Source: Eubacteriales bacterium (GTDB lineage: Bacteria > Bacillota > Clostridia > Oscillospirales > Oscillospiraceae). Taken from it: 45,135 nucleotides of DNA. The notes beneath the pieces were generated by a model. It saw only the letters and a program-made list of their open reading frames with translations, was not told the origin of the DNA and made no database searches. How positions within the stretch are numbered: the stretch's first letter is position 1; each line of letters begins with the position of its first letter. The DNA is taken from assembly GCA_030533415.1 (NCBI GenBank), contig JAUNJE010000021.1, positions 1-45,135 on the forward strand, written 5' to 3'. This document shows positions 1 through 45,135 of the stretch, piece after piece. Position numbers and translations under genes: made by a program.

Positions 1-232
1 TGCTCTTCTTGCGGGCAGCGTTGTTCTTGTGCAGCAGACCCTTGACAACAGCCTGGTCAACAGACTTGACGGCAGCCTTGTAGGCGGCCTCGGCGGCAGC
101 CTTGTCACCGGACACCAGAGCGGCGTCGAACTTCTTCAGGTCGGTCTTCAGCGCAGACTTGTTAGCCTTGTTCTTCTCATAAGCAATCTTGGAAGAAATG
201 ACATCCTTCTTAGAGGACTTGATGTTGGGCAT
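1..232 (-). CDS. rpsT: 30S ribosomal protein S20, C-terminus cut by window edge
   Basis: The reverse strand reads MPNIKSSKKDV at its start, the typical N-terminus of bacterial S20. It continues as a Lys/Ala-rich helical protein, ending with HKNNAARKKS at the window edge. S20 binds 16S rRNA in the small ribosomal subunit. A strong Shine-Dalgarno (AGGAGGTGG on the minus strand, about 237-246) fixes the start at 232. About 77 of the usual 85-90 residues are present. It is transcribed away from sigG, with the long DnaA-box-bearing gap between them. Confidence 0.96.
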   Translation of the reverse strand, partial: MPNIKSSKKDVISSKIAYEKNKANKSALKTDLKKFDAALVSGDKAAAEAAYKAAVKSVDQAVVKGLLHKNNAARKKS

Positions 233-365
233 AGATTCCACCTCCTTCTCGCTAGTTGTCCATACAGACACACATTATATCGCTTTTGTCAAACAAAATC
301 AACCCCTTTTTTGAAATTTTTTGTCATTTGCACAGCCTCTGGAAATCTGATGTCCGGTCCTGGAT

Positions 366-641
366 TTTTCCACAGCCATTTCAAAAGCGCCGGCCGGTTC
401 CGCCGCTTGTCAAGACCAAATTTTTGCACAAAATTTCTCCCATGGTAAAAACCACGGCCCGCGAAAAAGTGGGAAACGGCACGAAAACCGTCGCTTCTTT
501 TTATGTGAACCAAAAATGAATATCCACAATTCACAGCGCCTGTGGAAAACTCCTGTGGAAAAACCTGTGGAGAATGTGGAAAACTCTGAGTTATCAACAG
601 GTATTTTGCTCCTTTTGTTTTTCACCCCTGCTTGTGGAAAA
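366..641. other. Cluster of DnaA-box-like 9-mers (possible oriC or DnaA-binding locus)
   Basis: The 656-base gap between rpsT and sigG has no credible gene. It holds repeated 9-mers close to the DnaA box TTATCCACA. TTTTCCACA or its complement occurs at 366-374, 541-549, 554-562, 575-583 and 633-641. Near matches are ATATCCACA at 520-528, TGTGGAGAA at 566-574 and TTATCAACA at 591-599. Six of the eight lie within 520-600, spaced 9-21 bases apart, followed by a T-rich stretch. The density and the divergent flanking genes are seen directly. That DnaA binds here, or that this is the origin, is inference; dnaA itself is not in the window. Confidence 0.5.
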
Positions 642-888
642 CGTGAATACCGGTTTGCATAATTTCGCAGTCCGGGACCAAAAGGTTATGTTACGTCACC
701 AGCGGCCGGAAAAGGTATCCTGAAAAAACAACACGAAAAAGTTTACAAAATGTAAAAATTCGATGTCAAAAATTGTTGGCATCTTTCCCCTCTCCGAAAA
801 TTTTTGTGAAAAACCGCCAAAAAACTTTTTGGTATCATCTGGCAGCCCTGGGGAATACTTTTTCTATCCAAAGATTAGGAGGAACACC

Positions 889-1668
889 ATGCAGGGAAAA
901 GTAGAGATCTGCGGCGTGAACACATCCAAGCTGTCCGTCCTGTCCCAGGTGGAGATGGACATGCTGCTCCGTCGGGCCCGGGAGGGTGACGAAGCCGCCC
1001 GGGAAAAACTGATAGAGGGAAACCTTCGGCTGGTATTGTCTGTCATCCAGCGCTTTGACAAGCGAGGAGAGAATCCGGACGACCTGTTCCAGGTGGGCTG
1101 CATCGGCCTCATTAAAGCGATTTCCAACTTCGACCCGGACAAGCAGGTCCGGTTTTCCACCTACGGCGTACCCATGATCGCGGGGGAGGTCCGGCGGTAT
1201 CTGCGGGACAACAGTGCCATCCGGGTCTCCCGCTCCATCCGGGACGTGGCCTACCGGGTTCTGCAATGCAAGGAGGCCATGACCACCCGGATGGGCCGGG
1301 AGCCGACGCTGGAGGAGATTTCCAGGGAACTGGAAATCCCGCTGGAGGACGTGAGCCAGGCCCTGGACGCGGTCTGCGCCCCGGTGAGCCTGTATGACCC
1401 GGTCTATGCCGACGGCGGCGACCCCCTGACCGTCATGGACCAGGTGCGGGACACCAAGAACACGGAAGACGGCTGGATGGACCACATCACCCTGCAAAAC
1501 GCCTTCCGGGCGTTAAACGACCGGGAAAAACAAATTCTCTCTTTGCGGTTCTATGACGGCAAGACCCAGATGGAGGTAGCCAACACCCTTGGCATCTCCC
1601 AGGCCCAGGTTTCCCGCCTGGAAAAAGGCGCCATTGGGGCTATGCGGAAGTCCGTCACGGTTTCTTAA
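889..1668 (+). CDS. sigG: Sporulation sigma factor SigG (late forespore)
   Basis: This 259-residue sigma-70 family protein directs RNA polymerase to late forespore genes during endospore formation. The N-terminus KVEICGVNTSKLSVL is close to the SigG family start (KVEICGVDTSKLPVL). Region 2 (about residues 63-107) carries DLFQVGCIGL and RFSTYGVPMIAGEVRRYLRDN. Region 4 (about 225-250) has the helix-turn-helix GKTQMEVANTLGISQAQVSR. The start at 889 was chosen over an upstream in-frame ATG at 763 because AGGAGG sits at 877-882 and family similarity begins there. sigE and spoIIGA, its usual neighbours in Bacillus, are absent. A weak sigma-F/G-like promoter (GTATC at 832, AATACTT at 854) is too poor to claim. 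Confidence 0.95.
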   Translation: MQGKVEICGVNTSKLSVLSQVEMDMLLRRAREGDEAAREKLIEGNLRLVLSVIQRFDKRGENPDDLFQVGCIGLIKAISNFDPDKQVRFSTYGVPMIAGEVRRYLRDNSAIRVSRSIRDVAYRVLQCKEAMTTRMGREPTLEEISRELEIPLEDVSQALDAVCAPVSLYDPVYADGGDPLTVMDQVRDTKNTEDGWMDHITLQNAFRALNDREKQILSLRFYDGKTQMEVANTLGISQAQVSRLEKGAIGAMRKSVTVS

Positions 1669-1912
1669 TGTGGAGTGAGGAGTTAGGAGTGAGGAGTTAG
1701 GAATTGAGAGTGAAGAGTGAAAAGTGGAGAGTGGAAAGTTAGAAGTGATGAGTTTTTTCTGTGAATGCACGCTCCATCATTTTTTACAGCCGGGGAACCA
1801 GACTGCTATATAGCAGGAACTCCCATTTTCCTGACCCCTAGCTCTTCACTCCCCACTTTCCACTCTTCACTCTCAATTCCTCACTCCTAACTTCTCACTC
1901 CTCACTTCCCGG
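1669..1912. repeat. Purine-rich long inverted repeat element without an ORF
   Basis: The 300-base gap between sigG and the next gene is filled by two arms of about 70 bases made of GAGTGA/GAGTTAGGA-type words. Left arm about 1671-1750 is purine-rich on the plus strand. Right arm about 1841-1910 is its imperfect reverse complement. The best shared block is AGGAATTGAGAGTGAAGAGT. The roughly 90-base centre contains the perfect palindrome CTGCTATATAGCAG at 1803-1816. The same word style frames the four-helix-bundle gene near 23.5-24.0 kb, so this may be an ORF-less relative of that element. Confidence 0.7.
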
Positions 1913-1968
1913 AATGTTTTCCGTGTCTGCCGCATAGGATGCACCAAAACCATGCGGGAGGAACGGAC

Positions 1969-2247
1969 ATGTCTATCAAATTCACCGAACTGCAATGTAA
2001 GGAGGTCATCTGCGTCAGCAATGGGCAGCGGCTGGGATTTGTCACCGATGTGCTGGTGGAGATCCCCGACGGGCACCTGTGCGCCATTGTGGTGCCCTGT
2101 CCCTGCCGGTTCCCGGGAGGACTGGGGCGCCATGACGATTTTATCATTCCCTGGAACTGTATCAAAAAGATCGGCCCGGACATCGTGCTGGTGGATACCA
2201 AGCCGGAGGATTGCCGGGTGCCGAGAACCAAGCCGATGCCTTTTTAA
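1969..2247 (+). CDS. YlmC/YmxH family sporulation protein (PRC-barrel)
   Basis: A 92-residue protein beginning MSIKFTELQCKEVICVSNG, with GQRLGFVTDVLVEIPDG following. This matches the small PRC-barrel proteins annotated YlmC/YmxH in spore formers. Its molecular role is not established; membership of a sporulation-linked family is known, not visible here. The start at 1969 is supported by GGGAGGAACGG just upstream; an in-frame ATG ten codons earlier lacks this. It follows sigG in the same direction, separated by the purine-rich inverted repeat, which may have split an older sigG-ymxH unit. Confidence 0.85.
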   Translation: MSIKFTELQCKEVICVSNGQRLGFVTDVLVEIPDGHLCAIVVPCPCRFPGGLGRHDDFIIPWNCIKKIGPDIVLVDTKPEDCRVPRTKPMPF

Positions 2248-2329
2248 TCGGGCGCGGAAAGCGAAATGGCGGAGGTTTTGGTTTTCCTTTGTTTCCAGGA
2301 ATTTTTCTGAAAAATTCTGGAAATAATAC

Positions 2330-2358
2330 TTGCAATCCGGCGCCTGATCGGATATAAT
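2330..2358 (+). promoter_or_regulatory. Sigma-A promoter of rpsB-tsf
   Basis: TTGCAA at 2330-2335 and a perfect TATAAT at 2353-2358, 17 bases apart. The roughly 120-base leader to rpsB contains several short GC-rich inverted repeats (around 2367-2385 and 2400-2450) that could form leader structure, but I recognise no named leader family. Confidence 0.75.
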
Positions 2359-2485
2359 GTATCGGCATGGGCATTGCCCATGACATTTCAAAACCACACA
2401 CCCGGGGATCGCGCACCCCTGTGCCCTATGGGCGGGCAGCGCGGGATGATCGGGGTGGAGGAAAAACAAAAGGAGAATATCAAAA

Positions 2486-3211
2486 ATGGCTGTCGTATCT
2501 ATGAAGCAACTGCTGGAGGCCGGTGTTCACTTCGGTCACCAGACCCGCCGCTGGAACCCCAAAATGGCTCCCTACATCTACACCGAGCGCAACGGGATCT
2601 ACATCATCGACCTGCAGAAGACCGTTAAGAAGCTGGAAGAGGCTTACAACTTCGTTCGTGAGATCTCTGCCAACGGCGGATATGTCCTGTTTGTCGGCAC
2701 CAAGAAGCAGGCGCAGGACGCAATTAAGGAAGAAGCTGCCCGCTGCGGCGGTTACTATGTCAACGCCCGCTGGCTTGGCGGTATGCTGACCAACTTCCGC
2801 ACCATGCGTACCCGTATCGACCGTCTGGCCCAGCTGCGCAAGATGGAAGAGGACGGCACCTTCGCCATGCTGCCCAAGAAGGAAGTCATCAAGCACCAGG
2901 GCGAAATCGAGAAGCTGGAGAAGTATCTGGGCGGCGTCAAGGAAATGAAGAAGCTGCCTGCCGCTCTGTTCATCGTCGATCCCCGCAAGGAGCGCAATGC
3001 CATTGCTGAGGCCCGCAAGCTGAACATCCCCATCGTCGCCATCGTGGACACCAACTGCGATCCCGATGAGATCGATTACGTCATCCCCGGCAACGACGAC
3101 GCCATCCGCGCCATCCGTCTGATCGCTTCCGCCATGGCCAATGCCGCCATTGAGGGCCGTCAGGGTGAGGACGCCGAGGCTGCCGAGGCCACCGAGGCCG
3201 CTGCTGAGTAA
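2486..3211 (+). CDS. rpsB: 30S ribosomal protein S2
   Basis: A 241-residue S2 protein of the small ribosomal subunit. Family motifs are plain: [19 protein letters not shown] near the N-terminus, [20 protein letters not shown] mid-protein, and [12 protein letters not shown] with [13 protein letters not shown] toward the C-terminus. It ends in an acidic Ala/Glu tail. AAAGGAG at 2469-2475 supports the start. It is followed after 30 bases by tsf, the near-universal rpsB-tsf operon. Codon use is strongly biased, as expected for a highly expressed gene. Confidence 0.98.
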
Positions 3212-3241
3212 TTCAGATACAGAATTTAGGAGGATACGAAA

Positions 3242-4171
3242 ATGGCTTTTACCGCACAGGACGTTAAGAAGCTCCGTGAAATGACCAATGTCGGCATGAT
3301 GGACTGCAAGAAGGCGCTCCAGGCTACCGACGGCGATATGGACAAGGCCGTGGACTGGCTCCGGGAAAAGGGCCTGGCCAAGGCTGCCAAGAAAGCTGAC
3401 CGCGTTGCCGCCGAAGGCGTCGCTTACGCTGCCGTTGTGAATGGTGTCGGCGTGGTCATCGAGGTCAACTCTGAGACCGATTTCGCCGCCAAGACTGACG
3501 CGTTCCTGGACCTGGTGAAGAACCTGGCCGAGGTCGTCGCCACCCAGAACCCCGCTGATGTGGATGCTCTGAAGGCTTGCCGCTACCCCAACTCCAACCT
3601 GACCGTCACCGAGATCATGCAGGAGAAGGTCATGTCCATCGGCGAGAATATGCAGATCCGCCGCTTTGCCCGTTACCCCGAGAACACCTCCGTGGCCTAT
3701 GTCCATGCCGGCGGCACCCACGGTGTTCTGGTCAATCTGGCCGTAGAGGGTGATATCGATGTCACCGAGATGGGCAAGAACGTGGCCATGCAGATCGCCG
3801 CTATGAGCCCCAAGTACTGGGACAAGTCCCTGGTTCCCCAGGCGGATGTGGACCACGAGATGCAGGTCCAGGTTGCCCTGATGGACAACGATCCCAAGAT
3901 GGCCAACAAGCCCGCGCAGATCAAGGAGAAGATCGCTGCCGGCAAGATCAACGCTTTCTTCAAGGAAAGCTGCCTGCTGCAGCAGGACTTCGTCCGCTCC
4001 GACCTGTTCCAGGGCTCCGTGGAGGGCTACATTGCCGACGCCGCCAAGAAGCTGGGCGGCAAGGTCACCTTTGTTGACGCCGTCCACTATGTCAAGGGCG
4101 AGGGCATCGAGAAGAAGGTCGACGATTTCGCCGCTGAGGTTGCCGCTCAGGTCGCCAACGCCGGCAAGTAA
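3242..4171 (+). CDS. tsf: Elongation factor Ts
   Basis: A 309-residue EF-Ts, the guanine nucleotide exchange factor that recycles EF-Tu. The N-terminal UBA-like domain reads VKKLREMTNVGMMDCKKAL and ends in WLREKGLAKAAKKA, both family signatures. The dimerisation core contains VIEVNSETDFAAK and later MQIAAMSP. AGGAGG about 3227-3233 fixes the start. It shares the rpsB promoter and ends at an intrinsic terminator. Confidence 0.98.
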   Translation: MAFTAQDVKKLREMTNVGMMDCKKALQATDGDMDKAVDWLREKGLAKAAKKADRVAAEGVAYAAVVNGVGVVIEVNSETDFAAKTDAFLDLVKNLAEVVATQNPADVDALKACRYPNSNLTVTEIMQEKVMSIGENMQIRRFARYPENTSVAYVHAGGTHGVLVNLAVEGDIDVTEMGKNVAMQIAAMSPKYWDKSLVPQADVDHEMQVQVALMDNDPKMANKPAQIKEKIAAGKINAFFKESCLLQQDFVRSDLFQGSVEGYIADAAKKLGGKVTFVDAVHYVKGEGIEKKVDDFAAEVAAQVANAGK

Positions 4172-4186
4172 ATCCGGTTTCCAAAC

Positions 4187-4221
4187 AAAAATCCTCAACC
4201 GTTTCGGTTGGGGATTTTTTC
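4187..4221 (+). terminator. Intrinsic terminator after tsf
   Basis: AATCCTCAACC pairs with GGTTGGGGATT around a short loop and is followed by a run of six T. Confidence 0.9.
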
Positions 4222-4296
4222 GTCTGTTTCCATTTGTGTTTGACATTTGCCGGACGGATTCTGGAGGGATGACTCATACTGATGTTCCATTAAAAA

Positions 4297-4369
4297 GTTC
4301 AAAAAAGAACGATTTTTGTATTGACATCATGGCATTGCTGTGCTATACTAAATTTGTTCAAAATTGAAC
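4297..4369 (+). promoter_or_regulatory. Sigma-A promoter flanked by two matching palindromic operators
   Basis: The promoter is TTGACA at 4321-4326 and TATACT at 4344-4349 with a 17-base spacer. Two 14-base palindromes bracket it: GTTCAAAAAAGAAC at 4297-4310, and GTTCAAAATTGAAC at 4356-4369 just past the -10. They share GTTCAAAA and GAAC half-sites. Their place around the promoter of a MarR gene suggests autorepression by that protein, likely also covering the co-transcribed MATE pump. The binding is inference. Confidence 0.75.
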
Positions 4370-4385
4370 GAAAGGGGCGGTGATC

Positions 4386-4841
4386 ATGGAAGCGGGCTTG
4401 AACGCAAGCTATTTTGACGTCCTGAACAAAGCCAAGAAAAGCTATGCAAGATGTCTGGAGCCTATCTGTAAAAAATGGGGCCTGACCCGGAACGAATTGG
4501 ATGTGCTCCTGTTTCTTTATAATAATCCTCCGTTTGACAGGGCGGCGGATATCGTCTCCCGGCGGGGGATGGCCAAATCCCACGTTTCCCTGTCTGCCGC
4601 CAACTTGGAACAGCAGGGACTTCTGGCACGCCGCTTTGATGCCAATGACCGGCGCACGGTCCATCTGGAGCTGACAGACCGGGGGCGTACTGTGGCGCGG
4701 GAGGGCCGGGATGCCCAGCAGCGTTTTTTTGACCAAATTTACGGGAGCATTACCGCAGAGGAATTGGAGCTGTGGGGGAAAATTACGCAGAAGATCTGCG
4801 TGAATATAGAAAATTTTGACAGGTCTTTCGAAAATCCATAA
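4386..4841 (+). CDS. MarR family transcriptional regulator
   Basis: A 151-residue winged-helix protein. The helix-turn-helix region has LTRNELDVLLFLYNNP, DIVSRRGMAKSHVSLSAANL and QQGLLARR; the wing shows DANDRRTVHLELTDRGR, the MarR pattern of a basic wing followed by LT-x-x-G. MarR proteins are dimeric, ligand-responsive repressors, often of drug-efflux genes. ATG 4386 is preferred to GTG 4380 because the latter nearly touches the AAAGGGGCGG ribosome binding site. A MATE pump starts 34 bases downstream, a MepR/MepA-like arrangement. Two palindromes flank its promoter. Confidence 0.9.
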   Translation: MEAGLNASYFDVLNKAKKSYARCLEPICKKWGLTRNELDVLLFLYNNPPFDRAADIVSRRGMAKSHVSLSAANLEQQGLLARRFDANDRRTVHLELTDRGRTVAREGRDAQQRFFDQIYGSITAEELELWGKITQKICVNIENFDRSFENP

Positions 4842-4875
4842 TTTTATATTGTATATAAGGAAAGGGGCTTCTACT

Positions 4876-6252
4876 ATGACAGCAAAACCAAAGCAAGACA
4901 TGGGAACCGGCAGCATCAAAAAATTGATGGTGCAGATGGCGGTTCCCGCACTGGTGGCGCAGATCATCAATCTGCTCTACAACGTGGTTGACCGTATTTA
5001 CATCGGCCACATTCCCGGGATCGGCGGTACGGCGCTGACAGGCGTGGGCCTGTTCACCCCCATTCTGATGCTCATTACCGCCTTTGCCATGCTGGCAGGC
5101 TCCGGCGGCGCGCCCCGGGCGGCCATTGCCATGGGGCAGGATGACAGGGACAGAGCGGAGAAGATCGTGGCAAACTGCTTCACCATCCTGCTTTTCCTGG
5201 CGGTGGTATTGACGGCGGTGTTTTATTTCACGGCACCCACACTGCTGCGGTTTTTCGGCGCGTCGGATGCCACATTGCCCTATGCCGTGGAGTACGGCCA
5301 TATCTATATCCTGGGCAGCGTGTTTGTACTGATCGTGATGGGGATGAACCCCTTCATTACCACCCAGGGCTTTGCCAAAACCAGCATGCTGACCACCGTG
5401 ATCGGCGCGGTGATCAACATTGTCCTGGACCCCATTTTCATTTTCGCTTTGGGCATGGGCGTCTCCGGCGCAGCGCTGGCCACGGTGCTGAGCCAGGCGG
5501 TCAGTGCGGTCTGGATTATGAAGTTCCTCACCGGAAAGCAGACCCTGCTGAAGCTGAAGGCTGGCAACATGAAGCTGATTCCCGGCATCATCCTGCCCTG
5601 CCTGGGGCTGGGTATTTCCAGCTTTGTGATGATCGCAACCGAAAGTGTCCTGTCCATCAGCTTCACTTCCTCTCTGGCCCGCTACGGCGGCGATGTGGCT
5701 GTCGGCGCCATGACGGTGCTGACCTCCATCAACCAGCTGATCACCATGCCGCTGTCCGGCATCTGCCAGGGCGGCCAGCCGTTAATCAGCTTCAACTACG
5801 GCGCAAAAAAGTACGACCGGGTGAAGGAAGCGTTCCTGTGCCAATTCACCGTCTGCGTGGCCTATACCACGGTGTTCTGGCTGCTGCTGATGGTGATTCC
5901 CAGCGCCTTTGCGGGTATCTTCACCAACGACAGGGCGCTGGTGGATTACACGGCCTGGGCGATCCGGATTTTCCTGGCCGGCGGCTTCTCCGTGGGCTTC
6001 CAGATCAGCTGCCAGCAGGCCTTTATGGCGCTGGGACAGGCCAAGATCAGCCTGCTGATGGCCTGCCTGCGAAAGCTGATTTTGCTGATCCCCCTGATTT
6101 TCATTCTGCCGAACTTCCTGGCGGACAAGGCGTTCGCTGTTTTCCTGGCAGAGCCGGTTTCCGATATCGTTGCCGCCGCAGTTACCACCACTGCCTTCTT
6201 CCTCTTCTTCCGCAAGCTGATGAAGGCGGGGAAGGCCGCCCAGCAGCAATAA
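4876..6252 (+). CDS. MATE family efflux transporter, MepA-like
   Basis: A 458-residue polytopic membrane protein with about 12 hydrophobic segments. The N-terminal pattern LMVQMAVPALVAQIINLLYNVVDRIYIGH is typical of the MATE family, and the second half repeats it with INQLITMPLSGICQGGQPLISFNYGA. MATE proteins export cationic or organic compounds by H+ or Na+ antiport. ATG 4876 follows AAGGAAAGGGG; an earlier in-frame start overlaps the MarR gene. Gene order and operators suggest control by the upstream MarR protein. The substrate cannot be read from the sequence. Confidence 0.92.
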   Translation: MTAKPKQDMGTGSIKKLMVQMAVPALVAQIINLLYNVVDRIYIGHIPGIGGTALTGVGLFTPILMLITAFAMLAGSGGAPRAAIAMGQDDRDRAEKIVANCFTILLFLAVVLTAVFYFTAPTLLRFFGASDATLPYAVEYGHIYILGSVFVLIVMGMNPFITTQGFAKTSMLTTVIGAVINIVLDPIFIFALGMGVSGAALATVLSQAVSAVWIMKFLTGKQTLLKLKAGNMKLIPGIILPCLGLGISSFVMIATESVLSISFTSSLARYGGDVAVGAMTVLTSINQLITMPLSGICQGGQPLISFNYGAKKYDRVKEAFLCQFTVCVAYTTVFWLLLMVIPSAFAGIFTNDRALVDYTAWAIRIFLAGGFSVGFQISCQQAFMALGQAKISLLMACLRKLILLIPLIFILPNFLADKAFAVFLAEPVSDIVAAAVTTTAFFLFFRKLMKAGKAAQQQ

Positions 6253-6261
6253 ACCTTCCTG

Positions 6262-6299
6262 ATTCAGCCGTACCTCCACCGGGTACGGCTGAATTTTTG
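6262..6299 (+). terminator. Intrinsic terminator after the MATE gene
   Basis: CAGCCGTACC and GGGTACGGCTG form a stem around TCCACC, followed by AATTTTTG. Confidence 0.88.
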
Positions 6300-6358
6300 T
6301 CCGGGGCATGTTACCCCATTGCGGCATTGAAATTCGAATAAACGTACTATAAAAGCGG

Positions 6359-6387
6359 TTGCCAAATGAAGTGGAACGTGCTATAAT
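6359..6387 (+). promoter_or_regulatory. Sigma-A promoter of the ABC exporter operon
   Basis: TTGCCA at 6359-6364 and TATAAT at 6382-6387 with a 17-base spacer, about 40 bases upstream of the first exporter subunit. Confidence 0.75.
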
Positions 6388-6427
6388 GGGTGGCACTGTA
6401 AAAATCTGTAAAAGAGGAGGGAAGAAT

Positions 6428-8209
6428 ATGATTTTTGGCAAGCATATCAACCGGTATTATCTGAAGTATGGCTATATGCTGCTGCTGGGCCTGGCGGCGC
6501 TGGTTACGGTGGACTATTTGCAGCTGGAAATTCCGGAGCTGTATCAAATGGTCATCAACGGCATGAACCAGGGCTTTGTGACGGTGGATGGTGTGCAGGC
6601 TGCCTTCGACATGGAGTTTTTGCTGGACCGCATCTGTATGCCCATGGTGTGGATCATCCTGGCCATGGTCTTTGGCCGTTTTCTCTGGCGCGTGTGCTTC
6701 TTCGGCGCGGCCATTAAGGTGGAGACGGACCTGCGCAACCGGATGTTTGACAACTGCCGGCATTTGAGCTGCGAGTACTATCAGGTGAACAAGGTGGGCA
6801 ACCTGATGAGCCTGTTCACCAATGACCTGGATACCGTTCAGGAATGCTACGGCTGGGGCATTATGATGTTCTGCGACGCGCTGCTGTTGGGGGTCCTGGC
6901 GGTCATCAAAATGTGGAACATGGACCCGCTGCTGACGGTGCTGTCCCTGATTCCCATGCTCTTTCTGATGGGAGCCGCCACGGTGGTAGGGCAGTACATG
7001 ACGAAAAAGTGGGACTACCGCCAGGAGTGCTTTTCGAAGCTATCCGACTTTGCCCAGGAAAGCTTCTCCGGGATCGCGGTCATCAAGGCCTTTGTGAAGG
7101 AAGCCAAGGAGCTGATGGCCTTCAAAGCACTGAACGTGGAAAATGAGAAGGCCAACATAGACCACACCCAGGCCTCCGTTCTGCTGCGCATCCTGGTCAT
7201 GATGTTTGTGGAAAGCGTGATCTGCGTCATTTTGGGTTATGGCGGCTATCTTGTCTATTGCCGCAAGTTCAACGCCGGTCAATTGGTAGAGTTTATTGGC
7301 TATTTCAACGCGGTGGTCTGGCCTATCATGGCGGTGTCGGAGTTGATCGATATGACCTCCCGGGGGAAAGCGTCTTTGAAGCGCATTGGGGAACTGCTGG
7401 ACGCCAAGCAGACGGTGGTTGACCGCCCCGGTGTGAAAGAGCTGAAAAATGTCCGGGGAGACATTGAGTTCCGGAATTTGAATTTCCGCTATCCCGATGG
7501 AGATTATAATGCCTTGGAGGATGTGTCCTTCACCATCAAAGCGGGTGAAAGCGTGGGCCTTGTGGGCAAGACCGGCTCCGGAAAGACCACCCTGGTGGAC
7601 CTGATCCTCAGAACCTACAATGTCCCGGACGGGACCGTATTCATCGATGGACAGGATGTCAACGATGTTTCTATCCGCTCCGTCCGTGGGGCCTGCGCCT
7701 ATGTGCCGCAGGATAATTTCCTGTTCTCCGATACCATTGAGAATAACATCGCCTTCGGCATTCCCGGCTATGACCACAGTGCCATCGCCTACGCGGCGAA
7801 GCTGGCGGACGTGGACGGCAATATCAAGGAATTCCAGAGGGGCTATGAAACCATCCTGGGTGAACGGGGCGTCACGGTTTCCGGCGGCCAGAAGCAGCGC
7901 ATTTCCATTGCCCGGGCGCTGCTGAAGGATGCGCCGATCCTGATCCTGGACGATTCTGTTTCCGCCGTGGATACCAAGACGGAGGAAACCATCCTGAATA
8001 ACCTCCATCAGGCACGGGAAGGGAAGACCACCATCCTCATTGCCCACCGGATCTCCACCATTGCCAAGATGGACAGAATTTTGTTTATCGAGGACGGAAA
8101 ACTGGCGGCCATGGGGACCCATGAGGAGCTGTATGCCTCCAATGCGTCTTACCGTAAGATGGTAGACCTGCAGCGGCTGGAGGAGGAAGGGGGCGCGGAC
8201 CATGCATGA
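6428..8209 (+). CDS. ABC exporter half-transporter, subunit with non-canonical Walker B
   Basis: A 593-residue fusion of a six-helix exporter membrane domain (about 1-320) and a nucleotide-binding domain. Walker A GKTGSGKTT lies near residue 380, the signature SGGQ near 484, and Walker B ILILDDS near 505, with an H-loop IAHRIST. The residue after the Walker B Asp is Asp instead of catalytic Glu, the mark of the degenerate-site subunit in heterodimeric exporters such as TM287/288 or LmrCD. The start at 6428 follows AGAGGAGGGAAG. The stop overlaps the next gene by 8 bases. It probably exports a drug, lipid or peptide; substrate unknown. Confidence 0.92.
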   Translation: MIFGKHINRYYLKYGYMLLLGLAALVTVDYLQLEIPELYQMVINGMNQGFVTVDGVQAAFDMEFLLDRICMPMVWIILAMVFGRFLWRVCFFGAAIKVETDLRNRMFDNCRHLSCEYYQVNKVGNLMSLFTNDLDTVQECYGWGIMMFCDALLLGVLAVIKMWNMDPLLTVLSLIPMLFLMGAATVVGQYMTKKWDYRQECFSKLSDFAQESFSGIAVIKAFVKEAKELMAFKALNVENEKANIDHTQASVLLRILVMMFVESVICVILGYGGYLVYCRKFNAGQLVEFIGYFNAVVWPIMAVSELIDMTSRGKASLKRIGELLDAKQTVVDRPGVKELKNVRGDIEFRNLNFRYPDGDYNALEDVSFTIKAGESVGLVGKTGSGKTTLVDLILRTYNVPDGTVFIDGQDVNDVSIRSVRGACAYVPQDNFLFSDTIENNIAFGIPGYDHSAIAYAAKLADVDGNIKEFQRGYETILGERGVTVSGGQKQRISIARALLKDAPILILDDSVSAVDTKTEETILNNLHQAREGKTTILIAHRISTIAKMDRILFIEDGKLAAMGTHEELYASNASYRKMVDLQRLEEEGGADHA

Positions 8210-10088
8210 GTACCTGCCTCTTCTGATCGTAGGCGCGATCATCGGGGTATTTACCCTGGTGTTTTTGGCGGTCTATGTCCTGGATAAGAAAAAGAAGGAG
8301 GCCATGGGCTATGAGCGGCACATGGCGGATTCCGAGATCATCCGCCGGCTGATGCGCTATGCCAGGCCCTACTGGAAGGAATTTATCCTGACCTTCCTTG
8401 TGATGGTATTCTCCATTGTCTACGACCTGGTGTCCCCGCTGCTAATCGGTGACATTCAGGCTCTGGTTAAGAAGGATTTTGTGCTGCATGACCTGTATAT
8501 CCGGGTGGCGGTGTATGCCGGTATCCTGGTGGTGAGCCTGGCCTGTACCTATTTCCAGGCCATGATCCTGCAGAAAACCGGGCAGAAAATTCTGTCCCAG
8601 CTTCGGGAAGACATTTTCACCCACATTGAGAGCCTGAGCCATGAGCAGCTGAACAACATTCCCGTGGGCAAGCTGGTGACCCGTGTCAGCAATGACCCCA
8701 ATGCCATTTCCTACATGTTCACCAACATCCTGGTGACGCTGGCGAAAAACATTCTGGTGGTGTTCGGCATTCTGGGCGCCATGCTGCTGCTGAACTATAC
8801 CCTGACGCTGATGGTGCTGTGCTTTGTGCCCTTTGTGGTGCTGTTCACCGTGATTTTCCGGCGGTTCTCCCGGAAGGTGCACCGCAGTGTCAACGATGCG
8901 ACCACGGATATCAACACCTACCTGTCCGAAAACCTTTCCGGCATCAAGATCACCCAGATTTTCAACCAGGAAGACCGGAAAATGGAGGATTTCGTTCAAA
9001 AAAGCCTGTGCCTGCAAAGGGCCAAGCAGGCGAGAATGTTCGTGTTCGGCATTTTCCGTCCCATGGTGTATATGCTGTTCATCGCCTCCAACCTGTGCCT
9101 GTTCTACATCGGCGCCAAGGGCTGCATTCGGGATACGGCCTTCCTGGGGCAGACCATCACCAGTGAGATCGTGGTGGCCTTCTACATGTATATCTCCAAG
9201 TTCTTCAACCCCATTCAGACCCTGGCGGAGCAGTTTGACATGCTCCAGCGCTCCTTCGCGTCGGCGGAGAAGATTTTTACCATTCTGGACATGGTTCCGG
9301 AGGTGGTGGACGGGCCGGACGCGGTGGAGCTGGACGAAATCAGAGGAGAGATCGAGTTTAAGGATGTCTGGTTTGCCTACAAGCCCGGGGAATGGGTATT
9401 GAAGGGCGTCAGCTTCCATGTGGAGCCAAAGCAGACCGTGGCCTTTGTCGGCTCCACTGGCTCCGGGAAAACCACGATCTTGTCACTGATCTGCCGGAAT
9501 TACGACATTCAGAAGGGACAGATCCTGATCGACGGGATCGATATCCAAAAAATCAAGATATCCTCCCTGCGCAGGCATTTCGGCCAGATGCTGCAGGATG
9601 TGTTCCTTTTCGCGGGGGATATCCGCAGCAATATCCTCCTGCGGGAGGAGGGCATCTCCGATGAAGAGGTCTGGCAGGCGGCCCACTATGTCAACGCCGA
9701 TTCCTTCATCCGGAAGCTGGACGGCGGGCTGGACGAAACCGTCCGGGAGCGGGGCAACAACTTCTCCGCCGGACAGCGGCAGCTGCTTTCCTTTGCCCGG
9801 ACCATCATCCACAAGCCCAGCGTCATGATTCTGGACGAGGCCACCGCCAACATCGATACGGAGACGGAGCTCCTGATTCAGGATTCTCTGGAAAAAATGA
9901 AGAACATCGGCACCATGCTGATTGTGGCCCACCGGCTGTCCACCATCCAGCATGCGGACAACATTATCCTGCTGTCCCACGGTGAGATTCAGGAGCAGGG
10001 CACCCACCAGGAGTTGCTGCGGCTGAAAGGCCGGTACTATCAGCTTTACATGCTGCAGTACGAAAAGCAGCAGATTCAGAACCGGTAA
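8202..10088 (+). CDS. ABC exporter half-transporter, partner subunit with canonical Walker B
   Basis: A 628-residue half-exporter with an N-terminal helix extension (MHEYLPLLIVGAIIGVF, then a Lys-rich stretch), a membrane domain starting near residue 55, and a nucleotide-binding domain. Walker A is GSTGSGKTT near residue 416, Walker B is MILDEAT near 542 with catalytic Glu, and the signature is FSAGQ in place of LSGGQ. The weak signature here pairs with the weak Walker B of the upstream subunit, giving one degenerate and one competent ATP site. It overlaps the upstream gene by 8 bases, so the two are translationally coupled. Confidence 0.92.
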   Translation: MHEYLPLLIVGAIIGVFTLVFLAVYVLDKKKKEAMGYERHMADSEIIRRLMRYARPYWKEFILTFLVMVFSIVYDLVSPLLIGDIQALVKKDFVLHDLYIRVAVYAGILVVSLACTYFQAMILQKTGQKILSQLREDIFTHIESLSHEQLNNIPVGKLVTRVSNDPNAISYMFTNILVTLAKNILVVFGILGAMLLLNYTLTLMVLCFVPFVVLFTVIFRRFSRKVHRSVNDATTDINTYLSENLSGIKITQIFNQEDRKMEDFVQKSLCLQRAKQARMFVFGIFRPMVYMLFIASNLCLFYIGAKGCIRDTAFLGQTITSEIVVAFYMYISKFFNPIQTLAEQFDMLQRSFASAEKIFTILDMVPEVVDGPDAVELDEIRGEIEFKDVWFAYKPGEWVLKGVSFHVEPKQTVAFVGSTGSGKTTILSLICRNYDIQKGQILIDGIDIQKIKISSLRRHFGQMLQDVFLFAGDIRSNILLREEGISDEEVWQAAHYVNADSFIRKLDGGLDETVRERGNNFSAGQRQLLSFARTIIHKPSVMILDEATANIDTETELLIQDSLEKMKNIGTMLIVAHRLSTIQHADNIILLSHGEIQEQGTHQELLRLKGRYYQLYMLQYEKQQIQNR

Positions 10089-10097
10089 AAGAAACGG

Positions 10098-10120
10098 GCC
10101 AGCGGCATGCCGCCGCTGGC
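10098..10120 (+). terminator. GC hairpin after the ABC exporter
   Basis: GCCAGCGGC and GCCGCTGGC form a perfect 9-base stem with loop ATGCC, 10 bases after the stop codon. The following T-rich stretch (CTCTTCCTGCTTTC) is weak, so termination may be partial. Confidence 0.6.
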
Positions 10121-10222
10121 TCTTCCTGCTTTCAATGGGGGACCTTTTGCGTAAAAACATTTTATTTATTGACAAAATGCACTATTCGTGAGATGATAAT
10201 TTTAACCTGATAGTGATTGATG

Positions 10223-10288
10223 GCAACGCCGTCAGGCGGCGCCTTCTTTATAAAAATGAAACATTTTTATAAAGAAACAGTATCAGAT
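10223..10288. repeat. Dispersed palindrome, copy 1 (GC module plus AT-rich module)
   Basis: A GC-rich imperfect palindrome (about 10223-10243, GGCAACGCC...GGCGGCGCC) precedes an AT-rich perfect inverted repeat at 10244-10276: TTCTTTATAAAAATG, AAA, then its complement. ACAGTATCAGAT follows at 10277-10288. Nearly the same 45 bases recur at 28272-28316. The 293-base gap holds nothing else but the terminator and the next gene's leader. Confidence 0.75.
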
Positions 10289-10381
10289 GCTGTATATTTT
10301 GGAAAAGACGTACGTACATATGAACTCTATGCGCCCACTGCATAAAAATAGTTATTGCATTGAATTTGAAAGGACATTACT

Positions 10382-10942
10382 ATGAGAAAAATGGAGCCAG
10401 ATTTTTCTAAGCCCAAATGGGACTGGAAGGACAAGCTGGTGGAAATCGGGATTGTTGTGTTTGTCCTCTCTTTTTTCACAGCTTATTTTGTGGATGGTTA
10501 TGTCTATCACCCTATTCCGGCTCCGAAGGGGACGCAGTTAGAAAGAAGCTTTTTTACCTTCGATTTGAGCCAATCCAACAGTGAATACGCAGATGCGGAA
10601 GTCCTTTATCAGAGCATGGATTCCAATGGCGACTATATTTTTATGGTGAAAAAGGATGGGGAAATCCATCTGTTATGCTATGCCATGCACTATCCTACCC
10701 AGCGCCGCCGCCTGGTGGACGATCAGATCATTGCACCCGGAACGACCGGGGCAATCAAACTGTTTCAGGGCAGAGTGGAATTGGAGAATGGAGAAGTAAC
10801 ACGTTCCTATGCCAGAAACACCCATTTTCAGGAAGTGAGCTATGGGGTCAGCGCGATGATCGCGGCAGGGGTGACCTTTGTTACGATGCTTCCGGCAAGC
10901 CTAGTGGCCAAGGGGCTAAAAAAGCGGGAGACCTTTGATTGA
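10382..10942 (+). CDS. Hypothetical membrane protein, two predicted helices
   Basis: A 186-residue protein I do not recognise. A charged N-terminus (KPKWDWKDKLVE) precedes a hydrophobic helix at about 21-40 (IGIVVFVLSFFTAYFV). About 115 polar residues rich in beta-prone sequence follow, then a second helix near 158-175 (SAMIAAGVTFVTMLPASLVA) and a basic tail. This suggests an extracytoplasmic domain held by two membrane anchors. AAAGGA at 10369-10374 supports the start. It stands alone, between a dispersed palindrome and a terminator, with codon use somewhat less GC-biased than its neighbours. Confidence 0.7.
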   Translation: MRKMEPDFSKPKWDWKDKLVEIGIVVFVLSFFTAYFVDGYVYHPIPAPKGTQLERSFFTFDLSQSNSEYADAEVLYQSMDSNGDYIFMVKKDGEIHLLCYAMHYPTQRRRLVDDQIIAPGTTGAIKLFQGRVELENGEVTRSYARNTHFQEVSYGVSAMIAAGVTFVTMLPASLVAKGLKKRETFD

Positions 10943-10963
10943 GAGATGGAATACAGCCAGGAG

Positions 10964-10995
10964 CCAGCGGCGTGAAAGCCGCTGGTTCTTTTTTG
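10964..10995 (+). terminator. Intrinsic terminator
   Basis: CCAGCGGC and GCCGCTGG form an 8-base stem around GTGAAA, followed by TTCTTTTTT. Confidence 0.92.
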
Positions 10996-11035
10996 GGAGA
11001 AATGCAAATTTTGTTTGTAATTTTCACCAAATATG

Positions 11036-11064
11036 TTGCAATTATTTTGGCAATGTGCTATATT
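11036..11064 (+). promoter_or_regulatory. Sigma-A promoter of typA
   Basis: TTGCAA at 11036-11041 and TATATT at 11059-11064, 17 bases apart, about 50 bases upstream of typA. Confidence 0.65.
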
Positions 11065-11114
11065 TTTAAATTGAGACATTACGTTATTCTACTTCACAAA
11101 GGAGATTTATTGAT

Positions 11115-12950
11115 ATGGTATCTCAGGAAAATATCCGCAATATTGCCATCATCGCCCACGTTGACCATGGCAAGACCACCCTGGTGGACGAAATGCTGAA
11201 ACAGAGCGGCATTTACCGGGAAAACCAGGCGACCGTGGAGCGGGTCATGGACTCCGGCGACCTGGAACGGGAGCGGGGGATCACCATTCTGGCAAAGAAT
11301 ACCTCCGTCCATTACAAGGACTATAAGATCAATATCGTGGATACACCGGGCCACGCGGATTTCGGCGGCGAGGTGGAGCGCATCCTGAAAATGGTCAACG
11401 GCGTTATCCTGCTGGTGGACGCCGCGGAAGGCCCCATGCCCCAGACCCGTTTCGTGCTGCAGAAGGCTCTGGAATTGGGGCATAAGGTCATTGTGGCGGT
11501 GAATAAGGTCGATAAGCCTGACGCCCGTGTGCATGAGGTGATGGACGAGGTTCTGGAGCTGCTTTTGGACCTGGACGCCACCGATGAGCAGTTCAATTCT
11601 CCCACGGTGTTCTGCTCCGGCCGCCAGGGAACCGCAGCCTACGGTCCCGATGAGGTTGGGACCAACCTGACCCCTCTGTTTGAGACCATTGTAAACTATA
11701 TCCCGGCGCCCCAGGGGGAGAAAGACGCCCCCTTGCAGCTGCTGGTTTCCTCCATTGATTACAATGAATATGTGGGCCGGATCGCGGTGGGCCGTGTGGA
11801 GCGGGGTACCATCCGGGTCAACCAGGAGGTCACCATCTGCGATTTCCACGACCCCGAGGTAAGGCAGAAGGGCAAGGTGGTCGCCCTGTACGAATTTGAC
11901 GGTTTGGGAAAGAATCCCATTCAAGAGGCCAGCGCCGGGGAAATCGTGGCCTTATCCGGTATGGCGGACATTACCATCGGACGTACCCTCTGTGCCCCTG
12001 ATTGTACGGAGCCGCTTCCCTTCGTGAAGATCAGCGATCCTACCATTGAGATGACCTTTGCTGTCAACGATTCTCCCTTTGCCGGCAAGGAGGGCAAGTA
12101 TGTCACCTCCCGGAATCTGCGGGACCGCCTGGAACGGGAGCTGCTGAAGGATGTGTCCCTGCATGTCACCGAGCAGGGCACCGATGCCTTTAACGTGGCG
12201 GGCCGGGGCGAAATGCACCTGTCCATCCTCATGGAGACCATGCGCCGGGAGGGCTACGAATTCTCCGTGTCCACGCCCCGGGTTTTGACGAAGGTCGTGG
12301 ATGGGAAGCTTTGCGAGCCCATCGAGCGGATGGTGGCCGATGTGCCCGAGGAGTGCATGGGCGCCGTTATTGAGAAGATGGGCAAGCGGAAGGCAGACCT
12401 TTTGGGCATGACGCCCATGGGCAGCCGCTACCGCCTGGAATTCCTGGTTCCCTCCCGGGGCCTGTTCGGCTACCGCAATGAATTCCTGACCGACACCCGG
12501 GGGGAGGGCGTCATGTCCTCCGTACTGGATTCCTATGCACCGATGAAAGGGGAAATCGAACGCCGTCAAGTGGGTTCCCTCATCGCCTTTGAAACCGGAG
12601 ACGCCGTTGCCTATGGCCTGGCTGCCGCCCAGGAGCGGGGCGCTCTGTTCATCGGCCCCGGCACCAGCGTCTATGCGGGTATGGTCGTCGGTATTTGCAG
12701 CCGCAATGAGGATATGACCGTCAACGTCTGCAAGCGCAAGCAGCTGACCAATATGCGTGCCGCCGGCTCCGACGAGGCGCTCCGGCTGACACCCCCCAGG
12801 GTGTTCTCTCTGGAGCAGTGCCTGGAATTCCTGGCGGACGACGAACTGCTGGAATGCACGCCCAAGAGCCTGCGCATCCGCAAGCGGGAGCTGGACCACG
12901 CTGAGCGTATGCGCAGCCTGATGAAGAGAAGGGCGCAGGAGCAGGGCTAA
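11115..12950 (+). CDS. typA: Ribosome-associated translational GTPase TypA/BipA
   Basis: A 611-residue translational GTPase, the usual TypA length. The G1 motif is AHVDHGKTT near residue 14, G2 is RGITI, G3 is DTPGHADF and G4 is NKVDKPDAR. EF-G-like domains follow, with the EGKYVTSRNLRDRL segment and the C-terminal TypA domain (RKQLTNMRAAGSDEALRL). TypA binds ribosomes and acts in 50S assembly and stress adaptation, especially in the cold. GGAG lies 10 bases before the ATG. It is monocistronic or loosely linked to the CapA-like gene 44 bases downstream. Confidence 0.97.
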   Translation: MVSQENIRNIAIIAHVDHGKTTLVDEMLKQSGIYRENQATVERVMDSGDLERERGITILAKNTSVHYKDYKINIVDTPGHADFGGEVERILKMVNGVILLVDAAEGPMPQTRFVLQKALELGHKVIVAVNKVDKPDARVHEVMDEVLELLLDLDATDEQFNSPTVFCSGRQGTAAYGPDEVGTNLTPLFETIVNYIPAPQGEKDAPLQLLVSSIDYNEYVGRIAVGRVERGTIRVNQEVTICDFHDPEVRQKGKVVALYEFDGLGKNPIQEASAGEIVALSGMADITIGRTLCAPDCTEPLPFVKISDPTIEMTFAVNDSPFAGKEGKYVTSRNLRDRLERELLKDVSLHVTEQGTDAFNVAGRGEMHLSILMETMRREGYEFSVSTPRVLTKVVDGKLCEPIERMVADVPEECMGAVIEKMGKRKADLLGMTPMGSRYRLEFLVPSRGLFGYRNEFLTDTRGEGVMSSVLDSYAPMKGEIERRQVGSLIAFETGDAVAYGLAAAQERGALFIGPGTSVYAGMVVGICSRNEDMTVNVCKRKQLTNMRAAGSDEALRLTPPRVFSLEQCLEFLADDELLECTPKSLRIRKRELDHAERMRSLMKRRAQEQG

Positions 12951-12994
12951 TACCGTTCAGTATAAGGCCGGCATTTACGGAAGGGGCAAAGAAC

Positions 12995-14110
12995 ATGAAC
13001 CGGATCACCCTAAGGGTATTGCTGGTTCTCCTGCTTGCGGCGGGGGCGGCATTGACAGCCGCGTCTTGTAAAAGGGAGACAGCGGAAACGGCACCGGAGG
13101 CTGTTATGGCCGCAGAGACGGACGAAGCGCTGCCTCAGGAGACGGAGGCGCCCGCCGTAACAACCGAATCCGTAACGGAGCCGCCCGTGACAGAGCCAGC
13201 GCAGACGGAGCCTCAGGAGGAGCGGTTTCTTCTGACCTTCGTGGGGGACTGCACATTGGGAGCCAACCCTGTGAACTACTTCGCGGAGGTGGGGTTTATC
13301 AAAACCGTGGGGGAGGATTATGCCTACCCCTTCCGCAATGTCATTTCTTTTTTTGAAAACGACGATTTCACCATGGTCAATTTGGAGGGGGCGCTGTGTG
13401 ACGGGGGCGTGCCGGTTCAAAAGAAATATAACTTCCGCGGTCCAACCGCATACATCAATATACTCACGGAAAATTCTGTGGAAGCGGTAACCGTCGCGAA
13501 CAACCATACCATGGATTATGGTTCCCAGGGCTATGCTTCTACGCTGTCGGTTCTGGAGCAGGCCGGGATTCCCTATGTGGAGCGGGATGCGTCGGCTATT
13601 GTCACCACGGAAAGCGGGCTGACCATTGGCCTATATGGGGCGGCGTACTATTACCTGGACGTAGCGGACATGACGGAAGAAATCGTAGCTATGCGGGAGC
13701 AAGGGGTTGACCTGGTTATCTTCGCGCCCCACTGGGGCACCGAGGGAAGCTACCAGCCTACACCGGAGCAGGTGCGTGTTGCCCATGCGGCCATTGATGC
13801 CGGGGCGGATATCGTTTATGGCACCCATCCCCATGTTTTGCAGCCCATTGAGGAATACAACGGCGGCATTATCTATTATTCTCTGGGCAATTTCAGCTTC
13901 GGCGGAAACAGCTGCCCGGATGATTTTGATACGGCTTTGCTTCAGCAGGAGGTTATCCGGGATGGGAGCGGCAGCATGCGCCTGGGAGAATTGACCATCG
14001 TTCCTGCCAGCGTCAGTTCCATTGCCGGACGGAACAATTACCAGCCCACACCCTATGAACGCGGAACGGAAGACTATGACCGTGTTTTGGAGAAACTGGG
14101 GGCCGCCTGA
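12995..14110 (+). CDS. CapA-family lipoprotein (metallophosphoesterase fold)
   Basis: A 371-residue exported protein. A hydrophobic leader ends in LTAASC, a weak lipobox with Cys25, followed by a Glu/Thr/Pro-rich linker to about residue 74. The CapA domain then shows TFVGDCTLGANP, NLEGAL, VTVANNHTMDYG, FAPHWGTE and VYGTHPHVLQP, all metal-ligand-type motifs of this family. CapA proteins are linked to poly-gamma-glutamate synthesis or transport, but no capB/capC is present, so a polyglutamate role is not shown. GAAGGGGCAAAG precedes the start. Confidence 0.88.
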   Translation: MNRITLRVLLVLLLAAGAALTAASCKRETAETAPEAVMAAETDEALPQETEAPAVTTESVTEPPVTEPAQTEPQEERFLLTFVGDCTLGANPVNYFAEVGFIKTVGEDYAYPFRNVISFFENDDFTMVNLEGALCDGGVPVQKKYNFRGPTAYINILTENSVEAVTVANNHTMDYGSQGYASTLSVLEQAGIPYVERDASAIVTTESGLTIGLYGAAYYYLDVADMTEEIVAMREQGVDLVIFAPHWGTEGSYQPTPEQVRVAHAAIDAGADIVYGTHPHVLQPIEEYNGGIIYYSLGNFSFGGNSCPDDFDTALLQQEVIRDGSGSMRLGELTIVPASVSSIAGRNNYQPTPYERGTEDYDRVLEKLGAA

Positions 14111-14151
14111 ACAAGTTCGGTAGAAAAATACAATAAATTCCGAAAAAAATA

Positions 14152-14180
14152 TTGACCAAACTGGCTTTTTCGGTTATAAT
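14152..14180 (+). promoter_or_regulatory. Sigma-A promoter of rpmH
   Basis: TTGACC at 14152-14157 and TATAAT at 14175-14180 with a 17-base spacer; a leader of about 85 bases precedes rpmH. Confidence 0.85.
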
Positions 14181-14272
14181 GTATCAGCATGACTGTTATC
14201 GTCATTTACTGTGTGTTGCTGCGGCCAATTTGGCTGTCGAGCATATGAAATTTGACAGGAGGTGTATCCCAA

Positions 14273-14407
14273 ATGAAGCGTACCTACCAGCCCAGCCGCC
14301 GTCACCGTTCCAAGGTTCACGGATTTCGTCAGAGAATGGCTACTTCCAACGGCCGCAAGGTTCTGGCCCGCCGTCGCGCCAAGGGCCGCAAGGTTCTGTC
14401 CGCTTGA
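14273..14407 (+). CDS. rpmH: 50S ribosomal protein L34
   Basis: A 44-residue protein starting [18 protein letters not shown] and ending GRKVLSA, the near-invariant L34 pattern of a short, highly basic large-subunit protein. AGGAGGTG precedes the ATG by 8 bases. It heads the rpmH-rnpA-yidD-yidC-jag cluster, which in most bacteria lies next to dnaA and oriC. Here the upstream gene is a CapA-like lipoprotein instead. Confidence 0.98.
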
Positions 14408-14470
14408 TGTGCGTATTGAAGTGGGTCACCACATGGAAAATAAGCGCAAATGAGCGAAACGGGAGCTACA

Positions 14471-14506
14471 GCGGGGTGAATGCAGCATTCGCCCCGCTCC
14501 CTTTTT
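14471..14506 (+). terminator. Terminator/attenuator between rpmH and rnpA
   Basis: GCGGGGTGAATG pairs with CATTCGCCCCGC (one G-T wobble) across a 2-base loop, followed by TCCCTTTTT, only 14 bases before rnpA. It would cut transcript abundance after rpmH, fitting the much larger need for L34 than for RNase P protein. Confidence 0.88.
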
Positions 14507-14520
14507 AGTGAGGAATCACC

Positions 14521-14868
14521 ATGAAGTTTTCAACCAGCCTGAAGCTCAACCACATTTTCCGCCGGCTTTACCGTACATCCGGCTTTGCGGATGGCTACCT
14601 GGTGCTTTACGCCCGCAAAAACCGCACCGCCGGCAACCGGGTGGGCATCACCGTCAGCAAGAAGCTGGGGAAGGCCCATGTACGCAACCGTACGCGCCGC
14701 CGCCTGCGGGAAATCTACCGCCTGAACGAAAGCAGGTTCCAGCCCGGCTGGGACATTGTGGTGGTGGCCCGGAGCAGGGCCGTGGATGCGCCCTTTGACC
14801 GCCTGACGGGAAGCTACCTTTCTTTGGCAAGGAAGGCGGGGGTGCTCTGTGAAACCCAGGACCCCTAG
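14521..14868 (+). CDS. rnpA: Ribonuclease P protein component
   Basis: A 115-residue basic protein that assists the RNase P RNA in maturing tRNA 5' ends. The family signature KKLGKAHVRNRTRRRLREIYR is split here as GKAHVRNRTRRRLRE at about 54-68. The N-terminus has the usual LKLNHIFRRLYRTSG, and IVVVARSRA lies in the C-terminal half. It follows the rpmH attenuator; its ribosome binding site is modest (GTGAGGAATCACC). Confidence 0.96.
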   Translation: MKFSTSLKLNHIFRRLYRTSGFADGYLVLYARKNRTAGNRVGITVSKKLGKAHVRNRTRRRLREIYRLNESRFQPGWDIVVVARSRAVDAPFDRLTGSYLSLARKAGVLCETQDP

Positions 14869-14892
14869 ATGGTTCGTATGGATTAGAAGGCT

Positions 14893-15105
14893 ATGAAAAA
14901 ATTTCTGCTCGCTCTCATTCGGTTTTACCAGCGCAATATTTCCCCTGCGTTTCCGGCCCGGTGCCGGTTCCGGCCCACTTGCAGCGCGTATGCCATCGAA
15001 GCAATCAGCAAATACGGGGCCTTAAAGGGGGGCTGGCTTGCCCTGCGGCGCTTTCTGCGCTGCCATCCCTTTTACAAGGGCGACATTTATGACCCCGTAC
15101 CGTGA
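14893..15105 (+). CDS. yidD: Membrane protein insertion efficiency factor YidD
   Basis: A 70-residue protein with the family pattern [26 protein letters not shown] and FLRCHPF, including the conserved Cys residues. YidD assists YidC-dependent membrane insertion. It lies 24 bases after rnpA and 35 before yidC, the standard order. The ribosome binding site (AGAAGG) is fair. Confidence 0.95.
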
Positions 15106-15140
15106 CTTCCGTTTTCCACAATACTTAAGGAGGAAAGTCA

Positions 15141-16391
15141 ATGTTTCTCGCATTTCAGTTAACTGACATCATTACTGTACCCTTCGGCTGGTTGCTGGCG
15201 CAGCTGTATCACCTGACCAATAACTATGGCGTGGCCATGATCCTGTTCGGTGTTTTGGTTCAGCTGATTCTGATGCCCATCAATGCCAAATCGAAGAAAA
15301 GTACAATGAAGATGTCCCGCCTGACGCCCCGCATCCAGGAGCTGCAGCGCAAGTATGCTGACGACCCCCAGCGCCAGAATCAGGCGGTACAGGAGCTGTA
15401 CCAGCAGGAAGGGGTTTCCATGGGCGGTGGCTGCCTGTGGATGTTTGTGCCGCTGCTGATCCTGTGGCCGCTGTTTGCCGTCATTCGCCAGCCTATCACC
15501 TACATCCTGATGGAGTCCAGCGAAGTGGCGGAACAGATCATTAACGTGATTAAGGAAGCTGCTCCTGAAATTTTCTCCGGAAACAGCTATTACAATCAGG
15601 TCATCGCGGCCCAGGCCATCCCCCAGTTCGCCGCGGAGCTGAAAGCCGCGATTCCCGGCATCAGTGAAACCACTCTGGCCGGTATCAATTTTAACTTCCT
15701 GGGCGTCAACCTGGGCACGATCCCGCAGTTCAACGTCTTTTCTTCCAGCTGGGTGTGGGATTGGGCGCATATCGGCGCCTTCCTGATCCCTGTGGTCTCT
15801 GCCGGTTCTCAGGTGCTGCAGATGTGGATCAGCCAGAAAACCAACAATTCCGTTGTCACCAATGAAAAAGGCATTCAGGACGAGGAGACTGCGAAAAGCT
15901 CCCAGCAGAACCAGTCCATGCAGATGATGATGTGGATGATGCCGCTGATGTCTCTGTGGATCGGCTTTACCGTTTCCGCCGGACTGTCGCTGTACTGGTT
16001 TGTGGGCGGCGTGGTCAGAATGATCTCTGATCCCATTATGACGAACCACTACCGCAAAATCTACGATGCTGAGGACGCCGTGCGCCTGCAGAAGGCGCTG
16101 GAGGAAGAGCGCTTAGAGGCGGAAAAGGAGCGCGTTCGTGCCGAACGCCGTGCCGCAAACCCCGAAGGCATTACGGCCAATACCAGCAAGAAGAAGCTGC
16201 AGAAGCAGCAGCGTGAACAGGAGCAGGCGGCTAAGGCGGCTGCGGCTAAGGAATACGCTGCCAGGAAGGGGATCGTGGTGGAGGAAGCAGGGGAGGAAAG
16301 CTCCTGCATGTCCGGTATCCCCAGCCGTCCCTACTGCAAGGGCCGCAACTACGATCCCAACCGCTACGCTTCCCATTCTACGGAGGAATAA
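15141..16391 (+). CDS. yidC: Membrane protein insertase YidC/Oxa1
   Basis: A 416-residue insertase. The first core helix region reads YGVAMILFGVLVQLILMPIN, followed by the cytoplasmic hairpin KMSRLTPRIQELQRKY and LYQQEGVSMGGG, both typical of YidC. Later helices include MMMWMMPLMSLWIGF and GLSLYWFVGGVVRM. The C-terminal 90 residues are a charged Glu/Lys/Arg-rich tail, common in Gram-positive YidC and likely ribosome-contacting. TAAGGAGGAAAG precedes the start. jag begins 3 bases after the stop. Confidence 0.97.
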   Translation: MFLAFQLTDIITVPFGWLLAQLYHLTNNYGVAMILFGVLVQLILMPINAKSKKSTMKMSRLTPRIQELQRKYADDPQRQNQAVQELYQQEGVSMGGGCLWMFVPLLILWPLFAVIRQPITYILMESSEVAEQIINVIKEAAPEIFSGNSYYNQVIAAQAIPQFAAELKAAIPGISETTLAGINFNFLGVNLGTIPQFNVFSSSWVWDWAHIGAFLIPVVSAGSQVLQMWISQKTNNSVVTNEKGIQDEETAKSSQQNQSMQMMMWMMPLMSLWIGFTVSAGLSLYWFVGGVVRMISDPIMTNHYRKIYDAEDAVRLQKALEEERLEAEKERVRAERRAANPEGITANTSKKKLQKQQREQEQAAKAAAAKEYAARKGIVVEEAGEESSCMSGIPSRPYCKGRNYDPNRYASHSTEE

Positions 16392-16394
16392 GCA

Positions 16395-17339
16395 ATGGAA
16401 AAAACCATCGTTACTACCGGCAAGACCATTGACCTTGCCATCGAAGCAGCCCTGACCCAACTGGGCCTGGACCGCGACAGCGTATCTGTGCTGGTGCTGC
16501 AGCAGGCCAAATCCGGCTTTTTGGGCTTTGGCGCCCAGCCGGCCAAGGTGCAGGTAAGCTACGAAGCGCCGGACCCTGTGCCGGAGGCTCCCAAGGTTGC
16601 CCTCAGCTCCGCTTCCCGCTCCAAGCCGAAGGCCGCAGCGCCTGTGAAGAAGCCGGAAGCCCCCAAAGCCGAGGCGCCGAGACCTGAGAATACCAAGCAG
16701 CCCGAAGCGACCAAGGCGGAGCAGCCTGCAAAGGCGCCGGTCGCGAAGCCCGAAAAATCCAAGTCCGCCCCCAAAGCGCCCAAGACCGAGAAACGGCCCG
16801 AAGGACCCAAGACCCCCAAGGAACACCGGGAGCCGAAAGCCCCCAAAGCACCTGCGGAGCCGAAGGTTTATGCTGCCGCAGAGCCTGGCTCCGTGGAGGA
16901 GAAGGTGGAGATCTTTATAAAGGGCCTTTTGGAGCACATGGATTCCAAGGCCGTGCCCCACTGCTGGAAGGTGGAGGGCAGCACCTACAAGGTGGACCTT
17001 GTGGGTGAGGATCTGGGCTATCTGATCGGCCGCCGGGGAGACACCCTGGACGCCATCCAGCATCTGGCCAATTACACCATCAACCGGGGCGTGGAAGGGC
17101 ACATCCGCATCAATGTGGATGCGGAATGCTACCGGGAAAAGCGGGAGGACAGTCTGCGCCGCTATGCCCGCAAGAAGGCCCAGCAGGTGCTGAAAGCCCG
17201 CCGCCGCACCACCCTGGAGCCGATGAATGCCTATGAGCGCCATGTGATCCATGCCGCCCTGCAGGATATGGAAAACATCACCACCCATTCCACCGGGGTA
17301 GAACCCAACCGCCGTGTGGTCATTGAGTATGTGAGATAA
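16395..17339 (+). CDS. jag: RNA-binding protein Jag/KhpB (Jag_N, KH, R3H)
   Basis: A 314-residue protein with the Jag N-terminal domain (about 1-50; TTGKTIDLAIEAAL and AKSGFLGFGAQPAKV). A long Lys/Pro/Ala/Glu-rich linker (about 55-155) follows, then a KH domain with GYLIGRRGDTLDAIQ, and a C-terminal R3H domain with LEPMNAYERHVIHAAL. Jag/KhpB binds RNA and affects cell wall synthesis and division, usually next to yidC as here. The linker is unusually long and low in complexity. AGGAATAAGC within the end of yidC serves as its ribosome binding site. Confidence 0.95.
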   Translation: MEKTIVTTGKTIDLAIEAALTQLGLDRDSVSVLVLQQAKSGFLGFGAQPAKVQVSYEAPDPVPEAPKVALSSASRSKPKAAAPVKKPEAPKAEAPRPENTKQPEATKAEQPAKAPVAKPEKSKSAPKAPKTEKRPEGPKTPKEHREPKAPKAPAEPKVYAAAEPGSVEEKVEIFIKGLLEHMDSKAVPHCWKVEGSTYKVDLVGEDLGYLIGRRGDTLDAIQHLANYTINRGVEGHIRINVDAECYREKREDSLRRYARKKAQQVLKARRRTTLEPMNAYERHVIHAALQDMENITTHSTGVEPNRRVVIEYVR

Positions 17340-17346
17340 CGCAAAG

Positions 17347-17374
17347 CACCCCCGGCCGAAACAGGCCGGGGGTG
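17347..17374. terminator. Bidirectional hairpin between jag and the converging operon
   Basis: CACCCCCGGCC and GGCCGGGGGTG form a perfect 11-base stem around GAAACA. The U-tract is poor on both strands, but the position between converging genes fits termination of both. Confidence 0.75.
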
Positions 17375-17409
17375 TTCGCATAAATAGCAGGAGGAAACGG
17401 TACACGTTT

Positions 17410-19164
17410 TTATTCCGCCAAATATTGCGCGTATTTTACCGCCATGAACCGCCAGTTTTCCAGGGCTTCTCCCATCACCGCACCGCAGGATTCCCGGTAC
17501 AGTGCCCACACGAACCAATAGTAGGCAATGATTGCCGTATAGGCCAGGAAATGAAACCGGGTGGTCTCATTGAAGCGTTCCTGGAGATATTCCCGGATAA
17601 ACCGTTCCGCTTCCTCAAAATCATACATGGCATCGACAATATAGTAGCCAACGTCAATGCCGGGGTCGGAGAACCCGGCGTATTCCCAGTCGATGAGGAT
17701 GACGCTGCCATCCGGGCGGATCATCCAGTTCGGCTTATAGGTGTCGCCATGACAGAAGCATTTTGAAACACCGTCTCCCAGGGTTTTCCGGTAAAGCCGG
17801 CCGATTTTCTCCTTCAGGGCCTCATGGGCCAGGAAGCATTCCGGATCTTTCTTTCGCAGCAGCTGCTCCATATCCAGGGCGTCCTCCCAGGGCCGCATGC
17901 CGTAATCCGCCGGAACCTCTGCCCTGTGGAGGGTCCGCAGCACCTGCAAAATCTTCTGGGAATCCGCGAAGGAGCCGTAGTCCGGCTCCCGGAATTCCGG
18001 GACTAGAGTGGAGATTTTCCAGCCCTCATTCACATCCGCATAGATGTAGGTGGGATCGATCCCGAGTTTTTTGGCGGTAATCAGGGAGCGTTTTTCGTTG
18101 CGGCGGTTGATGATGCTTTCGGTCCCGTCGCCGGGGTGGCGGTAGATGTAGTCCGTCCCGCCGATTCGGAAAATGAAGGAGGTGTTGGTCATGCCCTCGC
18201 TGACGTTGCGGAAGCTGGTGATGTCCTCCTCGTCACAGCGGAACACCAGCTTGATGTTGCGGATGATCTCGCTGTTGGTGTGTCCCAGGTATTGGTGGTC
18301 AAACTGCCGCAGCTCCTCGAAATAGTCAAACTCAAAGATATTGCCGTATTCATATTCCTTGAGATACATAGGCGGAAGGTCATTGAGCCTGTCCTTTACC
18401 AGCCACTCCCAGAACATCTGGTCATAGCGGCCCACGGCTCTGTCCGCCTCCGCCAGGGCCAGAAAGGCTCCGGAGAATTCCCGGTTCCAGAAGGAATGGC
18501 CCAGCAGCACCATGCCTTTGTCCTGATGCTCCGTCATGCGCAGAATCCTGCTCTGGCTGTCCGTCTGTACATACATTTCGTCGGTGGCGCAGTCTACGGA
18601 ATGCCCTGCGTAGAAGGTCTGGTATTCATACTGGTTAAAGGGATTTTCAATAAAATAGCTGTCGCTGACGCAAATATAGGTATTGCCCAGCTCTGACTTC
18701 GCAAGACGCAGGCTTTCGATGTTGTTCTTCACTTGGAACAGGGGGTTCAGGATGAATTTCACCCCATACTTCTCTTTCAGATAGAAGAACATCTCCTTTT
18801 TATAGCCCAAAACAATGGTGATATCCGTTATGCCCGCTTCCAGGAGCTGCTGGATCTGCCGTTCGATCAGAGGCTCGCCCTTCACTTCGAACAGGCCCTT
18901 GGGCTGCTCAAGAGACAGCGGAATAAAGCGTGTGGAGGCCCCCGCCGCCAAAATGACCGCGTTGTCCACCCGGTATGGCTCCAGCGCCTTCAGCGCCTTT
19001 TCTGTCAGCTCGCCGCCGGGGGATACGTATCCCCGTTCCGTCAGGGAAAGCAGCAGGCCGGGGGTCTTGACCGCTCTGCTGCGGTAGATATCCGACAAGG
19101 TGGCCGCCCGGCCCATGGCGCCGTTGTAGAGGCTGTTTAGAATGGTGAATTCGTCTTTTCTCAT
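17410..19164 (-). CDS. Winged-helix / LicC-like nucleotidyltransferase / LicA-like kinase fusion
   Basis: A 584-residue three-part protein. Residues 1-66 look like a small winged helix (MRKDEFTILNSLYNG ... LTERGYVSPGG ... LTEKALKALEPYRV). Residues 67-300 are a LicC-type nucleotidyltransferase with ILAAGASTRF (71-80) and QPKG (87-90). The C-terminal half is choline-kinase-like: HGDTYKPN with H472, D474 and N479, then IDWEYAGFSDPG with D492. LicA and LicC make CDP-choline for surface phosphorylcholine, so this resembles both steps in one chain. The true substrate could be another amino-alcohol or a sugar. A GTG nine bases upstream is an alternative start. It begins 14 bases after the amidohydrolase. 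Confidence 0.85.
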   Translation of the reverse strand: MRKDEFTILNSLYNGAMGRAATLSDIYRSRAVKTPGLLLSLTERGYVSPGGELTEKALKALEPYRVDNAVILAAGASTRFIPLSLEQPKGLFEVKGEPLIERQIQQLLEAGITDITIVLGYKKEMFFYLKEKYGVKFILNPLFQVKNNIESLRLAKSELGNTYICVSDSYFIENPFNQYEYQTFYAGHSVDCATDEMYVQTDSQSRILRMTEHQDKGMVLLGHSFWNREFSGAFLALAEADRAVGRYDQMFWEWLVKDRLNDLPPMYLKEYEYGNIFEFDYFEELRQFDHQYLGHTNSEIIRNIKLVFRCDEEDITSFRNVSEGMTNTSFIFRIGGTDYIYRHPGDGTESIINRRNEKRSLITAKKLGIDPTYIYADVNEGWKISTLVPEFREPDYGSFADSQKILQVLRTLHRAEVPADYGMRPWEDALDMEQLLRKKDPECFLAHEALKEKIGRLYRKTLGDGVSKCFCHGDTYKPNWMIRPDGSVILIDWEYAGFSDPGIDVGYYIVDAMYDFEEAERFIREYLQERFNETTRFHFLAYTAIIAYYWFVWALYRESCGAVMGEALENWRFMAVKYAQYLAE

Positions 19165-19178
19165 AAGCGGCACCCAAT

Positions 19179-20747
19179 TCAGGACTTGGCGCGGGAGGTC
19201 AATCCCCGCAGCGCTGCCTTGACGACGTTTTCCCGGCAGCTTTCGTAGGGGACTCCGCCCAGCAGGAGCGCTTCCACCCGGAGGTTTTTCAGCTGGGAAG
19301 CGGGAATCTCATAGGGATTCGCGGACAAAATTACCATATCGGCAACCTTTCCCGCTTCCAGGCTGCCCCGCTCCTTTTCATCAAAGGTGGTGTAATATCC
19401 GTTGTAGGTGGCCATCCGCAGTGCCTGCTGGATGGTCACCGCCTGGGCGGGATTGCTGTGGTTCACCGCCCGGTCCAGCCAGACAATGGGATCGGGAGAG
19501 GTGCAGGGGGCGTCCGAGCCAAGGGAAATGACGAGTTTGTCCTCCGCAAGGGTTTTTAGGGGGTTCAGCCTGTCTGCGCGTTCCTTCCCCAGAATCTGCT
19601 CCAAATATCTGTCCGGCTCCTGCTTCCAGCTGATGAAGGCGCTCTGCATCGGCATCGCGATGCCGTATTCCCGGCAGATGGTTCTGCCCGCCTCCGTGGG
19701 GAGGCAGTCGTGGATGATGCCGTGGCGGTGGTCCGTCCGGGGAAAATCTTCCAGCGCGGCTTTCAGCGCGCGGCAGGCCTGGTCAAAGGCCCGGTCGCCG
19801 ATGGCGTGCATCTCGATCTGTAGTCCCGCCCGGTTGGCTTTCCTGCAAAAATCAATGACGGTTTCATCGTCATAATACAGAACGCCGTCGCCGCCGGCCG
19901 CATCTGCGTAAGGCTCGTTCATGGCCGCGTCATGGGAGCCGAAGCAGCCATCCAGCGCGCAGGCGAAGCAGCCGCCGATCCGGGGCAGCTTCCGGCTGGT
20001 GGCGGCCCGGATGTCCAGAGACTGGGGAAATACCCGTATCTGGAAACCGTTTTTCAGGGATTTGGCAAAAACCTGCTCCATGGTGATGTCCAGGTCCCCC
20101 GCGAAGCCCACGCCGCTGACGGTATGGATACAGCCGATGCCCCGGCTGGCCTGAAAGTCCACGGCCTTCTGCATGTTGCCAAACAGCTCCGGAATGGACA
20201 GGGAGTTCGTAATATAATTGGAAACCTGGAAAAAGGCCTCCTGGTTCATCTCTCCGCTGTCCGGGTGGAAGCCACGCAGGTTTTTGACTTTGTTTTCCAG
20301 CTTTTGCAGCAGCTTGGTATTGACGACACAGGCGTGTCCGTCGTACTTTACCGCCATAAGCTCTTTGTCGGGACACACCGCATCCAGCTCCTCCCGGCGG
20401 ATGAGACGCCCCTCCTTTACGGAATAGGGGGAAGCTCCAAAGGCGATCAGGGTCTTTTTCTGGGAGCCGTGGGCAAACGCACGCACCATTTCGGCGATCT
20501 CTCTATTGGAGGAGGCCTCCATAACATTCAGCCCGGCGTGGAAGGTGGAGAAGGAGGCCAGGTGCTGGTGGGTATCCACAAAAGCGGGGATCAGGGCGCC
20601 GCCCTGCAGGTCGGTAACCGCCGCCGTGGCATACTCCCGGGGCAGGGTGTTGCCCACATAGAGGATTTTCCCCCCGTCCTCTACCAGATACGAAAAGACC
20701 TCGTCTTTCCCGTTTACGGTCACGATGGACCCTTTATAGCATTTCAT
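19179..20747 (-). CDS. YtcJ-like amidohydrolase (amidohydrolase_3 family)
   Basis: A 522-residue metal-dependent hydrolase. The N-terminus has GGALIPAFVDTHQHLASF, with the HxH metal site, and the family segments GASPYSVKEG, IEMHAIGDRAFDQACRAL and LGSDAPCTSPDPIVWLDRAVN, including a C-terminal Asp ligand. The YtcJ group includes N-substituted formamide deformylase-type enzymes; the substrate here is unknown. Its start overlaps the stop of the upstream nucleotidyltransferase by 4 bases (ATGA), so they are translationally coupled. Its place between two LicC-like proteins suggests it supplies or trims the amine compound they activate; that is inference. Confidence 0.85.
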   Translation of the reverse strand: MKCYKGSIVTVNGKDEVFSYLVEDGGKILYVGNTLPREYATAAVTDLQGGALIPAFVDTHQHLASFSTFHAGLNVMEASSNREIAEMVRAFAHGSQKKTLIAFGASPYSVKEGRLIRREELDAVCPDKELMAVKYDGHACVVNTKLLQKLENKVKNLRGFHPDSGEMNQEAFFQVSNYITNSLSIPELFGNMQKAVDFQASRGIGCIHTVSGVGFAGDLDITMEQVFAKSLKNGFQIRVFPQSLDIRAATSRKLPRIGGCFACALDGCFGSHDAAMNEPYADAAGGDGVLYYDDETVIDFCRKANRAGLQIEMHAIGDRAFDQACRALKAALEDFPRTDHRHGIIHDCLPTEAGRTICREYGIAMPMQSAFISWKQEPDRYLEQILGKERADRLNPLKTLAEDKLVISLGSDAPCTSPDPIVWLDRAVNHSNPAQAVTIQQALRMATYNGYYTTFDEKERGSLEAGKVADMVILSANPYEIPASQLKNLRVEALLLGGVPYESCRENVVKAALRGLTSRAKS

Positions 20748-21667
20748 GGCATATCCTCCATCGTCTCATAGGACGGGTCCAGCTGTACCAGCTCGTAAAA
20801 ATTGTCGATTTCCATAATATCCGCCTTGCGGCATTGGCGAATTTCCACAGTATAATTCTCTTTTCGCAGCACCAGCGGGATAAATTCCCAGAACACATCC
20901 CGGCCCTGGGGCGCTTCCCGGTAGACCTGGAGGAAGTCGGCGCGCAGCTTCTCACAGTCCCGGGGCGTCCAGTAGGAAATGCCGTAGTAATTGTAGCAGT
21001 AGGTGCCGCCTTTGCGGTAGTCCGCAATGTGGCCATTGTCCAGCCGGAAGCACCAATCGTCGGTCTCCAGGGCGTAGGACCCCAGAATATTGCTGCAATA
21101 TTGGTATTTGGTAATGACCTGTGGGTTCGAAATGTACAGGTCCGCTTCGCATAGGTAGCAGCCGTTGAGCTTGTCCAGTGCCGCTATGGCGGAGGAAATG
21201 TTGTTGGTTTGGTCGTAAATGTCATTGTCAACGAAGGTCAGGAAGGGGTACTTCTCCAGCAGGGCGTCGAAGGTCTCCTTCTTATAGCCCCGGACGATGG
21301 TGATGTCGGTGATGCCAACCGCCGTCAGCGCGTCCAGCAGAGTGTCGATCATGCGGACGCCCCGCACCGTTACCAGCGGCTTGGGCCTGTCCAGCGTAGC
21401 CGGCACCATCCGGGAGCCAAACCCCGCCGCCAGAATCACGGCGCGCTTCACCCGGTAAGGCTCCAATGCCGCAAGCCCCGCTTCCGTAATGGAAAGCAGT
21501 CCGTCCCGCTCCCGGAGAAGCGCCTGTTCCAGGAGAAATGTCAATTCCCTGTCCACTGCCGTTCCGGAAATACACAGGCTGTCCGACAGCATCCGGTGGG
21601 TGTAAGCCAAAGGGCTTTGCCGCTCCACAAAGGCGAGCAGCTCAAATTGGTATCTGGAAATGTTCAT
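20744..21667 (-). CDS. Winged-helix / LicC-like nucleotidyltransferase
   Basis: A 307-residue paralogue of the front half of the downstream fusion. Residues 1-75 are winged-helix-like (RYQFELLAFVERQ ... DRELTFLLEQALLRERDG). The nucleotidyltransferase follows with AVILAAGFGSRM and DRPKPLVTVRG, GITDITIVRGYKKETF, and late NYYGISYWTPRD. Both proteins share the junction LEPYRVxxAVILAAG, so the domain pairing is ancestral. LicC enzymes transfer CMP to phosphocholine. No kinase domain is present here. GGAGGGGAT at 21671-21679 fixes the start. It is the first gene of the operon. Confidence 0.87.
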   Translation of the reverse strand: MNISRYQFELLAFVERQSPLAYTHRMLSDSLCISGTAVDRELTFLLEQALLRERDGLLSITEAGLAALEPYRVKRAVILAAGFGSRMVPATLDRPKPLVTVRGVRMIDTLLDALTAVGITDITIVRGYKKETFDALLEKYPFLTFVDNDIYDQTNNISSAIAALDKLNGCYLCEADLYISNPQVITKYQYCSNILGSYALETDDWCFRLDNGHIADYRKGGTYCYNYYGISYWTPRDCEKLRADFLQVYREAPQGRDVFWEFIPLVLRKENYTVEIRQCRKADIMEIDNFYELVQLDPSYETMEDMP

Positions 21668-21709
21668 GGTATCCCCTCCGCCGGCAAATTTCCCAGAGTT
21701 TATTTTATA

Positions 21710-21738
21710 ATGATAACATAGTTTTGCCGTGAATTCAA
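21710..21738 (-). promoter_or_regulatory. Probable sigma-A promoter of the licC-like operon
   Basis: On the minus strand, TTGAAT (21738-21733) and TATCAT (21715-21710) lie 17 bases apart, about 45 bases before the first start codon. Confidence 0.6.
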
Positions 21739-21886
21739 CAGCCAGTGTCCGCCGTCCATGGTTTTCCTTTCCGAATGGCGCCGTAGGCAGACGAATATAA
21801 ATCAATACTTATTGCTGAACCAATCTTCCCAAGAACCACTGGCGCTTACGGCGCCTAAGGCTCCCTTTGCACAAGGGAGCCTTAAC

Positions 21887-21923
21887 GCTCAGAAACTTTT
21901 TACTGCATTCTTCTATGGCAAAA
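21887..21923 (+). repeat. Dispersed 37-base repeat, copy A
   Basis: Starts GCTCAGAAACTTTTTACTGC and ends CTATGGCAAAA. It matches 22187-22223 in the same direction, and 45057-45093 on the other strand with one mismatch. Confidence 0.85.
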
Positions 21924-22144
21924 GAGGTTGCCTCTGCGCAAGGGTGCCTTGGGCATCCCCGCACCAGTGCAATCGATATGCCCGATTGATTTGTTCGTCC
22001 TTGATAGGCAGCTACGGCGAGGCGGCGGGGGTTTCCAAAGGGGGCGCGTTTGCACCTAGCGCCCCTTTGGTCGGCTTCTTTCCGTCCCTTTCTTGCCGAA
22101 ACAAGAAAGGGACACCCCCGTCTCCTTGAGAAGATAACAAAAAC

Positions 22145-22223
22145 CGTACAATCTACCGAATTTCAGCGCACCCAAGGCCCCCTTGTGCTCAGAAACTTTT
22201 TACTGCATTCTTCTATGGCAAAA
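22145..22223 (+). repeat. Dispersed repeat, copy B (longer 79-base form)
   Basis: Includes the 37-base unit at 22187-22223 plus 42 upstream bases starting CGTACAATCTACCGAATTTC. The whole 79 bases match the reverse strand of 45057-45135 with few differences. Confidence 0.85.
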
Positions 22224-22290
22224 AATGTGGCATTTTGAATTTTGCATTTAACATTCTGCATTGAAAACGTGTGCATTTCCATTCCCCCGA

Positions 22291-22319
22291 TTGCTTTTTT
22301 TCCCGCGCCGTGATACCAT
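22291..22319 (+). promoter_or_regulatory. Probable promoter of nagA
   Basis: TTGCTT at 22291-22296 and TACCAT at 22314-22319 with a 17-base spacer, about 37 bases before nagA. Confidence 0.5.
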
Positions 22320-22356
22320 ATTCCTACAAATAACTTATGAAAAGGAGAAACAGACC

Positions 22357-23484
22357 ATGTTCTACAAAAACGCACGCATCTTTACCTCCGATTTTCGGTT
22401 CCACTCCGGCGCTTTTGAGGTCGTGGACGGTGTCTTCGGCGAAATCCTGCCGGAAACCGTTCCCGCCGACGCCGTTGACTTAAACGGCGCCACCGTCATC
22501 CCCGGCCTGGTGGATGTCCACAGCCATGGCAACTCCGGTGCGGACTTCTCCGACGGTGATTACGAGGGCCTGAAAAAGATGGCCGCCTTCTATGCCAAGT
22601 GCGGTGTCACCTCCTTCGCCCCCGCCTCCATGACGTTGCCCTATGACGTGCTGGCCAAAGCCTTTGCCACCGCCAGACAGCTGAAAGAGGAGGCTCCCCA
22701 GGGCCTCGCGCGGCTCATGGGTATTCAGATGGAAGGCCCCTATTTCTCCTATAAAAAGCGCGGCGCCCAGAACCCCGACTATTTGAAGGAGCCGGATTTT
22801 GAAGGCTTCCGGGCATTGTACGAAGGCTGCGGCGGCCTGGTGCGGATTGTGGACGTGGCTCCCGAGCTGCCCGGCGCGGCGGAATTCGTGGCCAAGGCCA
22901 AGGACCTTTGCACCGTGTCCATCGCCCACACCGACTCGGACTATGACCACGCAAAAGCCGCCATCGACGCAGGCGTCACCCACCTGACCCACCTGTACAA
23001 CGCCATGCCCGGCATCCACCACCGCAATCCCGGCGTCATCCCCGCCGCCGTGGAGAATCCCAATGTCCGGGCAGAGATCATCTGCGACGGCCAGCATGTC
23101 CATCCCGCCTCTGTCCGTCTGGCCTTTACCATGTTCCGGGACAGAATGATCCTGGTGTCCGACTCCGGCCGCTGCGCCGGCCTGCCTGACGGCAGCAAGT
23201 TCGAGCTGGGGGGCCAGGACGCATGGCTCCGGGACGGTGTGGCACGGCTTGCCGACGGCACCATTGCCTGCTCCGCGGCCAACCTGTGGCAGTGCCTGAC
23301 CAATGTCATCTCCTGGAACATCCCCGAAGAGGAGGCCATCCGGGCCGCTTCCTACAACCCCGCCTGCGCCATCGGTGCCGCCGGTCAGATCGGCTCCATC
23401 GAAAAAGGCAAGCTGGCCGACTTCATCGTATGCAGCAGCGACTATACCCAGAAGCGGGTATTTATCGGCGGCAAAGAAATCTAA
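22357..23484 (+). CDS. nagA: N-acetylglucosamine-6-phosphate deacetylase
   Basis: A 375-residue amidohydrolase that removes acetate from GlcNAc-6-phosphate in amino-sugar use and cell-wall recycling. Metal and catalytic motifs appear in order: VDVHSHG (HxH), MEGPYFS, SIAHTDSDYDHA, THLYNAMPGIHHRNPG, ICDGQHVHP and LVSDSGRCAG with the catalytic Asp. AAAGGAG precedes ATG 22357; an earlier in-frame ATG at 22261 lies before the promoter. No nagB or PTS gene adjoins it, so its partners are elsewhere. Confidence 0.94.
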   Translation: MFYKNARIFTSDFRFHSGAFEVVDGVFGEILPETVPADAVDLNGATVIPGLVDVHSHGNSGADFSDGDYEGLKKMAAFYAKCGVTSFAPASMTLPYDVLAKAFATARQLKEEAPQGLARLMGIQMEGPYFSYKKRGAQNPDYLKEPDFEGFRALYEGCGGLVRIVDVAPELPGAAEFVAKAKDLCTVSIAHTDSDYDHAKAAIDAGVTHLTHLYNAMPGIHHRNPGVIPAAVENPNVRAEIICDGQHVHPASVRLAFTMFRDRMILVSDSGRCAGLPDGSKFELGGQDAWLRDGVARLADGTIACSAANLWQCLTNVISWNIPEEEAIRAASYNPACAIGAAGQIGSIEKGKLADFIVCSSDYTQKRVFIGGKEI

Positions 23485-23493
23485 ATCGAATAA

Positions 23494-23988
23494 GGGAAAA
23501 AGTGGAGAGTGGAAAGTGAAAAGTGGAGTGATTTTACCTCTTCTCATGATTCATTCTCCGCTTTTTCCCCGAAAAAGAAGGTGCACGTTTTGGGAGATCG
23601 ATCAATCGCCAAATATAAAAGCAGACAATTCGCTGTCCGAATCGTCAGGCTATACCAATATTTGTGCAGCGAAAAAAGAGAATTTATCCTTTCCAAGCAG
23701 CTTTTGCGCTGCGGCACCAGCATCGGCGCAAACATTGCAGAAAGTGAATGCGCAGTCAGTAAAAAAGATTTCCTTAACAAGATCTACATTGCCTTAAAAG
23801 AGTGCAGCGAAACCCAATATTGGCTGCAGCTTCTGTATGAAACGGACTTTTTGACACAGATGGAATACCGTTCCATGCAATCCGACTGTGAGGAATTGCG
23901 CCGCATTCTCTCCGCCACTACCAGGACCCTACAGTCGAAACTCAGCCGCGAACCATAACCTCACTCCCCACTCTTCACTTTTCACTTT
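23494..23988. repeat. Element framed by purine-rich inverted repeats, carrying a four-helix-bundle gene
   Basis: The left arm (about 23498-23531) is built of AGTGGAGAGTGGAAAGTG-type words. The right arm (23959-23988) is its pyrimidine-rich complement; AAAGTGAAAAGTG is shared exactly. A second inverted pair, GGGAAAAAGTGGAG at 23494 and CTCCGCTTTTTCCC at 23557, can fold at the left end. The arms begin about 10 bases after the nagA stop and end about 20 bases before the next start codon, as if a cassette had entered a short intergenic gap. Confidence 0.65.
23581..23958 (+). CDS. Four-helix-bundle protein (23S rRNA intervening-sequence protein family)
   Basis: About 125 residues with the hallmark pattern of this family: QFAVRIVRLYQYLC, then LSKQLLRCGTSIGANIAES, KKDFLNKIYIALKECSETQYWLQLL and a last helix. 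These proteins form pentameric helical bundles. Some are encoded in insertions in 23S rRNA, and a relative (Avd) serves diversity-generating retroelements; the cellular role of most is unknown. The start is uncertain: GTG 23581 or TTG 23590 fit the family's N-terminus. ATG 23509 would translate the repeat arm itself and is less likely. The gene sits inside purine-rich inverted repeats. Confidence 0.8.
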   Translation: MHVLGDRSIAKYKSRQFAVRIVRLYQYLCSEKREFILSKQLLRCGTSIGANIAESECAVSKKDFLNKIYIALKECSETQYWLQLLYETDFLTQMEYRSMQSDCEELRRILSATTRTLQSKLSREP

Positions 23989-24007
23989 AATACCACACGA
24001 GGAATTT

Positions 24008-25390
24008 ATGCTTAAGCGTTACATCGGCGACAGGGCGTTTTACCGCCGTGTCCTGGGGGTTGCCGTCCCCATCATTATCCAAAACGGCATTACCAATTTT
24101 GTCTCCCTGCTGGACAATATCATGGTTGGGCAGGTGGGTACCGTCCCCATGAGCGGTGTTTCCATCGTCAACGGCTTGCTGTTTGTGTTCAATCTTTGCG
24201 TCTTCGGGGCCAGCTCCGGCGCGGGTATCTTCACCGCCCAGTTTTACGGCTCCCGGGATGACGAGGGTATCCGGCACACCTTCCGCTTTAAGTTTCTGAT
24301 CTGCACCGCCATCTCATTGCTGGGCATCGGCATCTTCCTGTCCGGGGGACAGCCGCTCATCGGGCTGTATCTGACCGGCGAGGGCGACGCCGCCACCGCC
24401 GCCGGCGCTTTGCACCATGGACTAAATTACCTGCATGTGATGCTCTGGGGCTTCGTGCCCTTCGCGCTGACCAACGCGTATTCCAGCACCCTCCGGGAAA
24501 CCGGCGAAACCATGGTACCCATGGTGGGCGGCATCACCGCTGTGCTGGTGAACCTGGGTTTGAACTATGTGCTGATCTTCGGCCATTTCGGCGCGCCGGA
24601 AATGGGCGTTGCCGGCGCGGCCCTGGCTACCGTCATCTCCCGGTACGTGGAGCTGGCCATCGTGGCCGGATGGACGCACTGTAACCGGGCACGAAATCCC
24701 TACATTGTGGGTGCCTACCGCTCCCTCTATATCCCCGGTAAGCTGCTGAAGGCCATCGTCATTAAGGGAATGCCCCTGCTGGCCAATGAATTTTTCTGGT
24801 CCAGCGGTATGGCCATCATGAGCCAGTGCTATTCCACCTGCGGCCTGGATGTGGTGCCCGCCATGAACATTTCCAGCACCCTGTTTAATCTGGGAAGCGT
24901 GGTATTTTTATCCATGGGCAATGCCGTAGGCATCCTCATGGGCCAGATGCTGGGCGCCGGGAATTCGGAGGCAGAGGTCCGGGATGCCAACCGGAAGCTG
25001 GTCACCGTATCCGTTGCCTCGGGTGTGGTTTTCGGTGGGCTGATGGCAGCGGTTTCCGGGCTGTTTCCCCAAATTTACAACACTACCGATGCCGTCCGCA
25101 TGCTGGCGACCCAGCTGATTTGCGTATCCGCCGCTATGATGCCCTTCAATTCCTATACCAACGCTACCTATTTTACCCTGCGCTCCGGCGGCCAGACCAT
25201 GGTCACCTTCCTGTTTGACAGCTGCTTTGTCTGGGTGTGCTGTGTGCCGCTGGCCTTCTGCCTGAGCCGCTTTGCCAAGCTGTCCATCCTGCCGCTGTAC
25301 ATCCTCTGTCAGGGAATGGACCTGGTCAAATGCGCCATAGGCGCGGTCATGCTCAAGCAGGGCAAGTGGATTCAGAATTTGACGGCATAA
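24008..25390 (+). CDS. MATE family efflux transporter
   Basis: A 460-residue membrane protein with about 12 hydrophobic segments. VPIIIQNGITNFVSLLDNIMVGQVG near the N-terminus is the MATE first-helix pattern. The second lobe repeats it with GMPLLANEFFWSSGMAIMSQCYS. It is a different subfamily from the MATE protein at 4876 and has no regulator beside it. The substrate is unknown. ATG 24008 follows GAGGAATTT just past the repeat arm, so the repeat-framed element may have displaced its original promoter. Confidence 0.9.
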   Translation: MLKRYIGDRAFYRRVLGVAVPIIIQNGITNFVSLLDNIMVGQVGTVPMSGVSIVNGLLFVFNLCVFGASSGAGIFTAQFYGSRDDEGIRHTFRFKFLICTAISLLGIGIFLSGGQPLIGLYLTGEGDAATAAGALHHGLNYLHVMLWGFVPFALTNAYSSTLRETGETMVPMVGGITAVLVNLGLNYVLIFGHFGAPEMGVAGAALATVISRYVELAIVAGWTHCNRARNPYIVGAYRSLYIPGKLLKAIVIKGMPLLANEFFWSSGMAIMSQCYSTCGLDVVPAMNISSTLFNLGSVVFLSMGNAVGILMGQMLGAGNSEAEVRDANRKLVTVSVASGVVFGGLMAAVSGLFPQIYNTTDAVRMLATQLICVSAAMMPFNSYTNATYFTLRSGGQTMVTFLFDSCFVWVCCVPLAFCLSRFAKLSILPLYILCQGMDLVKCAIGAVMLKQGKWIQNLTA

Positions 25391-25396
25391 AATTAT

Positions 25397-25420
25397 GGCC
25401 GCCTGCACACGCAGGCGGCC
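25397..25420. terminator. Bidirectional terminator hairpin
   Basis: GGCCGCCTGC and GCAGGCGGCC form a perfect 10-base stem with loop ACAC between converging genes; TTGTTATTT follows on the plus strand and AT-rich sequence on the minus. Confidence 0.85.
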
Positions 25421-25425
25421 AATTG

Positions 25426-26511
25426 TTATTTGATGGCTGCGCTGTTATTCAGGACCAGCGTGCTGTATAGGAACAGCACATCCTGCCCCGTGAATTCCAC
25501 AAACCGCTCCAGCAGGCCGATCTGAATATAGCGGATGTCGATCAAGGTTACCCTGGCATAGTCCTGGAGCAGCAGCGGCACCAAACTGCTGCCGAAGGAA
25601 TCCCGGAAAACGATCAGCTCCCTGTCCGTGGCCGCATTGGGGTTCTCAATAGCCAGCAGGCTGCGGGCGCCGGAGAGATACACATCGTAGAGGTCTTTGC
25701 TTTCCAGCTTTGCCATGTCATAGACGGTACCGGTTTTTCCGTTTTCATAGTCATAGACCCGGCACTCTTCCAACAGGCTGCTTTCCATGAGATACAGGGT
25801 GTCCGGCTCCATGGGCAGGGCCGCCTGGCCGTAGTAGACGCCATAGAAAGGACGTTCCAGGGGCGTCCGGGTATAGTCCTCCTCCCGGGGGGCCGTCACC
25901 CCCAGCGCATCGCAGATGACCCCCGCTACACCGGTCAACCGCTCCTGCCGCCAATGGGTATCGGTGCGGTAGTAGTCGTCAATGGACAGGGCCTGTGTCA
26001 GGTCGATATGGGCTGCCCAGGGCATCCCCTCCCGGCACAGGGAAAACAGCTTCTCATAATCCATGGCAAGATGGCCGCTGGATTGGGCCAGATAATACCC
26101 CTTATCCGGCACGATGGCCAAATAGACCTTGGAGTCGGTCAAATATTTGTCATAAAGGGAATCAAACCGTGCCAGGGCATGGGCCACGGATTTTTCATTC
26201 AGGGGATATTCCTGTTTGACAGCATGGCCCTGCGCAAGGTAGATCCCATTGTTGTCCTTCTGTCTCAAAACGAAATGATGAAAGCGGGATTTTATCCGGC
26301 GGAATGTATCCCGCAAAGGGAACTGGTCCAAGGAATAGTCTTCAAACCCGGCCATAAAATCCCCGCTGAGGATCCCGTCCACGCTGATTTCCGGCAGCTG
26401 TGCCAGCTGGCGGCGCTCCGCCTCCGACACTTCCTCCGCCGGGGAAAACCATGCCCCCAGCGCAAGTACGGCCCAAACCGCCGCCACGGCAATGGCGCTC
26501 CATTTTTTCAT
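25426..26511 (-). CDS. DHHW/AlgJ-AlgX-like exported protein
   Basis: A 361-residue protein with an N-terminal membrane anchor (about 5-22) and an extracytoplasmic domain. Catalytic-type motifs are RTDTHWRQE with D184 and H186, and VFRDSFGSS near residue 315, the Asp/His and Ser elements of SGNH-like AlgX/AlgJ proteins. In alginate-type systems such proteins move acetyl groups to the polysaccharide outside the membrane after an MBOAT protein delivers them. It lies 13 bases after the MBOAT gene. GAGGAGGTGG fixes the start at 26511. The acceptor polymer is unknown. Confidence 0.87.
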   Translation of the reverse strand: MKKWSAIAVAAVWAVLALGAWFSPAEEVSEAERRQLAQLPEISVDGILSGDFMAGFEDYSLDQFPLRDTFRRIKSRFHHFVLRQKDNNGIYLAQGHAVKQEYPLNEKSVAHALARFDSLYDKYLTDSKVYLAIVPDKGYYLAQSSGHLAMDYEKLFSLCREGMPWAAHIDLTQALSIDDYYRTDTHWRQERLTGVAGVICDALGVTAPREEDYTRTPLERPFYGVYYGQAALPMEPDTLYLMESSLLEECRVYDYENGKTGTVYDMAKLESKDLYDVYLSGARSLLAIENPNAATDRELIVFRDSFGSSLVPLLLQDYARVTLIDIRYIQIGLLERFVEFTGQDVLFLYSTLVLNNSAAIK

Positions 26512-26524
26512 TCGCGCCACCTCC

Positions 26525-27910
26525 TCAGAACCGGAAATACAGGAACGGGCTGAAAGAACCGTCCACCAGATAAGCCGTGCAAATGAGCAGCAAGCCAACC
26601 ATCATCAATGGTTCCAGCACAGCCCCGGCCTTTGTCCGGGCGATCCGTTCCGCCGCGGCCTTCCCCACAGGCGTGGCGCCCACAAAGCCCAGAAGGAACA
26701 CTGCGGCATAGCTTTTCAGATAATACAGTGTCTCCGCCGTGACCGCCGGCAGGCCGCCGAACCCAAACAGCCCGGCAAAGTCCCCGGCCGCCTGTCCCAG
26801 GCTTTCCGCGTTGAACAGCACAAAGCTCAGCACCACCGTCAGCAGCACATAGCCCCGGCGAAGGATGTCCGGCAGCTTCTGCAGGGCGGGAATCCATTTT
26901 TCCGTCATCAGCAGCACCGCGAACAGCAGCCCCCAAAGGACAAAATTCCATGCCGCGCCGTGCCACAGGCCCGTCAGCATCCACACGGTCAGGATATTGC
27001 ACACCCACCGTCCCCGGCTGACCCGGCTGCCTCCCAGCGGGATATACACATAGTCCCGAAACCAGCTTCCAAGGCTTATATGCCAGCGCCGCCAGAATTC
27101 GGTGACGCTCCTGGACAGGTAAGGGTAGTTGAAGTTCTCCATAAAATGGAAGCCAAATACCCGTCCCAAGCCAATGGCCATATCGGAATAACCGGAAAAA
27201 TCAAAATAAATATTTAAGGTAAAGGCAATGGCATACATCCAGTAAAACAGGACGGATGCTTCCCCGCTCTCCCGGAAAAGCTTGATCAGAAGCGCAAAAT
27301 TGTCCGCCAGGATCACCTTTTTTCCCAAGCCCACCAGGAAGCGGCGCAGTCCCGCCCCAAAGTCCTCCCAGCTGTGGCTGCGGTTTTCCAGCTCCCGCGC
27401 CACATCCACATAGCGGACGATGGGACCTGCAATGAGCTGGGGGAACAGCGCCACATAGGCACCGAAGGAGACCGCGTTTTTCTGGGGCGGTACATTGCCC
27501 CGGTAGACATCAATGGTGTAGCTGAGGCACTGAAAGGTATAGAAACTGATGCCCACAGGCAGTGCCAGCTTCAGCAGCGGAAGGTGCAGTCCGGCGGCCG
27601 CATTGATACTGCCAATAAAAAAATCCGCATACTTAAAAAGTCCCAGCAGCGCCAGGCCGGTGACCACGGACACCATCAGCCAAAATTTTTTCCACCGCTT
27701 CTGTTCCGCCCTGCCAATGGCAAGGCCGCAGACGTAAAACAGGGCAATGGTAAACACCATTAACAGCAACAGCTTCGGCTCCCCCCAGCCGTAAAAGAAC
27801 AGGCTGGCAAGCAGAAGCACGGCGTTTTTCCCCTTCCACGGCACCAGAAAATACAGGCACAGCACCGCTGGGAGAAAATAGTATAAAAAAGGAATACTTG
27901 AAAAGACCAT
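26525..27910 (-). CDS. MBOAT O-acyltransferase, AlgI-like
   Basis: A 461-residue multi-helix membrane protein. The MBOAT core is visible: PVGISFYTFQCLSYTIDVYR, FPQLIAGPIVRY, FDFSGYSDMAIGLGRVFGF, FWRRWHISL (H277) and LTGLWHGAAWNF (H317), the likely catalytic His. It would pass acetyl groups across the membrane to the DHHW protein encoded downstream. GGGGAAAACCT precedes the start. An intrinsic terminator lies in its 5' leader, about 30 bases before the ATG, suggesting attenuation or shielding from upstream transcription. Confidence 0.93.
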   Translation of the reverse strand: MVFSSIPFLYYFLPAVLCLYFLVPWKGKNAVLLLASLFFYGWGEPKLLLLMVFTIALFYVCGLAIGRAEQKRWKKFWLMVSVVTGLALLGLFKYADFFIGSINAAAGLHLPLLKLALPVGISFYTFQCLSYTIDVYRGNVPPQKNAVSFGAYVALFPQLIAGPIVRYVDVARELENRSHSWEDFGAGLRRFLVGLGKKVILADNFALLIKLFRESGEASVLFYWMYAIAFTLNIYFDFSGYSDMAIGLGRVFGFHFMENFNYPYLSRSVTEFWRRWHISLGSWFRDYVYIPLGGSRVSRGRWVCNILTVWMLTGLWHGAAWNFVLWGLLFAVLLMTEKWIPALQKLPDILRRGYVLLTVVLSFVLFNAESLGQAAGDFAGLFGFGGLPAVTAETLYYLKSYAAVFLLGFVGATPVGKAAAERIARTKAGAVLEPLMMVGLLLICTAYLVDGSFSPFLYFRF

Positions 27911-27932
27911 AGGTTTTCCCCAATACGCTACA

Positions 27933-27961
27933 GCAAAAAAGCAGCGGCGGTTTGCCGCTGC
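27933..27961 (-). terminator. Intrinsic terminator just upstream of the MBOAT gene
   Basis: On the minus strand GCAGCGGC, AAACC, GCCGCTGC is followed by TTTTTTGCTG. It lies only about 25-30 bases before the MBOAT start codon. Confidence 0.85.
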
Positions 27962-28020
27962 CCGGACTGTCGAAAAAGTAATTTCAAACGTAGAAGTTTA
28001 CCAATTTGCACTGCGCCAAA

Positions 28021-28209
28021 GCCTCCCTTGTGCAAAGGGAGGTGGGGCGGCGTAAGCCGCCTCGGAGGGATTGTGCAGTGGAATGTTACGAATTCGCATT
28101 GGACTTCGGCGAAAAGGAAACATTTTACCGCGACAATCCCTCAGTCACGCTGTTCGCGTGACAGCTCAGCGCAAGGCACTCCCTTCGGTCGCCTTTGCAC
28201 AAGGGAGCC
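28021..28209. repeat. MITE-like nested inverted repeat element
   Basis: The ends are GCCTCCCTTGTGCAAA (28021) and TTTGCACAAGGGAGCC (28194), complementary at 15 of 16 bases. Inside lie GAGGGATTGT (28065) and ACAATCCCTC (28133), again complementary, plus hairpins GGCGGCGTAAGCCGCC (28046-28061) and GTCACGCTGTTCGCGTGAC (28144-28162). There is no gene in the 400-base gap 27911-28310, which also holds a terminator and copy 2 of the AT-rich palindrome. Confidence 0.8.
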
Positions 28210-28247
28210 TTGGGCGCTATAAGCGCCAGAGGGTTTATCGACACTCT

Positions 28248-28316
28248 GAGCAGCGGCGGTCCGCCGCTGCTTTCTTTATAAAAAGGAAACATTTTTATAA
28301 AGAAACAGTATCAGAT
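28248..28316. repeat. Dispersed palindrome, copy 2 (GC module plus AT-rich module)
   Basis: GCAGCGGCGG...CCGCCGCTGC is followed by TTCTTTATAAAAAGG, AAA, CATTTTTATAAAGAA (28272-28304) and ACAGTATCAGAT (28305-28316). The last block also encodes the final codon and TGA stop of the minus-strand lipoprotein gene. Confidence 0.75.
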
Positions 28317-28853
28317 CACAAAATCCGGCTCCATGCCCACAGCCTTCTGGCAGGCGTCAACAAAGGACTGAGCCGTCATGCCGCTGGCGCTGTCCACCAT
28401 GACCAGCAGCACCACATCCCCGAAGCCCGCCACCAGCAGGTCATCCGCTTCCACGCAGATCCACTTGCGGGTATCGATCCCGGCCTTCATGGCCTCGGCC
28501 ACGGTTTTGCCCTCCACACCGGACTGCGCACGAACCATGACCATGGAGAACGCCATAGCGTTCATCATCGGCTCAAAAGCCGCCGCGTCGGCAATTGCGT
28601 CGGCACTGTCCAGGCCGGTATAGTTTTTCAGCGACCAAAGGCCTTCCTCGCTGGTATCGCTTAGATCGACCACAGTAATGCCGCCGGCAAACTCCACGGG
28701 ACGCTCTTCGATCACCTTCCCTAACAGTTCCTCCATGCTCCCTTCCACCGCAGGCGCGCTGCCGGTCACGGTTGTCTCCCCGGCTCCGCCGCAGGCGGTC
28801 AGAAGGGAGGCCAGCATGGCAAAAATCAAAACAAAAGAGAATCGCTTTTTCAT
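28311..28853 (-). CDS. DUF4358-like lipoprotein
   Basis: A 180-residue lipoprotein with a signal peptide and lipobox LTAC (Cys21) followed by GGAGETT. The mature part resembles DUF4358 proteins of Clostridia: a short YTGLDSADAIADAAAFEP segment, a central hydrophobic strand and AGFGDVVLLVMVDSASG near the end. The function of this family is unknown. It starts directly after the VanZ-like stop codon (TAAATG), with GGAGGATAAG inside that gene as ribosome binding site. It thus ends an operon led by the manganese riboswitch. Confidence 0.8.
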   Translation of the reverse strand: MKKRFSFVLIFAMLASLLTACGGAGETTVTGSAPAVEGSMEELLGKVIEERPVEFAGGITVVDLSDTSEEGLWSLKNYTGLDSADAIADAAAFEPMMNAMAFSMVMVRAQSGVEGKTVAEAMKAGIDTRKWICVEADDLLVAGFGDVVLLVMVDSASGMTAQSFVDACQKAVGMEPDFVI

Positions 28854-29315
28854 TTACTTATCCTCCGAAAAATGTTTCGCAGATCTTCTTCTACAAATAT
28901 AGGCATATCCCAAATGGAGCAGAAATATACCCATCAGCACCCCGCAGCTGTCAATTCCCACATCCCGGATGCTCGGTCCCCGGTCCGGAACGAAACGCTG
29001 AATGGTTTCGTCCACGCAGGCCGCCGCCACGCCGCACAGAAGCGGCCAAGTCTTTTTCCTTTGCAGCATCCCAAACAGCCAGCTGAGAAGCATCCCCAGC
29101 AGGGTAAATTCCGTGAAGTGGGCGGCCTTGCGCAGCAGGCCCGTGCCGGATGGACTTGTCCCGCCGACGGGAAGCAGGCTTTCCAGGGTATCCTTCACCC
29201 AGTCGCTGAGAGCGCCGGAAACCTCCCCGGGAAGCAGGGAATTGCCCCAGATAAAGACCAAATTGCACACCAGCAGCACCGTGCACAGCCGCATGCGCCT
29301 ATCTGTGCGGATCAT
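28854..29315 (-). CDS. VanZ-like family membrane protein
   Basis: A 153-residue membrane protein with about four helices. The family pattern is clear: RKAAHFTEFTLLGMLLSW in the middle and DETIQRFVPDRGPSIRDVGID, followed by a Gly-rich last helix. VanZ proteins affect teicoplanin sensitivity and envelope properties by an unknown mechanism. Its ATG overlaps the mntP stop codon (ATGA) and its stop abuts the next ATG, so the three genes form one coupled unit. Confidence 0.9.
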   Translation of the reverse strand: MIRTDRRMRLCTVLLVCNLVFIWGNSLLPGEVSGALSDWVKDTLESLLPVGGTSPSGTGLLRKAAHFTEFTLLGMLLSWLFGMLQRKKTWPLLCGVAAACVDETIQRFVPDRGPSIRDVGIDSCGVLMGIFLLHLGYAYICRRRSAKHFSEDK

Positions 29316-29884
29316 GCCAATACCCCCAGATGCTCCAGCAGAATTTTCAGCCCCAGCAGGATCAGGATAACGCCGCCCGCCACCTGGGCCTTTTTCTCAA
29401 ACCGGCTACCAAAGACATTGCCGATTTTCACACCGGCCGCAGACAGGGCACAGGTGCATAGACCGATAAGTACAGCCGCCATGCAGATATTCACATTGCC
29501 CACCATGGCCAGGGAAATGCCCACCGCCAGGGCATCAATGGAGGTCGCCACCGCCATGATGAACATGGTCCTGACAGAGATATCCGCATCGCCGGCGCTT
29601 TCCTCCTCCTCTTTCGAGAGGGCTTCTTTCAGCATATTGATGCCAATAACGGCAAGCAGCGCAAAGGCCACCCAGTGGTCAATGGCTTCGATGGTTTCCG
29701 CGAACAGAGCGCCCAGGAAAAAACCCAGCATGGGCATCAGGGCCTGAAAGCCGCCGAACCAGATGCCACAGGCCAGCTCCGCTTTCAGAGTGGCTTTTTT
29801 CATGGCAAGTCCTTTGCATACGGACACCGCAAACGCGTCCATACTCAGTCCCACCGCCAGCAGCAGCAATTCTCCAAGTCCCAT
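29312..29884 (-). CDS. mntP: Manganese efflux pump MntP
   Basis: A 190-residue, six-helix membrane protein of the usual MntP length. The N-terminal repeat reads LLLAVGLSMDAFAVSVCKGLAM and the second AVATSIDALAVGISLAM, each with the Asp-containing motif needed for Mn2+ export. An acidic loop (SKEEEESAGDAD) joins the halves. ATG 29884 follows ACGGAGG; an upstream in-frame ATG would fall inside the riboswitch. The yybP-ykoY element upstream gives manganese-induced expression. Confidence 0.95.
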   Translation of the reverse strand: MGLGELLLLAVGLSMDAFAVSVCKGLAMKKATLKAELACGIWFGGFQALMPMLGFFLGALFAETIEAIDHWVAFALLAVIGINMLKEALSKEEEESAGDADISVRTMFIMAVATSIDALAVGISLAMVGNVNICMAAVLIGLCTCALSAAGVKIGNVFGSRFEKKAQVAGGVILILLGLKILLEHLGVLA

Positions 29885-29944
29885 AAAAAATAACCTCCGT
29901 ACTTTCATCAGAAATCTGACCAGCACAGAAGCCATCCAATGAAG

Positions 29945-30047
29945 AGACTGCGCCGGCCCGTCAAGTCTCGTCATTTCAGGCTGAGCCAGGGAAAATCCCA
30001 GTATGTTGACCCAGCCCCGCTTTCCGCGCCGACTACTCCCTCTTCGC
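29945..30047 (-). ncRNA. yybP-ykoY manganese riboswitch upstream of mntP
   Basis: On the minus strand the leader shows GGGAGTAG (complement of 30033-30040), GTCAACATACTGGG, GCTCAGCCTGAAATGACGAG and AGACTTGACGG. These match the two conserved loops of the yybP-ykoY class (GGGGAGTA near the start, and the GCCTGAA...GACTT segment). This class senses Mn2+ and commonly controls mntP. The remaining leader (29885-29945) would form the expression platform. Confidence 0.87.
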
Positions 30048-30052
30048 AAGAG

Positions 30053-30081
30053 ATTATAGCAAAATGTCCCTGGTTAGTCAA
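30053..30081 (-). promoter_or_regulatory. Sigma-A promoter of the mntP operon
   Basis: On the minus strand TTGACT (30081-30076) and TATAAT (30058-30053) lie 17 bases apart, just before the riboswitch. Confidence 0.88.
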
Positions 30082-30132
30082 GGGAAACCAGGGACAGGTA
30101 ACAGTTATTTTACAAATCTTTCCGGGCCATGC

Positions 30133-30441
30133 TTACAGCGCGGACAGCACCCACTCCGCCAGCAGCACCGCCGCGCTGCTGCTCAGGGCCACCACAATCA
30201 GGCTTTTGCCCCGGTACGCCAGAAATACCGCCGTGACCAGCGCCGCAGCGCCGCTGATAATGGAGGCGGTGCTGCTCAAAATCGCCGGGAATGTCATGGC
30301 CGTCAGGCAGCAATAGGGCACATAGTACAGGAAGGACCGCAGGAAGCGGCTTCGGATGGGTTTGCGGAAAATGGTCAGCGGCAGCGCCCGGATCAAATAT
30401 GTGGTCAGGGCCATGGTGAAGATGTACAGATAAATGCTCAT
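30133..30441 (-). CDS. azlD: AzlD-family branched-chain amino acid exporter subunit
   Basis: A 102-residue protein with about four helices. The N-terminal pattern YIFTMALTTYLIRALPLTIF, and VPYCCLTAMTFPAIL in the middle, fit AzlD. It is the small partner of AzlC in export of branched-chain or related amino acids. Its ATG overlaps the azlC stop by 4 bases. Confidence 0.92.
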   Translation of the reverse strand: MSIYLYIFTMALTTYLIRALPLTIFRKPIRSRFLRSFLYYVPYCCLTAMTFPAILSSTASIISGAAALVTAVFLAYRGKSLIVVALSSSAAVLLAEWVLSAL

Positions 30442-31151
30442 ACCGCCGCCTCCTCTTCCTCCTTAATGGGAAACAGCGCCGCGCAGACGGCGGCAGCCGC
30501 CACCGTGCAGGCCACAATGGAAATCCCCGCCGACACTTTTTTCAGCAGGGGCACCCAGGAAAACAGGCTGCTGAGCACCAGGGCCAGCACCACCGCGGCC
30601 AATATTTCCTTTTCCTTCTTTGCCGGCGGCACCACAATGGCAATGAACATTCCGTAAAGCATGACCCCCAGAGCCGCCCGGATGGACAGCGGCAGTACGG
30701 AGCCTGCCAGGGCGCCGCACAGAGTACCCAGCGTCCAGCCCAGCATGGGAAGCGTCCCCAGCCCCAGCAGGAACGGCACCGTCAGCGGCTCCCGCCTGGC
30801 CATGGCCAGGGCAAAAATCTCGTCGGTATTCATAAAAGCCACAAGCAGCCGGGGCAGTACGCCAATTCTTTCCCCCATGCGCTGGCTCAGCGCCAGGCTC
30901 ATCAGGGCATAGCGGCTGTTGATGACCAGCTGGGTCAGCACCATCTCCCACAGCGCCGCCCCCGCTACGATCAGCGTAAGCCCCGCGAACTGGCCCGCGC
31001 TGGTCAGGTTGGTAACGGAAATCAGGGTGGCCTCCAGCGCCTTCAGCCCATGGGCCACCGCCATGGCACCAAAACCGAAGCTGACGGAAAAATACCCCAT
31101 TCCCACCGGCAGCCCCGTTTGTACCCCGTTTGTGTATTCCTTCCAATTCAT
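30438..31151 (-). CDS. azlC: AzlC-family branched-chain amino acid permease
   Basis: A 237-residue membrane protein with the AzlC pattern GVQTGLPVGMGYFSVSFGFG, TNLTSAGQFAGL and AFMNTDEIFALA. With AzlD it forms a two-part exporter. ATG 31151 is taken because GAGTGG lies 7 bases before it; GTG 31160 is an alternative. No Lrp- or AzlB-type regulator adjoins it, and it is separated from the upstream minus gene by a terminator. Confidence 0.92.
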   Translation of the reverse strand: MNWKEYTNGVQTGLPVGMGYFSVSFGFGAMAVAHGLKALEATLISVTNLTSAGQFAGLTLIVAGAALWEMVLTQLVINSRYALMSLALSQRMGERIGVLPRLLVAFMNTDEIFALAMARREPLTVPFLLGLGTLPMLGWTLGTLCGALAGSVLPLSIRAALGVMLYGMFIAIVVPPAKKEKEILAAVVLALVLSSLFSWVPLLKKVSAGISIVACTVAAAAVCAALFPIKEEEEAAV

Positions 31152-31180
31152 AGCATCCACTCAATCATTTTGAAGTTCTA

Positions 31181-31208
31181 AAAAAATCCGCCGTTTAAGC
31201 GCAGGCGG
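31181..31208 (-). terminator. Intrinsic terminator of the Cys-rich protein gene
   Basis: On the minus strand CCGCC and GGCGG flank an 11-base loop and are followed by ATTTTTT. Confidence 0.75.
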
Positions 31209-31241
31209 TTTGTTCAGAGATCCCCTCATATACTGGCATTC

Positions 31242-31598
31242 TCACTCCGCCTGGACCCCCTGGTATTCTATCAGCTCCAGCACCTTCTGTCCCCGCTCCG
31301 TCAGGGCCATGCTGCCCCGGATGGGGTAAGCGGCGTAGGCGCTTTCGTCAAAGCCCCGCAGCGGTTTTCCAAAATCCAGGGAAATCAGCCCCTTCTTCTC
31401 CAGGCACTGCAAAAGCAGGCTCATTTCCTCCCGCTCTCCTTCTTCCAGATATACCGGCGTCAGGTCCCCCATCTTCCTGGCAACGGGCAGAAAGGGAATC
31501 TGTCCCAGGGTATTCAAAAAATCTATTTCCTTCTTCGTAAGCACCAGCTCCCGGGCGCAGCCCGGACAGGCGCCGCAATTTCCGCAGCAATGACCCAT
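31242..31598 (-). CDS. Cys-rich N-terminus plus winged-helix-like protein, unknown role
   Basis: A 118-residue protein starting MGHCCGNCGACPGCAREL, with five Cys in the first 14 residues, suited to binding zinc or an iron-sulfur cluster. The rest is helical, with ITLTEKxx-like features: LTKKEIDFLNTLGQIPFLPVA, LLLQCLEKKGLISLDF and GSMALTERGQKVLELI, resembling a winged helix. It looks like a conserved hypothetical of Oscillospiraceae. AAGGAGG precedes the start. It is divergent from thioredoxin with 111 bases between, so a redox or metal-linked role is plausible but unproven. Confidence 0.75.
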   Translation of the reverse strand: MGHCCGNCGACPGCARELVLTKKEIDFLNTLGQIPFLPVARKMGDLTPVYLEEGEREEMSLLLQCLEKKGLISLDFGKPLRGFDESAYAAYPIRGSMALTERGQKVLELIEYQGVQAE

Positions 31599-31645
31599 GG
31601 CCAGCCTCCTTGCCTTCTCCCAAACCCATACGGAGAAAATTTATA

Positions 31646-31674
31646 TTGCATCCGCTCCCATGTTAGGATATACT
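31646..31674 (+). promoter_or_regulatory. Sigma-A promoter of thioredoxin
   Basis: TTGCAT at 31646-31651 and TATACT at 31669-31674 with a 17-base spacer, 35 bases before the start codon. Confidence 0.75.
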
Positions 31675-31709
31675 AAAGGGAAGAAAACCATACAGAAGGA
31701 GTGGATTTC

Positions 31710-32021
31710 ATGTCTACCGTAACCATTACAAAAACCAATTTTGACGAACTCGTCCTGCACAGCAGCAAGCCCGTACTGCTGGATTTCTGGGCGCCCTGGT
31801 GCGGCCCCTGCCGCATGGTCTCTCCCATCGTAGAGGAAATCGCCGCCGACCGGGAGGATATCCTGGTGGGCAAGGTCAACGTGGACGAGCAAATCGAGCT
31901 TGCCATGCAGTTCGGCGTAGCAAGCATTCCCACCCTCATCGTCATGAAAGACGGAAAGGCCTCCGCCAAGGCCGTGGGATACCGCCCCAAAAGCGATATC
32001 CTGAAGCTTTTGGCGGAGTGA
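31710..32021 (+). CDS. trxA: Thioredoxin
   Basis: A 103-residue thioredoxin. The active site FWAPWCGPCRM has redox Cys31 and Cys34, and the cis-Pro region reads GVASIPTLIVMKDG. It reduces protein disulfides in the cytoplasm. ATG 31710 follows AGAAGGAG; GTG 31701 overlaps that site. No thioredoxin reductase is adjacent. Confidence 0.96.
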   Translation: MSTVTITKTNFDELVLHSSKPVLLDFWAPWCGPCRMVSPIVEEIAADREDILVGKVNVDEQIELAMQFGVASIPTLIVMKDGKASAKAVGYRPKSDILKLLAE

Positions 32022-32049
32022 GAAAAGGCGGCACCCCCCGGCCACAGGA

Positions 32050-32132
32050 AAAGGGGCTGTGAAAACCGTGCTGTCCCGCGAACCGGCGTTTATTTCCGGG
32101 CGCTTTGCAATGACATGTTTTTACAGTCCCCT
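32050..32132. terminator. Long inverted repeat between converging trxA and dtxR-like genes
   Basis: AAGGGGCTGTGAAAAC (about 32051) and GTTTTTACAGTCCCCTT (about 32115) are complementary with one mismatch across a loop of about 50 bases. The arms end in short A or T runs, fitting bidirectional termination. Confidence 0.5.
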
Positions 32133-32136
32133 TGCT

Positions 32137-32511
32137 CTATTCCCGGAACAGCTCCGCCGCATACCGCTTGACGGCCCGGAAGGATTCATCGCTGATGACA
32201 TGCTCCATCCGGCAGGCATCGGCGGCGGCTGTCTCCTCGCTGACCCCCAGGTGCATCAGCAGCCCGGAAAGCACCGTATGCCGCTCGTAAATTTTCTCGG
32301 CAATGGCCCGCCCGCTGTCGGTCATGGTAATGGCTCCATCCTTGCTCATCAGGATATAGCCCTCTCTGCGCAGAATCCCCATGGCACGGGAAACACTGGG
32401 CTTGGAATAGCCAAGATATTCACCCACATCAATCGACCGGACAAAGCTGCTTTTTTTCGACAGCACCAATATGGCTTCCAAATACATTTCACCGGATTCA
32501 TGGACACTCAT
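32137..32511 (-). CDS. DtxR/MntR family metal-dependent repressor
   Basis: A 124-residue protein. The N-terminal domain reads ESGEMYLEAILVLS, VGEYLGYSKPSVSRAMGIL and ITMTDSGRAIAEKIYERH, a DtxR-type helix-turn-helix. The dimer and metal domain has LGVSEETAAADACRMEHVIS, with the Cys, Glu and His ligands. There is no SH3 domain, so it is MntR-sized. It could sense Mn2+ or Fe2+. mntP is 2.3 kb away under a riboswitch, so the two systems may together control manganese. GGGGGGAAC precedes ATG 32511. Confidence 0.9.
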   Translation of the reverse strand: MSVHESGEMYLEAILVLSKKSSFVRSIDVGEYLGYSKPSVSRAMGILRREGYILMSKDGAITMTDSGRAIAEKIYERHTVLSGLLMHLGVSEETAAADACRMEHVISDESFRAVKRYAAELFRE

Positions 32512-32539
32512 AGCGGTTCCCCCCTGCTTATTTTCTAAT

Positions 32540-32568
32540 AGGATACCATAAGATCCCCGCAAATGCAA
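32540..32568 (-). promoter_or_regulatory. Sigma-A promoter of the dtxR-like gene
   Basis: On the minus strand TTGCAT (32568-32563) and TATCCT (32545-32540), 17 bases apart. Confidence 0.6.
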
Positions 32569-32699
32569 GCCGGGTGTTTCTTTTTCCTCCGGCCCGTTGG
32601 GAAAAAACGCGAAAAAATCCGCAAGGCTCTTTTCAAACAGCCAAAAATGCAGTACATTATACGTTAGGCAAACATACACAATATCAGGAGGTTTCCATT

Positions 32700-33872
32700 A
32701 TGGATTACGCCAAAGAATCCCTCCGGCTCCATGGGGAGTGGAAGGGAAAAATCGAAGTAATCGCCACCGTGCCGGTATCCACCAGGGAGGAATTGTCCCT
32801 GGCCTATACCCCCGGCGTGGCCCAGCCCTGCATTGAAATTCAAAAGGATATCAACAAATCCTATGAGCTTACCCGCCGCCACAACCTGTGCGCCGTCATC
32901 ACCGACGGCAGCGCCGTGCTGGGCCTGGGAGACATCGGCCCGGAGGCGGGGATGCCCGTCATGGAGGGCAAATGTGCCCTGTTCAAGGCCTTCGCCGATG
33001 TGGATGCTTTCCCCCTGTGCATCAAGACCCACGACGTGGACGAGTTCGTGAACGCCGTTTACCTGATGAGCGGCTCCTTCGGCGGCATCAACCTGGAGGA
33101 TATCTCCGCCCCCCGCTGCTTTGAGATCGAGCGGAAGCTGAAGGAAAAATGCGACATTCCCATCTTCCACGACGATCAGCACGGCACCGCCGTCATCACC
33201 CTGGCGGGATTGCAGAACGCCCTGAAGGTCGTGGGCAAGAAAAAGGAAGATGTCAGGATCGTTACCTCCGGCGCCGGCGCCGCGGCTGTCGCCATCGTCA
33301 AGCTGCTGCTGAACGCCGGCTTCAAGAACATCACCATGTGCGACCGGAAGGGCGCCATCTATGAGGGTCGTGAGGGCCTGAACTGGATTAAGGAAGAAAT
33401 GGCCCTGCAGACCAACCTGGAGAAGAAATCCGGCAGCCTGGCCGATATGCTGGCCGGCGCGGATGTGTTCATCGGCGTTTCCGCTCCCGGTATGGTCACC
33501 CGGGAAATGGTCGAGGCCATGAACAAGGACGCCATCATCTTCGCCTGCGCCAACCCCACCCCCGAGATCTTCCCTGATGAGGCCAAGGCCGGAGGCGCAA
33601 GAATCGTCTCCACCGGCCGCAGCGACTTCCCCAACCAGATCAACAATGTGCTGGCATTCCCCGGCATTTTCCGCGGTGCTTTTGATGTTCGTGCCTCCGA
33701 TATCAACGAGGAAATGAAAATGGCCGCCGCCAACGCCCTGGCCTCCCTGATTCCCGAAGAAGAACTGAGCGAAACCAACATCATTCCCCAGGCCTTTGAC
33801 CCCAGAGTCGGCACCGCCGTGGCCAAAGCCGTGGCCGATGCCGCCCGAAAAACCGGAGTTGCCCGAATCTGA
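32700..33872 (+). CDS. Malic enzyme (oxaloacetate-decarboxylating)
   Basis: A 390-residue enzyme converting malate to pyruvate and CO2 with NAD(P)+ reduction. Features include LAYTPGVAQPC near the N-terminus, DGSAVLGLGDIGPEAGMPVMEGK, IFHDDQHGTAVIT and the nucleotide-binding segment VTSGAGAAAVAIVKLL. FACANPTPEIFPDEA lies in the C-terminal half. It is the short bacterial form without a phosphotransacetylase domain. Cofactor preference cannot be read with confidence. AGGAGGTTTCC fixes ATG 32700. It stands alone and is divergent from the dtxR-like gene. Confidence 0.94.
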   Translation: MDYAKESLRLHGEWKGKIEVIATVPVSTREELSLAYTPGVAQPCIEIQKDINKSYELTRRHNLCAVITDGSAVLGLGDIGPEAGMPVMEGKCALFKAFADVDAFPLCIKTHDVDEFVNAVYLMSGSFGGINLEDISAPRCFEIERKLKEKCDIPIFHDDQHGTAVITLAGLQNALKVVGKKKEDVRIVTSGAGAAAVAIVKLLLNAGFKNITMCDRKGAIYEGREGLNWIKEEMALQTNLEKKSGSLADMLAGADVFIGVSAPGMVTREMVEAMNKDAIIFACANPTPEIFPDEAKAGGARIVSTGRSDFPNQINNVLAFPGIFRGAFDVRASDINEEMKMAAANALASLIPEEELSETNIIPQAFDPRVGTAVAKAVADAARKTGVARI

Positions 33873-33876
33873 TACT

Positions 33877-33950
33877 CATTTTTATAAATTTATTTATAAA
33901 GAAGTCACCGTCTGGCGGCGTTGCCGTTTTCGTGATTTTTATAAAGAAAA
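33877..33950. repeat. Dispersed palindrome, copy 3 (variant)
   Basis: CATTTTTATAAA and TTTATAAAGAA (33877-33903) are followed by GTCACCGTCTGGCGGCGTTGCC, the reverse complement in style of the GC module at 10223-10243. A further TTTTTATAAAGAA follows at 33936. It lies just after the malic enzyme stop. Confidence 0.6.
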
Positions 33951-33987
33951 AGTTCTCCCCGTGCACTATGGGGAGAGCTTTTTTTGC
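33951..33987 (+). terminator. Intrinsic terminator after malic enzyme
   Basis: AGTTCTCCCC and GGGGAGAGCT form a 10-base stem with one wobble, followed by seven T. It overlaps the stop codon of the converging AraC gene. Confidence 0.9.
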
Positions 33988-34829
33988 TGGGTGGCATATT
34001 GGTAAGGGGTCACATGCTGGATTTTTTTGAATATCTGGATGAAATAGGAGGTATTTTCAAAGCCGCAGGCGCGGCACACCGTCTGAACGGCATCGCCGTT
34101 TCGCAGCATCAGACAGGCGTGGGACACCCGGACACTGTTCAGATAATTCAGATACGTCATCCCGGTCAGGGATTTGAAACGGCTGCAAAAATGGTACTTG
34201 CTGTAGCCGGTCATATTGGCCACCTCTTCAATGGTGATCCGCCTGGCAAAATTCTCATGGGTCCAGCGGATCAGCTCCTGAAGGCTGGAATCCTTGAACC
34301 GGGAATGGTCAAACGCACTGCCCCGGTCCTGGTCCACATGCCGGGAAAGCGTCAGAAAAAGCTGCATAATCAGCGGCAGGCACCGCATCAGGTCCCCATC
34401 ATAGGCCATAAGGCCCTTGACAATGTCCAAAACCGCGTCGTAGGCCGGGCAAAGGTACTGCAGCTGGCTCAGCCGGCAATTCTGGATTTCCAGATAATTG
34501 GAAACATTAATATAGCGGTCCATCTCGTGAAAGCAGATTTTGAAAACATACATGGTTCCGCCGCCCGGGCGGATATTGTTGGAGTGGACGGTATAGGGCG
34601 GAATCACAAACAGCTGCTGCCCGCACAGGCTGTAATGCTGGTTATCAACCACAATTTCACCGCATAATTGGTCGCAAAGGAGCATTTCGATGGTTTCCGC
34701 ATAGTGCAGCGGCACAATGTCCTCTGTTTGGAAGCGTTTGATGTTTATGGTATACGGCATCTGTGCGGAGAAGGTAAACTGCTCCTCAAAGCCGTTTGGC
34801 AGGCGGTCATCGAAATAAACACACTGCAT
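33966..34829 (-). CDS. AraC family regulator of the mannoside locus
   Basis: A 287-residue regulator. The N-terminal half is a cupin-like sensor (HYAETIEMLLCDQLCGEIVVD, FVIPPYTVHSNN). The C-terminal AraC domain (about 185-285) has ITIEEVANMTGYSKYHFCSRFKSLTG and GDAVQTVCRACGFENTSYFIQIFKK. Such proteins bind a sugar or a derivative and usually activate the neighbouring operon. It is divergent from the isomerase gene over a 282-base gap, so local control of the mannoside operon is likely. GGGAGG precedes ATG 34829. Confidence 0.92.
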   Translation of the reverse strand: MQCVYFDDRLPNGFEEQFTFSAQMPYTINIKRFQTEDIVPLHYAETIEMLLCDQLCGEIVVDNQHYSLCGQQLFVIPPYTVHSNNIRPGGGTMYVFKICFHEMDRYINVSNYLEIQNCRLSQLQYLCPAYDAVLDIVKGLMAYDGDLMRCLPLIMQLFLTLSRHVDQDRGSAFDHSRFKDSSLQELIRWTHENFARRITIEEVANMTGYSKYHFCSRFKSLTGMTYLNYLNSVRVSHACLMLRNGDAVQTVCRACGFENTSYFIQIFKKIQHVTPYQYATQQKKLSP

Positions 34830-35025
34830 AAAATTCCTCCCTTGCCAACGGAATCTCTCCGGCACTCCGCCGGAAACCGAAGCGTCCTTTTTTCGCGGTG
34901 TCCCGGCTGCCCATTTTCCGGCAGCGGGAAAGCGCTCTGCCGAACCTTTCGCGCCCGCAACAGGCTTTTGTTCCAGTATACCTCAGATTTCGCAATATTG
35001 CAACATTTTTTCAAAATATCAGGAC

Positions 35026-35054
35026 TTGTCACTTTTGCCCTTATCCATCATAAT
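35026..35054 (+). promoter_or_regulatory. Promoter of the mannoside utilisation operon
   Basis: TTGTCA at 35026-35031 and CATAAT at 35049-35054, 17 bases apart, about 58 bases before the isomerase. An AraC-type activator site is expected just upstream, but I cannot define it. Confidence 0.6.
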
Positions 35055-35111
35055 AATAGTATCCAATTATAGGCATATTGCAAAAACACAAATCGAAAGG
35101 AGCTTTCCTCT

Positions 35112-35798
35112 ATGAAGCGTTCCGAAATCAACAAAGCCCTGAAAGAACTGGAGGCTATGTGCGAAAAAGAGCACTGCTACCTGCCTCCTTTCTGTCATTT
35201 CACCCCCGAGCAGTGGCAGTCCATCGGCCACGAATATGACGAAGTCCGTGACTGCATGCTGGGCTGGGACATCACCGACTACGGCATGGGCAACTTTGAC
35301 AAAATGGGCTTCTCCCTCATCACCATCCGCAACGGCAACCGCAGCATGGCAGACAAGTATCCCAAGGTTTACGCCGAGAAGCTGCTGTACCTGAAGGAGG
35401 GCCAGTATGCCCCCAACCACTTCCACTGGTTTAAGACCGAGGACATCATCAACCGGGGCGGCGGAAACTGCCTGATCCGGGTCTACAACAGCCTGCCCAA
35501 TGAGGAGATCGACTACGAATCCGATGTCACCGTCCATACCGACGGCCGGACCTACACCGTTCCCGCCGGCACCCAGATCCGCCTGACTCCCGGCGAGAGC
35601 ATCCATGTCCAGCAGTACCTGTACCACGATTTTGAGGTGGAACCCGGCACCGGCCCCGTGCTGCTGGGAGAGGTCAGCCAGTGCAACGATGACAACACCG
35701 ACAACCGGTTCAATCCTCCCATGGGCCGTTTCCCCGCCATCGAGGAGGATGAGCCCCCCTACCGGCTGCTGTGCAACGAGTACCCCGCCGCCAAGTGA
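35112..35798 (+). CDS. D-lyxose/D-mannose isomerase (cupin type)
   Basis: A 228-residue cupin-fold isomerase with metal ligands NHFHW (H103, H105), E110 and a late YHDFE (H172), matching the D-lyxose isomerase family. These enzymes interconvert D-lyxose with D-xylulose and D-mannose with D-fructose. The neighbours are fructokinase and beta-mannosidase, so mannose to fructose is the likely physiological reaction; that is inference. GAAAGGAGC precedes the start. It is the first gene of a four-gene run with very short gaps. Confidence 0.9.
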   Translation: MKRSEINKALKELEAMCEKEHCYLPPFCHFTPEQWQSIGHEYDEVRDCMLGWDITDYGMGNFDKMGFSLITIRNGNRSMADKYPKVYAEKLLYLKEGQYAPNHFHWFKTEDIINRGGGNCLIRVYNSLPNEEIDYESDVTVHTDGRTYTVPAGTQIRLTPGESIHVQQYLYHDFEVEPGTGPVLLGEVSQCNDDNTDNRFNPPMGRFPAIEEDEPPYRLLCNEYPAAK

Positions 35799-35807
35799 GG
35801 AAATACC

Positions 35808-36764
35808 ATGATCGATGTTGTTGCATTGGGTGAACTGCTCATTGATTTTGCCTGTCTGAATACCGACGCCGACGGTTATCCCACCATGGCCGCCCATCCC
35901 GGCGGCGCGCCCGCCAATTTTCTGGCGGCGCTGACCAAATTCGGCGCAAAAACCGCCCTGCTGGGCAAGGTCGGTACCGACGCCTTCGGCAAAATGCTGA
36001 CCGGGACTCTGGAAAAGGCCGGCATCGAAACCAAGGGCCTGGTCGCCACGGACGGCACCTTTACCACTCTGGCCTTCGTCACCTTCGACGAGCACGGCGA
36101 CCGGGAATTTTCCTTCTCCCGGAAGCCCGGCGCCGATACCTGCATCACCTTTGACGAACTGGACCTTTCTCTGATCGACGAAGCAAAGGTTTTCCATTTT
36201 GGCACCCTGTCCCTGACGGACGAGCCGGCCCGCACCACGACCTACCGGGCTGTGGAATACGCAAAATCCAAGGGCAAGCTCATTACTTATGATCCCAACC
36301 TGCGCAAGCCCCTGTGGAAGGACCTGGAAACCGCCAAGGAGCAGATCATTTGGGGCCTGCAGCAGGCCGATGTGGTGAAGATCAGCGACGAGGAAGTGGA
36401 ATTCCTGTTCGGCCTGGGCGTTGAGGACGGTGCAAAGCACATTCTGAATACTTACGGCGTGAAGCTGGTCTTTGTCACCTGCGGCGCCGAGGGCTGCTAT
36501 TTCAAAAACGCCGTGGCCGAAGGCAGTGTTCCCAGCCTGTCCGGCATTCAGGTCAAGGATACCACCGGCGCGGGCGATATCTTCGGCGGCAGCGCTGTCT
36601 GGAAGCTTTTGCAGTACGGCATCCGTCCGGAGGCACTGGACGAGGCCCAGCTGCGGGATATCGTGACCTTTGCCTGCACCAGTGCGGGCCTGTCCACCAC
36701 CAAAAGCGGCGGCATCTCCAGCGTCCCTGACTACGCTGAGGTTCTGAAAAGGATGGATGCGTAA
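35808..36764 (+). CDS. PfkB-family sugar kinase, probable fructokinase
   Basis: A 318-residue ribokinase-fold kinase. The N-terminus ALGELLIDF and HPGGAPANFLAALTKFG, and the C-terminal signature DTTGAGDIFGGS with catalytic Asp257, are typical of bacterial fructokinases. It would phosphorylate fructose made by the preceding isomerase, giving fructose-6-phosphate. Its stop codon shares one base with the next ATG (TAATG). Confidence 0.92.
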   Translation: MIDVVALGELLIDFACLNTDADGYPTMAAHPGGAPANFLAALTKFGAKTALLGKVGTDAFGKMLTGTLEKAGIETKGLVATDGTFTTLAFVTFDEHGDREFSFSRKPGADTCITFDELDLSLIDEAKVFHFGTLSLTDEPARTTTYRAVEYAKSKGKLITYDPNLRKPLWKDLETAKEQIIWGLQQADVVKISDEEVEFLFGLGVEDGAKHILNTYGVKLVFVTCGAEGCYFKNAVAEGSVPSLSGIQVKDTTGAGDIFGGSAVWKLLQYGIRPEALDEAQLRDIVTFACTSAGLSTTKSGGISSVPDYAEVLKRMDA

Positions 36765-37645
36765 TGCTGCACACCATTCAAAACCCGTTTCTGACCGTGA
36801 CCGTCTCGGAAGACGGTGCCCAGCTGCAGTCCATCCGGGGCCGGGACGGAACCGAATACCTCTGGCAGGGCGATCCCGCCTATTGGAGCGACCGGGCGCT
36901 GAACCTTTTCCCCTATGTGGCCCGCCTGACCGAAGGCAGCTACCGCCTGGACGGGACGCTTCACCACATGAATATCCACGGCATCGCCCCCTACCGCCGC
37001 TTTGCCGCGAAAAAGCAGGGGGAAGATGCCCTGGTTTTTGCGCTGGCTTCTGACGAAGAAACCCTGGCGGCCTATCCCCGGAAATTCGTTTTCCGCATAT
37101 ACTACACTCTGCGGGACAACGCACTGAACATGACCTTTGAGGTGGAAAACCGGGACGAAAAGGTTCTGTATTTCGGCCTGGGCGGCCATCCCGGCTTCAA
37201 CGTCCCCCTGGTTCCCGGAAAAACCTTCGGGGATTACCGGCTCCGCTTCGGGGAAGCCTGCCAGCCCCTGCGGGTGGGCTTTACGGAGGACTGCTTCCTC
37301 AACGGCCGGGAGGAGTCCTTCCCTCTGGAGGATGACAGGATTCTGCCCCTGAAGCATGACCTGTTCGACGACGACGCCATTGTGCTGAAAAACATGGCCC
37401 GGCAAATCACCCTGGAAACAGAAGGGGACGCCCACGCCGTTACCGTCACCTTCCCCCAGATGGGCTACCTGGGGCTGTGGCACTGCCCCAAAACCGACGC
37501 GCCCTACGTCTGCATCGAGCCATGGTGCTCCCTGCCCTCTGCCAAGGGCAAAATCGCGGTTTTTGAGGAGCAGGAGGACCTTCTGTCCCTGGCTCCCGGC
37601 GAAATTTACCGCAACCACTGGTCGATCCTGATCCATACCCCCTGA
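36764..37645 (+). CDS. Aldose 1-epimerase family protein (LacX-like)
   Basis: A 293-residue galactose-mutarotase-fold protein. Recognisable parts are SEDGAQLQSIRGRDGTEYLWQGD, NLFPYVARL, HGIAPYRRF and GLGGHPGFNVPL, the LacX-like pattern with catalytic His and Glu positions. It may equilibrate sugar anomers released by the mannosidase. One-base overlap with the kinase and a 18-base gap to the mannosidase indicate a single transcript. Confidence 0.88.
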   Translation: MLHTIQNPFLTVTVSEDGAQLQSIRGRDGTEYLWQGDPAYWSDRALNLFPYVARLTEGSYRLDGTLHHMNIHGIAPYRRFAAKKQGEDALVFALASDEETLAAYPRKFVFRIYYTLRDNALNMTFEVENRDEKVLYFGLGGHPGFNVPLVPGKTFGDYRLRFGEACQPLRVGFTEDCFLNGREESFPLEDDRILPLKHDLFDDDAIVLKNMARQITLETEGDAHAVTVTFPQMGYLGLWHCPKTDAPYVCIEPWCSLPSAKGKIAVFEEQEDLLSLAPGEIYRNHWSILIHTP

Positions 37646-37663
37646 CCCATAAGGAGACTGTGT

Positions 37664-40057
37664 ATGAACATCCAAAACTGGACCATGCTTTATGAGGGCT
37701 ATGAGCCGCTGCCCTGTCAGGCTCCCTGCACCATGTACAGCGTGCTCTATGACCATGGCAAAATCCCTGATCCCTTCTACGGCCTGAACGAACGGGAACT
37801 GCAGTATCTGTCCGAAAAGGATTGCAGCTTCCGTGCCCTGATCCCCGCTGATGATGCGCTGCTGGCCAGGGAGCATCTGGAACTGGTGTTCCGGGGGCTG
37901 GATACCATCTGCCATATTTCTCTGAACGGGAAGCTGCTGGACCGGGTCAAAAATATGCACAGGGAGTATGTTTACGACGTAAAGCCCCTGCTGAGGCCCG
38001 GCGAAAATGAGCTGCTGCTTCAGTTCAAATCCCCCCGCCGCTATTTTGCCCAGCAGCAGCAAAAGCACTATCTGTATATGAACGACGGCGACACCCTGCC
38101 CGGAACCGCCCACCTGCGCAAGGCTATGTACCAGTCCGGCTGGGACTGGGGCCCCACCCTGCCGGATATGGGCATCTTCCGTCCCGTGGAGCTGAACGCC
38201 TACGATATTGACCGGCTGGAGGACGTGGCTGTCCGCCAGCACCATGAAAACGGCCAGGTATCCGTGGAGCTGCACGTCACCACCAAGCAGGGGACGGACT
38301 GCGAAATCTACGCGCACCTGGACGGCAAGCGCGTCCTTCTGGAAGACGGCTGCGGCACCATTGCCATCGGTGAGCCTAAGCTTTGGTGGGTCAGAGGCTA
38401 CGGCGACCAGCCCCTGTATGACCTGGACATCGAACTGGTCAGCGGCGGCAAGGTTATCGACCGCTGCCATAAGCAGCTTGGCCTTCGCACCCTGACCGTC
38501 AGCACCCAGCAGGACGCCGACAAGAAGGGCAGCGAATTCTGCTTTGTCCTCAATGGTGTGAAAATTTTTTCCATGGGTGCCAATTTCATTCCCATGGACA
38601 ACCTCCTGAGCCGGGTCACCCCGGCCCGCTGGGAAGCCCTGATCGGCCAGGCCATGGACGCCAACTTCAATACCCTGCGGGTTTGGGGCGGCGGCTATTA
38701 TCCCGACAGTTATTTTTATGAGCTGTGCGACAAGTACGGCATTCTCGTCTGGCAGGATTTCATGGTAGCCTGTGCCAACATCTACCTGACTGCGGAAATG
38801 GCGGAGGAATTTACCCAGGAGGCCATCTGCAATCTGAAGCGGTTCCACCACCATGCCTGCCTGGGGCTGCTGTGCGGCAACAATGAGATGGAGGAAATGA
38901 TTGCCAACCAGGGAAAGGGCGACAGCCTGCTGGTGCGCAATGATTACACCCAGCTGTACGGCCATCTTCTGCCGGAGCTGTGTGAAAAATACGCTCCCGA
39001 CACCTTCTACTGGCCCTCCAGCCCCTGCTCCGGCGGCGGCTTTGAGGAGCCGGGCAATCCCGCCAAGGGGGACACCCATTACTGGGAGGTCTGGCACGGC
39101 GGCGTACCCTTCACCACCTACCGGGAAAAATCCTTCCGCTTCTGCTCCGAATACGGCTTTGAAAGCTTCCCCTCCATGAAAACCATCCGCAGCTTCTGCG
39201 AAGAAAAGGATCAGAACTGCTTCTCCCGGGTCATGGAGAACCACCAGAAGTGCAAAGGCGGCAACGGCAAGATCCTGCGCTATCTGGCGGACAATTACCT
39301 CTACCCCGCTTCCTTTGAAAATCTGGTCTATGCCTCCCAGCTGCTGCAGGCCGACGCCATCAAGTACGGCGTGGAGCACTTCCGCCGCCAGCGGGGCTAC
39401 TGCATGGGCTCCATTTACTGGCAATTTAACGACTGCTGGCCCGTGGCCTCCTGGTCCAGCGTGGACAGCTTTGGCCGCTATAAGGCCCTGCACTACGCCG
39501 CCAGAAAGTTCTATGCCCCCGTGGCCATGGGGCTATTCCTGGAAAACGGCAAGCTCACTGTCAATATTTCCAACGAAACCATGGCGGATTTCCAGGGCAG
39601 CATCCATCTTGCCCTTTGCAGGTCCGACATGACCGTGCTGGAGGAAACATCCTGCCCGGTCCGGGTGGAGGCTCTGACCTCCTCCGATGTTTTTGCCTAT
39701 AAGCCCGCCTGCCAGGACCGCTACAGCACCTATCTGTACGCCGACCTGTTTGATGAAACCGGCGCTTTCCTCATGCGCCAGGTGGAGCTGATGGTGCCTA
39801 CCAAGCATTTTGAATGGCTTCCGCCGGAAATCACCGCCGAATTTCGGGATACCGCGGGCGGTGTGGAAATTTCCGTCCGGTCCAATGTATTCACAAAGGG
39901 TGTCTTTATCGATTTTCAGGATTACGACTGTGTCCTGTCCGACAATTATTTCAGCCTTACGGATCACGAGCCTTACCGCGTAACGGTCAAAACAAACCGC
40001 AGCGCCGGGGAATTGGAGAAAACCGCCGTGATCAAATCCGTATATGACATCCGCTGA
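37664..40057 (+). CDS. GH2 beta-mannosidase
   Basis: A 797-residue glycoside hydrolase family 2 enzyme that cuts terminal beta-mannose. QSGWDWGPTLPDMGIFRPV in the sugar-binding domain is a beta-mannosidase hallmark. GNNEME places the acid/base Glu at 408, and SEYGFES places the nucleophile Glu at 496. There is no signal peptide, so it acts inside on imported oligosaccharides or glycan fragments. It lacks a dedicated transporter in the window. AAGGAGACTG precedes the start. Confidence 0.95.
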   Translation: MNIQNWTMLYEGYEPLPCQAPCTMYSVLYDHGKIPDPFYGLNERELQYLSEKDCSFRALIPADDALLAREHLELVFRGLDTICHISLNGKLLDRVKNMHREYVYDVKPLLRPGENELLLQFKSPRRYFAQQQQKHYLYMNDGDTLPGTAHLRKAMYQSGWDWGPTLPDMGIFRPVELNAYDIDRLEDVAVRQHHENGQVSVELHVTTKQGTDCEIYAHLDGKRVLLEDGCGTIAIGEPKLWWVRGYGDQPLYDLDIELVSGGKVIDRCHKQLGLRTLTVSTQQDADKKGSEFCFVLNGVKIFSMGANFIPMDNLLSRVTPARWEALIGQAMDANFNTLRVWGGGYYPDSYFYELCDKYGILVWQDFMVACANIYLTAEMAEEFTQEAICNLKRFHHHACLGLLCGNNEMEEMIANQGKGDSLLVRNDYTQLYGHLLPELCEKYAPDTFYWPSSPCSGGGFEEPGNPAKGDTHYWEVWHGGVPFTTYREKSFRFCSEYGFESFPSMKTIRSFCEEKDQNCFSRVMENHQKCKGGNGKILRYLADNYLYPASFENLVYASQLLQADAIKYGVEHFRRQRGYCMGSIYWQFNDCWPVASWSSVDSFGRYKALHYAARKFYAPVAMGLFLENGKLTVNISNETMADFQGSIHLALCRSDMTVLEETSCPVRVEALTSSDVFAYKPACQDRYSTYLYADLFDETGAFLMRQVELMVPTKHFEWLPPEITAEFRDTAGGVEISVRSNVFTKGVFIDFQDYDCVLSDNYFSLTDHEPYRVTVKTNRSAGELEKTAVIKSVYDIR

Positions 40058-40078
40058 TCAAACGATCATCAAGGGCTG

Positions 40079-40112
40079 CGGCCGCAGCCCTTGATCCGCC
40101 CCCGCGGGGGCG
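40079..40112 (+). terminator. GC-rich hairpin after beta-mannosidase
   Basis: AAGGGCTGCGGCCGCAGCCCTT at about 40071-40092 is a near-perfect palindrome, followed by CCGCCCCCGCGGGGGCGG. Both are strong hairpins but lack a T-run, so termination is uncertain. Confidence 0.5.
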
Positions 40113-40162
40113 GATTTCCGCAAACCTTATTTTTACGTTATGGAAAGGATGGGATTCTCAAC

Positions 40163-40957
40163 ATGTACCGACTGCTCATCGTGGACAACAATGCCGGCCG
40201 CCTAGAAAAAACCAAGGCCCTATTGGATTGGTCCGTCTATGGCATTTCCTCGATTATAACCGCCGCCTCCTATGTGGAAGCGGTGGACAAAGCCATGGAC
40301 TTAAATCCCCATGTGGCTCTGGTCAATATCCAGCTGGACGAGCATAAGGGCTATGAGCTGGCGGCGCATCTGCGCTCCGTGGGACTGAAAACCGTCTTTT
40401 GCATGATCTCCGACAACAATGATCCCGACCTGATTCGGGAGTCCATGCGCTCCGGTGCCCAGGACTACCTGCTCAGCCCTCTGGAGCCGAAGGAGGTACA
40501 CGCTTTTCTGGAGCGGGTGGTGGTGAACAACCTAAACGGCACACTGCCGGAGTCCGGTTCCGGAAAAAGCGAGATCGATCCGGTTTTGGGTGTGGAATAT
40601 GCTTCCCTCTCTAAAATCACCAATAAGATCATTCTGGTGGTGCACAGCGATTACCGCTCTCCCCAGACCCTGACCACCATCGCGGAAAATCTGAACATGA
40701 GCAGCAAATACATCGGCCGGGTCTTTTTGAAGGACACGGGCATCAAATTTTCGGAATACCTAATGTCCTACCGGATGCTGGAGGCCAAGAAGCTCATCGT
40801 CAACACCCAGGAAAAGATTTCCGTCATTGCCAACATGGTTGGCTATGTGCAGCTGAACAATTTCTATATCCATTTCAAAAATTATTTCGGTGTGTCCCCC
40901 AGTGCCCTGCGCAACTTCGAACCTCTCCATGAGCCGGCCGACCCCAACGCCATGTAA
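40163..40957 (+). CDS. AraC family regulator with degenerate receiver domain
   Basis: A 264-residue protein with the layout of a YesN-type response regulator: receiver (1-125) and AraC DNA-binding domain (about 165-260; LTTIAENLNMSSKYIGRVF and ISVIANMVGYVQLNNFYIHFK). The receiver has lost its key residues. The phosphoacceptor Asp is Asn55 (VALVNIQLD), the acidic pair is D8-N9, and the conserved Lys is Ser105 (YLLSPLEP). It therefore cannot be phosphorylated in the usual way. No histidine kinase is nearby. It follows the mannosidase by 105 bases and precedes a YesL-like gene by 10. Confidence 0.88.
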   Translation: MYRLLIVDNNAGRLEKTKALLDWSVYGISSIITAASYVEAVDKAMDLNPHVALVNIQLDEHKGYELAAHLRSVGLKTVFCMISDNNDPDLIRESMRSGAQDYLLSPLEPKEVHAFLERVVVNNLNGTLPESGSGKSEIDPVLGVEYASLSKITNKIILVVHSDYRSPQTLTTIAENLNMSSKYIGRVFLKDTGIKFSEYLMSYRMLEAKKLIVNTQEKISVIANMVGYVQLNNFYIHFKNYFGVSPSALRNFEPLHEPADPNAM

Positions 40958-40967
40958 GGAGGTAACC

Positions 40968-41624
40968 ATGAAAAACTTATTTCACCTGGACAATCCCTTC
41001 ATGCAGTTTCTGGCCCGAATTGGCGATATGATTCTGGCAAACTTTCTGTTTCTTATTTGTTCCGTACCCATTTTCACCCTGGGGGCTTCCCTGACGGCTT
41101 TGCATAAGATCACACAGGACATTGTTGGCGACAAGGACAGCGGCATTGTTAAGCCCTTCTTCCAGGCCTTTCAGGAGAACTTCAAACAGGCTACTACCGC
41201 CTGGCTGCTTCTGCTGGTATTCTTCGTGGGTATGGGCTGCAACCTGCTGCTGATCCTTTCCTATCTGGCGGGTACTCCCGCCGTGGTATGTAAGGGATTG
41301 GTCCTTTTCCTTTCCATTCTGATTCTGGCAGTGGCAGCTTACCTGTTTCCCCTGATAACCCGCTATGAAAACACCCTAAAAACCCATTTCATCAACGCCG
41401 GGATCCTGGCCGTTGTGAAGCTGCCCCGGACGGTCGTCATCGTATTTTTGAATATCCTGCCGGTGCTCATTATGTATTTTTCCATGCAGACCTTTTTCAG
41501 CACCTTTGTGTTTTGGCTGGTCATTGGCTTTGGATTTACCAGCTACATTACCAGCACGCTGCTGATGCCCGTTTTCCGGGAAATGGAAAAGCCCGGCGGC
41601 CCCAATATGAAAATTCTGAATTAA
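40968..41624 (+). CDS. YesL/DUF624 family membrane protein
   Basis: A 218-residue membrane protein with about five helices. The N-terminus FMQFLARIGDMILANFLFLICSVPIFTLGAS and TALHKITQD are the DUF624 pattern. YesL-like genes usually accompany sugar ABC importers and YesM/YesN regulators in polysaccharide loci; their role is unknown. Here only the regulator-like gene and the mannoside operon adjoin. AAGGAGGTAACC precedes the start. The stop codon lies inside the first arm of a repeat element. Confidence 0.87.
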   Translation: MKNLFHLDNPFMQFLARIGDMILANFLFLICSVPIFTLGASLTALHKITQDIVGDKDSGIVKPFFQAFQENFKQATTAWLLLLVFFVGMGCNLLLILSYLAGTPAVVCKGLVLFLSILILAVAAYLFPLITRYENTLKTHFINAGILAVVKLPRTVVIVFLNILPVLIMYFSMQTFFSTFVFWLVIGFGFTSYITSTLLMPVFREMEKPGGPNMKILN

Positions 41625-41842
41625 TAATGTGAATCAAGAGTTGAAACAGTGAAAGCATTCTGAACGGCTGTCATCCTGAGGGTCGCCGCCAAAGGCGGCG
41701 GAGTCGAAGGATCTTCGCATTTGCTTTTTCTTGGTACGTAACTTAAGTGCCAAGATCCTTCGACTCGCTCCGCTCGCTCAGGATGACAACTGGTGTGTTT
41801 TCCCGTTTTTTCCAAACAATTTAACTCTTGATTCGCATTAAT
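41621..41842. repeat. Nested palindromic element with ATCCTGAG-type core
   Basis: The outer arms are TTAATAATGTGAATCAAGAG (41621) and CTCTTGATTCGCATTAA (ending 41841). Inner arms GTCATCCTGAG (41670-41680) and CTCAGGATGAC (41777-41787) pair exactly, as do GAGTCGAAGGATCTT (41701-41715) and AAGATCCTTCGACTC (41752-41766). A small CGCCGCCAAAGGCGGCG hairpin lies within. There is no ORF. Confidence 0.85.
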
Positions 41843-41847
41843 ACTGC

Positions 41848-41880
41848 TTCTTTATAAAAATGGAACATTTTAATAGGAAG
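41848..41880. repeat. Dispersed AT-rich palindrome, copy 4 (degenerate)
   Basis: TTCTTTATAAAAATGGAACATTTTAATAGGAAG matches copies 1 and 2 for the first 27 bases and then diverges, directly after the nested palindromic element. The quoted unit is split by position: 15 matching bases from 41848, then a degraded second arm. Confidence 0.6.
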
Positions 41881-41884
41881 ATCA

Positions 41885-42145
41885 TTAGGAGACGGCGGCT
41901 TTGCTGCCGGCAACCGATTCTACGGTGCCCTCCGTCTCCTCACCGCTGGAGGGAATCACGCTCCCCTTTCTCCAGTGCGTCGGTCTCCACATCCAGCGCC
42001 ATGTAACCGTCCAGGGAGATGACCGCCAGGGCGCCGGATTCCACCATCACATCCTCCACCAGCATATCCGCTTCCGCATGGATAAGCTTGATGCGGCCGG
42101 GTACCCCCGCGGCCAATTCATAAGGCAGAGCAACGAGGTCCTGCG
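41885..42145 (-). pseudogene. Frameshifted C-terminal gene remnant
   Basis: On the minus strand a protein-like stretch reads LPYELAAGVPGRIKLIHAEA, then DMLVEDVMVESGALAVISLD and GYMALDVETDALEKG. That frame then stops soon, while the adjacent frame continues as SVIPSSGEETEGTVESVAGS to a stop at 41885. Changing the GGGG run (CCCC at 41963-41966) by one base would join the two. No start codon or ribosome binding site is visible, and an inverted repeat (AAGGCAGAGCA at 42122, TGCTCTGCCTT at 42152) lies across its upstream end. The family is not recognised. Confidence 0.4.
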
Positions 42146-42213
42146 CTTCGCTGCTCTGCCTTTTCCTATGGTGTCGCTTCCCCCCGCGAATATCCCGGTT
42201 TTTTCCGCACGCA

Positions 42214-42423
42214 TCATTCCCGGAAACTATCCGCGCTGATCTGCTGAAAGGGAAAGACCTCCCAGGCCAGCCGCTGGCCGCAGAAATCACAGAAATTCAT
42301 ATATTCCCTGTCAAGGCTCCTCCCGCAGCGTGGGCATACGGGGTAAATATCCCCCTTCGGATATATGCGAACCTGGGTGACAAAACGGGGTATCCCACGG
42401 AAAAGGGCCAGGCTATCCGGCAT
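42214..42423 (-). CDS. Small zinc-ribbon protein
   Basis: A 69-residue protein with two CxxC pairs, YPVCPRCGRSL and MNFCDFCGQRL, forming a likely zinc ribbon in its C-terminal half. The start ATG at 42423 lies one base after the stop of the XRE gene (TAACATG), so translation is probably coupled. The function is unknown. It and the XRE protein probably act together. Confidence 0.7.
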   Translation of the reverse strand: MPDSLALFRGIPRFVTQVRIYPKGDIYPVCPRCGRSLDREYMNFCDFCGQRLAWEVFPFQQISADSFRE

Positions 42424-42424
42424 G

Positions 42425-42688
42425 TTACGCGGCCTGGTTTGTTCCCGCTTCAAAAGCATTGCGCAGTTCCTCCGCAAAGGCACGGGCATCCTCACAGACA
42501 TAGGCCAAAAACAGTGCCAGCGTAACGGCACTGCAGCAGGTCTTCCCGTGATCCAAATCGATGTAAGAGCGGTCGTCCATAGCAAGTCTGGCCGCCATTT
42601 CGGATTGTGTAAGGCCCAAACGGTCCCTTGTGTGGAACAGGTTGTCGTGGAAGAACCGTTTGAGGATGGCTCTGTAGGTTTTTCTCAT
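42425..42688 (-). CDS. XRE-like helix-turn-helix protein
   Basis: An 87-residue protein with the helix-turn-helix RDRLGLTQSEMAARLAMDDRSYIDLDHGKT, a Cro/C1-like pattern, ending with a helical tail. AAAGGAG at 42696-42702 fixes the start. A partly symmetric AT-rich sequence (TATTTTGCTATA at 42830, TATAGCTAAAATA at 42848) lies upstream and could be its operator. It is followed by the coupled zinc-ribbon gene. Confidence 0.8.
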   Translation of the reverse strand: MRKTYRAILKRFFHDNLFHTRDRLGLTQSEMAARLAMDDRSYIDLDHGKTCCSAVTLALFLAYVCEDARAFAEELRNAFEAGTNQAA

Positions 42689-42829
42689 GTAAATTTCTCC
42701 TTTTCTGCCAAAAATCGACAGAATTCTAGCAGGATGCGGAGTCATAAAACATGAGGCACACCTCAGGAAATGGAAACCAAAGGTTTTTTCTTACCCGACA
42801 GATGAGAATCTGCCGTTTTTGACTATATG

Positions 42830-42860
42830 TATTTTGCTATACAGCAATATAGCTAAAATA
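42830..42860. promoter_or_regulatory. Imperfect palindrome, candidate operator
   Basis: TATTTTGCTATA and TATAGCTAAAATA are inverted with one extra base, separated by CAGCAA, in the 303-base gap between the divergent XRE and sigma-factor genes. Binding by the XRE protein is inference. Confidence 0.45.
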
Positions 42861-42907
42861 TTTATGTGTCAACGGCAACAAAAAGTGACTTTCTCATAAG
42901 AAAAATG

Positions 42908-42936
42908 TTGAAATTTGCCCGCGGGTTTGATACTCT
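42908..42936 (+). promoter_or_regulatory. Possible promoter of the ECF-type sigma operon
   Basis: TTGAAA at 42908-42913 and TACTCT at 42931-42936, 17 bases apart. The -10 is weak. It overlaps the palindrome CTCTAATTTAGAG at 42933-42945. Confidence 0.4.
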
Positions 42937-42991
42937 AATTTAGAGATTGGTTACCTTTTCTATTTAATTGTAGGAAGGAGTATGGAGCCGG

Positions 42992-43477
42992 ATGAACGAG
43001 GAACAGAAGGAACGGATGGAGCGGCTGTATATCGAAATGTACGACAAGCTGATGGCCTACGCCCGCAGCAATCTGGACAATGAATCTCTGGCGGAAGAGG
43101 CGGTGCAAGAGACGTTCCGCATTGCCTGCCAGAAATATGGGAAGCTGTTTGACAGTCCGAATCCCCACGGATGGCTCGTGCTCACCCTGCGGCATACCAT
43201 CCAGAACATGAAAAAGCAGTGCCTAAACGACAAAGTTCTTCTGTCACAATATCTGGCGGTTCAGGCCCGGAACATCTCCTTTTCGGAGGATATGCTCAGT
43301 CTCGATGTCCAGTACGGGAAGATAGCGGATACGGAAGAATTCAAGATCATCAAGGAGATGGCTGTGGACGGATACTCCCACCTGGAGCTGGCACAGGCCC
43401 GTGGGATCACGGTCAACGCCTGCAAGAAGCGGGTACAGCGTTCAAAGGAGCTTTTGCAGAAAAAACTCAAAAAATGA
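42992..43477 (+). CDS. ECF-type RNA polymerase sigma factor
   Basis: A 161-residue sigma-70 family protein with only regions 2 and 4. Region 2 has MYDKLMAYARSNLDNESLAEEAVQETFRIA. Region 4 reads GYSHLELAQARGITVNACKKRVQRSKELL. It would direct RNA polymerase to a small regulon, probably including its own operon. AGGAAGGAG lies 11 bases before the ATG. It is followed by an anti-sigma-like membrane protein. Confidence 0.9.
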   Translation: MNEEQKERMERLYIEMYDKLMAYARSNLDNESLAEEAVQETFRIACQKYGKLFDSPNPHGWLVLTLRHTIQNMKKQCLNDKVLLSQYLAVQARNISFSEDMLSLDVQYGKIADTEEFKIIKEMAVDGYSHLELAQARGITVNACKKRVQRSKELLQKKLKK

Positions 43478-43527
43478 TGTCACCATGTGGCGCTTTGGGT
43501 ACATATATAAGTGAAGGAGGTAACAGG

Positions 43528-44382
43528 ATGTCCGAAAATCAGAACCGTGGAATTCAGGATTTCTCAAAATACGACACCATGGAAACGGAAGCACTGGAGG
43601 AAATTCTGCGGTTGGATGCCGAAGCCCCGGAGGGGCAGGAGCCGGATACAGAATTACTGCTTTATGTAATGGGGGTGCTAGCGGATCGAAAACGAAACAG
43701 CGATAATCCCGGAAAAACAGCGCAGGAAGCCTGGGACTCTTTTCAGCGGCATTATCTCCCCTGCGGGGAAGAGGAATCCAATTCCCAGGAGACGGAATCC
43801 GAAAAATACACGCCCTGGCTGCGCAGGCTGATTGCCGCCGCGGCTGTGGTCACACTGATTTTCCTTATTCCCTTGACGGCAAGTGCATTGGGCTGGGAGG
43901 ATATATGGCCCGCAGTCGCCAAATGGGCAAAGGAGACGTTCTCTTTTGTCAGTAGGGAAAATACGGAAGTTAGTGTGCCAAGTCCAGAGGACGAAGAAAA
44001 TTACACCTCCTTGCGGGAAGCCCTGGAAGATAACAACAGGAACGCGGATATGATTCCGACATGGATACCAGATGGATATGAATTCAAGTCGCTGAAAAAA
44101 GATGTTACACCCATACGGGAAGCTTATATCGCGAATTATGTAAATGGTGATAATGTATTGACAGTTCGCGTCCAAACATATATGTCCAAAGATGCACAGA
44201 ATATAGAAATTGAAGAAGAAGATTCTGAAGTTTATATAGCATCAGAAAAAAAATACTATATTTTCAAAAATGAAGATCAAATTAGAGCTGTATGGATAGT
44301 AGATTCCTACGAATGTATTATTAGCGGTGATTTATCCCTTGATGAAGTAAAAACGATGATTGATTCCATCGGGAAAGGATAA
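43528..44382 (+). CDS. Anti-sigma-like membrane protein, DUF4367-like
   Basis: A 284-residue single-span protein. The first 98 residues are acidic and cytoplasmic, helix 99-122 is hydrophobic (LIAAAAVVTLIFLIPLTASA), and the outer part resembles DUF4367 (IPTWIPDGYEFKSL, then AVWIVDSYECIISGDLS). In Clostridia such proteins follow ECF sigma genes and are thought to hold the sigma factor at the membrane. GAAGGAGG precedes the start. Base composition turns clearly AT-rich from about 44040, within this gene. Confidence 0.82.
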   Translation: MSENQNRGIQDFSKYDTMETEALEEILRLDAEAPEGQEPDTELLLYVMGVLADRKRNSDNPGKTAQEAWDSFQRHYLPCGEEESNSQETESEKYTPWLRRLIAAAAVVTLIFLIPLTASALGWEDIWPAVAKWAKETFSFVSRENTEVSVPSPEDEENYTSLREALEDNNRNADMIPTWIPDGYEFKSLKKDVTPIREAYIANYVNGDNVLTVRVQTYMSKDAQNIEIEEEDSEVYIASEKKYYIFKNEDQIRAVWIVDSYECIISGDLSLDEVKTMIDSIGKG

Positions 44383-44389
44383 GCATTTT

Positions 44390-44845
44390 ATGTCACATAA
44401 TAGAGAAAAAAATATTTTCTTCCTCTTAGTCGTCCTAGTCATAGTAACTTCTTTAATTATACCAGTGGGGGTCGAGGCAGCAACAGGTACCATAGCACAA
44501 CCTTATGCAAGCTATTACTTAGACAATTATAGCGCTTATGTTTATTTACCTGGTGGCGGTGAAGTTCAGGTATATTTCGACGTTCAGGGAACACGCACAA
44601 TGGATGAACTAGGAGCGTTGTCAATTAAGATTTATGAATCTACTGACAAAGAGACATGGACACGCGTTGTGACGTATACCCACGACAGTACTTCCGGCAT
44701 GCTTGGTTATGATGATTTTTTCTACAGCAGTCATGTAACTTATCAAGGTGTGGAAGGCCGATATTACAAGGCATATGTATGTATTTGGGCCGGCAAGGAC
44801 GGTGACGGGGATACCCGCTATTTCTGGACCACTGCCAAACCGTAA
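44390..44845 (+). CDS. Secreted protein, DUF6147-like
   Basis: A 151-residue protein with a signal peptide (FFLLVVLVIVTSLIIPVGVEA, cleavage likely after VEA). The mature part is beta-rich and aromatic: YASYYLDNYSAYVYLPGGGE, TMDELGALSIKIYESTD and a final RYFWTTAKP, a pattern I associate with DUF6147 proteins beside sigma/anti-sigma pairs. The function is unknown. GGAAAGGA at 44373 serves as ribosome binding site, 7 bases after the anti-sigma stop. The DNA is AT-rich relative to the window. Confidence 0.75.
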   Translation: MSHNREKNIFFLLVVLVIVTSLIIPVGVEAATGTIAQPYASYYLDNYSAYVYLPGGGEVQVYFDVQGTRTMDELGALSIKIYESTDKETWTRVVTYTHDSTSGMLGYDDFFYSSHVTYQGVEGRYYKAYVCIWAGKDGDGDTRYFWTTAKP

Positions 44846-44872
44846 CTTCCCCAAATCCAATAGGAAATAAAA

Positions 44873-44912
44873 TTACCCAGCCGGGCTATCAAGCCCCGGC
44901 TGGGTAAATTTG
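44873..44912 (+). terminator. Intrinsic terminator of the sigma-factor operon
   Basis: TTACCCAGCCGGG and CCCGGCTGGGTAA form a 13-base stem, followed by ATTTG; it could work on both strands. Confidence 0.85.
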
Positions 44913-45056
44913 TAAATACGTACTGGCTTAGCGCTGCAATTCAGCCATTCCAAGCTGACAAATAGGCATGAAGAAAAATATGACAGCACTGTTCCTCGTC
45001 GTCCCGGTTTGCGCTGGGCCGCTTTCCCCCAAGGCTCCCCTGACAAAGGCTACCTC

Positions 45057-45135
45057 TTTTGCCATAGAGGAATGCAGTAAAAAGTTTCTGAGCACAAGGG
45101 AGGCTTTGGTGCGCTGAAATTCGGTAGATTGTACG
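45057..45135 (-). repeat. Dispersed repeat, copy C, running off the window
   Basis: Read on the minus strand this matches 22145-22223, including the 37-base unit (45093-45057) with one mismatch, then CCTCCCTTGTGC-type sequence. It continues past the window end. The stretch 44913-45056 before it shows no gene; it includes GCTCCCCTGACAAAGGC-like repeat debris. Confidence 0.85.

Follow-up and report, generated by a model that had tools for sequence, protein, structure and literature searches.

The window, the whole 45,135-nucleotide stretch of DNA that was analyzed, carries three coupled genes on the minus strand at positions 17410–21667, in the order P0003, P0002, P0001. The first, P0003 (20744..21667; 307 aa), begins at ATG 21667 after a ribosome-binding stretch, G-rich and recognized by eye, a longer start at TTG 21805 being judged unlikely, and encodes a winged helix-turn-helix (wHTH) domain followed by a LicC/PntC-like cytidylyltransferase (CyTase). 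The amidohydrolase gene P0002 (19179..20747, minus strand) overlaps the stop of P0003 by 4 nt, and P0001 (17410..19173, minus strand; 587 aa), which joins a wHTH-like domain, a LicC-like CyTase and a LicA-like kinase, starts 5 nt past the P0002 stop with GTG 19173, or alternatively with ATG 19164. The gene calls, gene order and coordinates given by an earlier sequence-only reading were all correct, including its amidohydrolase coupled between two nucleotidyltransferase genes. Domains, fold, conservation, pocket residues and the association of operator with helix were computed. From the homology of the parts, we infer amine activation as the likely function of the operon.

Residues 71–296 of P0003 matched LicC (1jyk) at 2e-18. 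Its N-terminal domain (21452..21667, minus strand) matched the wHTH structures of CggR, BirA, MarR, SarA and IclR in profile searches, and the AlphaFold model (mean pLDDT 85) showed three helices followed by two strands and then a fourth helix. Profile and model both support an H1-H2-H3-wing topology, and this N-terminus is clearly predicted to be a winged helix. The recognition helix, of an ISGTAV type conserved as ISGTA across the clade, was modeled in good shape, with block means of 94 and 96 over model residues 31–50. The junction LEPYRV, noticed earlier in both paralogs, is a genuine family feature: among 72 aligned P3-type rows (P3, P2 and P1 denoting counterparts of P0003, P0002 and P0001), P68 and V71 were invariant and L66, E67, Y69 and R70 were each kept in at least 90%. 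P0001 matched LicC (1jyk) with residues 69–292 at 3e-40 and LicA (4r77) with residues 311–579 at 7e-29, which bears out a choline-kinase-like domain added in one paralog and supports, by homology, the combined kinase and cytidylyltransferase chemistry. These domains lie at 18289..18969 and 17413..18258 (both minus strand), respectively. The N-terminal domain of P0001 (18970..19164, minus strand) was predicted less confidently, as four helices with a pLDDT of only 69, and its HTH region was replaced by a conserved non-HTH sequence, LYNxSxGRA. It is homologous to the wHTH of P0003 with the recognition helix largely lost; the proposal of a shared N-terminal winged helix thus held for P0003 and less so for P0001.

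P0002 matched Amidohydro_3 at 2e-57, and its motifs HQH, HAIGD and GSDAP aligned with those of 3icj; we take the protein to be YtcJ-like and these motifs to have a metal role. No signal peptide was seen by eye, and no gene providing the amide substrate or taking it up was identified within the window. In one relative (L081), a second amide hydrolase follows the set. A nagA-type deacetylase that might substitute for P0002 in another (L043) was a weak candidate, as the gene passes the ordinary NagA model TIGR00221. The same model is passed by positions 22354–23484 of the window.

Relatives were surveyed in 80 loci kept of 267 found. P3-P2-P1 occurred in this order in 17 of the 80, in Bacillota and in Treponema (Spirochaetota), and rearranged forms were present in L014 and L040. 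Conservation of the operon beyond the strain, lack of which had been named beforehand as one of the points on which the sequence-only reading would fall, was therefore found, and the set is a recurrent cassette instead of a one-off. Within the window's genus, one of 36 other genomes had a P0003 match spanning wHTH and CyTase (51%), and the cassette was probably transferred. A P3 gene was accompanied by a kinase of P0001 type in 28 of the 80 loci, fused in 27 and separate in one (L081). An APC permease adjoined the operon in nine of 80; no match to one was found in the window genome (88% complete) by a search run without positive control. In seven of 80 loci, a CyTase occurred as a fusion with a threonine-phosphate-decarboxylase-like enzyme, from which a headgroup of ethanolamine type would come. 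Antisense ORFs from the ORF caller that had looked genic (clusters C7, C22 and C28) were superseded by placement with tblastn.

We take the aromatic pair W136 and Y190 to belong, with D105 and D192, to the choline side of LicC. This set was not matched, the residues being E, W, F and E in P0003 and V, M, F and E in P0001, while the metal residues D107 and E216 (LicC numbering) were retained by P0003 and P0001 and, without exception, across all the groups compared. Rice et al. (2019; PMC6697681) give D105 and D192 as choline-side acids of LicC and E104/E196 of Tde-PntC as contacts of the aminoethylphosphonate (AEP) amine; under this mapping, E105/E192 of P0003 correspond to the acid pair of an AEP cytidylyltransferase. 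All of these pocket comparisons were made by alignment. Clade wHTH P3 proteins had E105 in 26, E192 in 28 and W136 in all 29 of 29, and stand-alone CyTases of the choline-type group D had D105 in five of eight (E in three) and W136, Y190 and D192 in all eight. In the kinase, the LicA catalytic residues T29, D176, N181, D194 and E196 were kept in P0001 and in 25/25 clade members, and K45 was replaced by R in all 44 aligned kinases. Of the LicA choline box as given in PMC4364537 (Y197, W251, W254, Y268, V178, E213), P0001 keeps the first three and carries V178Y, E213D and Y268A, which could represent a retuned box; Y178 and D213, together with Y197, W251 and W254, recurred in 25/25 clade kinases. 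Group D kinases had V178 in 11 of 12, Y213 in 12 of 12 and Y268 in only seven of 12, and because they also depart from LicA at 213 and 268, these two positions are weak pointers. In a quick tree, the window clade P3 grouped with permease-CyTase fusions of AEP-transporter-type loci (SH-aLRT 99), with weaker support (83–93) for a position inside the transporter-linked group, which suggests descent from AEP-type CyTases.

In relatives with an SLGxVN recognition helix, a wide inverted repeat, TGTTCA-N24..26-TGAACA, whose arms have their centers about 31 bp from one another, was found at the promoter of their own operon. Members that have a site include the Adlercreutzia faecimuris protein (L077) and a Breznakiella protein (L074). 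It was present for 35 of 51 non-redundant SLGxVN genes (the truncated copy L087, representing L056/L108, being scored as a miss) vs. one of 74 genes with other N-terminal sequences, giving a Fisher value of 1.7e-17 in which the helix classes are also clades and shared descent is ignored. The classes were set by our own text patterns after the sequences had been inspected: a first count gave the site in 2/45 ISGTAV-binned, 0/29 P1-type and 0/7 other genes, after which the SLGxVN pattern was widened and the P1 of L040 (helix SLGTVSN) moved into the class, giving 1/74. Outside the discovery set, the site was present for 10 of 14 SLGxVN genes, or nine of 13 once L108, which duplicates L056, is set aside; L108 and L110 were retrieved ahead of the motif's discovery and the remaining 12 later, and the upstream sequences of all 14 had been inspected before their sites were counted.

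A general genome feature was considered as the source of the repeat and rejected after tests with control regions, altered arms, random regions and a reversed pattern. Of 45 upstream regions, 26 had the repeat, whereas shuffles gave it in 0.735 on average and in 4 at most, and everted, direct and scrambled arm versions occurred in 4, 4, 1, 1, 1 and 0 of the 45. Same-locus control regions contained it in 8 of 338 cases, three of which (L072, L082 and L067) were the operons' own sites, and 300 sets of random regions gave a mean of 1.66 and a maximum of 6 of 58. Among 14 genomes searched (G158 among them; the genome of L158 is G117), the exact operon site was the only exact site genome-wide in six of the seven genomes that had one. 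The reversed pattern was confined to three of the 14, with single occurrences in G136 and G158 and two in G447. An earlier motif, A..A.TTcgAA.., was rejected: it proved to be coding DNA for a conserved R.QFE segment, as the searched regions included 60 bases of the gene. As judged from these comparisons, the SLGxVN winged helix probably binds the repeat at its own promoter and feeds back; that the operator follows the helix speaks for enzymes that regulate themselves, in the manner of BirA or NadR. Many SLGxVN genes adjoin AEP-type ABC transporters, AEP biosynthesis genes or choline genes.

For the window's own clade, upstream scans found no operator: in a 3000-base scan, no inverted 6-mer pair was common to more than four of 37 upstream regions, vs. 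eight for TGTTCA, ranked first, in the same scan of 37 SLGxVN genes. Positions 21710..21738 (minus strand), for which DNA binding had been suggested, hold a promoter-like match for the operon (TTGAAT-17-TATCAT, 9/12, with TG before the second hexamer) that is weak by itself, with one found vs. a shuffle mean of 0.6; the TGTTCA-N25-TGAACA operator is absent there, and the suggestion lacked comparative support. The idea that these enzymes regulate genes thus draws its support from the conserved operator of the SLGxVN relatives and not from any operator of the window clade, and regulation at the window operon is hypothetical. With its recognition helix changed, and that of P0001 largely lost, P0003 would either bind another, unfound site or keep the domain for contacts. 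A leftover scaffold in the window clade, serving dimerization or P0001–P0003 contact with no DNA binding, is a real possibility that we rate somewhat short of even; it agrees with the scan and with the rewritten HTH region of P0001, and it sits less easily with the well-formed, clade-conserved recognition helix of P0003 and with the chance that, in larger clusters, the operator belongs to a promoter farther upstream. It is compatible with any of the readings of the substrate.

Elsewhere in the genome, the search recovered one licD, on another contig; the gene had been called missing, which is correct for the neighborhood and the window, where there was no match, and not for the genome. A GT2-type gene lies in the same stretch as LicD, and further glycosyltransferase-type genes were seen by eye. 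The genome also encodes a protein with choline-binding-type repeats, which would fit choline. No PF13714 match (PEP mutase) was found in the genome (88% complete), none in the window, and no match to an AEP-type transporter in the window.

Pockets and neighborhoods make ethanolamine or an N-substituted ethanolamine the likeliest substrate, ahead of choline. A plain Lic phosphocholine pathway, in which P0001 makes phosphocholine, P0003 CDP-choline and LicD the transfer, with the amidohydrolase freeing choline or unrelated, would explain why the best structure matches are LicC and the choline kinase LicA, and it accords with LicD and the repeat protein in the genome and with more distant wHTH-CyTase-kinase genes that adjoin a BCCT transporter (L160) or choline-binding-repeat proteins (L154). 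We nevertheless consider it unlikely, since the Glu/Glu pair of P0003 and the altered kinase pocket argue against plain phosphocholine: E105/E192 and Y178 in the window clade stand against mostly D105, D192 and V178 in group D, and the clade's neighbors are APC permeases, opine-type dehydrogenases and Ser/Thr-phosphate-decarboxylase-like fusions. The descent of P3 from AEP-type CyTases that the tree suggests makes a phosphonate possible despite the lack of PEP mutase in the 88% complete genome, and two headgroups could then be activated, an imported phosphonate (AEP or N-alkyl AEP) by P0003 and another phosphorylated amine by P0001. The tree and the Tde-PntC-like pocket favor such a division, as do L028 and L050, where P3 is accompanied by an OCD-type or opine-type dehydrogenase with no kinase in the stretch examined. 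The missing AEP-type transporter and PEP mutase matches, and the frequent pairing of P3 with a kinase, as would be expected if the two shared a substrate, make it improbable. A literature search on N-carboxyethyl-AEP gave nothing usable, and no weight is placed on this compound.

For an ethanolamine-type substrate, P0002 would free the amine by cleaving a precursor of amide type, the P0001 kinase would phosphorylate it, and P0003, possibly with the P0001 CyTase, would make the CDP-linked headgroup, from which the LicD-type transferase encoded elsewhere would pass the phospho-amine to a polysaccharide; ligand sensing and repression by the wHTH enzymes would complete the scheme. As a whole, the proposal that a small amino alcohol is activated here for a surface glycan, by members of a wHTH family of enzyme-regulators, has about an even chance of being right. 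On equally balanced terms, the wHTH-CyTases may be trigger enzymes for surface-headgroup metabolism that form a large family so far overlooked. The CyTase would detect the CMP- or CDP-linked compound that it makes, whereupon the wHTH would repress the enzyme's own uptake or synthesis operon through the TGTTCA repeat. Within this broader proposal, a CyTase without amine pocket would be the sensor in wHTH-CyTase-kinase chains (cf. NadR), permease-wHTH-CyTase fusions would unite import, activation and regulation in a single membrane protein, and the window clade would be a branch with a changed recognition helix moving to a new amine.

BirA is a biotin ligase and repressor and, like these proteins, has an N-terminal wHTH on an enzyme making an activated intermediate, with a likely own-operon operator (here, in relatives); its catalytic domain is unrelated, and the arm spacing in the relatives sets them apart. 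NadR combines a DNA-binding domain, a nucleotidyltransferase and a kinase in the same three-part chain, with other enzyme families and another substrate. The profile match 3cta, which we take to be an archaeal riboflavin kinase with a wHTH and a regulator role, likewise has the wHTH fused to a small-molecule kinase and differs in kinase, archaeal origin and substrate. The Lic-1 pathway, which includes LicB, shares by homology the same two activation chemistries through LicA and LicC, and LicD is present in this genome; here, in contrast, kinase and CyTase are fused behind a wHTH, a second wHTH-CyTase and an amidohydrolase belong to the operon, licD is not beside it, and the pockets are unlike those of LicC and LicA. 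PntC belongs to the same CyTase family and shares the Glu/Glu pair (Rice et al., 2019; PMC6697681), and wHTH relatives adjoin AEP biosynthesis and AEP-type transporter genes; the wHTH, the kinase and the lack of a PEP mutase match in the genome distinguish the present system. The main text of PMC6697681 had no match for "winged", "helix-turn-helix", "regulat" or "transport". In the open-access literature searched, we came across neither a winged-helix LicC/PntC nor the TGTTCA operator, and no account of supply sensing by phosphocholine or AEP surface pathways in gut bacteria.

How bacteria make contact with their hosts is shaped by the phosphocholine and aminoethylphosphonate that they display on their surfaces. 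If the proposal is true, a family of DNA-binding activating enzymes makes the question of supply sensing directly testable with short consensus DNA, and a non-choline, amide-derived headgroup pathway may extend across gut and rumen bacteria. In this gut-type bacterium, widely shared genes would load a small amine onto a carrier, probably decorating surface sugars.

The operon lies on the minus strand and comprises three tightly coupled genes, as the sequence-only reading had described and as coordinates and domain matches bore out. The first, P0003 (21667–20744), encodes a winged-helix (wHTH) domain joined to a LicC/PntC-like cytidylyltransferase (CyTase); the second, P0002 (20747–19179), overlaps it by 4 nt and encodes an Amidohydro_3 enzyme in which the motifs common to 3icj are kept; the third, P0001 (19173–17410), begins 5 nt past P0002 and combines in a single chain a wHTH-like domain, a LicC-like CyTase (1jyk, 3e-40), and a LicA-like kinase (4r77, 7e-29). 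The catalytic domain of P0003 was more distantly LicC/PntC-like (1jyk, 2e-18; 6pd1, 2e-10). A promoter-like match was located upstream of the operon (21738–21710, minus strand), which was not distinct in GC content; the host genome (2.7 Mb) is 88% complete. Between the operon and an ordinary nagA gene (22354–23484), a 45-nt direct repeat (21887–21931 and 22187–22231) occurs in copies 93% identical and 300 nt apart. nagA is divergent from the wHTH-CyTase gene here, and also adjoins it at locus L043 (6132–7316), on the same strand and about 20 nt upstream. Window positions 26528–27910 are related to an MBOAT acyltransferase that comes after the operon at L013 (12431–13864), and another such relative directly precedes the L160 operon.

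A scan of genome contigs yielded 267 relatives of P0003, and the best 80 were kept for examination, with the genes at their loci (L numbers) placed by tblastn. Relatives of the three genes (P3, P2, and P1) occurred in the order P3-P2-P1 at 17 of these best 80 loci, confirming conservation of the operon outside this strain as a recurrent set; three of the 17 are from Treponema, and at one (L031) P1 extends past the contig end. The order was P2-P3-P1 at L014, P1 and P3 were fused with P2 divergent at L040, and P2 relatives were found at 20/80 loci overall. Within the window's clade, P3 was 57–72% identical to P0003. Among 36 other genomes of its own genus, one (G013) matched across both wHTH and CyTase domains, at 51% and with the transporter-linked type, and a second (G020) carried the other, choline-type version, a wHTH-CyTase-kinase (L110). 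Such identity across the clade, yet patchy occurrence within the genus, suggests that the set has moved from one lineage to another. Of 391 genomes sampled evenly across the class (own included), nine had a match of at least 45% spanning at least residues 38–294 of a 295-residue group B query.

The family was found in four genomic settings (A–D). In setting A, that of the window, P3, P2, and P1 occur together, with an adjoining APC permease at 9/80 loci; other members have LicD, an opine-type dehydrogenase (PF02317), or an ornithine-cyclodeaminase (OCD)-type enzyme nearby, and some fuse a CyTase to a threonine-phosphate-decarboxylase-like enzyme, for which 6oux was the top structural match. 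This fusion, present at 7/80 loci (L013, L016, L020, L021, L022, L024, and L025; e.g., L016:8929–10758), could make CDP-ethanolamine from phosphoserine. In setting B, the wHTH-CyTase is accompanied by an ABC transporter, for which the top NCBIfam models were PhnS2/T2/U2 (2-aminoethylphosphonate, AEP), with scores under the models' cut-offs; all three transporter genes were present at 31/80 loci, L066 being interrupted by a contig end. At five loci, permease and wHTH-CyTase form one open frame of 830–874 aa (L036:6369–8939, L037:6351–8930, L038:6345–8924, L039:6264–8888, and L052:6399–8891). In setting C, the wHTH-CyTase accompanies PEP mutase (6/80 loci) and, at five of those, AEP transaminase; representatives of these two enzymes and of phosphonopyruvate decarboxylase passed NCBIfam cut-offs. 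Setting D, from the class survey, has a wHTH-CyTase-kinase, mostly with a separate CyTase, next to a BCCT transporter (L160) or choline-binding-repeat proteins (L154), or adjoined by MTTB or B12-binding genes (L161, L153). Several loci (e.g., L041, L047, L055, and L082) had none of these neighbours, annotation having covered only some neighbouring genes.

Genes of the opine dehydrogenase type occur near the wHTH-CyTase at L013, L016, L018, L020, L025, L027, L030, L050, and L083, the last being the one case beside an AEP biosynthesis cluster, and those of the OCD type at L021, L022, L028, L040, and L059. The recurrence of such reductive-amination-type enzymes hints at N-alkylated headgroups. 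At L081 (6273–12571), an M20 peptidase, wHTH-CyTase, separate kinase, P0002-like amidohydrolase, and C45-family acyl hydrolase stand in a row. Near the L058 operon, one protein (1904–3973) joins a YidC-like (60KD_IMP) domain to a CDP-glycerol glycerophosphotransferase domain and is possibly a headgroup transferase; relatives lie near the operons of L019, L022, L024, L036, L060, L072, and L078, the domain joining being established for L058 only.

When 152 CyTase domains were placed in a quick maximum-likelihood tree, rooted at the midpoint and with LicC on a long branch of unsure placement, P1-type and P3-type CyTases separated (SH-aLRT 97). The window's P3 fell in a 40-member set with the permease fusions of L036–L039 (SH-aLRT 99), itself inside transporter-linked group B with weaker support (83–93), which suggests descent from AEP-type enzymes.

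Pocket residues were compared in LicC numbering for the CyTases and against LicA for the kinases. The stand-alone CyTases of group D were LicC-like (D105 in 5/8 and E in 3/8; W136, Y190, and D192 each in 8/8). Group C had E105 and E192 in 8/8, group B had E105 in 48/52 with D192 in 37/52 and E192 in 11/52, and P3 of the window's clade had E105 in 26/29, W136 in 29/29, and E192 in 28/29. The corresponding residues of Tde-PntC are glutamates directed at the AEP amine, with smaller aspartates in LicC (PMC6697681). The P1-internal CyTase kept its metal residues (26/26) with V105 in 23/26 and M136 in 21/26, and may be a sensor or an enzyme of other specificity; in group D, the P1-type CyTase had P105 in 10/11 and no aligned residue at position 136 in 9/11. 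The clade's kinase retained the catalytic residues, with Y178 and D213 in 25/25, and position 268 was A or S in 24/25; the LicA pocket has V178, E213, and Y268 (PMC4364537). Position 178 is the telling one, since group D kinases keep V178 (11/12) but depart from LicA at 213 (Y in 12/12) and 268 (Y in only 7/12). Taken together, CyTase and kinase residues point away from choline and toward a smaller or primary amine. Judged by sequence, the enzymes belong to two families, the LicC/PntC nucleotidyltransferases and the LicA-like kinases, and are not LicC proper, because the choline pocket does not match.

A profile built from the N-terminal domains of 72 P3 proteins matched the wHTH structures of CggR, BirA, MarR, SarA, and IclR (best 7e-7), and AlphaFold, run on this alignment, gave helices 3–15, 22–29, and 33–45, strands 49–52 and 55–58, and helix 60–65 (mean pLDDT 85). 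The P0001 domain was modeled as four helices (pLDDT 69). Among 24 aligned P1 domains, the HTH part reads LYNxSxGRA... in most of the window's clade, so the DNA-binding region of P0001 looks lost; an ordinary-looking HTH is kept at L026, L032, and L040.

In front of the operons of groups B and C, often near the −10 region, TGTTCA is followed after about 25 bases by TGAACA. With at most one mismatch, this candidate operator was present in 26/45 upstream regions (spacing 24–26 in 25 of the 26 best matches) vs. a mean of 0.735 and a maximum of 4 in 200 dinucleotide shuffles, and a motif-free ranking of inverted 6-mer pairs placed TGTTCA first (16/45; next pair 6). It was carried by 41/58 genes with a recognition helix of the SLGxVN type, 31/43 in the discovery set and 10/14 outside it; among the latter, L108 duplicates L056, and the 58th entry, L087, is that gene once more in truncated form. 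Random stretches drawn from these loci scored 1.66 of 58 on average and 6 at most. The other classes had 2/45 (ISGTAV-binned), 0/29 (P1-type), and 0/7 (others). After removal of near-copies (139 to 125 genes) and widening of one helix pattern, the counts were 35/51 for SLGxVN vs. 1/74 for all others, the sole exception (L039) having an SLGxVN gene in the same locus. With spacings of 10–40 allowed, matches peaked at 24, 25, and 26 (7, 17, and 13), with at most two at any other. Some misses retain a single arm (L058, L159, and L164), and in group D (L110, L156) the right arm can extend into the putative start codon. The site is exact at L110, in the window's genus, and ahead of the L038 permease-fusion operon; that of L081 has one mismatch. 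Across 14 whole genomes, G158 among them in error, an exact site lay at the operon in seven and was the only one genome-wide in six of these; G450 had two further exact sites, and G447 had three, none at the operon, with the reversed control pattern occurring twice. On these counts, the candidate operator accompanies this type of operon in Bacillota, Spirochaetota (L042, L074), and Actinomycetota (L077). Autoregulation by the wHTH-CyTase would be the simplest reading, because this protein is itself the element common to all settings; its mode of working would resemble that of BirA and NadR.

In the window's clade, the P3 recognition helix is of the ISGTAV type. The TGTTCA operator was absent from its upstream regions (0/31), and no inverted 6-mer pair was common to more than 4 of 37 clade regions of 400 or 3000 bases; in the same 3000-base scan of 37 SLGxVN genes, TGTTCA ranked top with 8. 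DNA binding by P0003 is for these reasons possible but unsupported.

In the best model, the operon enzymes would carry out Kennedy-type activation of an ethanolamine-like amine, to be passed on by LicD encoded elsewhere in the genome; a LicD gene lies outside the operon among glycosyltransferase-type genes, most of these named by eye. A second amide hydrolase, of the C45 family, follows the L081 set, and together with the decarboxylase-like fusions it would be consistent with the release of an ethanolamine-type amine from an amide. The proposal of enzymes that regulate genes is supported for relatives, in which the operator follows the SLGxVN helix, and is a possibility for the window's clade, in which no operator was found. 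The window's operon is a recurrent one, belonging to a wider set than one strain.
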